DNA of 64,000 bases, taken from positions 536,578-600,577 of the forward strand of contig CANLOL010000001.1 in the NCBI GenBank assembly GCA_947492905.1, written 5' to 3'. This DNA is from an uncultured Sphingorhabdus sp. (GTDB lineage Bacteria; Pseudomonadota; Alphaproteobacteria; Sphingomonadales; Sphingomonadaceae). The notes under the pieces were generated by a model that saw only the letters and a program-made list of their open reading frames with translations, did no database searches and was not told the DNA's origin. Each line of letters opens with the position of its first letter. The stretch's first letter is position 1. Shown one piece after another: positions 1 to 64,000 of the stretch. A program made the position numbers and the translations under genes.

Positions 1-113
1 TCATCTCTCGGTTTATCATTTATCGCTTCGCCCAATAAAGCATCCAAACCGCGGCCTAATCCGGTTTTGCGGCGAACAACATTCGATTTTTTCGGAGATT
101 CACTATTCTTCAT
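1..113 (-). CDS. parB: Chromosome-partitioning protein ParB, N-terminal fragment
   Basis: Partial gene running off the left edge of the window; about the first 37 codons are visible. ParB binds parS sites, spreads as a CTP-dependent clamp and works with ParA to segregate the origin. The visible protein starts MKNSESPKKS and contains GLGRGLDALLGE, the N-terminal box typical of chromosomal ParB, which in other species contacts ParA. The ATG overlaps the parA stop as ATGA, so parA and parB are translationally coupled. The CTP-binding and helix-turn-helix domains lie outside the window. Two perfect parS sites occur within 3.5 kb. Confidence 0.9.
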   Translation of the reverse strand, partial: MKNSESPKKSNVVRRKTGLGRGLDALLGEAINDKPRD

Positions 114-892
114 GCGACCATTTCTTTTTCTGGTAAGCGGGCTATTAATTCACGGGCAAGGCTAATATAAGCTTCTGATCCTGCACAACGATGATCATAA
201 ACAAGCGCTGGCATCCCATGGCTTGGCGCTTCTGATAGGCGAACATTGCGCGGTATGACAGTTTCAAACACAAGGCCGCCCAAACAAGACCGCACATCGT
301 CGGCCACTTGATCGGTTAATCGGGCACGCCTGTCATACATAGTCAGCGCCACCCCTAATATAGATAGATCGGGGTTGAACCTCTGTTGGATGCGATCCAC
401 CGTCTGCAATAATTGGCTTAAGCCTTCTAATGCAAAAAATTCACATTGCAGCGGAACCACGATTGAATCCACGGCCACCAATGCATTTATAGTTAATAAT
501 CCTAGCGATGGTGGACAGTCTATTATGCATATATCCCATTGCTGAGCATCGGTTGCGTCCAGAACAGTTTGCAAACGATGTGTCCGGTTTTGGAAATCAA
601 CCAATTCCACCTCAGCACCCGACAGATTAACCGTTGCTGGAATAATATCTAGCCCAGGGACATTGGTTTCACTGTAAGATTCAACTAAACTTGTATTACT
701 TATCAAGAGTTTATAGCTATTATTCTCACGTTCTGACTGCTTGACGCCAAGGCCTGTTGAAGCATTACCCTGCGGATCTAAATCGATCAATAATGTGCGC
801 CATCCGCTCGCGGCTAAGGCGGTGGCAATATTTATAGCTGTGGTGGTTTTGCCAACACCGCCTTTTTGATTTGCTATAGCTATCTTAATCAT
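110..892 (-). CDS. parA: Chromosome-partitioning ATPase ParA
   Basis: ParA/Soj-family ATPase, 260 residues, the usual chromosomal length. It binds DNA nonspecifically as an ATP dimer and is released by ParB, moving parS-bound origins. The deviant Walker A motif KGGVGKTT lies at residues 10-17, with the signature lysine at the start. The Walker B-like IIDCPPSLG is near residues 123-131, and DLDPQGNAS (38-46) is the A' box. The gene overlaps rsmG upstream by 8 bases and parB downstream by 4 bases (ATGA), so it sits in the tight mnmG-rsmG-parA-parB operon seen across proteobacteria. Confidence 0.97.
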   Translation of the reverse strand: MIKIAIANQKGGVGKTTTAINIATALAASGWRTLLIDLDPQGNASTGLGVKQSERENNSYKLLISNTSLVESYSETNVPGLDIIPATVNLSGAEVELVDFQNRTHRLQTVLDATDAQQWDICIIDCPPSLGLLTINALVAVDSIVVPLQCEFFALEGLSQLLQTVDRIQQRFNPDLSILGVALTMYDRRARLTDQVADDVRSCLGGLVFETVIPRNVRLSEAPSHGMPALVYDHRCAGSEAYISLARELIARLPEKEMVA

Positions 893-1538
893 GTTGTTTA
901 ACCGTTCCCACCAAGATTCCTGCTTCGCTATCTGTCATGCTAGGGATGACTTTCATCTTTGTGGACCATTTTTTCCTGACTTCCAACAATTCATTTTCAG
1001 CATTACGCCCTTTTGGGAGCAAATATTGCGTTTTTCTTGTGGAAAAAGGAGATGCCAATCGTAATAATTTGGGCAATGGAGCAAACGCCCGTGCGCTAAT
1101 AACAGAGAATTTATCTCCATCATAAGTTTCCGCCCTTGCGCAAGCGACGCTGGTATCCAAATCAAGTGCATCAATAACAGATTGTAAAAACGCAGCCCTT
1201 CGTGTCCGCGATTCGAGCAAAGTCACATTCCAATTGCTCATAATAGCTATAATGATACCTGGGAATCCTGCACCGCTACCCATGTCCAACCAACTGGCCC
1301 CCGTGCCGCTTGACTGCAATCCTTTGGCCTTTTCTGCTGGAAAAATATCAGCATGTAATAGCTGGGCACTATCCAAAATGTGGCGAACCCATATATGGTC
1401 CAAACTGGCAGCAGATATTAAATTCTGATTTTGCATTTCCTTTTTAAGCATCTCTATATAGAGATTAATCTTCTCCAGTGTTTCACGTGAAACATTGAAC
1501 TCATTAGACAATATTGCTTTCGCTTCATCTTCCGTCAT
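885..1538 (-). CDS. rsmG: 16S rRNA (guanine-527-N7)-methyltransferase RsmG
   Basis: RsmG (GidB) transfers a methyl group from SAM to N7 of G527 in 16S rRNA; loss is associated with low-level streptomycin resistance in other bacteria. It has 217 residues. The SAM-binding loop GSGAGFPG is at residues 87-94 after the strand SWLDM, and the N-terminal helix has the family pattern [13 protein letters not shown]. Codons 15-20 (NVSRET) are written by a perfect parS palindrome, so the gene doubles as a ParB site. The start ATG overlaps the mnmG stop as ATGA and the end overlaps parA. Confidence 0.96.
1479..1494. promoter_or_regulatory. parS: parS site 1, inside rsmG
   Basis: Perfect 16-bp palindrome TGTTTCACGTGAAACA, identical to the consensus parS bound by chromosomal ParB. 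It lies in the rsmG coding region, where it encodes VSRET. A parS within gidB next to parAB is known from other bacteria. The site is about 8.5 kb from the proposed origin. Confidence 0.95.
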
Positions 1539-3385
1539 GCAGCCTCACTGGCACGCTTAGCATGCACCAAAATCGCTGCCAAAGCTGCTGGCGTAACACC
1601 GCGCACCCTTGCGGCAGCCCCTAATGTCTCTGGACGTGCCTTAGATAATCTCTCGGTCATTTCATTGGATAGTCCTGCGATATTTTCATAGATTAAAGTA
1701 TCAGGAATAGACAACCTCTCATTCATAGCCACATCTTTAATCTCAGCGTCTTGCCGCTTTAAATAGGGTGCATAGCGGCCATCTTGCTCTATTTCCCCCA
1801 ATAGCATTTTGTCGAGCTCTGTTACTTCGGGAATGAAACGCTCTAATTTTGCCAATTCAACCGCTGGGAAACGCAACCACTCTTTCAGGGACATTTTACC
1901 TGCATCGCGTTTTATCTCAAATTCGCTTAATTGCTCTGCGCCAACCTCCTGCGTAAGAGCTGTCTCAATTTTATGTTTTAGGGATATGTGTATATCAAAA
2001 CTTGCTTTGCGCTCTTTGCGAACAACCCCCAAAGCATCAGCTATCGGCGTTAAACGTGTTGCGGCATTATCAGCGCGTAACCTCAATCTATATTCTGCTC
2101 TTGCGGTTAACATGCGATATGGCTCGGTAACACCTTGCAAAATCAGATCATCTATCATCACTGCAATATAGCTATTAGAGCGATCAAAAACGGCTGCATC
2201 CTTGCCCAATGCTTTGCTGGCCGCTGCTAATCCAGCCACCAATCCCTGTGCAGATGCTTCTTCATAACCCGTTGTACCGTTAATTTGCCCCGCACAATAT
2301 AATCCTTCATAGCCGCGCACTGCTAATTGCGCATCCAAGGATCGAGGATCAATATAATCATATTCAACAGCATATCCCGGCACAACCATTTCGGCTGTCT
2401 CTAATCCAGTCATAGAGCGAATCATCGCCAATTGAATATCGGTGGGTAATGATGTCGAAATACCATTGGGGTAAATCAACTCACTATCCAATCCTTCAGG
2501 TTCCAGAAATACTTGATGGCTATCACGATCGGCAAATCGAAATATTTTATCCTCAATCGAAGGACAATAGCGCGGGCCTTCGCCCTGTATCGCACCGCCG
2601 AAGAGCGGTGAGCGATCTAAACCAGCCCTAATATGGTCATGTGTTTGCGCATTAGTGCGCGTTATGGAACAGAAAATTTGCGGATTAACCCTCTTTTGCG
2701 TCATGGACGACATGGTCCACGATCCATCATCTGAGGGTTGCTCATCCAATATTGCCCAATTGATAGTGCGTCCATCAAGGCGCGGCGGAGTACCCGTTTT
2801 CAACCGAGCCATAGGCAGACCAGCGCCTCTTATCTGCTGTGCTAATATATGCGCACTGCTCTCCCCTATTCTGCCGCCATTAAGGCGCTCTTCGCCGCGA
2901 AATAATTTACCGCCCAAAAAAGTGCCGGTTGCTAAAATGACAGATGGTGCTTTCACTTCGCTATCATCTGCCAATTTCACGCCAGATATCTTTGTATCGC
3001 AATCAAACAATAAAGCCGCAGCTTCGCCTTCTATAATAGTAAGCGTTTCATATTCGGCCAATTGACGTTGAATCGAAGCCGTAAATAATCTTCGATCTGC
3101 CTGAATACGCGGCCCTTGAACTGCTGCGCCTTTCGAGGCATTGAGCATGCGATAATGTATAGCGGCATCATCAGCAGCACGGCCCATAAGACCATCAAAC
3201 GCATCTACTTCTTTGACCAAATGCCCCTTGCCCAATCCGCCAATTGCTGGATTACAGGACATTGCGCCAATCTTACTTTTATCAAAACTGATGAGCGCCG
3301 TGGACGCACCCATGCGCGCTGCTGCTGCTGCTGCTTCACAACCAGCATGGCCACCGCCGATCACTATGACATCAAAATTACTCAT
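1535..3385 (-). CDS. mnmG: tRNA uridine-34 carboxymethylaminomethyl enzyme MnmG
   Basis: FAD-dependent subunit (GidA) of the MnmEG complex, which installs (carboxymethyl)aminomethyl groups on wobble uridine-34 of some tRNAs using methylenetetrahydrofolate. It has 616 residues, the normal length. The N-terminal dinucleotide-binding motif GGGHAGCE spans residues 10-17, followed by the GidA signature [30 protein letters not shown], the [12 protein letters not shown] stretch and [15 protein letters not shown] are further family blocks. The stop overlaps the rsmG start (ATGA). Its partner mnmE lies upstream, separated by a spacer that contains parS site 2. Confidence 0.97.
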
Positions 3386-3450
3386 AACATTCGCATAGAC
3401 GAGTCATTTAGGCAGGTCAAAAGAGTTTAATGTTTATTAAGATAGTTTGA

Positions 3451-3466
3451 TGTTTCACGTGAAACA
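3451..3466. promoter_or_regulatory. parS: parS site 2, mnmG-mnmE spacer
   Basis: Second perfect copy of TGTTTCACGTGAAACA, about 2 kb from the first. It occupies the roughly 95-bp gap between mnmE and mnmG, upstream of the mnmG start on the minus strand. The pair marks a ParB loading zone about 6.4 kb left of the proposed origin. Confidence 0.95.
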
Positions 3467-3480
3467 TTGCTAGCAAAATA

Positions 3481-4755
3481 TTATTTTCCAATACAAAATT
3501 GGCCAAATATTGTGTCCAATAGCTCTTCGGTGTGCGCCCTACCCGTTAACCGGTCCATAGCAGATCTTGCGATGCGCGCATGCTCACCCATTATCAACCA
3601 ATCATCACTATGCGATAAATTAGATAGACATTCAGAAATATCCATCAAAGCTTCGCGCTGTCTCTTATTGAGCGCAAAACTATCTTCGGCGGGAATAATA
3701 TCTTGCGCCATTTCGATTAATTTTGATTTAAGCGATTCAATCCCTTCGCCAGTTTTGGCAGATAGCGATAATTTGCCACTATCACGGTGATTTTCCAAAT
3801 CCGATTTAGCAGCAATATCAATGATCTTAGCATCGCTTTTGGGCGGCTCATCGCCCAGCCATAATATTATATCAGCAGCCTCAAAAGCTGTCTGTGCGCG
3901 TTCTATTCCAATCTTCTCTATATCATCATGGCTATCTGTGCGCACTCCAGCTGTATCTAGGAATAAAAACGCAATACCCTCAATAGAAATGGGAATCTCT
4001 ATTATATCGCGCGTTGTGCCGGCTATATCAGAAACAATCGCAGCCTCTCTTTGCGTAAGAGCGTTCAAAAGCGTCGATTTCCCACTATTGGGCGGGCCGC
4101 CCAACACTATTTTCACACCATCGCGCAATCGCTCTATCGGCGGAGCGCTAAGCAAAGTATCAATCGCATTGGATAGCCTTGCTGCTTTCAGGAGCAATTT
4201 ATCGCGGCTTCCGCTGTTTACATCATCTTCATCAGAGAAATCCAATTCTGACTCTATCAGTGCGGATATTTGCAAAAGGCTCTGCTGCCACTCTAATATT
4301 TTATTGCCAAACCCATCCATCATAGTGATGGCCGATTTTCTCTGCCTCTCTGTTTCTGCGAATAATAGATCTGATAGTGCATCCGCTTGATTCAAATCCA
4401 TAACGCCATTTTCAAATGCACGGCGGGTATATTCCCCTGCCTCTGCTTGGCGCAGAGCGTCCATAGAAGATAAAGCATTTTCAACGGCGCGAACAACCGC
4501 CCTGCCTCCATGCAAATGTAATTCTGCCAAATCCTCACCGCTGGCGCTATTGGGGCCAGGAAAGAGGATGACGATCGATTCATCTAATATATGGCCTTGA
4601 GCATCTTTCAATGTCCGCAGCGAAGCCCTTCGCGGTTCTGGTAGGCCTCCACATAAGGATTGAACCGCATCAAATGCCTTTGGCCCGCTTATCCTTATGA
4701 TAGCAAGCGCAGCAGGAGGCGCACCTGAAGATAAGGCATAAATAGTGTCGTTCAT
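3481..4755 (-). CDS. mnmE: tRNA modification GTPase MnmE
   Basis: Potassium-dependent GTPase that partners MnmG in wobble-uridine modification. The protein has 424 residues from the ATG at 4755, chosen because AAGGA lies 6 bases upstream; a TTG two codons earlier has no better site. Domain order: N-terminal formyl-THF-binding domain, helical domain, embedded G domain (GPPNSGKST at about 220-228, DIAGTTRD, DTAG), and the C-terminal FCIGK whose cysteine is essential in the family. The NKxD guanine-specificity motif reads AKSD, a degenerate form. The start lies 2 bases after the DUF6489 gene ends, so the two are cotranscribed. Confidence 0.96.
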   Translation of the reverse strand: MNDTIYALSSGAPPAALAIIRISGPKAFDAVQSLCGGLPEPRRASLRTLKDAQGHILDESIVILFPGPNSASGEDLAELHLHGGRAVVRAVENALSSMDALRQAEAGEYTRRAFENGVMDLNQADALSDLLFAETERQRKSAITMMDGFGNKILEWQQSLLQISALIESELDFSDEDDVNSGSRDKLLLKAARLSNAIDTLLSAPPIERLRDGVKIVLGGPPNSGKSTLLNALTQREAAIVSDIAGTTRDIIEIPISIEGIAFLFLDTAGVRTDSHDDIEKIGIERAQTAFEAADIILWLGDEPPKSDAKIIDIAAKSDLENHRDSGKLSLSAKTGEGIESLKSKLIEMAQDIIPAEDSFALNKRQREALMDISECLSNLSHSDDWLIMGEHARIARSAMDRLTGRAHTEELLDTIFGQFCIGK

Positions 4756-4757
4756 TC

Positions 4758-5015
4758 TCAATCCTTATCGGATCCACTATCCTTTTTCCCACCAGACATG
4801 GCCGCTTCTGCCAAACCTTGGAATAATTTTAATCCCATCTGCCCCATTGGTGCGATTTGTTTGGACAATTCATTCAATTGATCAAGATTTGTCACACCTT
4901 TTATTGCCTTTGTGACATTATCAACATAAATTTCATTGGCTTTGCTGACATCGGGTAGCCCCAATAATTGGCGGGCTTCTTCGGGGGTGCAGTCTATTTC
5001 AATATTCATTTTCAT
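4758..5015 (-). CDS. DUF6489 family protein
   Basis: Small acidic protein of about 85 residues beginning MKMNIEIDCTPEEARQLLGLPDV, a conserved N-terminal signature of alphaproteobacterial DUF6489 proteins, which have no established function. It ends in a low-complexity tail (GGKKDSGSDKD). The start at 5015 is preceded by AAGGA with 7 bases spacing; a longer reading frame with 17 extra residues lacks a ribosome-binding site. Immediately upstream of and probably cotranscribed with mnmE. A hydrophobic helix (PMGQMGLKLFQGLAEA) precedes the tail. Older annotations sometimes call such proteins polyhydroxyalkanoate-related, which nothing here supports. Confidence 0.8.
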   Translation of the reverse strand: MKMNIEIDCTPEEARQLLGLPDVSKANEIYVDNVTKAIKGVTNLDQLNELSKQIAPMGQMGLKLFQGLAEAAMSGGKKDSGSDKD

Positions 5016-5094
5016 AGCATTTTCCTTAACGATAGCTATTGTGTAATAGCATAATCGACGCATCACAAATGAATTGATGAAGGGGAGTGATTTT

Positions 5095-5502
5095 ATGGAA
5101 AGTCAAAAGCGTGCTAATTTGGACATTTGGTATGATTATATGAAGGCCCAAAGCGATGACGGCCTATTAGACCAATTGGCTGATGATGCCGTTTTCCACT
5201 CCCCCGTAGTGCATAGCCCGCAACATGGTAAAGCCATGACTTTCGCTTATCTTAACGCAGCCGAAGGCGCCTTTGCTAATTCAGGTTTTCAATATAGCGA
5301 TGAAATATTATCTGCCGATGGCCGCAAAGCGATGTTGGAATTTACCTGTGAAATTGATGGGATTCATATCAATGGTATTGATATTATTCATTGGAACGAA
5401 GCGGGCAAGATTGAAAAATTCAAAGTCCTCATCCGTCCGATGAAAGCAATGAATAAAATCTGGGAAAAAATGGCCGCAATGTTGGAGAAGGATAAAGGTT
5501 AG
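5095..5502 (+). CDS. NTF2-like / SnoaL-like fold protein
   Basis: Protein of 135 residues with the layout of the cystatin-like NTF2 superfamily: an N-terminal helix with WYDYMKAQSDDGLLDQLADDAVFHSPV, then strands including MLEFTCEIDGIHINGIDIIHWNEAGKIEKFKVLIRPMKAM. This family includes small isomerases, hydrolases and ligand-binding proteins, so no reaction can be assigned. The start at 5095 follows AGGGGAG by 7 bases; an in-frame upstream ATG has no such site. The gene is divergent from DUF6489-mnmE across an 80-bp gap that must hold both promoters. Confidence 0.8.
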   Translation: MESQKRANLDIWYDYMKAQSDDGLLDQLADDAVFHSPVVHSPQHGKAMTFAYLNAAEGAFANSGFQYSDEILSADGRKAMLEFTCEIDGIHINGIDIIHWNEAGKIEKFKVLIRPMKAMNKIWEKMAAMLEKDKG

Positions 5503-5615
5503 AAATGGGTTATAACACATATATGATATGTGCGACGCCCTAGGGTTCACATATATTGAAAACTACTCAAAATAAGGTGTCAAATTATACAATCAGCTCG
5601 CTAATCTAAAATAAT

Positions 5616-6251
5616 TCATTCAACGATATACATAAGTTCCCAACGCCGCTGGGAAAGTGGAACATTTGGTCCATCATATCCCGCAATGATGAAGGAGGAT
5701 ATGGGTTTCAGATTTTCAGATAATATATAAGCCTCTAATTTCTTTTTAGCTGCGTCTCTAATCGCTTGCGATCTATTCCCTATGAAAGAGTAAACAATCC
5801 TTTTTTCTGACTCTAATTGGGTGATTTTAACATCTTTCTCGTTAGGAATTGGTAATGTTTCCATTGTCCATTTGCTTGGCATTGTGAACCGTATAAGATA
5901 TTGATCACTATCTGTTTGGGATGTTGTTACTGGCGCAGTCATAGCAATCTGTACTCTGTCATTTATCTTTTTCTGCGTTGTCACAGGCGCAGTCATTGCT
6001 ATTTGGTCTCTACCTTTGTTATTCCCAAAGATAAAACTAGCTAATTTTCGAAAACCCACACTAGAAGCTTGGTTGCTATTGTTGGCTTTTACGGTAACTT
6101 CGGCAACAATTTGCGGCTGATATAAGCGCAGTTCAATATCAGGTGATGTTTTCAATATGCTATATTTGGGCTGATCGATTGTCTCTTGAGCGCAAGCCGA
6201 TCCTATAAAAAAAGATCCAAATAATGAGAATATCATCATATATTTTAGCAT
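5616..6251 (-). CDS. SOUL-family heme-binding protein, exported
   Basis: 211-residue protein of the SOUL/HBP heme-binding family. Residues 1-21 (MLKYMMIFSLFGSFFIGSACA) look like a signal peptide, so it probably acts in the periplasm or envelope; AC before the cleavage point could also suggest lipidation, but the surrounding residues do not form a good lipobox. The family motif IAMTAPVTT occurs twice, about 19 residues apart, an arrangement common in bacterial SOUL proteins. The C-terminal GYDGPNVPLSQRRWELMYIVE matches the usual end (pattern YDPPWTPxxxRRNEVxxxL). Role is unclear; heme or tetrapyrrole binding is inferred from the family. Confidence 0.85.
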   Translation of the reverse strand: MLKYMMIFSLFGSFFIGSACAQETIDQPKYSILKTSPDIELRLYQPQIVAEVTVKANNSNQASSVGFRKLASFIFGNNKGRDQIAMTAPVTTQKKINDRVQIAMTAPVTTSQTDSDQYLIRFTMPSKWTMETLPIPNEKDVKITQLESEKRIVYSFIGNRSQAIRDAAKKKLEAYILSENLKPISSFIIAGYDGPNVPLSQRRWELMYIVE

Positions 6252-6278
6252 AGTGTGCTCCTGACAATTAATTATTTA

Positions 6279-6977
6279 TCACCCAAAGAGCGTTAAAATA
6301 CCTACGCTTGTATCGAAAATACCTTCATAAATCATTTTACCCGCAACATACACAATCACAGCAATGCCCAGATAGGCTATCCATTTATAACGTTCGATAT
6401 ATTTGGCGATGATATTGGCTGCTACACCCATAAGGACAACCGCGATAATGAGGCCAACGATCAAAATTCCCGGATGATCGCTTGCCGCGCCAGCAACAGC
6501 CAACACATTATCAAGGCTCATGCTAACATCGGCAATTGCCACAGCCCAAGCCGCAGCAGCAAAGCTTTTTACCTTAATCGGAGCAGCTTCATCGTCATTG
6601 TTGAGGATTGGTTTTTGCGGCTTAAACTCTTGCCACATTCCCCAAGCCACCCAAACAAGCAATAATCCGCCGACAAATTTCAAACCAACAATGGAGAGCA
6701 AATATGTAACCGTTAGCGCAAATATCACGCGAAGCACGAGCGCCGCAGCAACACCTATGATGATAACTTTACGCCGTTGATCCGCAGGCAAACCAGCCGC
6801 TAAAGCCCCAACGGCTATTGCATTATCCCCTGCCAAAACAAGATCGATGAACAAAACAGTTATAAAAGCTTGCATAGCGCCAGGTGCGCCTAAATTGCTA
6901 AAATCATAGACAATAGCATCCCACATTTCAGCAGGAGAACCCAATCCACCAGCGGTTTGCGCTAAAATTTCAAACAT
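6279..6977 (-). CDS. TerC/YjbE-family integral membrane protein
   Basis: 232-residue inner-membrane protein with about seven hydrophobic segments. Two inverted-repeat-like acidic motifs are visible, FIDLVLAGDNAIAVG and IADVSMSLDNVLAVAGA, with the intramembrane D-x3-(S/A)-x-DN pattern that defines TerC/YkoY/YjbE. Relatives export manganese or metallate other proteins; tellurite resistance is only historical. It lies 28 bases after rho on the same strand and may be read through from it. No yybP-ykoY riboswitch fits in so short a gap. Confidence 0.87.
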   Translation of the reverse strand: MFEILAQTAGGLGSPAEMWDAIVYDFSNLGAPGAMQAFITVLFIDLVLAGDNAIAVGALAAGLPADQRRKVIIIGVAAALVLRVIFALTVTYLLSIVGLKFVGGLLLVWVAWGMWQEFKPQKPILNNDDEAAPIKVKSFAAAAWAVAIADVSMSLDNVLAVAGAASDHPGILIVGLIIAVVLMGVAANIIAKYIERYKWIAYLGIAVIVYVAGKMIYEGIFDTSVGILTLFG

Positions 6978-7005
6978 TCAAATTTCCCAAATTACTGGTA
7001 CATGC

Positions 7006-8262
7006 TTATTGGTTCATACTGTCAAAGAAATCTTCGTTGGTTTTGCTATCTTTCATCTTATCAAGCAAGAATTCCATCGCATCAATAGTACCCATTTGCA
7101 TAAGGATACGGCGCAATACCCACATTTTCGATAGAGTCTGCTGCTCAACCAATAATTCTTCTTTACGTGTGCCCGATTTACCAACATCCAGCGCTGGGAA
7201 GATACGTTTATCAGCAACCTTACGATCAAGCACAATCTCGCTATTACCGGTGCCTTTGAACTCCTCAAAGATAACCTCGTCCATACGGCTACCAGTATCG
7301 ATAAGAGCGGTAGCAATGATGGAGAGTGAGCCACCTTCTTCTATATTTCTAGCGGCACCAAAGAAACGTTTTGGACGCTGCAATGCATTCGCATCGACAC
7401 CGCCGGTTAAAACCTTACCCGACGATGGAACAACCGTATTATAAGCACGGCCAAGACGCGTGATACTGTCGAGCAATATCACCACATCATGTTTATGTTC
7501 GACTAGGCGTTTTGCTTTTTCAATAACCATTTCAGCAACTTGTACGTGGCGGGTCGCTGGCTCATCAAATGTAGAACTTACAACTTCACCCTTCACGCTG
7601 CGCTGCATGTCGGTCACCTCTTCGGGACGTTCATCAATAAGAAGCACGAGCAAATAAACCTCTGGGTGATTATCGGTAATCGCCTTGGCTATATTTTGCA
7701 GCAACACGGTTTTACCTGTACGTGGCGGCGCAACGATAAGCGCGCGCTGGCCTTTGCCTTGTGGTGATATAATGTCGATAACGCGCGCCGATTTGTCTTT
7801 AATTGTCGGATCAAGCGTATCAAGATTTAATTTTTGGTCGGGATAAAGCGGCGTTAAATTGTCAAAATTAACGCGTTGGCGCACCACATTGGGTTCATCA
7901 AAATTAATTTTATGTAATTTGGTCAAGGCAAAATAACGCTCGCCATCACGTGGTTCACGAATTTCACCTTCGACAGTATCACCCGTGCGCAAACCATATT
8001 GGCGCACCATATTGGGTGATACGTAAATATCATCAGGGCCAGCCAAATAGTTGGATTCAGGAGATCGCAAGAAACCAAAGCTATCGGGCAACACTTCAAT
8101 AGTGCCAAGACCCATGATTTGCTCACCATCTTCGGCCATTTCTTTGAGGATCGCGAACATCAAATCTTGCTTGCGCAATGTTGATGCACCTTCGATGCCT
8201 AATTCTTCTGCCATAGCGACTAGTTCAGCAGGTTTTTTATTTTTAAGGTCTTGTAAATGCAT
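7006..8262 (-). CDS. rho: Transcription termination factor Rho
   Basis: Hexameric RNA helicase that ends transcription at unstructured C-rich RNA. 418 residues, normal for alphaproteobacteria. The N-terminal Rho helix domain ([20 protein letters not shown]) is followed by the RNA-binding cold-shock-like domain ([20 protein letters not shown]), Walker A (APPRTGKT), Walker B ([17 protein letters not shown]), the Q-loop/R-loop region and a C-terminal lobe. The ATG at 8262 is chosen because the conserved protein starts MHLQDLKNK; ten more in-frame residues upstream look non-conserved. It lies downstream of hemE-hemJ with its own candidate promoter. Confidence 0.97.
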
Positions 8263-8364
8263 ATTAAATCCATTTGTGGCGTAAAAAGCCAAAATAATAA
8301 GTTTTGAAAATTTATAAGCGCTTTTGGTTAAAGCAAAATATCTCAGGACGAGATTATGAAAGAG

Positions 8365-8393
8365 TATCTAGAGGATAGCTGTTTTTCTGTCAA
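8365..8393 (-). promoter_or_regulatory. Candidate sigma-70 promoter for rho
   Basis: On the minus strand, a perfect -35 hexamer TTGACA (8388-8393) is followed after 17 bases by TAGATA (8365-8370), a fair -10. This leaves a roughly 100-base 5' leader for rho, plausible because rho mRNAs are autoregulated in other bacteria. Position and spacing fit; no expression evidence. Confidence 0.5.
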
Positions 8394-8414
8394 ACTATGA
8401 AAAAGAATATTCTT

Positions 8415-8861
8415 CTAAAAAGGTTTCACCACCACCAATATCACAATGATAGCAGCTGCCACCCCTGGCACTTCGTTGAGCAAGCGTAATTTTTTATCCG
8501 AATATGGGCGCTCACCGCGCGCTAATTTCTTGGAATAACCTGCCATCACCCCATGATAAGCGGTCAAACCCAATACGGCCAATATTTTTAAGCCAAACCA
8601 GCCGCCTGCAACCGCTGAACCTAATGTTCCTGCTAAGGCAATGCCCAAAACCCAAACAATGATAAGCGAGGGCGTTAATATGATTTTGCGCAAACGAGAT
8701 TCGCGCTCTATCCATTTGCTATCTTCTTCACTGCCAACTTCGCATTCTTGATGATAGATGAAAAAACGCGGCAACATGAATAATCCTGCCATCCAGAATA
8801 TGACAAAGATAATATGAGCGGTTTTTAGCCAAAGATAGAGCATAGATAAAATTTCAATCAT
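8415..8861 (-). CDS. hemJ: Protoporphyrinogen IX oxidase HemJ
   Basis: 148-residue membrane protein of the HemJ (UPF0093, CopD-like) family, which oxidises protoporphyrinogen IX to protoporphyrin IX in bacteria lacking HemG/HemY. Four hydrophobic segments are visible. The conserved N-terminal block WLKTAHIIFVIFWMAGLFMLPRFF contains the heme-ligand histidine, and LKILAVLGLTAYHGVMAGYSKKLARG carries a second conserved histidine. Placement 17 bases after hemE gives two steps of heme synthesis in one operon; the order hemE-hemJ-rho is common in alphaproteobacteria. Confidence 0.92.
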   Translation of the reverse strand: MIEILSMLYLWLKTAHIIFVIFWMAGLFMLPRFFIYHQECEVGSEEDSKWIERESRLRKIILTPSLIIVWVLGIALAGTLGSAVAGGWFGLKILAVLGLTAYHGVMAGYSKKLARGERPYSDKKLRLLNEVPGVAAAIIVILVVVKPF

Positions 8862-8878
8862 GGTTTTATATTTCTATT

Positions 8879-9898
8879 TTAATCCCGTATCAATGTAATC
8901 AGCTTTTCAACATGTGCAATAGGCGTATCGGGCACGATACCATGACCTAAATTGAAAATGTGCGGGCGTGATTGAAAGGCATTGCGAATATTTTCAACGC
9001 TTTCTTCTAAAGCTGCTCCGCCTGCGACTAAAGCTAAAGGATCCAAATTACCCTGAACAGGCAAGTCTTTGGGCAGATTTTCATGCGCCCAATGCGGATC
9101 AACGCTCTCATCAATTCCAATTGCATCAGCACCAACCTGCTGCGCATATTTAATCAGCTTTCCACCAGCACCTTTTGGGAAACCAATAATCGGAACATTA
9201 GGATATTGCTCTTTTACACGTTCAATAATGCTTTTATTGGGGGCTATGACCCATTTATCAAATTGAGCAGGTGATAATGATCCGGACCAGCTGTCAAATA
9301 ATTGTAGCGCATCAACGCCAGCCTCTATCTGACCACATAGATATTGAACGGTAATATCAATGATGGAATCCACTAATTTTTGGAAATTCTGTGGATCATT
9401 ATAGGCATATCGGCGCGTTTCATTTTGATCTTTGCTGCCTTGGCCATTGACCATATAGGTTGCAATTGTCCATGGACTGCCAGCAAAACCCATAAAGGTT
9501 GCATTTTCGGGCATTTGCGATTTTACCAAACGCACCGTTTCATAAATATCATCAAGACGCGAATGATCTGGCGTTAAATCCTCTAATTGCGCTTCTGAGA
9601 GCTTTGGTGCGAGACGAGGTCCTTCTCCTGCCACAAACCAGAGATCTTGTCCCATAGCGTGGGGAATGACCAAAATATCAGAGAATAATATGATACCATC
9701 AAATCCAAAACGCTTTATCGGTTGCAAAGTAACCTCTGCCGCTGCTTCGCTATCATGTACCAATTCAAGGAAACCGCCCTTTTCAGCACGCAAAGCTCGA
9801 TATTCAGGCAAATAGCGTCCTGCTTGGCGCATAAGCCATAGCGGCAAAGGACTTTCTTGATTGCCTTTTAAAACGTTGAGCAGTTTTTTTTCAGTCAT
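8879..9898 (-). CDS. hemE: Uroporphyrinogen decarboxylase HemE
   Basis: Cytosolic enzyme removing four carboxyl groups from uroporphyrinogen III to give coproporphyrinogen III. 339 residues. The N-terminal signature PLWLMRQAGRYLPEYRALR holds the active-site arginines, followed by FSDILVIPHAMGQDLWFV with the catalytic aspartate, then the FIGFAGSPWT-like MGFAGSPWTIATYMV and FNLGHGIVPDTPIAHV. Start at 9898 (MTEKKLL) is preceded by GGAA 7 bases away; an upstream in-frame ATG four codons earlier is possible. It heads the hemE-hemJ(-rho) operon, directly beside the proposed origin as in Caulobacter. Confidence 0.96.
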   Translation of the reverse strand: MTEKKLLNVLKGNQESPLPLWLMRQAGRYLPEYRALRAEKGGFLELVHDSEAAAEVTLQPIKRFGFDGIILFSDILVIPHAMGQDLWFVAGEGPRLAPKLSEAQLEDLTPDHSRLDDIYETVRLVKSQMPENATFMGFAGSPWTIATYMVNGQGSKDQNETRRYAYNDPQNFQKLVDSIIDITVQYLCGQIEAGVDALQLFDSWSGSLSPAQFDKWVIAPNKSIIERVKEQYPNVPIIGFPKGAGGKLIKYAQQVGADAIGIDESVDPHWAHENLPKDLPVQGNLDPLALVAGGAALEESVENIRNAFQSRPHIFNLGHGIVPDTPIAHVEKLITLIRD

Positions 9899-10210
9899 TA
9901 TATTTTCCATACAGTGGGAGTCACTCATAACAACATATAATATATTAAATAGATGATGATAGATGATGGGACGTTGATAAAAAGCCAATTATCGATTTTT
10001 CCCGAAAAAGCCAACATATTGACTCGCTAAATGCGCATATTTTACGCGATTCCATTATTTTATCCTTATTATCCCCAACATGTTGATAATGATATTCGCT
10101 TGTTGATGGCCTGTGAGATGTTATCGGATTGAGTCACGGATAATGGGGGTAATTATATTATCCCCTGTTCTTTCCTTGATTTATCCCCAAGCAATGCACA
10201 AAAGAGTCCC
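9899..10210. other. oriC: Putative chromosomal replication origin (oriC)
   Basis: 312-bp AT-rich gene-free stretch between divergent hemE and the PPDK-regulator gene. Near-consensus DnaA nonamers: TTATCCCCA at 10069-10077 and 10181-10189, TTATCAACA on the minus strand at 10081-10089, TTATCCCCT at 10158-10166, TTATCAACG on the minus strand at 9972-9980, and weaker forms between. The gene order hemE-[origin]-PPDK regulator-maf-aroE-coaE-dnaQ is the conserved alphaproteobacterial origin cluster described for Caulobacter and Rickettsia. Gene direction switches here, and parAB with two parS sites is less than 10 kb away. The left half (9899-10060) is the most AT-rich and could be the unwinding element. 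The hemE and PPDK-regulator promoters must also lie here. Confidence 0.75.
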
Positions 10211-11035
10211 ATGACGCAAAAATATCATCTTCATCTCTTATCTGACTCTACGGGCGAGACATTAGAAAATCTGGCTAAAGCGGCTTTGGTGCAATTTGAT
10301 GGTGCGGAGAATATTGTCAAACATTTTTGGCCGATGGTGCGATCTGAATCGCATTTAGAACGTATCTTAGAGGATGTGAGCAATAATCCGGGTTTGGTCC
10401 TATTCACTTTGGTGAATGGCGACATAAGGCAAAAGCTCGAATTAAAATGCCGTGCATTGGGATTGCCCGCCATTGCTGCGCTTGATGCTGTGAGTGATGC
10501 ATTATCAAATATGCTTGGCCAAGAAGCAAAATCGCGTCCGGGCCGTCAGCATTTGATGGATGAAGCTTATTTTGCGCGCGTTGATGCGATTCAATTTACC
10601 ATTGCCCATGATGATGGCATCGGTTGGGAAAATTGGGAAGCGGCTGATATTGTATTGGCGGGCGTATCGCGCACATCAAAAACACCAACCAGCATATATT
10701 TGGCTAATCGCGGTTATAAAACGGCCAATATTCCATTGGTCCCTGAATCCCCGCCGCCTGAATCTCTCTATAGTTTAAAAAAACCGATGGTTGTTGGTTT
10801 GGTAACAAGCGTTGATAGGCTAGTGCAAGTCAGACGCAATCGCTTGCTATCATTAAATCAAACGCCAGAAACCGATTATGTTGATGTTGATAAAGTTAAA
10901 GAAGAAATAGCCTATGCACGGCGGATTTTTGCCGATAATGGCTGGCCTGTTATCGATGTTACGCGTCGTTCGATAGAGGAAAGCGCTGCTGCTATTGGCA
11001 AATTTTATCAAGAATGGCAGGACAATAAAGCTTAA
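10211..11035 (+). CDS. Pyruvate, phosphate dikinase regulatory protein (PPSR/DUF299)
   Basis: Bifunctional kinase/phosphorylase of the DUF299 family, which inactivates pyruvate phosphate dikinase or PEP synthetase by ADP-dependent phosphorylation and reactivates it by phosphorolysis. 274 residues. The N-terminus has the family motif LHLLSDSTGETLE; the P-loop-like GVSRTSKT is at residues 151-158, preceded by DIVLAG. A C-terminal block ARRIFADNGWPVIDVTRRSIEE is also characteristic. The next gene's ATG follows its TAA directly. The target enzyme is not encoded in this window. Confidence 0.92.
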   Translation: MTQKYHLHLLSDSTGETLENLAKAALVQFDGAENIVKHFWPMVRSESHLERILEDVSNNPGLVLFTLVNGDIRQKLELKCRALGLPAIAALDAVSDALSNMLGQEAKSRPGRQHLMDEAYFARVDAIQFTIAHDDGIGWENWEAADIVLAGVSRTSKTPTSIYLANRGYKTANIPLVPESPPPESLYSLKKPMVVGLVTSVDRLVQVRRNRLLSLNQTPETDYVDVDKVKEEIAYARRIFADNGWPVIDVTRRSIEESAAAIGKFYQEWQDNKA

Positions 11036-11629
11036 ATGTTGATCCTTGCCTCTCAGAGTAATAGCCGATTATCCATGCTCAAACGTGCAGGGGTAGACGT
11101 GCTTGCTCAACCATCTTTGTTTGACGAAGATAGTGTTAAACATGCCATGCGCCAAGAAGGGGCGAATGCGCGTATGATTGCTGATATATTGGCCGAACAA
11201 AAAGCACTCAAAATATCAATGAAGAATCCAGATGCTCTGGTGCTTGGCGCTGATCAAATATTGGCTCTTGATGATGGTACGATGCTCGATAAAGCTGAAA
11301 CGCCAGAAGAAGCCATTGAACAATTGCGCATAATGTCTGGCAAAATACACCGTTTGATTAGTGCTGCGGTTATTTGCGAAGGCGGCAAAGCGGTTTGGCG
11401 TCATATAGATATAGCAAAAATGGATATGCGAAGCTTGAGCGATTCATTCATAAGCGATTATATTGCTCAACATTGGGGTGCTGTGCGTTATAATGTGGGC
11501 TGCTATGCTATTGAAGATGAAGGAGCGCAGCTTTTTCGCAAAATAGAGGGCAGTTTATTCACGGTCATGGGGCTGCCATTATTGGCGATATTGGATTATT
11601 GCCGCATTAGAGGGTTATTGAAGTCATGA
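11036..11629 (+). CDS. maf: Maf-family nucleoside triphosphate pyrophosphatase
   Basis: 197-residue member of the Maf/HAM1-like house-cleaning pyrophosphatases, which hydrolyse non-canonical or surplus NTPs to NMPs and are linked to septum control. The N-terminal LASQSNSRLSMLKRAG replaces the more usual LASxSPRR loop, a divergence seen in alphaproteobacterial paralogues. The catalytic region VLGADQIL (about residues 63-70) keeps the conserved Asp-Gln. Its ATG directly abuts the upstream stop, and its stop overlaps aroE (ATGA). Substrate preference (dTTP/UTP or m7GTP type) cannot be read with confidence. Confidence 0.9.
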   Translation: MLILASQSNSRLSMLKRAGVDVLAQPSLFDEDSVKHAMRQEGANARMIADILAEQKALKISMKNPDALVLGADQILALDDGTMLDKAETPEEAIEQLRIMSGKIHRLISAAVICEGGKAVWRHIDIAKMDMRSLSDSFISDYIAQHWGAVRYNVGCYAIEDEGAQLFRKIEGSLFTVMGLPLLAILDYCRIRGLLKS

Positions 11630-12435
11630 AATATGCCGAAGTGATAGGCGATCCAATTGCACATAGTAAATCCCCAATCATTCACGGGTTTTGGCTTAAA
11701 AAGCTGGGCATTGATGCACATTATAAAATCCATCATGTTAAACCCGAAGATCTAGCAGATTATATCAAAACACGCAGTAGTGATGCTGATTGGCTTGGCT
11801 GTAACACCACATTACCGCATAAAGTTGCGATGTTAGACCTTGTTGCCGACCCCGGTGATTTGAAATCTACCATTGGCGCAATGAATACTGTGTTTCGCCA
11901 AGACGCATTATTGACGGGTACGAATACCGATGCTGGCGGTTTTTATGCTCCTATTGCTGCGGATGATTGGAATGGCAAACATGCTGTCATTATCGGTGCA
12001 GGGGGCGCAGCGCGCGCTATTCTTTTTGCTCTATCAAAAGCAGGTATAGGCAAGGTCACTATTTTGGCGCGCAATGCCTTGAAAGCGATGGGGTTGCTGG
12101 CGCATTTTGGCCTTAAAGGCGAGATATTACCGATGGATGCAATGCTGCCTAGCGCTGATTTATTAGTAAATAGCAGCCCTTTGGGAATGGTTGGCCAAGA
12201 GCCATTAGAGATTGATTTAAGCCCATTGCCTGAAAATGCGATTGTCTATGATATAGTCTATACCCCCCTGAAAACCGAGCTTTTGAAACAGGCTAGAGCG
12301 CGGCAATTATTGGCGATTGATGGCTTGGATATGTTAATTGGACAGGCTGCTATTGCTTTTGAGCTATTTTTTGGTGCGCCGCCCCCTGCTGATTGCGAGG
12401 AAGAGCTGCGATCTTTACTGGTAAAATCGCTATGA
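11626..12435 (+). CDS. aroE: Shikimate dehydrogenase AroE
   Basis: NADPH-dependent reduction of 3-dehydroshikimate to shikimate in aromatic amino acid synthesis. 269 residues. The substrate-binding start is GDPIAHSKSPIIHGFWL; the TTLPHK stretch carries the catalytic lysine and NTDAGGF the catalytic aspartate; the cofactor loop is IGAGGAARAI. The C-terminal block DGLDMLIGQAAIAFELFFG is typical. It overlaps maf upstream (ATGA) and coaE downstream (ATGA), so all three are translationally coupled, as in the conserved origin-proximal cluster. Confidence 0.96.
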   Translation: MKYAEVIGDPIAHSKSPIIHGFWLKKLGIDAHYKIHHVKPEDLADYIKTRSSDADWLGCNTTLPHKVAMLDLVADPGDLKSTIGAMNTVFRQDALLTGTNTDAGGFYAPIAADDWNGKHAVIIGAGGAARAILFALSKAGIGKVTILARNALKAMGLLAHFGLKGEILPMDAMLPSADLLVNSSPLGMVGQEPLEIDLSPLPENAIVYDIVYTPLKTELLKQARARQLLAIDGLDMLIGQAAIAFELFFGAPPPADCEEELRSLLVKSL

Positions 12436-13049
12436 AGAATAAGCCGCTCATTGTTGCGCTTACTGGATCGATTGCGATGGGCAAATCCACGGCTGCTGCT
12501 ATGTTTCAAGATGCTGGCGTTGCTATATTTGATGCGGATGCTGCTGTGCATATTTTACAAGGGCCTAAGGGTGATTATCCCATGGGCGCAGCGGTCGATG
12601 CGATAGAATCTCTCTTTCCAGGGACATGCGATGATAAGGGTGTGGACCGACAAAAATTATCGCCATATGTGCTCGGAAATCCGGAAAACCTTAAAAAGCT
12701 AGAATCGATATTGCATCCGATGGTTGCTAAATTGCGCAGTGATTTTGTCGCAAAGCATAAGGATGATGACTTATTATTGTTCGACATACCGCTCTTATTT
12801 GAAAAAGGCGGAGAGGCAAATGTTGATAAGGTGGTGGTAGTATCTGCTCCCGCCAATATACAGCGCGAGCGTGCTTTGGCGCGGCCCAATATGACCGAAG
12901 AAAAATTCAATCATATAGTATCGATTCAAACACCCGATGCGATTAAGCGGGAAAAAGCAGATTATATTATTGATAGCGCAAAGCCATTGGATGATATGCG
13001 GGCGCAGATTGAAAATATCGTAAAAAATTTACGTCAAAGCCTTGCTTAA
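12432..13049 (+). CDS. coaE: Dephospho-CoA kinase CoaE
   Basis: Last step of coenzyme A synthesis: phosphorylation of the 3'-OH of dephospho-CoA. 205 residues. The P-loop GSIAMGKST is at residues 12-20, followed by the DADAAVH substrate loop and DIPLLFE, a family hallmark. The start ATG at 12432 overlaps the aroE stop as ATGA; longer in-frame starts inside aroE are not conserved. Followed by dnaQ 28 bases downstream. Confidence 0.95.
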   Translation: MKNKPLIVALTGSIAMGKSTAAAMFQDAGVAIFDADAAVHILQGPKGDYPMGAAVDAIESLFPGTCDDKGVDRQKLSPYVLGNPENLKKLESILHPMVAKLRSDFVAKHKDDDLLLFDIPLLFEKGGEANVDKVVVVSAPANIQRERALARPNMTEEKFNHIVSIQTPDAIKREKADYIIDSAKPLDDMRAQIENIVKNLRQSLA

Positions 13050-13077
13050 TTCAAAATATAAGCCAATATATTACCAT

Positions 13078-13770
13078 ATGAGAGAAATAATATTTGATAC
13101 AGAAACCACGGGATTTGACCCGCATTCTGGCGATAGAATGGTGGAAATGGGCTGTATTGAAATGATCGACCGTGTGGCGACGGGCAACAGCTATCATTGC
13201 TATTATAACCCGCAGCGTAATATGCCCGCTCAGGCCGAAGAAGTGCATGGACTTTCAGAAAAATTCTTATCGGAAAAACCATTATTTTCGGAAAAAGCCC
13301 GTGAATTGCTCGAATTTATCCAAGATAGTGCTTTAGTAGCGCATAATGCATCGTTCGATTTTGGTTTTTTGAATGCTGAGCTTGTTCGCTGTGAATTGCC
13401 GCCTGTTGCCATGGATCGGATGGTGGATACTTTGGCGATTGCCAAGAAACTTCACCCTGGCGCTAAATTATCTTTGGATGCGCTATGTTCGCGCTATGGC
13501 ATTGACAGAAGCCACAGAGTCAAACATGGCGCACTTCTCGATGCAGAATTATTGGCGCAACTTTACATAGAATTAACCGGCGGTCGCCAAATTGGTCTTT
13601 GTTTAGCGAGCGATAATGGCGTGAAAGCCGACATAAAGAATCATGACCATGTTCAAAATAAGGAATCAAAGCCGTTAAGAAAAGCACGGCATTTTGAAAT
13701 TTCAGCGGCAGAGCTTGAACAACATGAAAAATTTATGGCAACTATAGAGAATCCGATTTGGCAGTCTTAG
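13078..13770 (+). CDS. dnaQ: DNA polymerase III epsilon subunit (3'-5' proofreading exonuclease)
   Basis: DEDDh exonuclease that proofreads for the replicative polymerase. 230 residues from the ATG at 13078, where the conserved protein MREIIFDTETTG begins; the metal ligands Asp7 and Glu9 are in ExoI. ExoII appears as VAHNASFDFGFLN, and ExoIII near HGALLDAELLAQLY has the catalytic histidine and aspartate. The C-terminal tail (about 50 residues) would bind the polymerase subunit and is poorly conserved. It closes the origin-side gene cluster. A paralogous RNase T-like function is less likely given context and length. Confidence 0.94.
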   Translation: MREIIFDTETTGFDPHSGDRMVEMGCIEMIDRVATGNSYHCYYNPQRNMPAQAEEVHGLSEKFLSEKPLFSEKARELLEFIQDSALVAHNASFDFGFLNAELVRCELPPVAMDRMVDTLAIAKKLHPGAKLSLDALCSRYGIDRSHRVKHGALLDAELLAQLYIELTGGRQIGLCLASDNGVKADIKNHDHVQNKESKPLRKARHFEISAAELEQHEKFMATIENPIWQS

Positions 13771-13843
13771 CCAGATAAATTTCAAACTATTGCATAGCCA
13801 AATTACAGTAGAATTATCTTAATATTTCATAAGGAGAATATAT

Positions 13844-14413
13844 ATGGACGTACGGGTATCAGGACATCAAATGGAAACTGGCGAAGCATTGCAAAGCCAT
13901 GTTCAAGACAGACTTGCCGCTATTGCTGACAAATATTTTTCTAAAGCAATTTCTGCGCATGTTACATTTGGTAAGGCCCCGCACGATAAATTCTCCTGTG
14001 ATATTGTGGCGCATGTGATGCAAGGATTGGTATTAAAAGGCCGCGCCGATGCCAATGATGCGCATCAATCTTTTGATGGTGCAGCTGATAAGATTGAAAA
14101 ACAGTTGCGCCGCTATATGCGCCGTTTGCATGATCATCATGCGCAAGCCGCCCATGCCATTAAAGAGGAAGAAGCGGCCTATACAATTTTTAGCGCACCC
14201 GAAGAAGATAATGCACCTGATTCTGGCGAAGCTCCTGTAATTATTGCGGAAACAAAGGTTGATATTCCCGAAACGAGCGTTTCAGATGCCGTAATGATGA
14301 TGGATTTGCGCAATACAAATGCACTTTTTTTCAAAAATACTGGAACTGGACGCCATAATATGGTTTACAGGCGCGAAGATGGAACGATCGGATGGGTGGA
14401 ACCCACATCTTAG
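13844..14413 (+). CDS. hpf: Long-form ribosome hibernation promoting factor
   Basis: 189-residue long HPF. The N-terminal S30AE domain (residues 1 to about 105, MDVRVSGHQMETGEAL through EKQLRRYMRRLHDHH) binds the 30S decoding centre. An acidic alanine-rich linker follows, and the C-terminal dimerisation domain (about 130-189, DAVMMMDLRNTNALFFKNTGTGRHNMVYRREDGTIGWVEP) mediates 100S ribosome formation in relatives. A strong AAGGAGA lies before the ATG. The ptsN-like gene follows 96 bases later, a pairing seen widely in proteobacteria, although rpoN is not adjacent here. Confidence 0.95.
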   Translation: MDVRVSGHQMETGEALQSHVQDRLAAIADKYFSKAISAHVTFGKAPHDKFSCDIVAHVMQGLVLKGRADANDAHQSFDGAADKIEKQLRRYMRRLHDHHAQAAHAIKEEEAAYTIFSAPEEDNAPDSGEAPVIIAETKVDIPETSVSDAVMMMDLRNTNALFFKNTGTGRHNMVYRREDGTIGWVEPTS

Positions 14414-14509
14414 AACTCGGCCATAATGCAAAATCTATCAGATAGATAATATATCAAACTCTTATAAATGTTCACTCCACGCGTAACTAGGGGGGGTAGA
14501 AAGTTATAT

Positions 14510-14977
14510 ATGTTGAAAGTTAATTGTCAGATCGACAGCCAAGCCATTGCTTGCAAACAAAATATCGTAAAAAAATATGATGTTTTAGAAAAAATAGCGT
14601 CCATTTCTCATAATGTTTATGGATTATCATCAACCGAAGTGTTGGATGCTATGTTGGAACGCGAAAACCTCGGATCAACAGGATTCGGCGGAGGTATAGC
14701 TATTCCGCATTGCAAAGTTGCGGGCATAGAATCGCCGCTGGGTGTGTTCATATCATTGGACAAAGCCATAGAATATAACGCCATCGATGACGAATCGGTT
14801 GATCTTATATTTGCGCTAATATCACCCGCTAATAATGGAGCTGCTCATCTTCATGCTTTGGCCGAAGTATCACGTTTGTTGCGCGATGAAAAAAGCTGTG
14901 CGCAATTGCGCGGTACCGACAATGCTGATTCGATTTTTGCATTATTATCGATGAATAGCGAACTAAGCGCAGCTTAA
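14510..14977 (+). CDS. ptsN: PTS IIA-like nitrogen-regulatory protein PtsN
   Basis: EIIA(Ntr) of the nitrogen phosphotransferase system: accepts phosphate from NPr and regulates potassium and nitrogen responses. From the ATG at 14510 it has 155 residues, the normal length. The phosphorylation site is His67 in GIAIPHCK, followed by the family block SVDLIFALISPANNGAAHLHALAEVSRLL. A GAAAG-like site lies 6 bases before this ATG; an upstream in-frame ATG at 14468 would add 14 unconserved residues and has no ribosome-binding site. It follows hpf. Confidence 0.93.
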   Translation: MLKVNCQIDSQAIACKQNIVKKYDVLEKIASISHNVYGLSSTEVLDAMLERENLGSTGFGGGIAIPHCKVAGIESPLGVFISLDKAIEYNAIDDESVDLIFALISPANNGAAHLHALAEVSRLLRDEKSCAQLRGTDNADSIFALLSMNSELSAA

Positions 14978-15039
14978 ACCGCTATGATTCCCAGAGCGGT
15001 CATCCTTAATCATCCTAATATTATATCAGGTGCATTATA

Positions 15040-15381
15040 ATAGAAGCTCGTCTTACCAGTGAATTTCAAGTGAGCGCCTTAATTCGCGCTGCCAATGAAT
15101 TTGGCGATAGCGCAATGGTGATTCGCAAAGGAGATGGTACATCGGGCGAGATATTCATTAATAGCTTCATAAGGGGAGAATATCAGCGATTCTTTGCCAA
15201 AGCCCCTATGTTAGATGGCCCATCAAAATGGGAAGAGCGGACATTAAAAGATATTGATAATAAAGAGTTTTTTAACAATTATATAGCGAAATTAGTGCAA
15301 AGAGACCCTGATTTATGGTTAATAGAGTTGAACGTCTCTGATGAACAACGCCTCGTCCGAATTTTGGCTCTTAATGATTGA
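15040..15381 (+). CDS. DUF1491 family protein, possible ATA start
   Basis: About 113 residues, function unknown. The core VSALIRAANEFGDSAMVIRKGDGTSGEIFI, then a C-terminal block DPDLWLIELNVSDEQRLV, fits DUF1491. Relatives begin with a short M-(D/E)-ARL-type lead before VSALIR. Here the matching residues EARLTSEFQ are encoded in frame immediately upstream, but the codon in the initiator position is ATA (15040), with AGG 9 bases before. The only canonical in-frame start is GTG at 15070, which would delete that segment and has no clear ribosome-binding site. The reading frame is open back to a TAA at 15016. Either a non-canonical start is used or the gene is shortened. Confidence 0.65.
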   Translation: MEARLTSEFQVSALIRAANEFGDSAMVIRKGDGTSGEIFINSFIRGEYQRFFAKAPMLDGPSKWEERTLKDIDNKEFFNNYIAKLVQRDPDLWLIELNVSDEQRLVRILALND

Positions 15382-15563
15382 CAATTTTACACCAACGCAT
15401 AGATGGGCGGGAGTTGATAGCGAAGGTTGCCGATTAAGAGACAGATTATCGTCTTGGTAAACACGCAAGTCGGATTTAATAAGCAAGGATCATATCTGGG
15501 ACATAATATCCGTTCATAGATGTTGCCTTAGCCCTTATTATAGCCGCACAAATAGTTTGATAC

Positions 15564-16316
15564 ATGACAATTACTTCTAAAGCGCTCATCGTAGCCGCTA
15601 CATTTCTTGCTGCGGGCACAATTTATAGTGAGTCTGGTTTTGCTCTAAATTCTAATTCTGATATTATTGACGCCTCTGACATCATCATTGATGCAGACTT
15701 AATCAATGAATCGCCCGATGAAACTAATATTGAAACATCCGCAGAAACAACAAATGAAAGCGTTGTATTTGTCGATGGTACTGGTGATTTTGAGCAAGAG
15801 ATCCCAGAACAAGTCAATCCAGAAATTGGTACGGCTGAATATGAAGCCGCTCAAAAAGCAGCTGAAGAAGCCGCAGCTTTAGAAGCTGAAAATGTAAAAA
15901 CAGCATCATCATTACGTCAATTGGTCAGCCAACAAAATACTAGCGGATCATTATCCAAAGAGATGCAATGTCTTGCTGGCACCGTATATTTTGAATCAAA
16001 AGGCGAATCGCTTGATGGTCAATTGGCAGTCGCTAAAGTCGTTTTGGAACGTGTTGCTTCTAGCCGCTTTCCCAACAGCATCTGCGGTGTTGTATATCAG
16101 CGCCGTCAATTCTCTTTCGTGCGCAATGGCAGAATGCCCAAAATCCATAAGAGCCGTAAAACATGGCGTAATGCTGTTGCTATTGCGAAAATAGCAACGG
16201 AAGATTTATGGGAAAGCCGTGTGGAAGGCGCTTTATTCTTTCATGCGACTTATGTTTCACCAGGTTGGAAATTAAAACGCGTAGGCCGCGTCGATAAACA
16301 TATTTTTTATCGCTAA
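15564..16316 (+). CDS. SleB-type cell wall hydrolase, exported
   Basis: 250-residue protein with an N-terminal signal-like segment (MTITSKALIVAATFLAAGTIYSESGFA), an acidic low-complexity linker to about residue 130, and a C-terminal Hydrolase_2/SleB domain. That domain has the catalytic glutamate in AGTVYFESKGES, then VAKVVLERV, CGVVYQRRQFSF and the terminal FHATYVSPGWKLKRVGRVDKHIFYR. Family members are peptidoglycan lytic enzymes first known from spore germination; in alphaproteobacteria they act in the envelope. A strong terminator follows the stop. Confidence 0.9.
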   Translation: MTITSKALIVAATFLAAGTIYSESGFALNSNSDIIDASDIIIDADLINESPDETNIETSAETTNESVVFVDGTGDFEQEIPEQVNPEIGTAEYEAAQKAAEEAAALEAENVKTASSLRQLVSQQNTSGSLSKEMQCLAGTVYFESKGESLDGQLAVAKVVLERVASSRFPNSICGVVYQRRQFSFVRNGRMPKIHKSRKTWRNAVAIAKIATEDLWESRVEGALFFHATYVSPGWKLKRVGRVDKHIFYR

Positions 16317-16331
16317 ACACAGATTATTTTT

Positions 16332-16367
16332 AAAACCCTGAGCCCTTATCGGGTTTGGGGTTTTTTT
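16332..16367 (+). terminator. Rho-independent terminator after the cell wall hydrolase
   Basis: An AAAACCC arm pairs with GGGGTTTT around an inner AGCCC/GGGTT helix and a TTATC loop, followed by a run of seven T. It lies 15 bases after the hydrolase stop and separates it from mmcB. Confidence 0.85.
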
Positions 16368-16457
16368 GTGTCTGATAAAAAACTTTTATTTGTTCTTATT
16401 ATGTTCTAATTTAACTTATTGAATCGATATAAATCTGACAATGATGGGCACAATATT

Positions 16458-16940
16458 ATGACCTCTTCACCACAAATCACCCCTATATTGGGCAGCGCCG
16501 AGGTTGCGCGTGGTGTTAGCCGTATGTTTTATCGTCATGATATTATGATTCAGAGCGAAGTGACATTGAAAGGACATCGTCGGGCCGATTTAATGGGCGT
16601 TACTTCCAAGGGCGATGTAGTGATTGTCGAGATTAAATGCTCGCGCTCTGATCTATTGGGGGATCAAAAATGGCAAGAATATCTGGAACATTGTGATCAA
16701 TATTATTGGGCAGTTCCTATGGGCTTTGATTTATCACCCTTCGATCAAGATTTTTTAATGCCAGAGCGATGCGGATTAATTATAGCTGATAGCTATGATG
16801 CCGAAATGATAAGACCAGCCAAACGCATTGCATTAGCCCCTGCGCGCCGCAAAGTAGAGGTGCAAAATTTAGCCGCTAAAGCGATGCGGCGTATTATGCG
16901 GGCTGCTGATCCCGATATTATGCGCAAAAATAGCGAATGA
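16458..16940 (+). CDS. mmcB: MmcB family DNA repair protein
   Basis: 160-residue protein beginning MTSSPQITPILGSAEVARGVSRMFYRHD. The central VEIKCSRSDLLGDQKWQEYLEHCDQYYWAVP has the E-x-K restriction-nuclease-like core of PF06319. In Caulobacter, MmcB is SOS-regulated and acts in mitomycin C damage repair, probably generating the substrate for ImuB/DnaE2. The start at 16458 is the first in-frame ATG; an upstream TTG at 16419 is possible but unconserved. Converges with the HupE gene, whose stop begins at the very next base. Confidence 0.88.
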   Translation: MTSSPQITPILGSAEVARGVSRMFYRHDIMIQSEVTLKGHRRADLMGVTSKGDVVIVEIKCSRSDLLGDQKWQEYLEHCDQYYWAVPMGFDLSPFDQDFLMPERCGLIIADSYDAEMIRPAKRIALAPARRKVEVQNLAAKAMRRIMRAADPDIMRKNSE

Positions 16941-17930
16941 TTATCCGAACAATCGTTCAATAAACCAATATGTTGCGATGATACCAATTGCATAAGCTAA
17001 TATCAATTTTACAGTCTTGAGATATTGGGGTTTGAAATGACCTATTATGCGCAGCAAAGCCAGAGCGATAATAACAATCAGCAATTGGCCCAATTCTACA
17101 CCCAGATTAAAGGTCAAAAGCGCAAGCGGGACATCATCTTGGGGCAAACCAATTTCTGCTAAGGCTCCTGCGAAACCAAATCCATGCAATAGCCCGAATA
17201 GAAAAGCCACCATCCACGGATAGCGCTCTGATAGGCGCTGCTTATCGTCTTTACCCTTTATTGCGCCTACAACTTCTAAGGCTAAAAATAATATCGAAAG
17301 CGCAATCACCGTCTCAACGGGCTGTGATGGCAGGGATAAATAACCCAAAGTCGTACCGATTAATGTGATGCTATGCGCTAGCGTAAAAGCAGTCACCGTC
17401 CATGCGATTAAGCGCAGCGACGGGATTAATAAAACCAACGCCAAAACGAATAGCAAATGGTCATACCCCTCTAATATATGTTCAAACCCCAAAAGCGTAT
17501 ATGTACTAGCAACATTGGTGATGATGCTCTTTTGCTTTGTTTCAATGAGAGCAAAATATTCATTGGGGGTAAGGCGAATGATCTGAATCGCGCCCTCTAG
17601 ATAGGATATACGCACCAATGCATCGCTATTGCTAAATTGCAGACCGTTTAGGCCGATATTTTGATTGATAATATCACCATCGCAGGTCATGGGAAAACGG
17701 GTGATGATATTATTTTGATCAAATCTTTTTTGCGGTTCGTCTATGGCTTTGCAGTTATCGGGCAATATGATTTGAGCCTTGGCCAATGGAGATTGGGCTG
17801 ATGCTTTCCAGATAATATTCCACGCGCTCTGTGATGTTTGATTCAGCTCAATATAGGCAGGGCGCAATTCATCTGCATGTGCGGGTATAGCCATGATGAA
17901 TAACCATAGCGCGAAAAATAGGCGCATCAT
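16941..17930 (-). CDS. HupE/UreJ-family membrane protein with periplasmic N-terminal domain
   Basis: 329 residues: signal peptide (1 to about 19, ending AHA), a periplasmic beta-rich domain to about 145, then about seven membrane helices. The helical part contains the HupE/UreJ_2 signature GFEHILEGYDHLLFVLALVLL and FTLAHSITL, plus LLHGFGFAGALAEIGLP. Conserved histidines suggest metal handling: HupE/UreJ relatives are proposed nickel or cobalt permeases, but this long form is of unknown substrate. Overlaps the PpiC-like gene as ATGA. Last gene of the DUF3604-PpiC-HupE operon. Confidence 0.85.
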   Translation of the reverse strand: MMRLFFALWLFIMAIPAHADELRPAYIELNQTSQSAWNIIWKASAQSPLAKAQIILPDNCKAIDEPQKRFDQNNIITRFPMTCDGDIINQNIGLNGLQFSNSDALVRISYLEGAIQIIRLTPNEYFALIETKQKSIITNVASTYTLLGFEHILEGYDHLLFVLALVLLIPSLRLIAWTVTAFTLAHSITLIGTTLGYLSLPSQPVETVIALSILFLALEVVGAIKGKDDKQRLSERYPWMVAFLFGLLHGFGFAGALAEIGLPQDDVPLALLTFNLGVELGQLLIVIIALALLRIIGHFKPQYLKTVKLILAYAIGIIATYWFIERLFG

Positions 17931-18730
17931 TTGAAGGGCGCTATTTCTATGGCATAGCTTTCGGCCAATTCATCAAATGCTGCTTTTTCATTTTTCTCTA
18001 TTTGAGCGGCACGCCAATCATTGGTTAGACGTTGGCGAATATCATCTATTTGATAAGTGATGGCTTGTTTTTCTTGAATCATAATGAAATGCTGGCCAAA
18101 ACCAGATTCAATAGGGCCAGCCCATTGTTGTGTCTCCAATCCACCCAAAGCTTTGGTGAAATTTATCCCAAATTTGCGGCCAATATCTGCTTCATCGGCT
18201 AGTTTTTGTTGATTGTCGAGAGATAGACTCACCCTTATGTCATCGGGCTTAATACTCCCATCTCGCAGGCCTTTGAGCCATATTTTTTGATCAGTAGATG
18301 ATCGGCCAATATAAATATGATCAAATGCATAGCGATAATATTCTTTATATTGAGCAGGATTTTTCCCGATAAATTCTTCTAATTCTGAATCGCTAGGATT
18401 GCCAATATCGCTAGTGTTCAGGCTGCGCATTTTATTGGCCAATCGCCGCCGTATGACGGCATCTCCATCATCTAAACCTAGTCGCAAAGCTTCGCGATAT
18501 AATATCTCTTCGCGGACATTTTGATCGACCAATGCAGAGATTTCATCATGGGTGAGCAAACGGTTCGACGTGCGGATGGCATCGGCGGCAATGCGATCAA
18601 TATCGCTGGCTGTTATATTTATTTCATAGCTAGATGGATCGCGGCTTGCCCCAGTTAACCAGAAATATGCAAAGATGAGCAGCGCCCCTGCCAAAAAATG
18701 GACCAAAGGTTCTTTTAGCAATTTGGGCAC
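17927..18730 (-). CDS. PpiC-type peptidyl-prolyl isomerase, membrane-anchored
   Basis: 267 residues with one N-terminal membrane segment (FLAGALLIFAYFWLTGA) and a periplasmic body. A helical lid region (DQNVREEILYREALRLGLDDGDAVIRRRLANKMR) resembles SurA/PpiD chaperones, followed by a parvulin-like fold including IESGFGQHFIMIQEKQ. Starts with GTG; AAGGA lies about 10 bases upstream. The stop overlaps the HupE start (ATGA). This arrangement suggests it helps fold the exported proteins encoded by its neighbours; that is inference. Confidence 0.85.
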   Translation of the reverse strand: MPKLLKEPLVHFLAGALLIFAYFWLTGASRDPSSYEINITASDIDRIAADAIRTSNRLLTHDEISALVDQNVREEILYREALRLGLDDGDAVIRRRLANKMRSLNTSDIGNPSDSELEEFIGKNPAQYKEYYRYAFDHIYIGRSSTDQKIWLKGLRDGSIKPDDIRVSLSLDNQQKLADEADIGRKFGINFTKALGGLETQQWAGPIESGFGQHFIMIQEKQAITYQIDDIRQRLTNDWRAAQIEKNEKAAFDELAESYAIEIAPFK

Positions 18731-18766
18731 TAATATTACGTCCTTATAAATTAATTATACGCGGAT

Positions 18767-20653
18767 TTAGCCCTTGGCATTATACCAAATGGGCGAAGTA
18801 TAGGCACGTTCTTGCTGAATTTTTATCACCTCATCCCCCAAAGTAAATCCATATTTGATGCTGTCATAAACGGGCCAAGTTGGTGTCGGAATTTCCAAAA
18901 CCCGCACATAATAAAATGCATTTTGATCGGCTGCAAAATCCGGATCCTGCCAAAATGTCATAAGCTCAGCTGCGCCTATATCATTGCTCCATGTGCCTTT
19001 ACTAAGGTCAACCGTATTACCAACGGCTGGGAGCTTGCCATCGCCGCTGACTTTTCTATCGCCACCCCAAACCACATTATAGATTTTTTCATTGGTTTGG
19101 CCATTGCTATCAATCCATCCTTTGACGACTTGTATACGATCCAGATTGGCGCTCTCAGGGTCCATCAATGCCGATATAAGGAATGTCGGTGCTTTGCCAT
19201 CCTCTGACGCCTTGATATCACCGCCCATAGGAACGCCTTTTGCATAACCGTTGGATACCAAATTGCTGACATCATCAGCGCTATAATCAAACCCGCCAAA
19301 GAAACGAACCTGCATGCGCGGCCCTGTGGTGGCATAAACTTCGCGGCGCATCATGGCGTCAAAAATAGCTTCGCGCGTGTTGCTAGTTGCCCAAACACCA
19401 GCATATCCGCTTGATAGATAATGCCAACCAAAGCGGCCTTCGCGCGTACCAAGGTTTTGCGGTGCTAAGGCGCGATCTTTTACATTGGGTTCATTGCCCG
19501 TATGTTTGCCAGTGAAATTCTTTTCGCGCACATCGGCCAGAGATGTATGGGTATCGCTGGACCCAATCATACCAAATTTGAACGGATTAGCGCCCGTTTG
19601 ACCTTCTAATATCAATCCCCTTTTTAAGGCTTCACGCGTATAGCTGCCAGCATAGCTTGATTCGGCCATTGGCTTGGTAGCGCTTAGATTATATTTATCC
19701 CAACCCGCGACGCCGTAGGATGCAAATTCATCATTGGGCGAGAGAAAGGGGTGGGTTTCGCTATCACCCTTAATTTGCGTGACTTCGATAATAGGTTCGC
19801 GCATGGCCCGTGTTTTGGCATAGGCTGCGTCAATGGGGCTGCCATCAAATTTGTTCATAGAGAACATCTGTCCATTAGAGACATTGCTATTATGCGGGAT
19901 AGAGAGCATTTGCCCGCCCGTTTTCTTCTCATAAGCGCTCATATAGGCCCAGAGATCCTCTACATTGAGGGATTGTTGCGAAGAGAAAGGGATGACTTGT
20001 GTGGCTTTTTCAGCATTATCACGAAACATCACGACACGGTGCAGATTATCGCCGCCAGGCATAGGCGTATATTCAAACCCCATAAAAGCGGTAAATTTAC
20101 CCGGCTCATTATAGCGCTCTATTATATTGCCATGTTCGGTCCATAATTCGCCAACGCGCTCTGCTTGCGCTTCTTGGTCGGTGAAATTATCGGGCAATGT
20201 GCCATTGGCAGCCCCATCGATAAGCTCTGCCGTTACGCGCAAAGAGCCCTCCTCGCTCTCGTGCATCATATCATACCAGCGCAGCAAAAATTCATCACCG
20301 AGTAGGGCAATGCGAGGCGCATTATAAAGCGCTTTGGTCGCCCCAAGCGCAGCGGCATGGTCCGCGATCACAATAAAATCCAGTGGCTGAGATAATTGTG
20401 CTTCAACGCCTTTGGTCGATGTGACTTGTTCACCCTTGGCAAAGCGCATGGCGGCTTCTGTGTCTAGCCTATTGCCAAAACCAAAAGCATCAATGCTATT
20501 GTCGGTATGCACATGGGTATCGCCCCAATAAACTTGCTCTGGATATTCGCTATTTTCGATTTGGCTGGAATCTTTGGCTGTTTCTGTTCCGCTGCACCCT
20601 GCTAATGCTATTGCTCCTAGTGCGGCCGCCCAATATTGTGCAGATTTTCTCAT
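18767..20653 (-). CDS. DUF3604 lipoprotein with PHP-like metal site
   Basis: 628-residue exported protein. The lipobox LAGC at residues 17-20 predicts a lipoprotein. GDTHVHTDNS (44-53) and GSSDTHT further on, with FIVIADHAA between, form the metal-ligand pattern of the PHP-like fold to which DUF3604 belongs; PHP relatives are phosphoesterases, so a hydrolase is plausible. The start at 20653 follows GGGGAGA by 5-6 bases; a longer start seven codons upstream lacks a site. It is the first gene of a three-gene operon with PpiC and HupE. Natural substrate not known to me. Confidence 0.87.
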   Translation of the reverse strand: MRKSAQYWAAALGAIALAGCSGTETAKDSSQIENSEYPEQVYWGDTHVHTDNSIDAFGFGNRLDTEAAMRFAKGEQVTSTKGVEAQLSQPLDFIVIADHAAALGATKALYNAPRIALLGDEFLLRWYDMMHESEEGSLRVTAELIDGAANGTLPDNFTDQEAQAERVGELWTEHGNIIERYNEPGKFTAFMGFEYTPMPGGDNLHRVVMFRDNAEKATQVIPFSSQQSLNVEDLWAYMSAYEKKTGGQMLSIPHNSNVSNGQMFSMNKFDGSPIDAAYAKTRAMREPIIEVTQIKGDSETHPFLSPNDEFASYGVAGWDKYNLSATKPMAESSYAGSYTREALKRGLILEGQTGANPFKFGMIGSSDTHTSLADVREKNFTGKHTGNEPNVKDRALAPQNLGTREGRFGWHYLSSGYAGVWATSNTREAIFDAMMRREVYATTGPRMQVRFFGGFDYSADDVSNLVSNGYAKGVPMGGDIKASEDGKAPTFLISALMDPESANLDRIQVVKGWIDSNGQTNEKIYNVVWGGDRKVSGDGKLPAVGNTVDLSKGTWSNDIGAAELMTFWQDPDFAADQNAFYYVRVLEIPTPTWPVYDSIKYGFTLGDEVIKIQQERAYTSPIWYNAKG

Positions 20654-20754
20654 AATATTCTCTCCCCAGAACATATTTTATGTCTGCAATGTGCGCCAAA
20701 GCAGGGCGTAGGTCAAGATTATCAAAGCTTTATATATTATATGGATTACCGCGA

Positions 20755-21552
20755 TTAATTAACGTTACGGAACGGCTGTAACAGGCTCCAAATCGGTTTG
20801 GATGGCGCTTCATTTTGTGCCTCAGTCAGCCCAATTTTTAACTTATCATGCCCTTGCCTTGGTTGGCCATTATAGCTTTGGAATATGCGGTCCCATAGGC
20901 TGAGCGCAAAACCATAATTGCTATTTTGTTCATCCATATTGGTCGTATGATGGACAATATGCATATCGGGCGTAACGATGAATAGGCGCAATACTCTGTC
21001 AAACTTTTTGGGCAATTTAATATTGCTATGATTAAACATAGCGCAAGCATTGAGCCATATTTCGAAAAATATCGCTACCAAAAGTGGCACGCCCAGCAAT
21101 ACCACCCATGCTGATTTGTAGAGAGTAGATAGAATAAGCTCTAACGGGTGAAAGCGCAGCGCCGAAGTAACATCCAAATCACGGTCGCTGTGGTGGACGC
21201 TGTGCAGGCGCCATAATAAAGGATAGCGGTGCATGATCCGATGCTGAAACCAAACAGCAAAATCCAATAATATTACAGCCATTAAAGCTTCGACCCACCA
21301 TGGAAGATTGATTAGATTGAACAATCCAAATTGATTATCCGCTGCCCAATTGGCGGCCGTAGGGATGACGATAATAAACACCAATAATTGGCCGATGATA
21401 TTGTTGGTGCCCAAAAATATGAAATGCGTAATCCAGCGCCATTTGCGCGGCAGATTTCTGGGACGGCGCGGAGAAAATATTTCCGCTACTGCCAAGATAA
21501 AAAATAAAATGGCTGGAACTATGAGCGCAATATTATTGGTGATGAAATCCAT
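20755..21552 (-). CDS. Sterol desaturase / fatty acid hydroxylase family protein
   Basis: 265-residue di-iron membrane oxygenase. Histidine clusters: HRIMH (104-108), HSVHH (117-121), NHSN near 174-177 and HIVHH (198-202), the eight-histidine set of the superfamily. Several hydrophobic segments precede and separate them. Family members hydroxylate or desaturate fatty acids, sphingolipids, sterols or carotenoids; sphingolipid hydroxylation would suit a sphingomonad, but this is inference. The start at 21552 was chosen because upstream residues look non-conserved and GAG precedes it. Divergent from COQ9. Confidence 0.87.
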   Translation of the reverse strand: MDFITNNIALIVPAILFFILAVAEIFSPRRPRNLPRKWRWITHFIFLGTNNIIGQLLVFIIVIPTAANWAADNQFGLFNLINLPWWVEALMAVILLDFAVWFQHRIMHRYPLLWRLHSVHHSDRDLDVTSALRFHPLELILSTLYKSAWVVLLGVPLLVAIFFEIWLNACAMFNHSNIKLPKKFDRVLRLFIVTPDMHIVHHTTNMDEQNSNYGFALSLWDRIFQSYNGQPRQGHDKLKIGLTEAQNEAPSKPIWSLLQPFRNVN

Positions 21553-21634
21553 AAACTCTACTCTGAAAACTAAATAGGCGACCACTTTGGCGATTATATT
21601 TTGATATTCAAGCAAAATAGCTTAATTAGGGAAT

Positions 21635-22345
21635 ATGAATCAAGCAAAACAACATCTTCAAGACAATAGTCCTTCACCCGATGATATGACATTGGATGAA
21701 ATCATAGCATTTCTTGCGCCGAAATTGCCTGCGCATGCGGCTTTTGATGGTTGGAATGAGGATTGCTTATTATCGGCTGCTGATGAAGCAGCTGTAGACC
21801 ATGATATTGCCAAATTGGCTTTTGAAACATCGGATATAAAGGGCAGCCTTGCTATGCAATTGGTGCAAAGCTGGATTGGCTATGTTGATGATGAAATGGC
21901 GCGGATTTTAACGCCCGAAAAATTGAGCGCTATGAAGATACGCGAGCGGATAACGGCTTTGCTTATAACCCGTCTTGAAATAGCAGAGCCGCATAGAGAG
22001 GCGCAGCGGCGCGCTATTTCTGTCATGGCGCTTCCTGGAAATATTCGCCTTGGCATGAAAATAGGCTGGAATAGCGCGGACATTATGTGGAAATTGGCGG
22101 GTGATACAGCCACTGATTATAATCATTATACGAAGCGCGCGATATTAAGCAGCATTTACACGGCGATTTTGATGCGCTTCATTAATGATGATAGCGAGAA
22201 TTTTGCTGAAACACGGGCCTTTGTCGATCGGCGGATTGACAATGTGATGCAATTTGAAAAAGCCAAGGCTGGTTTTTTATCGCGTACGGAAAATAGACCG
22301 AGCCTCTCGCGCTTTATTGGCCGTTTGCGCTATCCTGAAAAATAA
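21635..22345 (+). CDS. COQ9-family ubiquinone biosynthesis accessory protein
   Basis: 236 residues with the COQ9/RpsU-like helical fold. The block MALPGNIRLGMKIGWNSADIMWKLAGDTATDYNHYTKRAILSSIYTAIL is the diagnostic C-terminal lipid-binding region (family pattern W..AD..W...GD...D.N.YTKR..L..VY). COQ9 presents lipid intermediates to COQ7 and is essential for efficient ubiquinone synthesis in mitochondria; bacterial homologues are found in alphaproteobacteria. Divergent from the fatty acid hydroxylase gene; feoA follows on the same strand 72 bases later. Confidence 0.9.
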   Translation: MNQAKQHLQDNSPSPDDMTLDEIIAFLAPKLPAHAAFDGWNEDCLLSAADEAAVDHDIAKLAFETSDIKGSLAMQLVQSWIGYVDDEMARILTPEKLSAMKIRERITALLITRLEIAEPHREAQRRAISVMALPGNIRLGMKIGWNSADIMWKLAGDTATDYNHYTKRAILSSIYTAILMRFINDDSENFAETRAFVDRRIDNVMQFEKAKAGFLSRTENRPSLSRFIGRLRYPEK

Positions 22346-22392
22346 ATGCATTTCAATATGCGCTACTAAGGCGATTCTTTTCTTGATGTTAA

Positions 22393-22407
22393 TGCGAATC
22401 GGTTGCA
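22393..22407. promoter_or_regulatory. Fur-like dyad upstream of feoA
   Basis: TGCGAATCGGTTGCA is an imperfect palindrome with half-sites TGCGAA and TTGCA, ending 10 bases before the feoA ATG. It resembles the alphaproteobacterial Fur-type consensus (TGC-AA-n-TT-GCA). Iron control of feoAB is general, so the location fits. Confidence 0.5.
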
Positions 22408-22417
22408 AATAGACAAG

Positions 22418-22687
22418 ATGCATTTAGACACACTCCCCCTGCGCCAAAAAGTGCGCATATCCTCCATTGATTGGACTCAAATTTCGGATAATGAAGGCCG
22501 TCGTCTGCGGGCGCTCGGCATAGAATCGGGCGCAATAATAGAGGCGCTGCACCGCGGCATATTATTCTGGCGAGACCCTATTGCTGTGCGCGTTGGCCGC
22601 ATGAGCATCGCTATGCGTTCAAAAACGGCAGCTGCAATCACCATAGAATCCTTATCGGATGATAAAGGCGCTATGCACCATGGATAA
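22418..22687 (+). CDS. feoA: Ferrous iron transport protein FeoA
   Basis: 89-residue SH3-like protein that supports FeoB. The sequence LRALGIESGAIIEALHRGILFWRDPIAVRVGRMSIAMR matches the FeoA core (LxxLGxxPGxxV...DPxxxxVxGxxxALR). The ATG at 22418 is preferred over a TTG five codons earlier. The end overlaps feoB by 8 bases, giving coupled expression. A Fur-like dyad lies just upstream. Confidence 0.92.
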   Translation: MHLDTLPLRQKVRISSIDWTQISDNEGRRLRALGIESGAIIEALHRGILFWRDPIAVRVGRMSIAMRSKTAAAITIESLSDDKGAMHHG

Positions 22688-24578
22688 TCCTATCATTGCA
22701 TTGGTTGGCAATCCCAATGTCGGTAAAAGCGCTTTGTTCAATGTTTTAACCGGTGCACGGCAAAAAATTGGCAATTATCCAGGTGTCACGGTGGAGCGTA
22801 AGGCTGGCAAGATTATGCTGGGCGATACACAGGCAGAGCTGCTGGATTTGCCTGGTGCTTATAGCCTTGATTCGACCAGCCTTGATGAACAGGTCACCCG
22901 TGATGTGATATTGGGACGTCAAGCGGGGCAATCGCGCCCTGATATATTGGCGGTGGTGCTTGATGCTAGCAATATTGAGAGCGGATTGCGCTTTGCGCTA
23001 GAGATAAAAGCACTCAATAGGCCGATGATAATAATTTTGAATATGTCAGATTTGGCAGAGCGCGATGGCTTAGAATTATCGCCGCAATATTTGATCGATC
23101 AATTGGGCTTAGAGGTAATAGAGACGGTCGCTGTGCGGCGACGCGGTCTTGATGATTTCACTGCTGTTTGTCAAAAAACATTATTAGAAGCGCAATCATC
23201 AGATCTAGCCGTTCAAACCGTTGGTGATGATGTTCTTGCTGCTATTATATCTGATACGGCACGCGAATCTTATAAAGCTAAGGCCAATATATTGGCAAAG
23301 GGCGCGATTGTTAATGAGACTTTGACACGCGAATGGACACGAAATTTAGATGCGATATTGCTGCACCCCGTTGGCGGCATATTAATATTATTGGCAATAA
23401 TGTTCTTAATGTTCCAAGCGGTTTATGCTTGGGCTGGCCCGCCTATGGATCTTATCGAAGCTGGATTTGAGACTATTGGCGGCTTTATCGATGGTGCAAT
23501 GGCTGATGGATTTATCAAATCATTTTTGATTAATGGTATCATTGCGGGTGTAGGTTCGGTGCTGGTATTCTTGCCGCAAATTCTTATCCTATTTTTTTTC
23601 ATACTGCTGTTGGAATCCACGGGCTATATGACGCGGGCTGCTTTTGTTATGGATCGGCTTATGGGCATGGTTGGTTTATCAGGGCATAGCTTCATTCCGC
23701 TATTATCCTCATTTGCGTGCGCTATCCCTGGCATTATGGCGACGCGCAGCATATCCGATCAAAAAGATCGCCTGACCACCATATTGATAGCACCGCTAAT
23801 GACCTGCTCAGCGCGATTGCCCGTTTATACTATGATAATCGGGGCATTTATTCCTGCGCAAAGCGTTGGCGGCGGTGTTGGTCTGCAAGGCTTAGTATTA
23901 TTTGGCCTTTATATAGCGGGTATATTGGGCGCGATGCTAGCGGCTTTATTGTTACGGCGCAGCGTCACAAAGGGCGCAAGTTCAGGATTTTTGATGGAAA
24001 TGCCGCGCTATCAATGGCCGCGCCCGCGCGATATTTTAATCGGCCTATGGCAGAGAGCTTGGGTATTTCTACGCCGTGCTGGTACGATAATTTTTGCCGC
24101 TACTGTGGTGCTATGGCTATTGCTAACCTATCCCAAAGTGCCGATTAATGATCCCGCCTATGAAGGTGTATCACAGGTGGATTATAGCATTGCTGGGCGC
24201 ATTGCGGGTACGATTGAACCTGTGGTGGAACCGATTGGGTTTAACCGTGATATAGCCTTAGCTTTAATCCCTGCAATGGCGGCCCGTGAAGTGGCTGTGG
24301 CGGCATTGGCCACAGCTTATTCTATTGATGGAGATGATGAAGATCAGGTTTCTTTGCAATTGGGTGAGAGATTAGCCGGCAAATGGTCATTAGCAACAGC
24401 ATTAGCATTTCTGGCTTGGTTTGTTTTTGCCCCGCAATGTATTTCGACGATAGCAGTAACGCGGCGCGAAACGAACGGCTGGAAATGGCCTATTTTTATG
24501 CTAACATATTTATTTGCACTTGCTTATGTAGCAGCGGCAGCTACGTATTGGACAGCAGTAGCATTTGGTTTGGGATAG
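22680..24578 (+). CDS. feoB: Ferrous iron transporter FeoB
   Basis: 632-residue inner-membrane Fe(II) transporter with an N-terminal G domain. G1 is GNPNVGKS (10-17); switch I includes GNYPGVTVE; G3 is DLPGAYSL; G4 reads LNMSDLA, where NMSD replaces NKxD as in many FeoB. After a helical GDI-like region come two Gate motifs (pattern PxxxxC: LLSSFACAIPGIM and IAPLMTCSARLPVY, holding the conserved cysteines) and about eight helices. It ends YVAAAATYWTAVAFG. Start at 22680 lies inside the end of feoA. Confidence 0.95.
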   Translation: MDNPIIALVGNPNVGKSALFNVLTGARQKIGNYPGVTVERKAGKIMLGDTQAELLDLPGAYSLDSTSLDEQVTRDVILGRQAGQSRPDILAVVLDASNIESGLRFALEIKALNRPMIIILNMSDLAERDGLELSPQYLIDQLGLEVIETVAVRRRGLDDFTAVCQKTLLEAQSSDLAVQTVGDDVLAAIISDTARESYKAKANILAKGAIVNETLTREWTRNLDAILLHPVGGILILLAIMFLMFQAVYAWAGPPMDLIEAGFETIGGFIDGAMADGFIKSFLINGIIAGVGSVLVFLPQILILFFFILLLESTGYMTRAAFVMDRLMGMVGLSGHSFIPLLSSFACAIPGIMATRSISDQKDRLTTILIAPLMTCSARLPVYTMIIGAFIPAQSVGGGVGLQGLVLFGLYIAGILGAMLAALLLRRSVTKGASSGFLMEMPRYQWPRPRDILIGLWQRAWVFLRRAGTIIFAATVVLWLLLTYPKVPINDPAYEGVSQVDYSIAGRIAGTIEPVVEPIGFNRDIALALIPAMAAREVAVAALATAYSIDGDDEDQVSLQLGERLAGKWSLATALAFLAWFVFAPQCISTIAVTRRETNGWKWPIFMLTYLFALAYVAAAATYWTAVAFGLG

Positions 24579-24625
24579 CATTATAAAATTAGCACCCAAA
24601 CAGGATTAATAGAAGGGGTTGAATC

Positions 24626-25171
24626 ATGGCGGGAAGCGTCAATAAAGTCATTATTGTTGGTAATTTGGGCGCAGACCCAGAGGTTAAGTCATTTCAAAAT
24701 GGCGGCAAGATATGCAATCTTCGCGTTGCTACATCAGAAAGCTGGAATGATCGTGCAACGGGTGAGAAAAAAGAAAAAACCCAATGGCATCAAGTTGTGA
24801 TTAAATCCGAAGGCCTTGCTGGCGTTGCAGAACGATTCTTGCGCAAAGGCAGCAAAGTCTATCTCGAAGGGCAAATTGAAACCCGCAAATGGCAAGATAA
24901 TAGCGGTAATGATCGTTATTCAACCGAAGTTGTTTTATCGGGGCCGCGTGCTGTTATGACAATGCTCGATGGTGCTAAATCTGGCGGTGGCGGTGATAGC
25001 TGGGGCGGAAATTCGGGCGGTGGTCAATCTGGCGGTGGTCAATCTGGCGGATATAATCAGGGCGGCAATCAAGGTGGGCAATCGGGTAGCTGGGGCCAAA
25101 CTGGCGGGTCATCAGGCGGAAATTCAGGTGGTGGTTTTGATGATGATCTGGATGATGATGTTCCATTTTGA
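24626..25171 (+). CDS. ssb: Single-stranded DNA-binding protein
   Basis: 181 residues. The OB fold covers about residues 1-112 ([21 protein letters not shown] ... [17 protein letters not shown]). A linker very rich in Gly, Ser and Gln with repeated GGGQSGG units follows, then the acidic tip [10 protein letters not shown] that docks replication and repair partners. AAGGGG lies before the ATG. The linker DNA (about 25,000-25,130) is internally repetitive. Monocistronic. Confidence 0.96.
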
Positions 25172-25312
25172 TCGTTTTTAGTTTATTGATAACAAGCAAT
25201 TTCATGCTGAAATATGATAATATGATTATAAATTAGACAAGAAAAATCAAATATTTATTGATAGCGTGGTTATCAGCGTAACTATTTTACAAATAATTGC
25301 GAAAGAGAGACC

Positions 25313-27457
25313 ATGACAAAGAAACTTATCCTGCTCGCCCTTATCGCAGCCGCTGTTGCTGCATTCTTCTATTATGATCTTGGGACTTATTTGTCCTTGG
25401 ATTATCTAAAATCTCAGCAACAGAGCTTCATTGAAGCTTATAATGCCGACCCCATACTCATTATCGGGATATTTGCTGCTATATATATTGTATCGACGGC
25501 GCTTTCGCTGCCTGGTGCATCTATATTAACGCTATTGGCTGGTGCTTTATTTGGCGTTGTGACAGGAACGATTGTAGTCAGCTTTGCATCCACCATTGGT
25601 GCGACATTGGCTTTCCTAAGCTCGCGTTTTCTATTGCGGGATTGGGTACAGGGCAAATTTGGCGATCGTCTGAAAGGTATTAACGACAGCCTTGAAAAAG
25701 ACGGCGCTTTCTATCTTTTCACATTGCGACTCATACCGGCTGTTCCATTTTTCGCAGTGAACCTGCTTATGGGTCTTACCAAGATTAAAACGCTGACCTA
25801 TTTCTTCGTAAGCCAATTGGGCATGTTGGCCGGCACATTTGTCTATGTGAATGCGGGTAAAGAATTGGCGCAAATCGAATCATTGGGTGATGTTGCATCC
25901 CCTGGTCTATTATTATCATTCCTTGCGCTCGCTATTTTCCCTTGGATTGCGAAATTCTTTCTTGGCATTCTTAAACGCAACAAAGCTTATAAAGGTTATA
26001 AAAAGCCCAAGAAATTTGACCGTAATTTAATAGCAATTGGCGGCGGTGCAGGTGGATTGGTTTCATCTTATATAGCTGCAGCGGTAAAAGCTAATGTAAC
26101 ATTGGTTGAGGCCAATGAGATGGGCGGAGATTGCTTGAACACGGGCTGCGTTCCATCAAAAGCCTTAATCAAGAGCGCTAAAGTTGCGAATTTTGTGAAC
26201 CATAGCGATAAATATGGCATTGAAAAAACAGCCGCTAAGGTGAATTTCCCTGCTGTTATAAAGCGTGTCCAAGATGTGATTAAAACCATCGAACCGCATG
26301 ACAGCGTCGAACGCTATACTGGTCTTGGAGTTGATGTGGTCAAGGGTTATGCAAAATTCATTGATCCATGGACAATTGAAATTGCCAAAAATGATGGCGG
26401 AACTCAACGTCTTACCAGTAAAGCATTTGTACTTGCGACTGGCGCTGCCCCATTTGTTCCGCCGCTTCCTGGCATTGAAGATACTGGCTATTTAACCAGC
26501 GATACATTGTGGGATACGATGGCAAAGCGTAAAGCAGCGCCTAAGACGCTCACTATCTTGGGCGGCGGCCCTATTGGATGCGAATTAGCACAGAGCTTTC
26601 AGCGCCTAGGTTCGCAAGTAACCTTGGTAGAGATGGCTGATCGTTTGCTGGGCAAAGAAGATGCCGATGCAGCGCAGATTATCAAAGCCAGCCTAGAGGA
26701 AGATGGCGTTAATGTGTTGGTTGGACATCAAGCATTGCGGGCCGAAGGTAAAAAAGCCTTGATGATTAAAGGCCCTGATGGCGAAATTAAACTATCGCAT
26801 GACGATTTGCTAATTGCTGTTGGTCGCCGCGCCCGTCTTGATGGATTTGGCTTAGAAAATATTGGCGTAGAGGTTGATCGCGGCCTTGTCGTTGATGAAT
26901 ATTTGGCAACCACAATGCCGCATATCTATGCTGCTGGTGATGTGGCTGGCAATTATCAGCTGACCCATAGCGCCGCGCATGAGGCTTGGTTTGCTGCTGT
27001 TAATGCGCTGTTTGGTTTTGCGCGCAAATTCAAAGCAGATTATCGGGTATTGCCGCGCGTTACCTATACTGATCCAGAAGTGGCCAGCGTTGGTTTGACC
27101 GAAGATGACGCCAAAGAGCAAGATATTGCCTATGAAGTGACCACTTATGGTTTGGACGATCTTGACCGCGCCATCGCAGAGAGCGAGACAAAAGGCTTCG
27201 TAAAAGTGCTCACCACACCGGGTAAAGATACAATCTTGGGTGCAACGATAGCGGGCAGCCATGCGGGTGAATTAATCGCTGAATTTGCGCTAGCGATGCG
27301 TCATAAAATGAGCCTTGGTAAGATTATGGCAACCGTTCATAGCTATCCGACATGGAGCGAAGCGAATAAATTTGCAGCAGGCCAATATCGATTGGAACGC
27401 CAACCAGAAACGGTACAAAAATATGCCGCTAAATTCTTTAAGTGGCGCTTAGGATAA
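25313..27457 (+). CDS. TVP38/DedA membrane domain fused to a disulfide oxidoreductase
   Basis: 714 residues. Residues 1 to about 225 form a TVP38/TMEM64 (DedA/SNARE-associated) membrane domain with about five helices (LSLPGASILTLLAGALFG; RLIPAVPFFAVNLLMGLT). Residues 235-714 form a class I pyridine-nucleotide disulfide oxidoreductase: FAD loop GGGAGG near 243-248, redox pair Cys274/Cys279 in GGDCLNTGC, NAD(P) loop GGGPIGCEL, FAD block YAAGDV, and the C-terminal HSYPTWSE supplying the base and its partner. Closest named relatives are mercuric-reductase-like or dihydrolipoyl dehydrogenases, but no MerA metal-binding cysteines are visible at the C-terminus. The same fusion is known in other proteobacteria and its substrate is uncertain. 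Confidence 0.9.
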   Translation: MTKKLILLALIAAAVAAFFYYDLGTYLSLDYLKSQQQSFIEAYNADPILIIGIFAAIYIVSTALSLPGASILTLLAGALFGVVTGTIVVSFASTIGATLAFLSSRFLLRDWVQGKFGDRLKGINDSLEKDGAFYLFTLRLIPAVPFFAVNLLMGLTKIKTLTYFFVSQLGMLAGTFVYVNAGKELAQIESLGDVASPGLLLSFLALAIFPWIAKFFLGILKRNKAYKGYKKPKKFDRNLIAIGGGAGGLVSSYIAAAVKANVTLVEANEMGGDCLNTGCVPSKALIKSAKVANFVNHSDKYGIEKTAAKVNFPAVIKRVQDVIKTIEPHDSVERYTGLGVDVVKGYAKFIDPWTIEIAKNDGGTQRLTSKAFVLATGAAPFVPPLPGIEDTGYLTSDTLWDTMAKRKAAPKTLTILGGGPIGCELAQSFQRLGSQVTLVEMADRLLGKEDADAAQIIKASLEEDGVNVLVGHQALRAEGKKALMIKGPDGEIKLSHDDLLIAVGRRARLDGFGLENIGVEVDRGLVVDEYLATTMPHIYAAGDVAGNYQLTHSAAHEAWFAAVNALFGFARKFKADYRVLPRVTYTDPEVASVGLTEDDAKEQDIAYEVTTYGLDDLDRAIAESETKGFVKVLTTPGKDTILGATIAGSHAGELIAEFALAMRHKMSLGKIMATVHSYPTWSEANKFAAGQYRLERQPETVQKYAAKFFKWRLG

Positions 27458-27464
27458 GATTATA

Positions 27465-27491
27465 AAGGGCAGCTCACGGGCTGCCTTTTTT
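27465..27491 (+). terminator. Terminator after the TVP38-oxidoreductase gene, probably bidirectional
   Basis: GGCAGC pairs with GCTGCC around a 6-base loop and is followed by T6. The opposite strand reads A-rich then T-poor, but the same hairpin lies 7 bases after the convergent CDP-alcohol transferase gene and may also serve it. Confidence 0.85.
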
Positions 27492-27497
27492 ATACCT

Positions 27498-28100
27498 TCA
27501 ATCTAGTAGATCATACGCCATTTTCAAACGCTGTGCTATGGTGAGAACGCAAAATAGGCTTGCTGCGATAGCTATCCATGCGAAATAGGCTGGAAAGAAA
27601 CACATTAATGTAAAGGTGATGATGGTCTCAGTGCCTTCCATCAAACCGATAGTGTATAGAAATGATTTATGACCGCGCCCTTCGTCGGGTGCTTTTTTGT
27701 CGCTACCAATAGCTGCAAAGGCCAAAAAACTAACGCCGGTTACCATGAAACTTGCCAGCAATAGCGCTGCCCATTTTGCATTTTCAGGGTCTGCCCATGC
27801 AAATGCTAGCGGTATGGCCGCATAGAAAAAGAAGTCAGCAAGGCTATCTAAATAGCCGCCAAATTGCGTAGGCCCATTAATCTGAGCTACTGCACCATCC
27901 AGCCCATCAATGATGCGGTTTAGCAATATAAAACATAGACCAAGTCCATATAATTGCTGGGAGATAGCAATGACAGCTGGGATAACCAATAATGCCCCAA
28001 ACAAAGTTATCATATTGGCGCTAATGCCCATTGATACTAATGCTTTGCCCATTTTATGGACTATTGGTTTTAAATGTTTTTGCAGAGTTATATCAAACAT
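27498..28100 (-). CDS. CDP-alcohol phosphatidyltransferase family protein, Arg of the motif changed to Gln
   Basis: 200-residue membrane enzyme of the family that joins CDP-diacylglycerol (or CDP-alcohol) to an alcohol acceptor. About six helices are visible. The catalytic motif appears as IDGLDGAVAQINGPTQFGG then YLDSLAD; the aspartates are kept, but the arginine expected after DGAVA is a glutamine. Acceptor identity cannot be read. It converges with the upstream oxidoreductase gene and is followed upstream by the DUF177 gene on the same strand, 30 bases away, so an operon with the two assembly genes is likely. Confidence 0.82.
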   Translation of the reverse strand: MFDITLQKHLKPIVHKMGKALVSMGISANMITLFGALLVIPAVIAISQQLYGLGLCFILLNRIIDGLDGAVAQINGPTQFGGYLDSLADFFFYAAIPLAFAWADPENAKWAALLLASFMVTGVSFLAFAAIGSDKKAPDEGRGHKSFLYTIGLMEGTETIITFTLMCFFPAYFAWIAIAASLFCVLTIAQRLKMAYDLLD

Positions 28101-28130
28101 TATTGGCGACCAATATATAGGAGCAGACTA

Positions 28131-28727
28131 TCATTTTTTTAACTGAGACAGAGCTGCAAATGGATTATTATCTTGTTTTTCTTGCGCTAATTTTGCCGTC
28201 ATTTCTTCTTCGCTTATGACGCCTGCTTTTGCCAATATTGCATCAGCATCTTTGATGCGTGGGAATGGATCAATTGCTAGATAAAGGCTTTGCGCAATGG
28301 CTTCGCCAATATCAATATCACGGCCATTATGGAAAATTGTTTCGCAATCTTCATCCTCTAATTCTACCTCGCTATCATTGGGATCAACGCTGGGTGTTTC
28401 CAGAAAATTAATGGCTAGATCTTCTGTTATTGAACAGGGTATAATTTCGCCGGTGGCAACGCATATTTGATCAATTTGGGCATGCATTGTACCGCGCAAT
28501 TGAATCGGATCATCCGACATTATGACATCGGCTTTAAGGCTATAAATAGCAGGCAAATCAAAGCGCAGCGCCAGAGCAGCACATTGATCGCTATCGGCTT
28601 CTAGCGCGATTAAGCCTTGGTTGAGTTTTAATTCGGCTAGGGTGATAATATGGCTAAATTCTGAACCAAATGATGCGCCTTCTGGCGCTTGCATGAATAT
28701 TTTTTCTTGGGGCGATTCTTTGGCCAT
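28131..28727 (-). CDS. YceD-like DUF177 protein
   Basis: 198-residue acidic protein with the YceD/DUF177 layout: an N-terminal domain (SEFSHIITLAEL ... LAIYSLKADVIM-like DLPAIYSLKADVIMS), the C-x-R-C-type zinc or rRNA-linked block here degenerate as QICVATGEIIPCSI, and a conserved DIDIGEAIAQSLYLAIDPFPRI. The ending NNPFAALSQLKK is typical. In plants and bacteria the family is linked to 23S rRNA processing and often neighbours rpmF/plsX; here it neighbours a ubiquinol-cytochrome c chaperone, as in other sphingomonads. Start at 28727 shares one base with the upstream stop (TAATG). Confidence 0.85.
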   Translation of the reverse strand: MAKESPQEKIFMQAPEGASFGSEFSHIITLAELKLNQGLIALEADSDQCAALALRFDLPAIYSLKADVIMSDDPIQLRGTMHAQIDQICVATGEIIPCSITEDLAINFLETPSVDPNDSEVELEDEDCETIFHNGRDIDIGEAIAQSLYLAIDPFPRIKDADAILAKAGVISEEEMTAKLAQEKQDNNPFAALSQLKK

Positions 28728-29257
28728 TACCAATTCAATTCTGCATTCACTATCTTTGCACAATGCATAGCTTGCACTTGTTCATATATTGATATCAACC
28801 CATTTCTGACCACATGCAATTGATCATCGCTAGGCGGTTCATCGCGATAAAGATTGCGGATTAACGCATCGTCTATATCAGCTGCATTATAGGCTTTTCT
28901 ATAAGCCTCTAATCGGCCGCCCAATGCGCCCACCATTTTACCAACATGTTTTCCGACGACGACATCACCCATGCCCAATTCGCGCATTTGTCCGTCCATA
29001 TCATCGACAAATAGCTCTGTGAGATATACGGAATTTTCTATCATATCTTCGTCATTTTCCAACCGCAATAATATGATCGACAATATGGCAACAATCATAT
29101 CGAATCGCCCGTCCTGCGTGTCTTTTACACCGCCCTGTTCATACCAATAGGGATTGCGTCCTTGCTCAACAATTTTTTGATATAGCGGAATCAGCGCATC
29201 TTTGGGTTGCGGTGGGTTAAACAGGTTTGAAAAAAACTTGCGCGAGAATAGGGACAT
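28727..29257 (-). CDS. Ubiquinol-cytochrome c chaperone (CBP3-like)
   Basis: 176-residue member of the CBP3/UQCC1 family (PF03981), which in mitochondria helps assemble cytochrome b of the bc1 complex. The blocks IPLYQKIVEQGRNPYWYEQGGVKDTQDGRFDMIVAILSIILLRL and LFVDDMDGQMRELGMGDVVVGKHVGKM are characteristic. Translationally coupled to the DUF177 gene (TAATG). Divergent from bamE across about 145 bases. Confidence 0.9.
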   Translation of the reverse strand: MSLFSRKFFSNLFNPPQPKDALIPLYQKIVEQGRNPYWYEQGGVKDTQDGRFDMIVAILSIILLRLENDEDMIENSVYLTELFVDDMDGQMRELGMGDVVVGKHVGKMVGALGGRLEAYRKAYNAADIDDALIRNLYRDEPPSDDQLHVVRNGLISIYEQVQAMHCAKIVNAELNW

Positions 29258-29402
29258 AGAATTTTATCTTTCAGTCTTTTGAATTGCGCTTTTGCGTCAT
29301 GGTCATTATATGTTCATTTAACACTATATATTGATCTTAGCAGCTAAGGATGCAATGGCATCTTTATATTATTTATAGATTTTTTGGTTTCGGAGAGACT
29401 CA

Positions 29403-29873
29403 ATGGCTTTCATTAGCGGAAAAACAGTTGGTTATATATTGCTTATGGGCAGCGTCATTGCGGTTTCGGGCTGTTCGCGTTTGCGGACACACCAAGGCTA
29501 TATCGTTGACCCAACATTGGCGGAAACAGTTGCAGTGGGCGTTGATAATAAAGAATCTGTACAATCCACGCTTGGCCGCCCAACATTTGCAAGCCAATTT
29601 GATAAAAACCAATGGTATTATATCGCTCGCGATACAGAGCAATTGGCATTTTCACGCCCAAAGGCTACTTCGCAACTGTTAATGACGATCAGCTTTGATG
29701 ATGCTGGCAATGTTACCAATGTTGCCAGAAGCGGCGTTGAGACTATTGTGAAAATTAACCCTGATGGCGATAAAACCCCTACATTGGGCCGTGACCGTAA
29801 TTTCTTTCAAGATATATTCGGCAATATTGGCACTGTGGGAGCTCCTGGCGTTGGCGGCGGCGGTGCTCGCTAA
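29403..29873 (+). CDS. bamE: Outer membrane protein assembly factor BamE
   Basis: 156-residue lipoprotein of the Bam complex. The lipobox VSGC places Cys24 as the lipidated residue. The SmpA/OmlA fold follows with GVDNKESVQSTLGRPTFASQFDKNQWYYIARDTE, then a family-typical strand and a Gly-rich disordered tail (GAPGVGGGGAR). GGAGAG precedes the ATG. Next to the CBP3-like chaperone in the divergent orientation usual in sphingomonads. A photolyase gene follows 16 bases downstream. Confidence 0.92.
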   Translation: MAFISGKTVGYILLMGSVIAVSGCSRLRTHQGYIVDPTLAETVAVGVDNKESVQSTLGRPTFASQFDKNQWYYIARDTEQLAFSRPKATSQLLMTISFDDAGNVTNVARSGVETIVKINPDGDKTPTLGRDRNFFQDIFGNIGTVGAPGVGGGGAR

Positions 29874-29889
29874 TATTCTTCGTTCCTAA

Positions 29890-31461
29890 ATGAAAGCAAT
29901 ATATTGGATTAAGCGTGATTTTCGTTTGAATGATAATGCGGCTTTGCACCGTGCTATCGCTGAAAATGACCAGATTCTGCCTCTATTTGTTTTTGAACCT
30001 GATTATATAAAACAGCCCGATATTTCCCCAATGCACATATGGGCATGGCAACAAGCCCTGACGGATATGCAAATGCGGTTGCGCAATATGGGGGCCGATG
30101 TGTTGGTTTCGACGGGTAATATATTGGATATATTATCGTCTTTGCGGAAAGAATACGATTTTGACCGCCTCTATAGCCATGAAGAAACAGGTATAGGTTG
30201 GACTTTTGAGCGCGATATATCAGTAGCAAAATGGTGCAAAGAAAACGATATTATTTGGCATGAAACTCCGCAAAATGGTGTGGTACGGGGCCTTAAAAAT
30301 AGAGACAAACGCCAAGCTACCATTCGCCAACGCTTATTTGAGAGTGACCCTCTAGCGCCTCCAGAAGATATTAAGTTTCCTAGCCAATTTAATAGCCTAT
30401 GCGCCAATCGCTCTATCGCTCGTGCGGAGGATTTTTTTAATCTGAAAGAATATCCCTATATTCGCTGGGATAATATGCAAAATATATCCGAAGGTGCAGC
30501 CCAGCGCGATTTGCATAGTTTTTTAGAGAATCGTGGTTTGGGTTATTCGGGCGGCATATCATCGCCCAATAGCGCATTCACTCACGGCTCTCGGCTGAGT
30601 GTTCATATAGCATGGGGCACGATTAGTTTGCGCCGTATATTTCATGAGACGTATAAAGCCAAGATACGGCGCAAAGCGGATGATAATACGCAATCGGGTC
30701 AATGGGGCCGCAGCTTGAGGGCTTTTTCGTCCCGATTACATTGGCATGACCATTTTATACAGCGGCTGGAATCCGCGCCAGAGATGGAATTTCAGAGCCT
30801 TAACCCTGCCTATGAAAATATTATATATCAAGATGATACCGCCAAATTAGAAGCATGGAAATATGGGCGCACCGGTTTTCCGATTATCGATGCGTGCATG
30901 AGATGTTTACAAGCGATTGGATTTCTTAATTTTCGTATGCGCGCGATGGTAGTGAGCTTTGCTATTTTTGGCCTGCATCTGAGCTGGAAGACTATTCATC
31001 CGCATCTTGCGCAAATATTTCTTGATTATGAGCCGGGTATCCATATCGCGCAATTACAAATGCAGGCTGGTATTGTCGGTATCAATACGATTAGAGTGTA
31101 TAATCCAACGAAGCAGATTATCGACCAAGACCCTGATTGCATCTTTATCAGAAAGTGGATCGATGAATTATCTGAATTTAGTCCGGCTGAAATTCAAAAT
31201 TATGAACAAATAATATTGGGTAACTACCCTGCTCCTATCGTAGATTTTAAATCCAATGCCAAAGCAATGAAGGATCAAATATTTGCTATACGGCGCAGCT
31301 TTGAAGGCAAAAAAGCCAGTCAAACCGTATTAGATCTGCATGGTTCGCGGCGTGGCCCGAGAAAAAGCAAGCGTAAAAAAGCCCAACCTAAAAAATCTCA
31401 AGCTAAAAAGTCTGAATCTATGGAAGAGATAAAACGGCAAGGCGATTTATTTGATAGTTAG
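29890..31461 (+). CDS. Cryptochrome/photolyase family protein
   Basis: 523 residues. The N-terminal antenna-binding Rossmann domain starts MKAIYWIKRDFRLNDNAALHRA; the FAD-binding helical domain includes GRTGFPIIDACMRCLQAIGFLNFRMRAMVVSF and then DYEPGIHIAQLQMQAGIVGINTIRVYNP, a variant of the usual NNGGWQW region seen in one bacterial branch of the superfamily. The extreme C-terminus is lysine-rich (RRGPRKSKRKKAQPKKS), perhaps nucleic-acid binding. Probably a light-dependent DNA repair enzyme or photoreceptor; which lesion cannot be told. Located 16 bases after bamE; a second, unrelated photolyase-like gene lies 2 kb downstream. Confidence 0.88.
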   Translation: MKAIYWIKRDFRLNDNAALHRAIAENDQILPLFVFEPDYIKQPDISPMHIWAWQQALTDMQMRLRNMGADVLVSTGNILDILSSLRKEYDFDRLYSHEETGIGWTFERDISVAKWCKENDIIWHETPQNGVVRGLKNRDKRQATIRQRLFESDPLAPPEDIKFPSQFNSLCANRSIARAEDFFNLKEYPYIRWDNMQNISEGAAQRDLHSFLENRGLGYSGGISSPNSAFTHGSRLSVHIAWGTISLRRIFHETYKAKIRRKADDNTQSGQWGRSLRAFSSRLHWHDHFIQRLESAPEMEFQSLNPAYENIIYQDDTAKLEAWKYGRTGFPIIDACMRCLQAIGFLNFRMRAMVVSFAIFGLHLSWKTIHPHLAQIFLDYEPGIHIAQLQMQAGIVGINTIRVYNPTKQIIDQDPDCIFIRKWIDELSEFSPAEIQNYEQIILGNYPAPIVDFKSNAKAMKDQIFAIRRSFEGKKASQTVLDLHGSRRGPRKSKRKKAQPKKSQAKKSESMEEIKRQGDLFDS

Positions 31462-31531
31462 GCATGCATTAAAAACCATCCGTTATAAGCATGCTGGCCA
31501 TCGCGAAAATAGAGTATCAATATAGAGAAAA

Positions 31532-31606
31532 TGGAGCGGGCGAAGAGATTCGAACTCTCGACATTCTCGTTGGCAACGAGATGCTCTACCACTGAGCTAC
31601 GCCCGC
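31532..31606 (-). tRNA. tRNA-Gly (anticodon GCC)
   Basis: 75-nucleotide tRNA with encoded CCA. Read on the minus strand: acceptor GCGGGCG pairs with CGCCCGC; D-arm around AGCTCAGTGGTAGAGC; anticodon stem TCTCG/CGAGA with loop TTGCCAA, giving anticodon GCC; T-arm GAGAGTTCGAATCTCTT. Discriminator T, then CCA. It decodes GGC/GGU glycine codons. It lies alone between the first photolyase gene and the thioredoxin gene, on the opposite strand to both. Confidence 0.98.
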
Positions 31607-31869
31607 TCATTGTCGGTGTGATTCCAACAATAGAAAAGGGCGGTTAGCATGGGATTTTCATAGCTGCAAGCCTAAAACGTCTATTAACGGGTATAAAATG
31701 GGCTTAAATTATATTATTATTTGAATCATAGGCATTTTAGCGCGATTAGACTTCATTTTTTACCATTATATCCTATATGATAGACAAGAGACTTGCACTG
31801 CTAAGCCTGTTTCAACCAATTAGATTATAGATTTAGCCAATTGAGCATTTCATTTTAAGGAGCACAACA

Positions 31870-32787
31870 GTGGCCACAGCATCATTGACGACAGAAGAAC
31901 AGCAGGCCCTGACCGCTTTTCAAGATAATGTCATCAAACCTTCTATGGAAAAATTGGTCATATTAGATTTTTGGGCTGAATGGTGCGAACCTTGCAAACA
32001 ATTCACCCCTATTTTGGAAAAAGTAGCAGCGCAATATGCGGACAAAGGTGTGTTGCTTGCAAAAATAGATGTTGATGCTGAAAAATTCATCGCATCACAG
32101 TTTCAGATCCGTTCCATACCAACGGTTTATGCTATGTTCCAAGGGCAGCCGGTAGCTGATTTAACCCAAGCGCGGACCGAAGCAGAATTGACCAAGACAT
32201 TGGACGAATTGCTAGAAAAATTACCGATTCAGGGCGGCGGAGATGGCGGAGTTCCGCCTGAGCAATTGGCGGCGATGATAGCGGCGGCCGAAGAAGCACT
32301 TGGCGGTAACGAAGCGCCGGCCGCTTTTGAAATCTACCGCCAAATATTGACGGTATTGCCCGATAATATTGATGCCTTATCGGGAATGATTCGGTCTATG
32401 GTTGCATTGGGAGAGACGGAAAAAGCCCAAGAGATGCTTAACCAATTGAGCGATGAGCAGAAAAAAGAAACCGCCATCTCGCGCGCGCAAAGTGCTATTA
32501 CAATTGCAGCAGAGAGCAAGACACCCGATGAATTAGAGGGGCTCAGAAATGCCTATGCGCAAAACACAGAGGATGGGGAAGCGGCTTTTGCACTTGCCAA
32601 TGCTCTATTTGCTGGCGGCATGCGCGATGAAGCTGCCGATATATTATTGGCGAGCATTGCCCATGATCGCGATTGGAACGAAGGCGCTGCACGCAGCAGG
32701 CTGCTGGAAATATTTGAATTGGTTGGTCTTACTGATCCTTGGACAGCCCAAAATAGACGCAAATTATCGGCCATATTATTCGGATGA
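31870..32787 (+). CDS. Thioredoxin-TPR protein (YbbN/CnoX-like)
   Basis: 305 residues. The N-terminal thioredoxin fold (about 1-115) has LVILDFWAEWCEPCKQ with active cysteines 39 and 42; the usual WCGPC is WCEPC here. The conserved cis-proline is in IRSIPTVYAM. A Gly-rich hinge (IQGGGDGG) leads to a helical TPR-like region with tetratricopeptide spacing (EALGGNEAPAAFEIYRQILTVLPDNIDALSGMIRSMVALGETEKA). CnoX/YbbN holdase-chaperones combine these parts and protect proteins from oxidative damage. GTG start, supported by AAGGAG 8 bases before. Overlaps the LON-domain gene as ATGA. Confidence 0.9.
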   Translation: MATASLTTEEQQALTAFQDNVIKPSMEKLVILDFWAEWCEPCKQFTPILEKVAAQYADKGVLLAKIDVDAEKFIASQFQIRSIPTVYAMFQGQPVADLTQARTEAELTKTLDELLEKLPIQGGGDGGVPPEQLAAMIAAAEEALGGNEAPAAFEIYRQILTVLPDNIDALSGMIRSMVALGETEKAQEMLNQLSDEQKKETAISRAQSAITIAAESKTPDELEGLRNAYAQNTEDGEAAFALANALFAGGMRDEAADILLASIAHDRDWNEGAARSRLLEIFELVGLTDPWTAQNRRKLSAILFG

Positions 32788-33419
32788 ATAAGCTTATGAA
32801 TCAAATGAAAATAGCGCTTTTCCCATTACCTGGCGCAATATTATTTCCCGGTATGCAGCTGCCGCTTCATATATTTGAACCGCGCTATCAGGCAATGATT
32901 AATGAATCGCTGGCCCGCGACAGAATGATTGGGATGATTCAGCCGCAATCTAGTCGCTCACCAAGCGAGCAGCCTGCGCTATTTTCCGTGGGCTGTTTGG
33001 GCCGCATGGCCGATATAGAGGCTATGGATGATGGGCGCTATAATATCATTTTAGAGGGCGTCAGGCGTTTCACCATTGATCGAGAATTAGACGTGAATAC
33101 GGCTTTTCGCCAAGCAGAGGTGACGTTATGGGCCGAAGGCGAAGATGAGAGTTTAGCAAGCGCAGAGCGCGCATCATTAGAGATAGAATCGCGCAAATTT
33201 GCCGATACTTTGGGCTATAGCGTTGATTGGGATGCGGTAACGCAGCTTGATGATACAGCATTGGTCAATGCCATTGCACAAGTTGCGCCTTTTGACACAG
33301 CGGCAAAACAGGCCTGTTTAGAAGCCAAGAAATTATCGGAACGCAGCGAGCTTATCATTCAGCTGATGCAGTTTTTTGGGGCGCATGATGATGATAATGA
33401 TCGCGTGACATTACAGTGA
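32784..33419 (+). CDS. LON N-terminal substrate-binding domain protein
   Basis: 211-residue stand-alone LON substrate-binding domain (PF02190), lacking AAA+ and protease domains. The start region IALFPLPGAILFPGMQLPLHIFEPRYQAMINE is diagnostic, followed by GCLGRMADIEAMDDGRYNIILEGVRRF. Such proteins are common in alphaproteobacteria directly after the YbbN-like thioredoxin gene, as here with an ATGA overlap; the pairing suggests a shared protein-quality role, unproven. Three in-frame ATGs crowd the start; the first is used because of the overlap. Confidence 0.9.
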   Translation: MNKLMNQMKIALFPLPGAILFPGMQLPLHIFEPRYQAMINESLARDRMIGMIQPQSSRSPSEQPALFSVGCLGRMADIEAMDDGRYNIILEGVRRFTIDRELDVNTAFRQAEVTLWAEGEDESLASAERASLEIESRKFADTLGYSVDWDAVTQLDDTALVNAIAQVAPFDTAAKQACLEAKKLSERSELIIQLMQFFGAHDDDNDRVTLQ

Positions 33420-33465
33420 TGCCAGCAATGAGTTTGGCAATGAGGATGGCAATACAGGTGCAATT

Positions 33466-34953
33466 GTGAAGAGCGCGCTGCTCATTTTTCCGCACCAATT
33501 ATATGAAGACCATCCTGCTTTTGCGCATCAAGTTGATTTAGTCGTAATGATAGAAGATCGCCTGTTTTTTGGCGATGATCAATATCCCTGTCATTTTCAT
33601 AAGCAGAAATTAATATTGCACCGCGCATCGATGCGCCATCATTATGATGGGTTGAAAAAGCGCGAAATAAATGTGGAATATATCGAATATGGTTCTGCGC
33701 ATTGGGATAATATCGCGCAGATATTATCGGATTTTGATACTATCCTATATTGCGATGTAGTGGATTTCACCCTTGAAAAGCGCATAAGAAAATATCTGAA
33801 CGCATCAACATTTGAGGTTTTGGATAGCCCAAATTTCCTCAATACAAATGCTGATAATAGTGCCTATCGCAAAGGCAAGAAACGTTGGTTTATGGCCGAT
33901 TTTTATCAGCATCAGCGTAAACGGCTTAATCTATTGATAGAGAATGACGGCCCCATTGGTGGGCAGTGGAGCTTTGATGAGGATAATCGCAAAAAGCTGC
34001 CCAAAAAAATGATTGATGATCTGCCTAAATTGCCAAGCCCAACTGACAATGAATATGTTCGGGATGCTAAGAAATATGTGGCTGAGAACTTCCCCGAAGC
34101 ATTAGGCGATGATGAAAATTTCCTCTATCCGATTGATCATAGCAGCGCCAAAGATTGGTTATCCGATTTTTTAGAGCATAGATTTGCGAATTTCGGCCCT
34201 TATGAAGATGCGATCGTCGAAGATCAAAATTATCTTTATCATAGCCTGCTCACGCCGATGCTCAACATTGGCTTGCTCGATCCGAAGATGATTATTGATG
34301 CCGCCATAGAGTATGCCGATCAACATGATGTGCCGCTGCCCAGCCTAGAGGGGTTTGTGCGGCAGATTATCGGCTGGCGCGAATTTATGCGCGCGACCTA
34401 TGTTGATTTGGGCGTTTCCATGCGCACCACCAATCATTGGCAGCACAAACACGCTATGCCAGCGGCTTTTTATGATGGCAGCACAGGAATATTGCCGATT
34501 GATAATTGTATCAAACGTATATTGGAAACGGGATATTGCCACCATATAGAGCGGCTCATGCTGCTGGGTGGGTTTATGTTTTTGTGCGAAATTGACCCCA
34601 ATGAAATTTATAAATGGTTCATGGAACTCTTTATCGATAGCTATGATTGGGTGATGGTGCCCAATGTCTATGCAATGAGCCAGCATGCCGATGGCGGACA
34701 AATCACCACCAAGCCTTATTTTTCTGGATCCAACTATGTGCGCAAGATGAGCCATTATGCGAAGGGCGATTGGTGCGATAGCTGGGATGGCCTCTATTGG
34801 AGCTGGATATTGCAACAGGCCGATGACTTGCGCAAAAACCCGCGTTGGGCGATGATGGTGCGCATGGCCGAAAATATGGATGATGATAAAAAAGATCATC
34901 ACCAAAAACAGGCCAAGCAATTTTTAGAGGGGTTGCATGGAAAGGCGGCATAA
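33466..34953 (+). CDS. FeS-BCP-type cryptochrome/photolyase lacking the cluster cysteines
   Basis: 495 residues of the deoxyribodipyrimidine photolyase-related family (PhrB/CryB type). Matching features: LLIFPHQLYEDHPAF start, YRKGKKRWFMADFYQHQRKR, GFVRQIIGWREFMRATY, TGYCHHIERLMLLGGF, and YDWVMVPNVYAMSQHADGG. PhrB proteins bind a [4Fe-4S] cluster with four cysteines: one after TGxx before the D helix, two in SDYCxxC, and one in ACPF. Here these read TGILPID (no Cys), SHYAKGD (Ala432, Asp435) and DWCDSW (Cys437 kept). So three of four ligands are missing. GTG start, with AGGTG just before; no in-frame ATG upstream. Confidence 0.88.
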   Translation: MKSALLIFPHQLYEDHPAFAHQVDLVVMIEDRLFFGDDQYPCHFHKQKLILHRASMRHHYDGLKKREINVEYIEYGSAHWDNIAQILSDFDTILYCDVVDFTLEKRIRKYLNASTFEVLDSPNFLNTNADNSAYRKGKKRWFMADFYQHQRKRLNLLIENDGPIGGQWSFDEDNRKKLPKKMIDDLPKLPSPTDNEYVRDAKKYVAENFPEALGDDENFLYPIDHSSAKDWLSDFLEHRFANFGPYEDAIVEDQNYLYHSLLTPMLNIGLLDPKMIIDAAIEYADQHDVPLPSLEGFVRQIIGWREFMRATYVDLGVSMRTTNHWQHKHAMPAAFYDGSTGILPIDNCIKRILETGYCHHIERLMLLGGFMFLCEIDPNEIYKWFMELFIDSYDWVMVPNVYAMSQHADGGQITTKPYFSGSNYVRKMSHYAKGDWCDSWDGLYWSWILQQADDLRKNPRWAMMVRMAENMDDDKKDHHQKQAKQFLEGLHGKAA

Positions 34954-35028
34954 CGAGAATGCTTGGCCGAAAATAAAGATTAGTTATAAAAGCATTGATA
35001 GTCATTATTTTATTGATAGTCTTTTGAT

Positions 35029-36699
35029 ATGGGGAATCAAAAAACTAAGCCTGATGCAGTGACAAAATATAAACCCTTAAGCCAAGAGGCTTTGATCGCA
35101 ATAGCTGGGATAGCCGCGACTTGCTACACAGGGTTGGCAATAGCAGCAATGATCCCAGGTTTTTTTGGGTTTATCATTCTTATCATTCTGTGTTTTTGTT
35201 TCTATTCCGCTTTGTTTCTGATCTATGATCATTATCAAATTTTGTGTGCTAGTAGTGGCAGCACTGCTGGAAAACCAATTTTGGGTACGGATGATAAATC
35301 CAAACGTTATATGAATATTGGCAAACAAATAGGAGCTGGTGAAAGCATAGGTGGTATTTATGAGAGAATTATTACAGGGTTACTGAATAAAGTTGATATT
35401 TTTTATGGCGATAAAAATAATGTGCAGCGTCGTCTTTCAAAACGTTTTGCGCTACAAAAGCCTGCGGCTTTATGGACGGTAGAAAGCTATGATCGTTCCT
35501 TATTGATTGCTTTCATCTATCCTATATTTTTATGTTTTTCTATCTGGCTGATTACCAACCAATTGGGGTTGGCTGAAACTGCAATAGGATTGAAAAGATT
35601 ATCAAATTTAGAGCGATTTTTTGCTGCTTTTTCATTCCTATTATTCATAATATCTTGTTATAAATTGATCGAAAATAATGGTACAGGGATATGGTGGTTA
35701 TTGTCTTTATCAGCGTTTGTTATTTTATCTATTATATTGCAATCCCATATAATTAGTTTGTTTTTGTTTGTGTTTTTTACTGGCGCTTTCGCTGTCGCTT
35801 TCGCGATCTCTTTTGTTATCACTTACGCTGTCGTTTTCCTTGGCGCTCTCTCATTTGCTCTCGGATTTTCTCTTGCTGGTGATATCGCTGGCGCTTTCGC
35901 TATCGCTATCGCTATCGCTGTCGTAATTATAGCCGCAATTGTCGTAATTATAGCCATAGGAGTACTTGAAGCTGAACATTATATTTACATAGCGTTTACC
36001 ATCCTTATGTTTTCCATATTTCTCATGATTCCATTATTTTCGAATAGCGATGAATCGGGGCCATTATTGTTATTCTTTGGTATATTAATATTCGTTAATG
36101 CTCCATTTGATTGGTTAACCGTTGGGGTGACGCGATGGTTGTTGCGACTAGGTTTAGAAAAAAAGGGATTGTGGCCAATATTTTTGGCAATAGGTGATTT
36201 TATTGCTGCTCTTATATTTATATTTTTATTAGCCGTGGTAACATTATTATCTGTTCAGCTATTTGGTGCTATGGAAATATTGGGCGTTGCGGGTAGGGCC
36301 ACATTGGCGACCGATGATATATTAATGGGCATGAACAACCCGGCCCAACGCAGCAATTCGCAATATTTTTGGATTTACGCTATGCTATTTTCGACAATGA
36401 TACCCAGCCTGCTCAATATTGCCATTGGTGCATTTGCATTGATGCGTGGCGCGGGCCCTTTGAATCGCTGGGTGGTTGATGGTATGAAAAACGGGTTTAC
36501 AGGACGTGGTCATTTTGGAGCAGCCTGTTGGTTGGGGGTACAATTACCATTGGGCGTATTATTGGGTTTGGCGATAAATTATTTTGTTCTGAAATTTTTA
36601 TTTTTCGCAGGCCCTATTTATGGAATTGGACTATTGGATTATTTAATCGCGATAGAGCAAGCCAATTGGCCTGCAATGTTTATCGATTGGTTGCGGTGA
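35029..36699 (+). CDS. Multi-pass membrane protein with low-complexity core, unrecognised
   Basis: 556 residues, not recognised. A soluble N-terminal portion (about 75-150, including RSNIGKQIGAGESIGG-like KRYMNIGKQIGAGESIGG) is followed by roughly ten hydrophobic segments. The centre (about residues 243-310) is built from alternating Ala/Ile/Val/Phe units such as GAFAVAFAISF and GAFAIAIAIAVVIIAAIVVIIA; the DNA is a near-tandem repeat. A second part from about 360 has conserved-looking DWLTVGVTRWLLRLGLEKKGLWP. No obvious ribosome-binding site precedes the ATG. More AT-rich than the neighbouring photolyase gene. Converges with marC two bases after its stop. Function unknown. Confidence 0.72.
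   Translation: MGNQKTKPDAVTKYKPLSQEALIAIAGIAATCYTGLAIAAMIPGFFGFIILIILCFCFYSALFLIYDHYQILCASSGSTAGKPILGTDDKSKRYMNIGKQIGAGESIGGIYERIITGLLNKVDIFYGDKNNVQRRLSKRFALQKPAALWTVESYDRSLLIAFIYPIFLCFSIWLITNQLGLAETAIGLKRLSNLERFFAAFSFLLFIISCYKLIENNGTGIWWLLSLSAFVILSIILQSHIISLFLFVFFTGAFAVAFAISFVITYAVVFLGALSFALGFSLAGDIAGAFAIAIAIAVVIIAAIVVIIAIGVLEAEHYIYIAFTILMFSIFLMIPLFSNSDESGPLLLFFGILIFVNAPFDWLTVGVTRWLLRLGLEKKGLWPIFLAIGDFIAALIFIFLLAVVTLLSVQLFGAMEILGVAGRATLATDDILMGMNNPAQRSNSQYFWIYAMLFSTMIPSLLNIAIGAFALMRGAGPLNRWVVDGMKNGFTGRGHFGAACWLGVQLPLGVLLGLAINYFVLKFLFFAGPIYGIGLLDYLIAIEQANWPAMFIDWLR
35899..35955. repeat. Short tandem repeats within the membrane protein gene
   Basis: CGCTAT-type hexamers repeat about 3.5 times (35899-35922, encoding Ala-Ile units), followed by a 21-base unit starting GTCGTAATTATAGCC at 35920 and repeated at 35941. 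Both preserve the reading frame (6 and 21 are multiples of 3), so gain or loss of units would only change hydrophobic length. Confidence 0.8.
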
Positions 36700-36701
36700 T
36701 C

Positions 36702-37334
36702 TTACCCAACCGTGATGCCAAAGCTTTGCTGAATGCCATCGACGACAAATTGAATCGCGAGAGCGGCCAAAATAACGCCCAATACGCGGGTTAATACGGT
36801 TTCGATCTTTGGCCCCAATAGCTTGATGATCCAGCTAGCGGACAATAGCGAGACAAGCATGATGACTAAAATAGCAGCCACAGCGCCTAGCACGATGAAT
36901 TTATCATTCCATGTCTCGCTGCGGCCAATATAGAGCATGAGAGCCGCGATAGTCCCAGGACCAGCAATCATCGGTATGGCCATAGGGAAGATGGAGACAT
37001 CCTCGACCTCGGGTGTGTCGATAATTTCTTGGGCGCGATCTTCACGGCGCTGGGTGCGTTTTTCAAACACCATTTCCAGCGCAATGATGAACAGCATGAT
37101 GCCGCCCGCTATACGAAAACTAGCCAATGATACGCCCATTGCGCCCAATAAAGCTTCGCCAAAAAATCCGAATATCAGCAATATCGCAGCTGCTGCTAAT
37201 ACGGCGCGTATCGCCATGCTGCGGCGCTGTGCAGCGCTTGCCCCTTGTGTCATGCTCGCATAAATGGCGGCACAACCGGGCGGGTCAATGGCCACGAAAA
37301 ATGTGATAAATGCGGATATGAAGAGTTCGGACAT
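36702..37334 (-). CDS. MarC-family integral membrane protein
   Basis: 210 residues with six hydrophobic helices. The N-terminal FISAFITFFVAIDPPGCAAIYASMTQG and the central PMAIPMIAGPGTIAALMLYIG are the two family-defining repeats (FVxIDPPG, PLAxPxIAGPG). The name comes from the E. coli mar locus, but resistance was not confirmed and the substrate is unknown. An acidic cytosolic loop (RREDRAQEIIDTPEVEDVS) separates the halves. It ends 2 bases after the convergent membrane protein gene. Confidence 0.9.
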   Translation of the reverse strand: MSELFISAFITFFVAIDPPGCAAIYASMTQGASAAQRRSMAIRAVLAAAAILLIFGFFGEALLGAMGVSLASFRIAGGIMLFIIALEMVFEKRTQRREDRAQEIIDTPEVEDVSIFPMAIPMIAGPGTIAALMLYIGRSETWNDKFIVLGAVAAILVIMLVSLLSASWIIKLLGPKIETVLTRVLGVILAALAIQFVVDGIQQSFGITVG

Positions 37335-37390
37335 AACCCGCCCTTATCACATTAAAAATATGCGTCAATTGATAGCGTCTTGCGCAGCCG

Positions 37391-38299
37391 TTAAATTTCA
37401 GGATCATCCATAGAATTGCGGCGGTGCGCAGCGAGCAATGTATTGCGCAGCAGACAGGCAATGGTCATCGGGCCAACGCCGCCCGGTACAGGGGTTATGG
37501 CTTTTACGTGCGCCATAGCATTGTGCGTATCGACATCGCCGACCAATCTGCCCTTTGCATCGCCCACAGGAGCAAGCCGATTAATACCAACATCAATCAC
37601 GATTGCACCCGGTTTGAGCCAATCCGCCTTAACCATTTCGGGCCTACCAACGGCTGCAACCACTATATCGGCGGCGCGCACAACATCGGGCAGATCTTTG
37701 GTGCGGCTGTGCGCCATAGTGACGGTGCAATTCTCATTGAGCAACAATTGCGCCATCGGTTTGCCAACCAATATGCTGCGCCCCAAAACCACGGCATTGA
37801 GGCCCGATAAATCGCCCAAATAGTCTTTGAGTAATATTTGACAGCCCAGCGGGGTGCAGGGGACCATCGCTTTTTGGCCAGAAACCAAACGCCCTGCATT
37901 CATAACATGCAGGCCATCGACATCTTTGTCGGGGTCTAATGCGGCTATGACCTCTTGTTCATTCAAACCATCGGGCAGGGGCAATTGCACCAATATCCCA
38001 TCGACCGCATCATCATCATTTAATGTTTTGACCAGCGCGATTAAATCCTCTTGCGGGACATCAGCGGGCAAAAGATACTCAAAACTATTCATGCCAGCAG
38101 CGATCGTGGCTTTGCCTTTTGATCCAACATAGACTTTGCTGGCTGGATCATCCCCAACCAATATGACAGCTAGGCCGGGTTTTCGGCCCGATGCTGTGAT
38201 AAATTCTGGAACTTTAGCGGCGATATTTTCGCGTAATTTTAGGGCAAAGGCTTTGCCGTCGATTATGTGCGCAGAGGATGGTGTTGACGGGGCATTCAT
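37391..38299 (-). CDS. folD: Methylenetetrahydrofolate dehydrogenase/cyclohydrolase FolD
   Basis: Bifunctional enzyme of one-carbon metabolism: NADP-dependent oxidation of 5,10-methylene-THF, then hydrolysis to 10-formyl-THF. 302 residues. The first signature spans [19 protein letters not shown] with the catalytic lysine, then GILVQLPLP and [10 protein letters not shown]; the cofactor site [18 protein letters not shown]; the end block [18 protein letters not shown]. YggT is encoded 4 bases upstream on the same strand, suggesting cotranscription. Confidence 0.96.
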
Positions 38300-38303
38300 A
38301 TTA

Positions 38304-38594
38304 TTATCGCATCGATACTTCTAAATTACCCAAAATTATGAGCAATATTTGCAAGCCAATAATCAGCACCATAGGTGAAAAATCAATCATCCCCGTATCG
38401 GGCATAAATTTGCGGATTGGGCGCGTTAATGGATCGATAAGTGCATTAACGGATTTATAAATCGCTTCCACATATTGGTTGGATAGGCTGATGACATTGA
38501 ATGAGATCAATAGACCCATGACGAATGACACAATGACTATCGTAACAAAGACATTAGCCAATAATGATATTATCTGTATGAGCGCGACTAACAT
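38304..38594 (-). CDS. YggT-family membrane protein
   Basis: 96 residues with two long hydrophobic helices ([28 protein letters not shown] and [14 protein letters not shown]) separated by [20 protein letters not shown], the conserved loop of the family. YggT proteins are linked to osmotic shock resistance and cell-division placement in some bacteria, with no defined reaction. The start at 38594 is supported by GGAG 7 bases before; ten upstream codons are in frame but unsupported. Lies directly before folD, as in many alphaproteobacteria. Confidence 0.88.
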
Positions 38595-38727
38595 GAAATT
38601 CTCCATATGATTTATATGGGTCAATATATCACTATTTCAACTGTATCAACACTATAAAACAGTTAATCGAATATTTTCGAAAAATTGAGCAGTTAAAACC
38701 AATATATAGCTAAGTTTTGCCGATATT

Positions 38728-39627
38728 CTATCGGCGGATTAATGTGCCCGCACCGCTGCGTGTGAACATTTCGATCAGCATCGCATGAGCAACTCTGCCA
38801 TCCAATATTACGGCTGCATCGACGCCGCCTTTTATAGCATGGGTGCAAGTTTCTAATTTCGGTATCATACCGCCATAAATGGTGCCATCGCCTTGCAGGG
38901 TTTCAATATCTTTTAAGCTTAAATCTGTAAGTAATTCACCGGATTTATCCAAAACACCTGCGACATCGGTTAACAAGAATAAGCGCGCTGCATCAAGTGC
39001 TGCGGCAATTGCTCCTGCCATTGTGTCGGCGTTAATATTATAGGTATTGCCATCATCGCCTATGGCAATAGGGGCGATGATCGGGATCATGCCATCGCTG
39101 CTGATGCTGTCGATGATTTTACGGTCCACGCTATGCGGCTCACCGACAAAGCCCAAATCTATAATCCGCTCAATATTGCTATCTTCGTCTTTTTGGGTGC
39201 GCCGCAATTTATGAGCGCGCACAAAATTACCATCTTTGCCAGAAATGCCAACGGCTTTACCGCCAGCTTTGCTAATCCAGCTCACCAAATCTTTATTGAT
39301 AGCACCCGATAACACCATCTCGGCGATTTCGGCAGTTTCTTTGGTGGTAACCCGCAATCCATCGATAAATTCGCTTTTTACGCCCACCCTCTCCAGCATT
39401 GCGCCAATTTGCGGTCCGCCGCCATGGACAACAACGGGGTTAATTCCTACCGCTTTTAGGAGGACAACATCCTCTGCAAATTGCTGTGCTAAGGCTGCAT
39501 CGCCCATCGCATGACCACCATATTTCACAACAAATGTTTTGCCCGCATAGCGCTGCAAATAGGGAAGGGCCTCGGTTAAAGTTTCTGCTTTGGCCAATAT
39601 GGATGGATCAAGATTATCTGTGCTCAT
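38728..39627 (-). CDS. argB: Acetylglutamate kinase ArgB
   Basis: Second step of arginine synthesis, ATP-dependent phosphorylation of N-acetylglutamate. 299 residues. [12 protein letters not shown] supplies the phosphate-binding lysine; [11 protein letters not shown] binds the substrate; [12 protein letters not shown] and [10 protein letters not shown] are typical, and [10 protein letters not shown] is the C-terminal lysine/substrate motif. The start at 39627 gives MSTDNLD; 21 upstream in-frame codons look non-conserved. The N-terminal helix before residue 20 suggests the hexameric arginine-inhibited type, not certain. Confidence 0.95.
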
Positions 39628-39740
39628 AAGGCCTGAGACGTGCCAAATTGGGGTTAAAATAGCAAGGCAAATATTAGCAAAGCCGCGCAATATCAGCGCG
39701 ATAATATTCTATCTAAAATGGCAATTTATAGCATCAAAAG

Positions 39741-42437
39741 CTATAATAGCCGTTTGATATCATATAATTTTTCTAATGCATCACGCGGGCTTAGAGCATC
39801 TACATCCAAAGCCTCTAGGAATTTGCGCAATTCATCGACTGTTTCTTCTTCTTGCGCGGCGGCTGCAAATAATGGGAGCTCGCCCAGTCCTGCGGCAATA
39901 CCGCCTGTATCTTGCCGTCCTTTTTCCAGCTTTGTCAATATTGTCTTGGCGCGTGATAATGTATGTTTGGGCATACCCGCCAATTTTGCGACGGCAAGGC
40001 CATAGCTGCGGTCTGCCGCTCCTTCGCTAAGCTCGTGCAGCAATATTAAATCGCCCTTATATTCTTTGGCGCGAACATGATGCAGCGATAGAGCGTCTAA
40101 GCTATCTGATAATCTGTTTAATTCGTGATAATGGGTTGCGAACAAACAGCGGCATTTTATGTTTTCATGAACTGATTCCACCACCGCCCATGCCAGAGCC
40201 AGCCCATCATAAGTCGATGTGCCGCGCCCTACTTCGTCCAAAATGACAAAGCTATTTTCGGTAGCCTGCGTTAATATGGCTGATGTTTCCACCATTTCGA
40301 CCATGAATGTTGATTGGCCTTTGGCTAGATTATCCGATGCTCCAACGCGGCTGAACAATCGGTCTACTATCCCCAATTGAGCAGAGGCTGCGGGGACATA
40401 TCCGCCCATCTGTGCCAAGATGATAATCAGCGCATTTTGCCGTAAAAAGGTGGATTTACCGCCCATATTAGGGCCAGAGATTAGCCATAATCGATTATCA
40501 TTATTGAGCGCTGCGTCATTGGCAATAAAACGCTCGTTATCCTTGATAAGTGCGCTTTCTACCACTGGGTGCCGGCCAGATTTCACGTGAAACATCGGCT
40601 CATCGGCAAATTTTGGGCGGCACCATTGCCCCTCTGTTGCGCGGGCCGCCATCGATGCCGCCACATCCAAACGCGCAATTGCATCGGCGCTACGGGCTAT
40701 TTTATCGCGCCTCTCAAAGGCAAATGCGATTAAATCTTCTAAATGCGCAGCCTCTGCGATAAGCGCATGATTGCTCGCTTGGGTGATTTTAATCGCTTCT
40801 TCGTGTAGATCGAGCGCATTAAAGCGCACGGCCCCTGCCATCGTTTGCCGATGGGTGAAACCGCTATCTTCGGCCATTAAAATATCGCCATGTTTGGCAG
40901 GGACTTCGATAAAATACCCGAGCACCGCATTATGTTTGATTTTCAGACTGGTGACTCCAGTTTTTTCGCGATAACGGGCTTCTAATTGGGCGATAGCATT
41001 GCGCCCATTGCGCCCTGTTTCGCGCAACTCATCCAATGCAGCATCATAGCCTTGGGCAATATAGCCGCCATTTGCTGTTTCGGTGGGCGGTGTATCAACC
41101 AATGCGCGTGATAATAGATCGACCATATCGCCATGCCCGTCAAATTCGGGTAATAAATTATCTAATAATATGGGTCGATCCGATATTTCGGCGAGATTCT
41201 CTCTTAAATTACGCGCACCGTTTAACCCATCGCGCAATTGCCCTAAATCTCTGGGGCTACCGCGCCCTGCGACAATACGGCCTATGGCGCGGGCTATATC
41301 GGGCAATTGGCGCAGCGTTCCGCGTATAGTATCGCGCATCAAGGGCGTGTCATGAAACCAGCTCACCAAATCAAGCCGCTGGCTTATCAAGGCTTTGTCC
41401 ATTAGCGGCGCAGCGACATCGCGTGCTAATTGCCGTGCACCTATGCCCGTGACGGTGCGGTCGATGTCATGCAGCAAACTGCCCTTTTTCTCGCCGCTTT
41501 GTGTCGAAGTAATCTCTAGGCTTTCGCGCGTTGCTTTATCAATCAGCATATGGGCATTTATAGGGCGCTGTATTGGCGGTTTAAGAAAGGGCATATTGCC
41601 GCGACCCACATAATCCAAATAGGACATTAGTCCGCCCATTGCTGAACATTCTGATCGTGAAAAATCGCCAAAACCATCCAAAGACGCCACATCAAAATGC
41701 GATATAATATGATCTTCGCCCTTTAAGGAATCAAATTCATCTTTGGGTCGCTCGATGATGGAGCATAGGCCTTTGTTAATGGCATCCACCTTCAAATTAT
41801 GGCCGATAGGTAGGATGATTTCACTAGGATTGAGCCGTGCCAATTCACCGTCAATGGATTCAGCCGATAATGTGAATGTTTCAAAATGCCCCGTTGAAAT
41901 GTCAGCAGCTGCAATCGCTATTTCGCGGCCCATAGGCGCAAGCGCAATCAATATATTTTCTTGCGCGGAATCCAGCAAACTATCTTCGGTTAATGTTCCA
42001 GCGGTAACATAGCGAATGATATCGCGCTCAACTAAAGCCTTATATCCCCCGCGCTCTTTGGCCTCAGCAGGAGTTTCAACCTGTTCAGCAATGGCCACTC
42101 TTTGACCGCTTTTTATCAGCTTAGCCAAATAAGCTGTGCTGCTGTGTACGGGGACTCCGCACATCGGAATGGGGACGCCATCATGTTCGCCGCGCGATGT
42201 AAGGGCAATGTCTAATATTTGGCTTGCGAGCGTTGCATCCTCGAAAAATAATTCGAAAAAATCACCCATGCGATAAAATAATAAACAATCTTTAGCTTTG
42301 GCTTTTAATGCCAAATATTGCACCATCATTGGTGTCGGGCCGCTCTTTTTTTTGGCCGCAGCTTTTGGGTTAGCAGGCTTTTTATCCTTTGCTATCATGC
42401 CATCATCACTGGTTTTATTGTCTAAATTATTCGCCAT
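39741..42437 (-). CDS. mutS: DNA mismatch repair protein MutS
   Basis: 898-residue mismatch sensor. The mismatch-reading motif F-x-E is in RMGDFFELFFEDA near residue 60. Connector, core and clamp domains follow, then the ATPase: Walker A GPNMGGKST, then DEVGRGTSTYDGLALAWAVVE (Walker B and signature) and the helix-turn-helix LAGMPKHTLSRAKTIL. A disordered lysine-rich start (about residues 1-35) and a dimerisation helix at the end give the length. The core block MFHVKSGRHPVVE is written partly by a parS-like sequence. Divergent from maeB. Confidence 0.97.
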   Translation of the reverse strand: MANNLDNKTSDDGMIAKDKKPANPKAAAKKKSGPTPMMVQYLALKAKAKDCLLFYRMGDFFELFFEDATLASQILDIALTSRGEHDGVPIPMCGVPVHSSTAYLAKLIKSGQRVAIAEQVETPAEAKERGGYKALVERDIIRYVTAGTLTEDSLLDSAQENILIALAPMGREIAIAAADISTGHFETFTLSAESIDGELARLNPSEIILPIGHNLKVDAINKGLCSIIERPKDEFDSLKGEDHIISHFDVASLDGFGDFSRSECSAMGGLMSYLDYVGRGNMPFLKPPIQRPINAHMLIDKATRESLEITSTQSGEKKGSLLHDIDRTVTGIGARQLARDVAAPLMDKALISQRLDLVSWFHDTPLMRDTIRGTLRQLPDIARAIGRIVAGRGSPRDLGQLRDGLNGARNLRENLAEISDRPILLDNLLPEFDGHGDMVDLLSRALVDTPPTETANGGYIAQGYDAALDELRETGRNGRNAIAQLEARYREKTGVTSLKIKHNAVLGYFIEVPAKHGDILMAEDSGFTHRQTMAGAVRFNALDLHEEAIKITQASNHALIAEAAHLEDLIAFAFERRDKIARSADAIARLDVAASMAARATEGQWCRPKFADEPMFHVKSGRHPVVESALIKDNERFIANDAALNNDNRLWLISGPNMGGKSTFLRQNALIIILAQMGGYVPAASAQLGIVDRLFSRVGASDNLAKGQSTFMVEMVETSAILTQATENSFVILDEVGRGTSTYDGLALAWAVVESVHENIKCRCLFATHYHELNRLSDSLDALSLHHVRAKEYKGDLILLHELSEGAADRSYGLAVAKLAGMPKHTLSRAKTILTKLEKGRQDTGGIAAGLGELPLFAAAAQEEETVDELRKFLEALDVDALSPRDALEKLYDIKRLL
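40579..40594. promoter_or_regulatory. parS-like sequence within mutS
   Basis: GATTTCACGTGAAACA matches 14 of 16 positions of the parS palindrome, with both mismatches at one outer end; the central TTTCACGTGAAA is intact. It encodes part of MFHVKSG in MutS. About 30 kb right of the proposed origin. It might bind ParB weakly or be chance. Confidence 0.45.
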
Positions 42438-42669
42438 GAAACCCCATGAATTGACGATAGCCTAGCATGTTGATGCTTGCCAATGATTAGATAGATATTG
42501 TCCACAGAATTATTAAATATGGTGTTTTGCAACATGGCTGCGCTATCACCGCCCTTGCTCTCATCGGTCACAGGGGCTAGGAAACCTCCTATAGAATTGG
42601 GATTATATTGCGCATATAGCTAATAATATTATGCGGGCCAATATATAGGACTATTGATAAAGGTTTAAT

Positions 42670-44934
42670 ATGAGCGATACAGACATAGTATTTACGGACG
42701 AAGAAGCATTATCATTTCACTCCTCTGGCCGCCCTGGTAAAATTGAAATTATAGCCACAAAGCCTATGGCCACGCAGCGCGACCTTAGCCTTGCTTATTC
42801 CCCCGGAGTCGCCGTTCCCGTTCAAGCAATAGCTGATGATCCTTCTGCTGCTTATGATTATACTGCAAAGGGCAATTTGGTCGCAGTTATTTCAAATGGT
42901 AGCGCCATTTTGGGCATGGGCAATTTGGGGGCTTTGGCTTCTAAACCTGTGATGGAAGGAAAGGCTGTATTATTCAAACGCTTTGCCGATGTGGATTCGA
43001 TTGATATCGAAGTCGATACATCCGACAATAAACGCTTTATCGAGGCGGTTGAATTATTAGAGCCGACATTTGGCGGCATCAACCTAGAGGATATTGCCGC
43101 GCCAGATTGTTTCATTATCGAGCAAACATTGCGCGAAAAAATGAATATACCCGTATTTCATGATGATCAGCATGGTACGGCCATTATTGCTGCGGCTGGT
43201 CTTATCAATGCGTGCGAGCTTTCGGGCAAATCGCTGAAAGATTTAAAAATGGTCTGCAATGGCGCTGGCGCTGCTGCTATTGCCTGTACCGAGCTAATTA
43301 AAGCTATGGGCGTGCCGCATGAAAATGTGATTATGTGTGATCGCCAAGGCGTCATATATCAAGGACGCAGCGAAGGTATGGACCAATGGAAATCGGCGCA
43401 TGCTGTGCCTACCGAGAAACGCACCTTGGCCGAAGCCATTAAAGGCGCAGATGTATTTTTGGGCTTATCAGCGGCGGATGCCTTGAGTCAGGATATGGTA
43501 CGCGATATGGCCAAAGATCCGATCATATTTGCGATGGCCAATCCTAATCCTGAAATTTCTCCGCCTTTGGCGCGCGAGGCTAGGCCCGATGCGATTATTG
43601 CCACTGGACGGAGCGATTTTCCAAACCAAGTTAATAATGTGCTATGCTTTCCCTTCATATTTCGCGGTGCTTTGGATGTGCGGGCAACAACAATTAATGA
43701 AGAGATGAAAATTGCCGCCGCCAATGCCATTGCACAATTGGCCCGTGAGCGCGTACCCGAAGAAGTGGCAGCAGCCTATGGCGGCATTAATCACAGCTTT
43801 GGTAAAGATTATATCATTCCATCACCCTTTGATCCGCGCTTAATCGCGATTGTTTCATCTGCTGTGGCAAAGGCGGCTATGGATAGCGGAGTTGCGCAAA
43901 AACCTATTGAAGATATGGATGCCTATCGCACCGAATTAAACAGCCGTTTTAACCCAACCACTTCGGCGCTGACCCAAGTGTCCGAAAATGCACGTGCAAA
44001 TCCGAAACGCGTTATCTTTGCAGAAGCCGAAGAAGAAGTCGTATTGCGCGCCGCCATTCAATTTCGTGATGATGGCTATGGTACGCCTGTATTGGTTGGT
44101 CGCGATCAAAAGGTAATCGAGCAGCTCGAAAAATTGGGCGTTAAAGATCCAAGCAGCTTTGAAATTCATAATAGTGTCAGCAGCCCGTTGATCGACGATA
44201 TGGTTGAAATGCTCTATAAACGTTTGCAGCGGCGCGGATATTTGATGCGCGATATACAGCGCATGGTGAACCGCGATCGTAATATTTTTGGCGCGGCAAT
44301 GCTGAAAATGGGGCAAGCAGATGCCATGATTACCGGTGTCACGCGCACCTTTGCGCAATCCATGCGCGAGCTGCGCCGTGTGCTTGATCCTGCCGAGGGC
44401 AAAACCGCCTTTGGTGTGCATGTGATGGTGGGCAAAAGCCATACCGTCTTCATTGCTGATACGACTGTGAATGAACGGCCAAGCGCCTGTGAATTGGCCG
44501 ATTTTGCAGAGCAAACAGCGGCCGTTGCGCGGCGTATGGGCCATGTACCGCGCGTGGCATTTCTATCTTACTCTAACTTTGGTAATCCAGCGGGGCAGTG
44601 GTTAGAGAATCTGCGTGAAGCGGTAACATTATTGGATTCGCGCGGCGTTGATTTTGAATATGAAGGCGAGATGGCGCCCGATACGGCGCTAAACCCAAAG
44701 GTTATGAAAAACTATCCATTCTCGCGCCTTTCTGGCCCAGCCAATGTGCTGATTATGCCGGGGTTGCAATCGGCCAATCTATCGGCAAAGCTTTTACGCG
44801 AATTGGGTGGGGACCGCACGATTGGGCCGATGCTCATTGGCATAGAAAAACCTGTCCAAGTCGCCACTATGGCCTCTAGCGCTTCGGAATTGGTATCGCT
44901 CGCGGTATTGGCAGCAGCGGGCATTACTGATTGA
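42670..44934 (+). CDS. maeB: NADP-dependent malic enzyme with phosphotransacetylase-like domain
   Basis: 754-residue MaeB: oxidative decarboxylation of malate to pyruvate. Residues 1 to about 425 are the malic enzyme part (ATQRDLSLAYSPGVAVPVQAI; FHDDQHGTAIIAAAGLINA; VCNGAGAAAIACTELIKAMG for NADP). Residues about 440-754 are a phosphotransacetylase-like regulatory domain without known catalysis (RVIFAEAEEEVVLRAAIQF; GVTRTFAQSMRELRRVLD). The end reads SLAVLAAAGITD. A diverged copy of this end lies about 300 bases further on, behind a small membrane ORF. AAGG lies 6 bases before the start. Confidence 0.95.
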   Translation: MSDTDIVFTDEEALSFHSSGRPGKIEIIATKPMATQRDLSLAYSPGVAVPVQAIADDPSAAYDYTAKGNLVAVISNGSAILGMGNLGALASKPVMEGKAVLFKRFADVDSIDIEVDTSDNKRFIEAVELLEPTFGGINLEDIAAPDCFIIEQTLREKMNIPVFHDDQHGTAIIAAAGLINACELSGKSLKDLKMVCNGAGAAAIACTELIKAMGVPHENVIMCDRQGVIYQGRSEGMDQWKSAHAVPTEKRTLAEAIKGADVFLGLSAADALSQDMVRDMAKDPIIFAMANPNPEISPPLAREARPDAIIATGRSDFPNQVNNVLCFPFIFRGALDVRATTINEEMKIAAANAIAQLARERVPEEVAAAYGGINHSFGKDYIIPSPFDPRLIAIVSSAVAKAAMDSGVAQKPIEDMDAYRTELNSRFNPTTSALTQVSENARANPKRVIFAEAEEEVVLRAAIQFRDDGYGTPVLVGRDQKVIEQLEKLGVKDPSSFEIHNSVSSPLIDDMVEMLYKRLQRRGYLMRDIQRMVNRDRNIFGAAMLKMGQADAMITGVTRTFAQSMRELRRVLDPAEGKTAFGVHVMVGKSHTVFIADTTVNERPSACELADFAEQTAAVARRMGHVPRVAFLSYSNFGNPAGQWLENLREAVTLLDSRGVDFEYEGEMAPDTALNPKVMKNYPFSRLSGPANVLIMPGLQSANLSAKLLRELGGDRTIGPMLIGIEKPVQVATMASSASELVSLAVLAAAGITD

Positions 44935-44967
44935 TATGAAACGAAGAGATATGGAAATCGAAAAGCA

Positions 44968-45210
44968 ATGGTAATGAGGGTCAATATTATTTTTTTCATA
45001 ATAGGTATATTATCTTTCCCTATTTTTTTAACGATGACTTACATTTTATGGGTAGCATATGCTTTAAACCAAGCGCCATTTATTGGCGGTGCAGAATTTA
45101 ATTATCTACTTATTCTATATGAACTTATTTTATTTTTAGTAGCTGTTATTATGCCTATATTCTGTTGGAAAAATATCAGAAATATAAAAAGTAAGAAACA
45201 GAAGTTGTAG
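44968..45210 (+). CDS. Small membrane protein, unrecognised
   Basis: 80 residues (78 from a second ATG at 44974). Two hydrophobic helices (IIFFIIGILSFPIFLTMTYILWVAYAL and LLILYELILFLVAVIMPIFCW) and a basic C-terminus (KNIRNIKSKKQKL) suggest a two-helix inner-membrane protein with cytosolic ends. No family recognised; no clear ribosome-binding site. It lies entirely in the segment between the intact maeB stop and the maeB 3'-end relic, so it probably arrived with whatever separated the two ends. AT-rich compared with maeB. Confidence 0.45.
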   Translation: MVMRVNIIFFIIGILSFPIFLTMTYILWVAYALNQAPFIGGAEFNYLLILYELILFLVAVIMPIFCWKNIRNIKSKKQKL

Positions 45211-45305
45211 CGAATTGGGCCACCGATTAAGTCGGCAGTATCTTATCCAGCGCATCAAAAATGATGTCGCTAGCTGTGCTGGCAGCGGCTGGTATTACTG
45301 ATTAG
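45211..45305 (+). pseudogene. Relic of a second maeB 3' end
   Basis: From 45231 the frame reads VGSILSSASKMM then SLAVLAAAGITD and stops, aligning with the end of the intact MaeB (VATMASSASELV then SLAVLAAAGITD). Over the last 12 codons before the stop, all residues are identical and seven codons differ, every one silently. The preceding 20 bases resemble the MaeB IGP region in another frame, with a deletion or frameshift. The piece has no start and is far too short to function. The silent-only divergence shows it comes from a once-selected malic enzyme gene, not a recent copy of the neighbour. Confidence 0.8.
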
Positions 45306-45307
45306 TT

Positions 45308-45892
45308 TTATATGGACTCTATGTGATCCGATAATATTGATACTGTCTCTAATAAGCCATGGCTTTCTAGGGACAATATATATTTTTCTGGAGTCATTTC
45401 TGGCTTTTGCAATCTAGAGCGTAATATTTTAATTTTCGCTACTGCTTTGCCTACATCTAAGGCAATTGTGTCTGCAATAAAGTCGTCTGCCGTTCTGGCT
45501 TCCATATTAAACTTACTCAATATGTCCGAAGGAAAATCTTTGATATTTTCGGTGACTATTGATTGAGCTTGCGTCTGAATGGCACTCATAATGATATGCT
45601 CATCATTTTCATCGGGTAAACCTGTAACAAATGGCTTCCCGTTTAATTCAACTAGAGCCTCTGGAAATGCCGTTTTCATGGCCTGTATAGACTTTGCTGA
45701 CCGTGATATAGAATCTGGCTCTTTACGTTTATTAAATATTTTTATGAGCGCAACATTTGTTTCTTCTAATATTTTTTCAGACCAACGCACTCTGAAGAAC
45801 TCTGCTTCAGCAAGAGTTAATAATAAATCGCGCTTTGGAGCACTTACTAAAGAGCAGGCGTCTATTAAGGCAGTATACCGATTAGCAAACAT
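45308..45892 (-). CDS. PIN-domain protein, putative toxin
   Basis: 194 residues with the acidic residues of a PIN-like RNase: LIDAC near the start, an acidic pair in ILEETNVAL, and GLPDENDEHIIMSAIQTQAQSIVTENIKDFP, the typical DxxD and T-x-(N/D) region. PIN toxins cleave RNA and are held by a DNA-binding antitoxin from the gene before. Here the upstream partner is an excisionase-like HTH protein 12 bases away on the same strand. The extra C-terminal 60 residues (ADDFIADTIALDVGKAV ...) are found in a PIN subfamily paired with HTH partners. The stop is 2 bases from the maeB relic. Confidence 0.8.
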   Translation of the reverse strand: MFANRYTALIDACSLVSAPKRDLLLTLAEAEFFRVRWSEKILEETNVALIKIFNKRKEPDSISRSAKSIQAMKTAFPEALVELNGKPFVTGLPDENDEHIIMSAIQTQAQSIVTENIKDFPSDILSKFNMEARTADDFIADTIALDVGKAVAKIKILRSRLQKPEMTPEKYILSLESHGLLETVSILSDHIESI

Positions 45893-45904
45893 AAGGGGTT
45901 TGTA

Positions 45905-46363
45905 TCAGTATAAATCGGAGTCACTGGAAAGTAGTTCATCAAGTGCATTTGACCGTTGTTTTTCTCTTGTCGCCTTATAGGCAAATACGTCTTCTGCTTT
46001 GACACGTCTATGGCGCCCAACCATAGTATGGTTTATATCTTTGCTATCAAGTAGTTTTATAAAGTATGGTCTGGACACGTTTAAAAGATCTGCTGCTTGC
46101 TGTGTGGTAAGCATCTCATGAGTAGGGACAAGAGTAACAGCATGACCACTACCAATATGGCGAAGCAGTCGTAGGAAAATATCGGACATCTTAGGCGTAA
46201 GTGTAATTTCTATTGGTCTTTTTGTGTTAGGGTCTGGAATTTTTAGAGTTGCTTCTCCATTGGTTTGTGCGGCTAAAATACGGCGTAACTGATTGGCGAC
46301 CTGTCTGTCATCGGCAGAAGGAAGTTTATTACCAAATGGTAATGCTGTTGCTGGCACTGTCAT
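45905..46363 (-). CDS. Excisionase-type HTH protein, putative antitoxin
   Basis: 152 residues. The C-terminal half has a MerR/excisionase-like winged helix: EMLTTQQAADLLNVSRPYFIKLLDSKDINHTMVGRHRRVKAEDVFAYK. This is the DNA-binding part of antitoxins paired with PIN toxins of the neighbouring type. The N-terminus (TVPATALPFGNKLPSADDRQVANQLRRIL) may bind the toxin. The start at 46363 is supported by GGAG about 8 bases before. Two direct repeats upstream may be its own operator. It could alternatively be a stand-alone regulator. Confidence 0.8.
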   Translation of the reverse strand: MTVPATALPFGNKLPSADDRQVANQLRRILAAQTNGEATLKIPDPNTKRPIEITLTPKMSDIFLRLLRHIGSGHAVTLVPTHEMLTTQQAADLLNVSRPYFIKLLDSKDINHTMVGRHRRVKAEDVFAYKATREKQRSNALDELLSSDSDLY

Positions 46364-46408
46364 AACTATTCTCCGGTAATTTTTGTTTATTTTCACTATG
46401 TTTATACT

Positions 46409-46439
46409 ATATTCGCAATTAATGCAATATTCGAATTAA
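46409..46439. promoter_or_regulatory. Direct repeats upstream of the toxin-antitoxin pair, possible autoregulatory site
   Basis: ATATTCGCAATTAA (46409-46422) and ATATTCGAATTAA (46427-46439) are near-identical and 18 bases apart, under two helix turns, about 45 bases before the antitoxin start. Spacing and location suit binding by the HTH antitoxin; AT-rich context lowers certainty. Confidence 0.4.
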
Positions 46440-46492
46440 ACGAAATAACTAGACACCTATCATTAAATTTTGATTAATAAATAGTGCGCCAA

Positions 46493-46525
46493 CAAAAATG
46501 GCGACGCTCCGAAGAACGCCGCCAT
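46493..46525 (-). terminator. Terminator of katG with UUCG loop
   Basis: On the minus strand a 12-bp stem (ATGGCG and CGCCAT at the base, two G-T pairs) closes a TTCG tetraloop and is followed by five T. It lies about 50 bases after the katG stop. Confidence 0.9.
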
Positions 46526-46573
46526 ATTTATCACAAGCACAGTAGGAAGGGGGGAGGCTGTGCTACGTGATCT

Positions 46574-48751
<2,178 letters not shown>

Positions 48752-48912
48752 TTATTTGCGTTCTATATTAAGTGGGGGTTAGACAATATTCTCTAATCGA
48801 TCCAATCAATTTTTTGATAATTACTGATTGATTAAAGCAATTAATTCATATTGGCCATATCTAGCAATATTTTAGGCCTCCTATAACAAGATATAAGAGG
48901 CCATATTTCAAG

Positions 48913-49713
48913 TTATTTTTTGGTGGGTGGTTGCTTGCGGCTGAAAATTAATTCGCCCTCGCTAGATGCCTTGGCGTCATATTTATAGCCCTCGGAATCA
49001 AATGCCTTTAGATCATCGGCTTTTTCAATCCGATTTTCTAATATCCAGCGGGCCATTAAACCACGCGCATATTTCACATGATACATAAGCTTACGCGCTT
49101 CGCCGTCTTTCACGTTCAAAAAGCCAGCTTCAATCACCGGCTTGCCCAATGTATCACGGTCCACCGCCTTGAAATATTCGTTGGATGCCAAATTGACAAT
49201 TGTTTGATCTTTATGATCTGCCAAATCCTCGTTCAGATTATCGGCAATATTGCTGCCCCAAAATTCATAGAGCGACTTACCGCGCGGGTTGATCATCTTA
49301 GTGCCCATTTCTAAGCGATAGGCCTGTATCGCATCCATAGGGCGCAGCACACCATAGAGGCCCGATAATATCCGCAAATGATCCTGCGCATAGGATAATG
49401 TATCGGCGGATAGGCTCTTGGCCTCTAGCCCCCAATAGACATCACCATCAAATGTCAGTGCAGCGGGCTTGGCGCTATTGCTTTGGCCATCAAGGTTGAA
49501 TGCCTTAAACCGTTCTTCGTTTAATTCGGCCAATTTATCGCTAATGTGCATGAGGCGCTTGAGATCAGCCGCGCTTTGCTTTTTGGCGACTTTAGCAATC
49601 TCGATTATATCATCGGTTAGGCGCGGCGTTGTTATTTCCAGCGCACTTTGCTGCAGATTTTCTGGAATCGCATCATAGTTTAATTTTTTGGCGGGGGATA
49701 ATAATGTAAGCAT
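48913..49713 (-). CDS. yaaA: Peroxide stress protein YaaA
   Basis: 266 residues, full length. The start MLTLLSPAKKLNYD and the blocks KSLSADTLSYAQDHLRILSGLYGVLRPMDAIQAYRLEMGTKM and LASNEYFKAVD are hallmarks of the family (DUF328). E. coli YaaA is OxyR-controlled, binds DNA and limits free iron during peroxide stress. Lying just before katG on the same strand supports a shared oxidative-stress role. The basic end (FSRKQPPTKK) is typical of the DNA-binding form. Confidence 0.93.
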   Translation of the reverse strand: MLTLLSPAKKLNYDAIPENLQQSALEITTPRLTDDIIEIAKVAKKQSAADLKRLMHISDKLAELNEERFKAFNLDGQSNSAKPAALTFDGDVYWGLEAKSLSADTLSYAQDHLRILSGLYGVLRPMDAIQAYRLEMGTKMINPRGKSLYEFWGSNIADNLNEDLADHKDQTIVNLASNEYFKAVDRDTLGKPVIEAGFLNVKDGEARKLMYHVKYARGLMARWILENRIEKADDLKAFDSEGYKYDAKASSEGELIFSRKQPPTKK

Positions 49714-49965
49714 TTTTTGTCCTTTCCTCCTAACAGCGCTGCGCGGGATTGCACAGCTGTCTGCGTGGGTAAATGATTGTCACGATATGCAGTTCGTTTT
49801 TGCGCAATGCAAGGTTACAGGCATTTTTATTTTTCGATCAGAGTGATTGAGTGGGTGGTTTTATGTTAAGTTTCCATTATAATAATATTCTATTAATAGA
49901 TAAAACAGCTTAGTGGTAATTAAATTCATTAATTCGGTATATCAATATTTATAAAGGCGATCTTC

Positions 49966-50955
49966 ATGAAAAAACGCGCTCCTAGAAATAGAACCCTGAC
50001 AATTAGCGAAGATGAAGTTGATAAGTTAATGAAATTGACGATACAGATAAAGTCGGGAAAAACGCTAGATCAAATTGTTAATAAAATAATCTATCAAGAT
50101 TTATTAGATTGCGCTAAATTTATTCCAGAAAACAGTGTTGACCTTCTAATTTTAGACCCTCCATATTTCTTGGATAAAGTATTTGGGAAAACAAAGTTTA
50201 AGAAAGCTAATATTGAAGAATATGTTGCGTTGTTTGAAAAGTGGATTTTATTACTTAAGAAGTCACTAAAAAAAACATCTACTATATATATCTGCTCTGA
50301 TTGGAGAACTTCCAATATTATATTCCCAATACTTGATAGAAATTTTATAATAAGAAATAGAATTACATGGGAACGTGAGAAAGGGCGTGGCGCTAAGTCA
50401 AATTGGAAAAATTGCTCTGAGGATATTTGGTATTGTACAAATTCAGAGGAATATATTTTTGATGTGGATGCAGTTAAATTAAAGAAGAGAGTCCTAGCTC
50501 CATATAAAGATGAAAATGGGGTCCCAAAAGATTGGAAAAAGTCAGGCGATGGCAATTTCAGACATACCTTTCCATCTAATCTATGGTCAGATATATCTAT
50601 TCCTTTTTGGTCAATGCCAGAGAATACCGATCACCCTACCCAAAAACCCGAAAAGCTAATTGCAAAATTAATTTTAGCAAGTTCTAAGAGAGGCGACGTT
50701 GTATTTGACCCATTTTTAGGTTCAGGAACAACAGCAGTGGTTGCCAAAAAGTTGGACCGTAATTTTATAGCTATTGAAAGAGAAGAATATTATTGTCAGT
50801 TAGCTATAAAACGGTTGATTAATGCCGATGTGGATAAGAGCATACAAGGCTATAGCGAAGGCTACTTTTGGGAGAGAAATTCTCTCAATCTTCAAAAAAA
50901 ATCACAAGAAACAGCTATCAAAGAATCACATAATTCAAATGGAAGTTTATTTTGA
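49966..50955 (+). CDS. DNA (adenine-N6 probable) methyltransferase, type II beta class
   Basis: 329 residues. The catalytic DPPY is at 64-67 and comes before the SAM-binding DPFLGSGTT at 248-256, with the target-recognition region between; this order defines the beta class. HPTQKPE (223-229) is the conserved block before motif I. DPPY favours N6-adenine over N4-cytosine, where SPPY is commoner. The first 40 residues are a basic helix-rich extension. The gene is much more AT-rich than its neighbours and the next gene overlaps by one base (TGATG). Recognition sequence cannot be read. AAAGG precedes the start. Confidence 0.88.
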   Translation: MKKRAPRNRTLTISEDEVDKLMKLTIQIKSGKTLDQIVNKIIYQDLLDCAKFIPENSVDLLILDPPYFLDKVFGKTKFKKANIEEYVALFEKWILLLKKSLKKTSTIYICSDWRTSNIIFPILDRNFIIRNRITWEREKGRGAKSNWKNCSEDIWYCTNSEEYIFDVDAVKLKKRVLAPYKDENGVPKDWKKSGDGNFRHTFPSNLWSDISIPFWSMPENTDHPTQKPEKLIAKLILASSKRGDVVFDPFLGSGTTAVVAKKLDRNFIAIEREEYYCQLAIKRLINADVDKSIQGYSEGYFWERNSLNLQKKSQETAIKESHNSNGSLF

Positions 50956-52112
50956 TGCATAATGAAATAAATAAATTTATAACTTTTATCAATGATCATC
51001 ATGGTATTGATAATAAAACTTCATTAATCAATCTTCTTAAAGGCAATTTCAATCTAACGAAGGATCGTTCTGTATACTATTGCGATCACTTTTCATTTAG
51101 GGTCAGCTCAAGTAAAAATAAATCTTTTAGCAATACTGTATTATCTCTTTCTAATCTAAGGAAGTATGATCACCTTCCTTTCTTTGTCTGTTTGGTAACG
51201 CCAGAAAAAAATTATTTATATATAGCAAATAGCAGTTTTTTGAAAAAGATCAGCCATAGCTCGCAACACCTGAGAGTTGATAATATCAAAGGTAGTTTCA
51301 ATGGTTCAGATATTTTCACTGAATTTCAGGGCTTAGACAATAAGCCTAACAATTTTGATCAATTATATAGTTTTCATGCTGAACTAGGCTTTCAGGAAAA
51401 TTTGCCTCGTTTAGTAGAAGCGACAAATAATATAACGCCAAAAGGTAATAAGTTTGATGCTAAGCAATCTCAAATCGATGCTATTCTGAATGCTCCTAAA
51501 AGAGCGTTGGATTTTATTAACTCTCCACATTACAATGAACTAAAGAACGAATTAGATAAAAAAGTAAGTGATTATTCAAATGAGATTATAATTGCTAGCT
51601 TGATTGAAAATGTGAATGTTAGAGGGAGGGTTATTGAATATTTAATTGCAGGTAAAGATGATGAGCTTCGCAATCAAATTATTGAGGGACTTAAAGACCC
51701 AGATCATAATTTACCTCGGTTCAAAACTGATAATAAGCTGGGCGATTATCAGAGGATATTAGACAGTTACATAACTGAAACAGATATTAAAACTAAAATT
51801 ATGGTGCTTAATTCTAATCCAAAGGCTTATAATTTAGATAAAATGCTAGAATTTCTTGCTGAGGAAGGATCAGTGTTTCTTTTTTACTTTATAGGAATTG
51901 GTTCAAATAAAATAACAAATACAGCTTTGGTCTCAATTTTTCAAACGAAACTATTATCCAAGACATTTGTTTTTAATCATTGGGCGGGCAGAAACTCGCG
52001 TGGTGTGACTCAATTTGAAGGAAAAACTATAGCAGAGATTCTACACAGCGGTGAGAATGATGTTGATCAAGAGGCAGCTCTAGTTTTTCTAAATGAAATA
52101 TTATCGCTCTAA
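50955..52112 (+). CDS. Putative cognate restriction endonuclease, unrecognised
   Basis: 385 residues, no family I can name. The start ATG shares its first base with the methyltransferase stop, so the two are coupled. Visible features: an N-terminal beta-like region (YYCDHFSFRVSSSKNKSFSNTVLSLSNLRKYDHLPFFVCLVT), a charged helical middle (SQIDAILNAPKRALDFIN), and a late block FVFNHWAGRNSRGVTQFEGKTIAEIL. No unambiguous PD-(D/E)xK, HNH or GIY-YIG motif is seen. Linkage, AT-rich composition and size fit a type II nuclease. Convergent with a GST-like gene. Confidence 0.6.
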   Translation: MHNEINKFITFINDHHGIDNKTSLINLLKGNFNLTKDRSVYYCDHFSFRVSSSKNKSFSNTVLSLSNLRKYDHLPFFVCLVTPEKNYLYIANSSFLKKISHSSQHLRVDNIKGSFNGSDIFTEFQGLDNKPNNFDQLYSFHAELGFQENLPRLVEATNNITPKGNKFDAKQSQIDAILNAPKRALDFINSPHYNELKNELDKKVSDYSNEIIIASLIENVNVRGRVIEYLIAGKDDELRNQIIEGLKDPDHNLPRFKTDNKLGDYQRILDSYITETDIKTKIMVLNSNPKAYNLDKMLEFLAEEGSVFLFYFIGIGSNKITNTALVSIFQTKLLSKTFVFNHWAGRNSRGVTQFEGKTIAEILHSGENDVDQEAALVFLNEILSL

Positions 52113-52120
52113 ATTCCATC

Positions 52121-52879
52121 CTACAAACTATTCACCACCAGATAATCTTGAACCAAGATAGGATTTGCGGGCAAATGCTGTGCCACCGCGTAAAACCAAT
52201 TTTTAAGTGGCTCTAATTTGGTGATGGCGGGTTCATCTTCGCAGCCCACCATATAGGAAAAAGCCGCATTGGGGAAAATCGCTAGATCAGCCATGCTAGG
52301 GCTATCAAGCCCTCCCAAGAATGGCCCACCTTTTAATCGCTCTATAAATTCACCGACTAGGCGCATTTGCATCGCGCTATAGCTTTCGGTTAAATCCATA
52401 TTCTCGCCCATAGCTTTGATGAAGGGTGCATTGGCGACAAGGTCAGGCCAACGGCTGCGAATTTCATTGGGTATGGGCGTATCGCTGTTCAGGATTTCAG
52501 CAAAGCGCCATAATCGCGCGCGCATCGCCGCATTTAAATCTGTATCTATCAGGGCGCGAAACCCTGCATGTAAAAATGCGGATGCCCATGCATCATTATC
52601 GCGCACAATTTGTTCATGCTCGGTTGGGCAAAGGGGTTTGTCGGGGAATATTGCATCGAGCCAATGTCCATGATCGGATGATTCTGTACGCCATTCACCG
52701 TCTATTTCCAGTACGGGCACCATAGTTTGCTTGGTATGCCCTATGGTCGCAGCAGGATTGATAGGGTTTACGGGGATATGGGTGAAATCCAGACCTTTAT
52801 AATATAGAAATGCGCCTGTTTTGCGAACAAAAGGGCTTGTTGCATAGCCATAGAGCGTGATTTTGGGGGATGGTGTCAT
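52121..52879 (-). CDS. Glutathione S-transferase family protein
   Basis: 252 residues. The thioredoxin-like N-terminal domain is ITLYGYATSPFVRKTGAFLYYKGLDFTHIPVNP, with MVPVLEIDG supplying the cis-proline and ESSDHGHWLDAIFP the glutathione gamma-glutamyl-binding region; the helical C-terminal domain has FLGGLDSPSMADLAIFPN, the GST N-capping box pattern (S/T-x-A-D). A serine-proline (TSPF) at the active site points to cysteine-free bacterial classes. Substrate unknown. Converges with the restriction gene 8 bases away and is separate from bacterioferritin by a terminator. Confidence 0.85.
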   Translation of the reverse strand: MTPSPKITLYGYATSPFVRKTGAFLYYKGLDFTHIPVNPINPAATIGHTKQTMVPVLEIDGEWRTESSDHGHWLDAIFPDKPLCPTEHEQIVRDNDAWASAFLHAGFRALIDTDLNAAMRARLWRFAEILNSDTPIPNEIRSRWPDLVANAPFIKAMGENMDLTESYSAMQMRLVGEFIERLKGGPFLGGLDSPSMADLAIFPNAAFSYMVGCEDEPAITKLEPLKNWFYAVAQHLPANPILVQDYLVVNSL

Positions 52880-52948
52880 ATTCAGTCTCTCCTATAATCT
52901 GACTATGCCCAATTGGCGTCCGAGTCTAGTGATGCAGATTGCAGGCAT

Positions 52949-52977
52949 AAAAAAGGCCGGGTAATAAAACCCAGCCC
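52949..52977 (-). terminator. Terminator after bacterioferritin
   Basis: On the minus strand GGCTGGGT pairs with ACCCGGCC (one G-T) around TTTATT and is followed by T6. It lies about 20 bases after the bfr stop. Confidence 0.88.
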
Positions 52978-52996
52978 TTACTAACCTCTAATGCTA

Positions 52997-53476
52997 TCAC
53001 CCTTGCGGTGGTTCGCATTGTAATTGAATATAATTTTGCAGGCCCATTTTTTCTAGCAATTCAATCTGTGTTTCTAATGTGTCATAATGATCTTCTTCGC
53101 TTGCCAATATTTTGGCGAACAGATCGCGCGACACATAATCACGAACGCTCTCACAATATTCAACGGCATCACGCAATGGAGGTAGAGCTTCTTTTTCTAG
53201 CTCAAAGTCGCATCTAAGGACTTCCTCGACATTCTCACCAATGCGCAATGCGCCCAATGTTTGAAAATTGGGGATGCCGTCCAAAAATAAGATACGCTCT
53301 GTCAGCAGATCAGCATGCTTCATTTCATCAATGGATTCTTCATATTCAAACTTGGCGAGTTTGGTCATACCCCAATTATCGAGCATCCGGTAATGGAGGA
53401 AATATTGGTTGATCGCGGTGAGTTCATTTTTCAGCGCGTGGTTTAAATGTTCGATGACTTTCTTGTCGCCCTTCAT
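52997..53476 (-). CDS. bfr: Bacterioferritin
   Basis: 159-residue 24-mer iron-storage protein. The start [36 protein letters not shown] carries the first ferroxidase glutamate; [24 protein letters not shown] has the E-x-x-H pair and the heme-binding methionine region; [23 protein letters not shown] has the last ligand set. Length and ending ([11 protein letters not shown]) are normal. bfd lies about 110 bases upstream on the same strand, a standard pairing for iron release. Confidence 0.96.
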
Positions 53477-53584
53477 GGCTTTTTCCTTTGTGCATAGGGG
53501 TAAGTTGCAGCCTGATTAACAGGCATGATAGGCTATTGTAAAGCAAAAAAACGGCTGATTTCTGGGGTTTTTAGGCTAATGCGA

Positions 53585-53758
53585 CTAGCAAGCAGTAGCG
53601 GTCTCATTATTGATAATGCGTTGCGCTAAAGGCATGCATTGACCGCATTGGAATTTGCAGCCCAGCTTGCGATAAGCCTTTTGTGGGCTGCTCGCACCGC
53701 CGCGAACTGCGTCGCGCACTTCTTTTTCCTTTAGGGCATTGCAAAAACAAACAATCAC
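53585..53758 (-). CDS. bfd: Bacterioferritin-associated ferredoxin Bfd
   Basis: 57-residue [2Fe-2S] ferredoxin that passes electrons to bacterioferritin to release iron. Cysteines at 4 and 6 in VIVCFCNAL and at 38 and 41 in GCKFQCGQC match the four E. coli Bfd ligands. The central DAVRGGASSPQKAYRKLGCK is the family surface that meets Bfr. Start is GTG at 53758, with AGGAG 6 bases before; no ATG in frame nearby. It is short and easily missed. bfr follows on the same strand. A Fur-like sequence is just upstream. Confidence 0.93.
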   Translation of the reverse strand: MIVCFCNALKEKEVRDAVRGGASSPQKAYRKLGCKFQCGQCMPLAQRIINNETATAC

Positions 53759-53797
53759 GTGATTCTCCTATTGAGATGCATTTGCAATAAAACAATT

Positions 53798-53812
53798 AAG
53801 AATGGTTCGCAA
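53798..53812. promoter_or_regulatory. Fur-like sequence upstream of bfd
   Basis: On the minus strand TTGCGAACCATTCTT resembles the left half of the feoA dyad (TGCGAA) with a degenerate right half (TTCtt). It lies about 40 bases before the bfd start. A second TTGCAA is nearby. Confidence 0.35.
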
Positions 53813-53856
53813 TAGTTATTATCGATAAATTTGAAAAAAGATTAATTGTTTAGAAC

Positions 53857-53886
53857 AAAAAAAAGAGGATGCCGAAGCACCCTCTC
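53857..53886 (-). terminator. Terminator of the TonB receptor with UUCG loop
   Basis: On the minus strand AGAGGGTGC pairs with GCATCCTCT around TTCG, followed by eight T. It lies about 30 bases after the receptor stop. Confidence 0.9.
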
Positions 53887-53912
53887 TCTTTAATTAGGAG
53901 TTTGACCTTATC

Positions 53913-56900
53913 TTAGAAAGATAGTGTCGCACCGAACTGAATCCGACGATCTGGAAGACCTTGGAAGCAGAGCAGGGCACCGCTGTTAACACAGCTTTGT
54001 GTGATGCGTGATTTGGTGATGTTAACGCCTTCAACGCCGATGTTTAGGAAGTCTGTGACATCATAGTTGATGCTGGCGTTTAGCTGGCCACGAGACTCTG
54101 TTACTGGCGGGAAGCCAAGTGTAGAGTTTAGTGTTGCACCAGCCGCTGTATCCAGCGTGCGGAAATCATCACGCCATGTGTAACGTGCACGGGCAGAGAG
54201 ACCAAATTTCTCATAATATAGAGTGATATTATAAGCATGAGGCGAGAAATCCAATAGACCTTGTACCCTTGTTACAGGCACTTCGATATTTGGATTAATT
54301 GCTTGGAAGATATCTTCACCACGACCAGAGTTAGAGTTGGTTGCTTCACCACCACTAAAGTCTTGATAGGTATAGTTTGCAATCACACCAAAACCAGATG
54401 CAAATCCTAATGTATCTTCAAATTGTGAAAGATCATATTGGAATGCAACCTCAATACCGGTTTGACGTGTTGTACCCGTATCGTTGATGGTTGTTAATAG
54501 CGGTGCACAGATACCATTACCTGGGACATCTGAAAGTACGTTACGACCCGCGATTGGGTTGAAAATACCGCCGCCTTCGCATGGATCAGTAATATCACGG
54601 AAGCCATTTGCATCTTCAAAAGGTTCATCCAATTGCGATACGAACAAGTTCGTACGCGATTTGTGGAAGAAACCGACGCTAATCACAGAAGCTGGTGCGA
54701 AGAAATATGATACTGAAGCATCATAAGAACGCACTGTTTCTGGTGCCAGGCTCGGGTTGCCCAAATTCACTGTGCTGTTACCACCCGTTGGGAAGTTCAA
54801 CGAAATGGATAGATCATCAAAGTCAGGACGGTTAATATCTTCGCCATAGCTGGCACGGAAAACTAAATTGTCCGTCGCTTCAAATATCACGTTAACGCGC
54901 GGTAGCAATTCTTGGTAATTACCGCGAATTATTTGCTCATCAACAACACCATTACCAATGGCATTACCAATAGATGTAATATTTGTGCTGACCCAACGCA
55001 AACCGAAGTTACCGCGTAAACGACCAGTTTCAAAGTTCACCTGACCATATACAGAGTGGGTTTCTTCCTCAACGCGGAAAGAAGCGCCTAAATTGTTTGT
55101 TGTATTAGGATCAAGATCACTCAGCAATCTACCGCCATTAGCAATAGCAGCTTGACCACCCGGTGTTGCATCAAGGACAGCTTGCAATTGTGCGAATACA
55201 TTTGCTTGGTCAGAGAATGAAAGATCAGGGTTGATCAACAAGAAGTTGCGGAAAGCCAATTCACGGCCATCAAATTCACCAAAATTATCTGGACCTTGAA
55301 CAAGCAAGTCAGCAAATTCAGTACCAAATGGACTATTTGCAATTGCGCCAGTACCAAAATTTGTTTCAATTTGCTGAAAATCGGTAGATGTGTCATTGTA
55401 GCGATAGCCAACATCAACAGAGCTGAATATACCGCCAATATCTTCGAGATCCAATGTGGTATCAAGACGGAATGCGGTTTCTCTATTTTCAGTACGGTTG
55501 TTGCCAGCTTGCACCTGATCTAACACCACATTAGCAGGATTTGTTAAATCTGCCACTGTCGGTGCAAATGGTGATGCAAAATCAACGCCAAATGTTAATG
55601 CGCCATCTGTCAAATCAAATATGAATGGTACACTATTATCATTGCTAGTGCCATCAAGTGGCGTTAGCGGATTTGGGTTGATGAAGTTCAACTGAGTGCT
55701 GAGGTTAGGATTGGTTGTATTAGAGATTGCACGCGAACCTTCGATACGAGCAGTAAATCTGCCTGATTCGAATTCCGTGCCCAAACGATACACTTGGCTA
55801 TTCGTTACACGAGCACCAACATCACCAGAGAAACGCAAGTTTGGATCATCATCATCCTGTGCAAGATTGGGTTGAATAGTACCCGTTAAAGCGGCTTGAA
55901 TGCTGCCTAAAGCAACACCGTCTAATGAACCAAAATCAACCGTTTCGAAAGTATCAGGAACATTGATTGTATCAACGGCACTAACACCAGAACCTTGGAT
56001 ACGCGAGCTATCTTGTGTACGGGTCTGATCATTGATGATCGTATCAAAGAAGAATGATAGATTATCATTGGGTGCCCATTCTAAAGTACCAGCAAAGTTG
56101 ATGGTCTCAAACTCAAAATTTTCAGTCTCTTGGTTTAAGAATTGAATACCAAGGAATGGAAAATCAGGGCCAGGAAGCCCAGCAGCCGTTACTGATCCAT
56201 TAGCATTAATCAAATTGTCACGGTCAACACGTGGACGGAATGATGTAGCTTCAAGCTCTGTATAGCTGCCGCTTAATACGATACCGATTTCACCAGCACC
56301 TGTTTCCCAAATATCCCCGAAGCTTCCAGAAATTCTTGGTGAAATAGTGTCAGATAATTCGCTATATTCCCCTTGCACACGCAAAGAAAGAATACGATCG
56401 GTTAAATCTAACGGACGAATGGTACGAAGATTAATTGTACCACCAACAGCACCTTCAATAGTTTTCGCTTCAGGGGCTTTAATTACCTCAACCGAAGCAA
56501 TAATTGCGGGGTTAATATCTTCAAAGCTAATACCGCCGCGGCCAACACCAGCGCTCAATGTTGAAACATCGTTAATTGCGATGCGGTTATCATTGGTACC
56601 GCGAATTTGAACGCCTGTACCAACACCGGCTGTACGTGTAATTTGAACGCCGGTCACATTTTCCAAAACCTCAGCAAGGTTTTGATCGGGAAGCTTACCA
56701 ATATCTTCCGCCTGAATAATCTCTACAAGACTATCTGCATTACGCTTTTCGTTAAGTGCGCTTTCCAATGAGCTACGAATGCCGCTAACGACAATCACAT
56801 CTTCTTCCTCTTCAGCTGCTACTTCAGCTTCTTGTGCCATTGCCGCGGACGGCATCGCACTAGCAGCTATAAGAACGCTAGTGGAGGCGGTAAGCCAACA

Positions 56901-56936
56901 CGCGGTCTTAATTGATTTCTTAGTGAAATTTTTCAT
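53913..56936 (-). CDS. TonB-dependent receptor, carbohydrate-type
   Basis: 1007-residue outer-membrane receptor. Signal peptide ends near AMA-Q (34/35). The plug domain begins VIVVSGIRSSLESALNEKR and contains LPDQNLAEVLENVTGVQITR, SVEVIKAPEAKTIEGAVGGTINLRT; the barrel ends FGATLSF with a terminal phenylalanine. The VVSGIR...SLESAL start and IAEALQR-like block are found in sphingomonad and Caulobacter receptors for sugars and oligosaccharides rather than siderophores. Its opposite-strand neighbour across the regulatory gap is a secreted lyase, supporting uptake of a polysaccharide product. Confidence 0.92.
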   Translation of the reverse strand: MKNFTKKSIKTACWLTASTSVLIAASAMPSAAMAQEAEVAAEEEEDVIVVSGIRSSLESALNEKRNADSLVEIIQAEDIGKLPDQNLAEVLENVTGVQITRTAGVGTGVQIRGTNDNRIAINDVSTLSAGVGRGGISFEDINPAIIASVEVIKAPEAKTIEGAVGGTINLRTIRPLDLTDRILSLRVQGEYSELSDTISPRISGSFGDIWETGAGEIGIVLSGSYTELEATSFRPRVDRDNLINANGSVTAAGLPGPDFPFLGIQFLNQETENFEFETINFAGTLEWAPNDNLSFFFDTIINDQTRTQDSSRIQGSGVSAVDTINVPDTFETVDFGSLDGVALGSIQAALTGTIQPNLAQDDDDPNLRFSGDVGARVTNSQVYRLGTEFESGRFTARIEGSRAISNTTNPNLSTQLNFINPNPLTPLDGTSNDNSVPFIFDLTDGALTFGVDFASPFAPTVADLTNPANVVLDQVQAGNNRTENRETAFRLDTTLDLEDIGGIFSSVDVGYRYNDTSTDFQQIETNFGTGAIANSPFGTEFADLLVQGPDNFGEFDGRELAFRNFLLINPDLSFSDQANVFAQLQAVLDATPGGQAAIANGGRLLSDLDPNTTNNLGASFRVEEETHSVYGQVNFETGRLRGNFGLRWVSTNITSIGNAIGNGVVDEQIIRGNYQELLPRVNVIFEATDNLVFRASYGEDINRPDFDDLSISLNFPTGGNSTVNLGNPSLAPETVRSYDASVSYFFAPASVISVGFFHKSRTNLFVSQLDEPFEDANGFRDITDPCEGGGIFNPIAGRNVLSDVPGNGICAPLLTTINDTGTTRQTGIEVAFQYDLSQFEDTLGFASGFGVIANYTYQDFSGGEATNSNSGRGEDIFQAINPNIEVPVTRVQGLLDFSPHAYNITLYYEKFGLSARARYTWRDDFRTLDTAAGATLNSTLGFPPVTESRGQLNASINYDVTDFLNIGVEGVNITKSRITQSCVNSGALLCFQGLPDRRIQFGATLSF

Positions 56937-57511
56937 TCTGTTCTCCCATTAATGAATTTTTTTTCATAGATACTGCATCATTTGGCGTGCAATTTATTCA
57001 ATGATTTAGTGTAAACTAGGTCTTTACAAAAATGACCTTTTAGCATCCCCAAACTTATTATTACCCTCATGACCAATCACAGACTGCACTAATTACACGA
57101 TTAGTGTCAACCAATAACTATAAATTACAACCAAATTGGTAGTATAAATTGGTATAGGTGATATTCTTGCCACATTAAGCTTGGCGTAATAGATTAGTTT
57201 CATACTTTGACATTAGAAAAATATATATCATATTATCAATATGTTAAACTATGATTATGAATTTTCAATATAGCCATCTTTTAACATTTATTGCGATGCA
57301 AATGATGGAGATAAAAATCCTAAAAATAGTGCTTAAAGGTAATAAACAAGGAAATTGATATAACCAAAATACCAATTTTCCTGTTAATTGGTAACCATTA
57401 ATTGGTGTTTATTGGTATAATCATAAGCTAAATAAGGTATTATGAAGATCTTTAGTTTGGTTTGTAACTATTTAATTTGACAGGGTTTTGAAGAGGGTAT
57501 TAACTACAGCA
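56937..57511. promoter_or_regulatory. Regulatory gap with repeated ATTGGTA half-sites
   Basis: 575-bp gene-free, very AT-rich region between divergent receptor and lyase genes. ATTGGTA-type elements occur at least six times: ATTGGT (minus) about 57113, ATTGGTA at 57135-57141 and 57149-57155, an exact inverted pair TACCAATT...AATTGGTA at 57370-57393, ATTGGT at 57401, and ATTGGTA at 57411. ATTGGTA/TACCAAT is the half-site of FadR-subfamily GntR operators such as UxuR/ExuR. No coding frame of note. Confidence 0.55.
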
Positions 57512-58414
57512 ATGACGAAATTATATATAATCAGCCTTGCTGCACTTTCTATTGCCTCTGTACCATTGGCGGCGGAATCATTTACGCCAAAACTAAATAA
57601 TCATCTTGCCTCTGATGGCGTTGATAAGGGGCTAGACAGCTATGCTATTATACAAAAAGCTTTTGGCCGTAGGGCAATAGAATCCCCTGACTTATATGAT
57701 GAAAACCATAATGATCTATTGCATATTATAGAAGATGAGGATGATATAGTCGGGCCTCATTTTATATTTCTGGCGCATCGTGATGATGATAAAGACCGGG
57801 ATAAAGACTTCACAGATAGGCAGCGTAACGAGATTAAGGTTTATGATAAATCCAATGATAGTTTGAAAGCTTATGAAAATGAAGTGATGCAATATCGCTG
57901 GAAATTTAAGATTGATGATGATTTTGAATTTTCCAAAAACTTCACGCATTTTTTTCAGATTAAAGCCAAAAATGTGAGCAAAAACCCCAATCCCAAAGAT
58001 AGCGATAAATTTCCAATTCTCACAATATCGGGCGCTGATAGAGGTGCGCGTGGGAATATATTCCAACTGCGCCATAGCCCTAGTCTGGATGAAAATGGCA
58101 ATAGAAGCAAATTTCAATCCCTAGTCCAAAAAGATATGACTCTATTTACGGGGCAATGGATCGAATTTCTTGTACAAATCTCTTATAAAGAAGAAGGGCA
58201 GTTAATCTTTCAGGCCAAGAATCTAGAAACTGGCGCATTATTGGTAGATTATAAAAATGATAATCTTGATATGTGGCGGGGTGAGGCAGATGATGATTTT
58301 TCTCGCCCAAAGTGGGGCATATATAGATCGCTCAAAAATAAGGAAAGCCTACGTAGCGCAGAAGAAAAGGCGCGCTTTGCTGATTTTTCTATTGCTAAAG
58401 GCATTATTGAATAA
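57512..58414 (+). CDS. Secreted polysaccharide lyase-like protein
   Basis: 300 residues from the ATG at 57512 (a TTG at 57488 would add eight). Signal peptide about 1-20 (IISLAALSIASVPLAA). The body has RQRNEIKVYDKS, QYRWKFKIDDDFEFSKNFTHFFQIKA and PKWGIYRS, matching the jelly-roll polysaccharide lyase domain PF14099 (heparin lyase I and glucuronan lyase relatives). Such enzymes cleave uronic-acid polysaccharides by beta-elimination. Conserved His and Tyr positions of the active site cannot be assigned confidently. It faces the TonB receptor across a repeat-rich gap. Confidence 0.7.
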   Translation: MTKLYIISLAALSIASVPLAAESFTPKLNNHLASDGVDKGLDSYAIIQKAFGRRAIESPDLYDENHNDLLHIIEDEDDIVGPHFIFLAHRDDDKDRDKDFTDRQRNEIKVYDKSNDSLKAYENEVMQYRWKFKIDDDFEFSKNFTHFFQIKAKNVSKNPNPKDSDKFPILTISGADRGARGNIFQLRHSPSLDENGNRSKFQSLVQKDMTLFTGQWIEFLVQISYKEEGQLIFQAKNLETGALLVDYKNDNLDMWRGEADDDFSRPKWGIYRSLKNKESLRSAEEKARFADFSIAKGIIE

Positions 58415-58466
58415 AAGCTAAATTCAGCATGCCTTTGGACGGCTATAAATAAATTTCAACGCTGTA

Positions 58467-60836
58467 TCATTCTACTTCGACCTTAGTTGGCATAGCGGCG
58501 GCGGGCGTTTTGCTCTTTATGGCCGATGTTAAATTAAAGCTACTACGCGCGCGAATATCCTCGGCAGATGCCCCTATCATTATATCAAAACGCCCTGCTT
58601 CAACGCCCCAACTTCCATCTTTTTGGTAATAAGTAAGCTGCTCTGGTGTCAGCGTAAATGTCACTTTACGGCTTTGACCGGGGGTAATTGTCATACGCTT
58701 AAAACCGCGCAGCATCATTTTGGGCTGCGCTTGCCTAGAGACTAGATCGCGCAAATAAAGCTGTACTGTTTCGTCTCCCGCTCTTGCACCATTATTGGTT
58801 AGCGTAACCGATATTTTTATATCACCATCAGGATCAAGCGTTTTGCTACTGACGTTCAAATCCCCGATCTTAATATCGCCATAGGATAATCCATGGCCAA
58901 ATGGGAATAGCTGCGTGATTGGCAGATCTTTGAATCTATTGCTATCTTTCACAGGGTCTGGATCAGCGGGTCGGCCGGCTGGATATTCACCATAGCTATA
59001 TGGAACAGCGCCCGTTGTTCGCGGAAATGCAATGGGCAATTTCCCGCCCGGAGCTGCTCGGCCAAAGACGATATCCGCCACCGCAGGGCCTGCTTCATTG
59101 CCCAAAAACCAAGTCATTAATATGGCATCGGCATCGCGTGCTAGATCAGGGATAGCCATTGGACGGCCACCCGTTAGCAATATTATGACCGGCTTGCCTG
59201 CTTCCTTAGCGGCTGCGATCACTTGTTTTGATAGCGCGCGCTGGCTCATCGGCATTTCTAATGTGGAATTGCTGCGCGCTTCGCCAGATTTATCAAAATC
59301 TTCTCCAACCACAAGGAATATGACATCATTATTCTTCGCCAATTCAACGGCCTGAGCAATGCCGCTTAAATCTTCGTTGAGCGGGGATGCACCTTCGGCA
59401 TAGCTGACCGTGGCATTTTGCGCTGCCCCTGCTTTAATACCATCAAATATAGAGATAGTCTCAGCTTTATCACCGCGCGCGCGCCATGACCCTAATTGGC
59501 TTTGCGTGTCTTTGGCGAGTGCGCCAATCACAGCAATTTTTTGGGCATTGGCGGCAACCGGCAATATATTTGCCTCATTTTTCAAAAGCACCATAGAGCG
59601 CAACGCCACTTCATGGGCCGCTTTGCGATGTTCTGCGGATCGGATGAGTGCTTTTTCGGCGGCTACATCATGATAGGCCATAGGATTGTCAAATAATCCA
59701 AGCTTTTCTTTGGCGGTCAAGATATTGCGCACAGCATTGTCAACATGCACCATCAAGCTAGGGTTTTTTGCGACTGCTTTTGCCAAATCATCAGCAAAAA
59801 CTAAGCTCATCATATCCATATCAACGCCTGCACTTACGGCTAATGCCCCTGCATCAGCACGGCTAGCCGCCACCCCATGATTGATGAGTTCGGCGATGGC
59901 ATTCCAATCGCTGACCAACATGCCTTCAAAGCCCCATTTGGCCCGCAATGTGCCATTTATCAGATCGGCATTGCCCGTGGTGGGTTCTCCGCCAATATCG
60001 TTAAATGCTGTCATATAACTGCCAGTGCCAGCCTTCATAGCCGCATAAAAGGGCGGCAGATAGATTTCGTGCAAGGCCCGTTCGCTAATTTCCGCTGATC
60101 CATAGTCACGCCCACCAATGGGTGCGCCATAGGCTCCAAAATGCTTTGCAGTGGCCATCATTGTACCCGCGCCATCCAACTTATCACCTTGATAGCCGCG
60201 CACTTGCGCTGCGGCCATGATGCTGCCCAAAAATGCATCCTCGCCGCTGCCCTCGACAACTCTGCCCCAACGCGGGTCACGCGCCACATCTATCATCGGT
60301 GCAAATGTCCAATGCAAACCACTATTGGAAGCTTCAATGGCTGAAACACGCGCTGTTTTTTCCCACTGTTCAGGCTCCCATGATGAAGCAATAGCAATAG
60401 GAACAGGGAATATGGTGCGATATCCATGCACAACATCCATTGCAAATAATAATGGTATTTTTAAGCGGCTTTCCTCGGTTGCAACTCTTTGCAATTCGCG
60501 TAATGGCTCTGCGCCTGCGACATGTAAATAAGAACCAACACGTCCAGAACGAACGCGGTTTAATTCATCGGGCGTAAGTTTGCTGTTCAATGTTTTGGAA
60601 CGGCCACCGGCGGCTTGCGTTAATTGCCCAGTTTTTTCCTCTAATGTCATTTGCGCCAACAAGGCTTCTACGCGGGCACTGGCTTGCGTTGGAACGGGCG
60701 CTGCAATGCTCATAACGCTGGCTTCCTCTACAATATGAGACGCCTCTGGCCCTGGGTCTTGATCTTGCGCGCTAGCGGGCGCTGCCCATGCAAGGGCTAA
60801 GGCCGAAACGGAATGCATTGCAAAGCGAATTTTCAT
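58467..60836 (-). CDS. bglX: Periplasmic beta-glucosidase, glycoside hydrolase family 3
   Basis: 789 residues. Signal peptide to about residue 23 (ASA-Q). The (beta/alpha)8 domain holds KHF (231-233) and the nucleophile Asp310 in GMLVSDWNAI; the alpha/beta-sandwich domain includes VVGEDFDKSGEARS, with a likely acid/base glutamate; a fibronectin-III-like domain ends the protein. GH3 BglX enzymes release glucose from beta-linked oligosaccharides in the periplasm. The start at 60836 is supported by GGAGAG; an upstream 12-codon extension is not. Between the lyase-like gene and gntK. Confidence 0.93.
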   Translation of the reverse strand: MKIRFAMHSVSALALAWAAPASAQDQDPGPEASHIVEEASVMSIAAPVPTQASARVEALLAQMTLEEKTGQLTQAAGGRSKTLNSKLTPDELNRVRSGRVGSYLHVAGAEPLRELQRVATEESRLKIPLLFAMDVVHGYRTIFPVPIAIASSWEPEQWEKTARVSAIEASNSGLHWTFAPMIDVARDPRWGRVVEGSGEDAFLGSIMAAAQVRGYQGDKLDGAGTMMATAKHFGAYGAPIGGRDYGSAEISERALHEIYLPPFYAAMKAGTGSYMTAFNDIGGEPTTGNADLINGTLRAKWGFEGMLVSDWNAIAELINHGVAASRADAGALAVSAGVDMDMMSLVFADDLAKAVAKNPSLMVHVDNAVRNILTAKEKLGLFDNPMAYHDVAAEKALIRSAEHRKAAHEVALRSMVLLKNEANILPVAANAQKIAVIGALAKDTQSQLGSWRARGDKAETISIFDGIKAGAAQNATVSYAEGASPLNEDLSGIAQAVELAKNNDVIFLVVGEDFDKSGEARSNSTLEMPMSQRALSKQVIAAAKEAGKPVIILLTGGRPMAIPDLARDADAILMTWFLGNEAGPAVADIVFGRAAPGGKLPIAFPRTTGAVPYSYGEYPAGRPADPDPVKDSNRFKDLPITQLFPFGHGLSYGDIKIGDLNVSSKTLDPDGDIKISVTLTNNGARAGDETVQLYLRDLVSRQAQPKMMLRGFKRMTITPGQSRKVTFTLTPEQLTYYQKDGSWGVEAGRFDIMIGASAEDIRARSSFNLTSAIKSKTPAAAMPTKVEVE

Positions 60837-60932
60837 AATTTCTCTCCATAGTCTATGAAGCACCATAAACATAAGACTTGCCGCAAGACAAGGTTGTCAT
60901 TTATGCATGAGCCAATCTAGCAAAGGATATTT

Positions 60933-61442
60933 ATGTTGGGTAATGAGACCAACCAATTAATCATCATCATGGGTGTGTCGGGCAGTGGTAAATCGACTAT
61001 TGCAGCTTCATTATCGCATAGGCAAAATTGGCCAATGATAGAGGGTGATGATTTGCATCCTGAAGAAAATATTGAAAAAATGGCGCGGGGGCAAGCGCTG
61101 ACTAATGATGATCGCATGCCGTGGCTGGATGCGATAGCCGATGCGGTAAATAATCAACCCTTGGGGCCCAATATCCTTGCTTGTTCTGCATTAAATAACG
61201 CCGTAAGAGCACGATTAATAGAGGGAATAAAGCGCCCTTGCCGATGGATATTGCTGAATGTACCAGCCTCTATTGTAGAACAACGCTTAACAGAACGAGA
61301 GGGTCATTTTATGAATCCGTCTCTATTGTCCTCGCAATTTGATGCGCTAGAAATTCCAGAAGATGCATTGCAAATGGATGCTACATTAGCACCTTCGCAG
61401 ATATGCGATAATATCATGAAAGCGCTATTGAACACGCCCTAA
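60933..61442 (+). CDS. gntK: Gluconokinase
   Basis: 169-residue cytosolic kinase making 6-phosphogluconate from gluconate for the Entner-Doudoroff or pentose phosphate pathway. P-loop GVSGSGKST at 14-22; EGDDLHPEENIEKMARGQALTNDDRMPWLDAI is the family core; ACSALNNAVRARL and GHFMNPSLLSSQFDALE complete the match. It converges with the GntP-type permease gene (4-base gap), giving a gluconate uptake and activation pair on opposite strands. Confidence 0.95.
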   Translation: MLGNETNQLIIIMGVSGSGKSTIAASLSHRQNWPMIEGDDLHPEENIEKMARGQALTNDDRMPWLDAIADAVNNQPLGPNILACSALNNAVRARLIEGIKRPCRWILLNVPASIVEQRLTEREGHFMNPSLLSSQFDALEIPEDALQMDATLAPSQICDNIMKALLNTP

Positions 61443-61446
61443 ACCA

Positions 61447-62805
61447 TTAAACAAATGGATATAGGATTAGCGCAACCAATAGGCCAGTAAAGCCCGTTAT
61501 CGTGGAACTGATGGTCCAGCTTTTAAATGTCTCTGGTGTGCTTAATCCAAAATAGCGGTTAATCAGCCAAAAGCCGCTATCATTCACATGGCTGAATGCT
61601 GTTGCACCGCCAGCTATGGCGACGGCTACTAGTGCAAGTTGTGGTTGGGTTAATGCTGCGGCTGAGGCAATTGGAAAGGTCAGGCTTGCTGCTGTAATCA
61701 TGGCTGCTGTTGCAGACCCTTGCGCCATACGGAGCAGCAAGGCGATTATAAAACCGCATAATATAGGCGTGAATCCCGCTGCTAAGGCAATATCGGCTAG
61801 CGACTTTCCAGCGCCCGTATCAACCAACACTTGTTTAAAAGCACCGCCCGCGCCCGTGACCAATAAAACAACGCCGACAGGTTCGAGCGATTTTTCAATA
61901 GCTTTGCGCAATGCTGCTTTGTCTGCATCATTGGTTGGTCGTAATATAAAAAAAGCAGCGCCGCATGCGATAAGCAATGCAACCACTGGAATCCCAGCCA
62001 TAGATATAATATCCAGCATTAGGCCAGACTTTATTCCGATAGGCTCAGCAACAGCACCGCATATTATGAGCAACAGAGGAAGCAGCACGAGCATGAGCGC
62101 CGTTTTTGCGACTTTAGGATTAAATTCGCCGCTATCATCTGCTGCGGATGAAATTTTTAGCGGATTACCCATTGGCAGCCATCCTTTGCGCTGCGCATAA
62201 TGTGCATATATCGGCCCGCCCAATAATGCAGCAGGCACGCCAGCAATCAGACCAAATAGCATGACCCAACCAAGATCAACGCCCAATTGCTGCGCCACGG
62301 CTATTGGCCCAGGTGTAGGGGGTATAAAGGCATGGGCGGCGGCTAAGCCTGCTAATAAAGGCAAGCCAAAAGCCAATGGTGCCATTTTGAATTTTTTTGC
62401 AAATGCTAGAATGAGCGGAAATAATATTATGAAGGCTACATCAAAAAATACGGGGATGGCGATTATCACGCCAACAATTCCAAGCGCCCAACGCGTTGCT
62501 TTTGATCCTGTATTTTGAGTTACATAGCGCGCTAATGCGCTAATCCCGCCGCCATGCTCAACCAATATACCAAACATTGCCCCCAAACCAATTACGGCGG
62601 CAATCCCGCCCAATGTCCCGCCTAAGCCTTTTGATACGGCCTCAATCGCGGCTGGCGGGGCTAGTCCTGCACCAATGGCGGCGGCTATTGATGCGATAAT
62701 GAGGGCTGGAAATGGATGCATGCGCGCTCGCATGATTAAAACCAACAATGCTACAATGCTAAACAGCATCGATATTAATGGCCTATTGTCTATAATCCAA
62801 TCCAT
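61447..62805 (-). CDS. GntP-family gluconate permease
   Basis: 452-residue inner-membrane transporter of the GntP family with about 12-14 hydrophobic segments. Characteristic stretches: ALGIVGVIIAIPVFFDVAFIILFPL, AAHAFIPPTPGPIAVAQQLGVDLGWV, RMAQGSATAAMITAAS, and HVNDSGFWLINRYFGLSTPETFKSWT. These recur across gluconate, fructuronate and related acid permeases, so gluconate is inferred mainly from the convergent gntK. Starts ATG at 62805. Confidence 0.92.
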   Translation of the reverse strand: MDWIIDNRPLISMLFSIVALLVLIMRARMHPFPALIIASIAAAIGAGLAPPAAIEAVSKGLGGTLGGIAAVIGLGAMFGILVEHGGGISALARYVTQNTGSKATRWALGIVGVIIAIPVFFDVAFIILFPLILAFAKKFKMAPLAFGLPLLAGLAAAHAFIPPTPGPIAVAQQLGVDLGWVMLFGLIAGVPAALLGGPIYAHYAQRKGWLPMGNPLKISSAADDSGEFNPKVAKTALMLVLLPLLLIICGAVAEPIGIKSGLMLDIISMAGIPVVALLIACGAAFFILRPTNDADKAALRKAIEKSLEPVGVVLLVTGAGGAFKQVLVDTGAGKSLADIALAAGFTPILCGFIIALLLRMAQGSATAAMITAASLTFPIASAAALTQPQLALVAVAIAGGATAFSHVNDSGFWLINRYFGLSTPETFKSWTISSTITGFTGLLVALILYPFV

Positions 62806-62950
62806 GCCTGCTCCTCTTGCGTGGCATTGCCATATTAAATTTATTCGGTCAAATCCCTCCTATTGCGGCCTATTGCCTGTCATTTATGCTCGACATCAAT
62901 AATGCATTAGATTAGCAATATGTCCTGATATATCTTTAGGAGTTTAGGTA

Positions 62951-64000
62951 ATGAGAAAGTCACTAGTAACAGCCACATTGATAAGCGCGGCAATGATAAT
63001 GCCCAATGCTTTTGCCAATAGCGAAGCGCCAATTGTGCAACCGGGCGGTGTTGGTCAAAACCCCAAAAATCTGAGCAGTGATGAAGCCACTAAGCTTGCT
63101 GATAATCGTTATTCTCCTGCTGATGTATTGTTCATGCAAGGTATGATCGTTCACCATCAACAAGCCGTTGATATGGCAGCATTGGTTAAGGATCGCACCA
63201 ATCAAGAAGATATTATAACCGTTGCTGGGCGCATTGATGCTAGCCAAAAAGATGAAATGAAATTCATGCGCACTTGGCTTGATGATCGCGGTGAATCTAC
63301 AACTATGGCGGGCCTTGGCCATGCGCATCATACAATGCGCGGTATGGCGAGCCCCATACAAATGCAGCAATTGGCGGCAGCTCGCGGTGCAGCTTTTGAT
63401 AAATTATTCCTGAAATTAATGATAGCGCACCATGAAGGTGCTCTTGATATGGTGGAAACTTTGCTCGAATATCCGGGCAGTGCGTATGATCCAACAATGG
63501 CGCAATTTGTAGATGATGTTGATCGGGATCAAACATCAGAAATTGAACGTATGAACGCAGTCTATGGCAGCCTATCAACCGATCCACGTGCGGGGTTAAA
63601 ACCAGGTTTTGCCGATGCAGGAGAAGCGATTAAAAACCTGCGTAAAATTGCTAGTTTGCCCAAGCCTGCTGGATTTTTTAATCCAGCGAATCCAGCTGGG
63701 TTAAAGCCTCTGAAAGCTAAGAAAAAAGAAGATGAAAAACCAGCGAGTGCTCAGGCAGAAAAAGCGAAGAGCGATAAAGAGAAAAAACCTGAATTTGCGA
63801 AACGCTCTCCTTTATTAAGTTTTACCAATACCGACATGGCTTTTTCCGGTGATTTGATGGTGGCCGGTAATTATCATGGTTGGAATGCTTATGAGCTGGA
63901 CGATGACGGCATGCCGACATTGGTAAGTTCTGTTGTTTGCCCCGGCGGCCAAGGCGATGTTTCCATTGTTGGTGATCTATTGTTGATGAGCGTCCAAGAT
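62951..64000 (+). CDS. Secreted DUF305 protein, 3' end beyond the window
   Basis: Open from ATG 62951 to the window edge, at least 350 residues. Signal peptide about 1-22 (MPNAFA-N). Two DUF305-like His-Met motifs: FMQGMIVHHQQAVDMAALV (about 60-78) and KLMIAHHEGALDMVETLL (about 155-173), the pattern of copper- or silver-related CopM-like proteins. A lysine/glutamate-rich linker (about 255-285) follows, then a region with FTNTDMAFSGDLMVAGNYHGWNAYELD and VGDLLLMSVQ, resembling LVIVD/beta-propeller repeats. Starting TAGGAG lies 10 bases before the ATG. Confidence 0.8.
   Translation, partial: MRKSLVTATLISAAMIMPNAFANSEAPIVQPGGVGQNPKNLSSDEATKLADNRYSPADVLFMQGMIVHHQQAVDMAALVKDRTNQEDIITVAGRIDASQKDEMKFMRTWLDDRGESTTMAGLGHAHHTMRGMASPIQMQQLAAARGAAFDKLFLKLMIAHHEGALDMVETLLEYPGSAYDPTMAQFVDDVDRDQTSEIERMNAVYGSLSTDPRAGLKPGFADAGEAIKNLRKIASLPKPAGFFNPANPAGLKPLKAKKKEDEKPASAQAEKAKSDKEKKPEFAKRSPLLSFTNTDMAFSGDLMVAGNYHGWNAYELDDDGMPTLVSSVVCPGGQGDVSIVGDLLLMSVQD

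Follow-up and report, generated by a model that had tools for sequence, protein, structure and literature searches.

A second, truncated maeB 3′ end beside a recently transferred PIN/HTH pair at the variable maeB–katG junction of an uncultured Sphingorhabdus

The stretch of DNA analysed here (the window) comprises 64,000 nucleotides of an uncultured Sphingorhabdus sp. (contig CANLOL010000001.1, positions 536,578–600,577; assembly GCA_947492905.1), whose own genome is G000 in a sample holding one genome per species. An intact maeB gene lies at the locus (Table 1). Its product is 97% identical in amino acid sequence to that of G013, a Sphingomonadaceae metagenome genome, and its C-terminus closes with VATMASSASELVSLAVLAAAGITD followed by the stop codon. 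Beyond that stop lie, in order, a low-GC segment with a small ORF, a second maeB 3′ end with a stop codon of its own (the relic), a PIN/HTH gene pair on the opposite strand and, past a terminator-like hairpin, katG. An earlier note made from the letters alone had placed about 300 bases with a small ORF between the two ends and the PIN/HTH pair two bases beyond; the coordinates agree, and the PIN gene indeed ends two bases past the relic.

Table 1. Features of the maeB–katG junction, in window positions
Feature	Position	Strand	Basis
Intact maeB, 754 aa, malic enzyme ending in a PTA-like domain	42670–44934	+	Pfam malic, Malic_M, PTA_PTB
3′ end of the intact maeB, counterpart of the relic	44858–44934	+	Repeat search and ungapped alignment
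Low-GC segment with orphan 80-aa ORF (44968–45210), hydrophobic by eye	44935–45210	+	GC 0.279; 276 bases
Possible decayed 5′ part of the relic, then deletion	45202–45228	+	Local alignment; suggestive only
Relic, second maeB 3′ end with stop	45229–45305	+	55/75 identity to intact end; last 12 codons only silent differences
Horizontally acquired PIN/HTH cassette; left edge at relic stop codon, right edge at katG terminator	45306–46489	-	Absence in G011 and G023; identity profiles
PIN_3 domain protein, putative toxin	45308–45892	-	PF13470 E 2.4e-11; 96% to G013
HTH_17/excisionase-family DNA-binding protein, putative antitoxin	45905–46363	-	PF12728 E 1.5e-10; TIGR01764 E 1.5e-14
Terminator-like hairpin following katG, bounding the inserts on the right	46498–46525	-	12 pairs, 7 GC
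katG, right-hand conserved flank (named from its sequence)	46574–48736	-	83–94% aa identity in three nearest relatives

The relic translates, over window positions 45231–45305, as VGSILSSASKMMSLAVLAAAGITD followed by a stop. When 44858–44932 is set ungapped and in register against 45229–45303, 55 of 75 bases are identical, whereas the runner-up position on either strand of the 64-kb window reaches 37/75; a chance match across the last codons, which the earlier note had named as a possible objection, is ruled out by this difference. The pair is also recovered independently by a repeat search of the window (family D1). The match over 24 codons described in that note, with the last 12 identical in protein and seven silent changes, is borne out. 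Set against the intact end, the last 12 codons show 7 differences, all of them silent, whereas 7 replacement and 3 silent codon differences fall in the 12 codons upstream. Comparison of the replaced codons in the two halves (7/12 vs 0/12) gives a Fisher p of 0.005 for a split picked after the data had been seen. By tblastn, the relic is matched with E 1.8e-05 among the loci compared and E 7.2e-4 within its own genome. A little further upstream, 45202–45219 aligns with maeB at ∼44788–44807; 8 of 1000 mononucleotide shuffles were as good, the region having been picked after the alignment was seen. Because of this resemblance, the relic may be a fragment of ∼104 bases that has lost ∼45 bases internally and overlaps the stop of the small ORF. 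It is most likely scar DNA without a function of its own. A 19-base repeat shared by the relic (45253–45271) and the right edge of the insert (46490–46508; 79%, family D7) was weighed as a possible target repeat but set aside, since two-copy matches of similar quality are frequent in that repeat output.

Ends of maeB were surveyed in 45 same-genus genomes, own genome included, by protein search with the last 40 residues. A maeB end was present in 42 of them (none was found in G015, G033 and G065), and a second, truncated end only in the own genome; relatives lacking the small ORF have a single maeB end, as the earlier note had anticipated. Six weak second matches (E 0.2–0.71; G001, G005, G009, G013, G017 and G062) lie at other sites and were left out of the relic count. 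Copied gene ends were not seen to be widespread either. Among the 53 ends of ORFs of at least 150 codons in the window, scanned over 3 kb downstream for a copy of the last 24 codons, maeB/relic scored 52/72 and the next pair 40/72; the best scores were 35/72 among 29 ends in the G013 contig and 36/72 among 46 ends in the G011 stretch.

The maeB ends of 31 of the 45 genomes were compared letter by letter, four of them of the GITD type (own, G013, G011 and G023) and 27 others. Over the last 36 coding bases, the relic differs from the four GITD-type ends at 5–8 positions, all silent, and from the 27 others at 9–17. On this count it looks like a member of the GITD-type clade, yet unlike each allele compared. 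Its nearest end is that of G011 (5/36 differences), with 8/36 to G013; the last 75 bases of the intact end are nearest to G023 (3 differences, vs 12 to G013). The two ends thus side with different lineages, as had been expected of them, although with so few bases these affinities are weak.

The junction downstream of maeB varies among the close relatives. katG lies beyond maeB in the own genome, G011, G013 and G023 and was not seen at the other 27 maeB loci, for which up to 1.5 kb downstream was examined. In G011, the junction is empty: the maeB stop is followed by ∼12 bases and then the katG terminator-like hairpin, which is also seen by eye in G013 and G023. In G023, 931 bases (0.93 kb) hold a SocA/Panacea-domain gene, with relatives in 5 of 99 genomes (G023 counted), along with a small gene that matches no Pfam family. 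The PIN/HTH pair stands right after the maeB stop in G013, and the own genome has the 28%-GC small-ORF segment, the relic and PIN/HTH. The GC content of the inserts is 28%, 38% and 38%, vs 49% in maeB and katG. In each of the three occupied genomes the insert borders the maeB stop to within a few bases, and G013 and G023 have no second maeB end beside their inserts. Neither the G023 insert nor the small-ORF segment has DNA similarity to the other compared loci. The PIN gene, the SocA-like gene and the small ORF are all uncommon in related genomes. The small ORF was found in the own genome alone among 99 genomes, had no match in the 72,556 plasmid records of PLSDB or in Pfam, PADLOC or NCBIfam, and gave 8 pattern matches in IMG/VR viral contigs, 0 of them confirmed; it may not be a true gene.

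Three further stretches of the window depart from the relatives. A segment of ∼3.2 kb (49797–52994) includes an N6/N4 DNA methyltransferase (49966–50955), where G013 and G011 have ∼130–150 bases between the same neighbours; it is another foreign insert, perhaps a restriction-modification locus. About 1.75 kb at 34948–36698 is without a G013 counterpart, and the G013 matches on its two sides lie 24 bases apart, marking another insertion site. Over 54000–56400, identity to G013 falls to 0.69–0.77, vs 0.86–0.89 just before and 0.83–0.84 just after, which marks this part as either quickly evolving or replaced.

The PIN and HTH genes are adjacent, encode a PIN and a DNA-binding domain and are kept as a pair. 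A scan of genome contigs gave 74 loci, and in 72 of the 74 an HTH relative was present, mostly just before the PIN gene. The domain content is that of PIN_3/HTH_17 toxin-antitoxin pairs of Sphingomonadales and other Alphaproteobacteria, with no notable difference. By this analogy, the pair is probably an ordinary (type II) toxin-antitoxin module, in which a PIN ribonuclease would be kept in check by an HTH antitoxin that doubles as repressor of the operon. The PIN protein scored 101.6 bits against the NCBIfam family RSP_2648_fam_PIN, below the cut-off of 170; its relatives occur on 290 plasmid records and in 9 of 99 genomes, own genome counted. The TIGR01764 match of the HTH protein denotes an excisionase-like DNA-binding fold and is no proof of excision, and its weak PADLOC match to mad1 (E 4.1e-05) may merely reflect the common HTH fold. 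Among the 74 loci, maeB stands beside the pair only in L046, the G013 contig. In Novosphingobium meiothermophilum (L047:1529–6588), an HTH/PIN pair follows a katG relative at a distance of ∼1.8 kb, and both order and orientation match those at the present locus; this arrangement was taken as coincidence.

The pair shows far less divergence from G013 than its surroundings. At fourfold sites, PIN differs at 4/70 and HTH at 8/74, vs 0.36–0.46 in four flanking genes, mutS (150/370), maeB (156/362), katG (113/318) and yaaA (46/99), of which mutS, katG and yaaA are named from their sequences. The divergence being far below that of the flanking genes, the pair is, by this measure, one that moved after the species split, and recently. 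The DNA identity of the two genes to G013 is 96% (PIN) and 94% (HTH). Along the sequence, identity is 0.91–0.98 per 100 bases across 45290–46589 and 0.87–0.92 over the following 600. The left edge is abrupt, with 0.95–0.98 just right of the relic stop vs 8 differences in the last 36 coding bases to its left (relic vs G013 maeB). Because identity breaks at the relic stop, the own genome and G013 have the pair joined to different maeB ends. A tract of elevated identity to G013 reaching into katG or maeB, which a recent transfer through the flanks from a G013-like donor should have left, was not found in the identity profile. This counts against such a transfer, which would call for a third donor or for overwriting at a later time.

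Recombinases were sought in the own genome with the PF00589 profile only, a search that works, since all 14 of 14 control genomes were matched. Five matches were obtained. The nearest lies at C1:714464, ∼114 kb past the window end at C1:600577, and no PF00589 integrase is located within 100 kb of the locus. Three ORFs of the junction (PIN, HTH and the small ORF) had no mobility-enzyme match in Pfam, PADLOC or NCBIfam. The earlier note had likened the event to what integrating elements do at gene ends; the distance of these matches and the lack of a second end beside the G023 and G013 inserts speak against this part of its account.

Four genomes show four states of one junction, and on this ground we read the maeB–katG junction as a cassette-swap site and the relic as left by an exchange with a misplaced crossover (probability about 0.6). 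Conserved maeB and katG would flank small cassettes without recognised mobility genes, which would be swapped by recombination through the flanks. In the case at hand, the incoming DNA would have carried a maeB end, PIN/HTH and katG from another lineage of the same clade. On the katG side it would have joined homologously; on the maeB side, the joining would have taken place downstream of the resident maeB, at or within the sequence beside the small ORF and not inside maeB. With this join misplaced, the second maeB 3′ end would have stayed. The reading is supported by the recent arrival of PIN/HTH, the in-clade position of the relic, the presence of two ends in only 1 of 45 genomes, the AT-rich inserts and the unevenness of the relic, whose last ∼36 bases would fit a fresh arrival together with PIN/HTH. 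The relic may thus be the newcomer that came with the pair. Both the route of recombination and the sequence of events are inferred, the sequence because none of the genomes showed an intermediate state (maeB–small ORF–katG, or PIN/HTH directly after a relic-type maeB). The edges near the maeB stop in the three occupied genomes could instead reflect a site-directed process, although the unoccupied G011 junction has only ∼12 bases between stop and terminator.

The opposite order of events is unlikely, though a fair rival. It would start from a resident relic-type maeB followed by PIN/HTH and katG, into which foreign DNA bearing the small ORF and a new 3′ end was introduced, displacing the old end, much as the earlier note had proposed. 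Such a resident arrangement is seen in G013, with nearly the same bases after the stop; the 28%-GC small ORF is confined to the own genome among the 99, and the intact end has the 3 differences in 75 from G023 vs 12 from G013 noted above. However, the G013 end (8/36) is not nearer to the relic than the others are (5–8), despite the 96%/94% identical PIN/HTH genes beside it. The intact gene argues against this order as well. Its identity to G013 runs at 0.83–0.92 per 150 bases along maeB with no step at the 3′ end, a search of this profile for a foreign tract gave no breakpoint, and its TGA stop is the same as in G011 and G023. Moreover, the likeness of its end to G023 goes little beyond the general nearness of the two species (fourfold differences of 18/64 in the maeB 3′ part, 110/323 in katG and 41/98 in yaaA). 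The proposal of the earlier note thus stands in outline, as foreign DNA at a gene end, whereas its direction and its integrating-element mechanism are not borne out: the relic is not visibly an old end pushed aside, and the recent arrival is the PIN/HTH pair adjoining it.

Less probable still is a local event, in which part of the maeB 3′ end was long ago duplicated in tandem, the copy then decaying and the small ORF and PIN/HTH being inserted around it. The heavily decayed upstream half of the relic (7/12 codons replaced) and the further stretch that is maybe deleted would suit such a history, whereas neutral decay should not keep the last 12 codons protein-perfect with 5–8 silent differences to each end of the clade, and no other genome of the genus surveyed has a copy.

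Prophage e14 integrates in icd and carries a synonymous gene end that restores the gene. In the same manner, a site-specific element could have restored maeB with its own synonymous end, leaving the two ends as attL and attR and the rest deleted. The present locus resembles e14/icd in that an insert lies between two synonymous gene ends, all differences in their last 36 bases being silent, and three genomes have different inserts right after the maeB stop. It differs in that the insert is only ∼0.3 kb, no PF00589 integrase lies in or beside it, and the other occupied genomes, G013 and G023, have no second end. Owing to the far-off integrases (none of the five nearer than ∼114 kb to the window) and these missing ends, site-specific integration is very improbable. 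The dissimilarity of the G023 insert and the small-ORF segment to the other compared loci counts against it too. Within the last 36 coding bases, 7 positions differ between relic and intact end and the longest common run is 10 bases, short for an att core though not impossible, and the similarity of the two ends continues, weaker, upstream of that run. It is just as doubtful that the last ∼36 bases of the relic are a preferred recombination target, with cassettes that carry a short functional maeB end and join at the last codons; if true, this would amount to integrase-free, gene-end-guided cassette insertion.

A cassette-swap site at maeB–katG would have parallels among described systems. The term minimal mobile element reportedly goes back to Saunders and Snyder in 2002. 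By the definition in the excerpted text of PMC3082526, the junction resembles such an element: maeB and katG flank the region in G000, G011, G013 and G023, the whole-gene cassettes between them differ (empty, SocA-like, PIN/HTH, and small ORF with relic and PIN/HTH), and no mobility genes of their own are recognised in PIN, HTH or the small ORF, the nearest PF00589 match lying ∼114 kb away. Exchange through the flanks, as deduced for such elements, may apply here too: PIN/HTH is horizontally transferred, but a donor flank tract is not visible in the identity profile. Unlike the elements in that text, the present states are found between species rather than strains, include an empty one, and leave a flank-gene end inside the cassette region. 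Joining that is homologous at one end and illegitimate at the other has been described as homology-facilitated illegitimate recombination (excerpted text of PMC3240628), and a one-sided homologous join of this kind would explain an extra, misplaced fragment of the flank. That process, as the same excerpt has it, was described from experiments with competent bacteria and conjugation, whereas here it is deduced from a scar.

The relic is most likely the debris of an imprecise DNA swap, a known kind of event with unusually clear traces. No known principle is changed by it, and its value is modest, as a case study of cassette turnover between conserved sphingomonad genes. Read as a cassette-swap site, the locus would preserve a legible trace of the way in which toxin-antitoxin and other small cassettes can become chromosomal without bringing an integrase, with the leftover end of a flanking gene as the record of a misplaced crossover.
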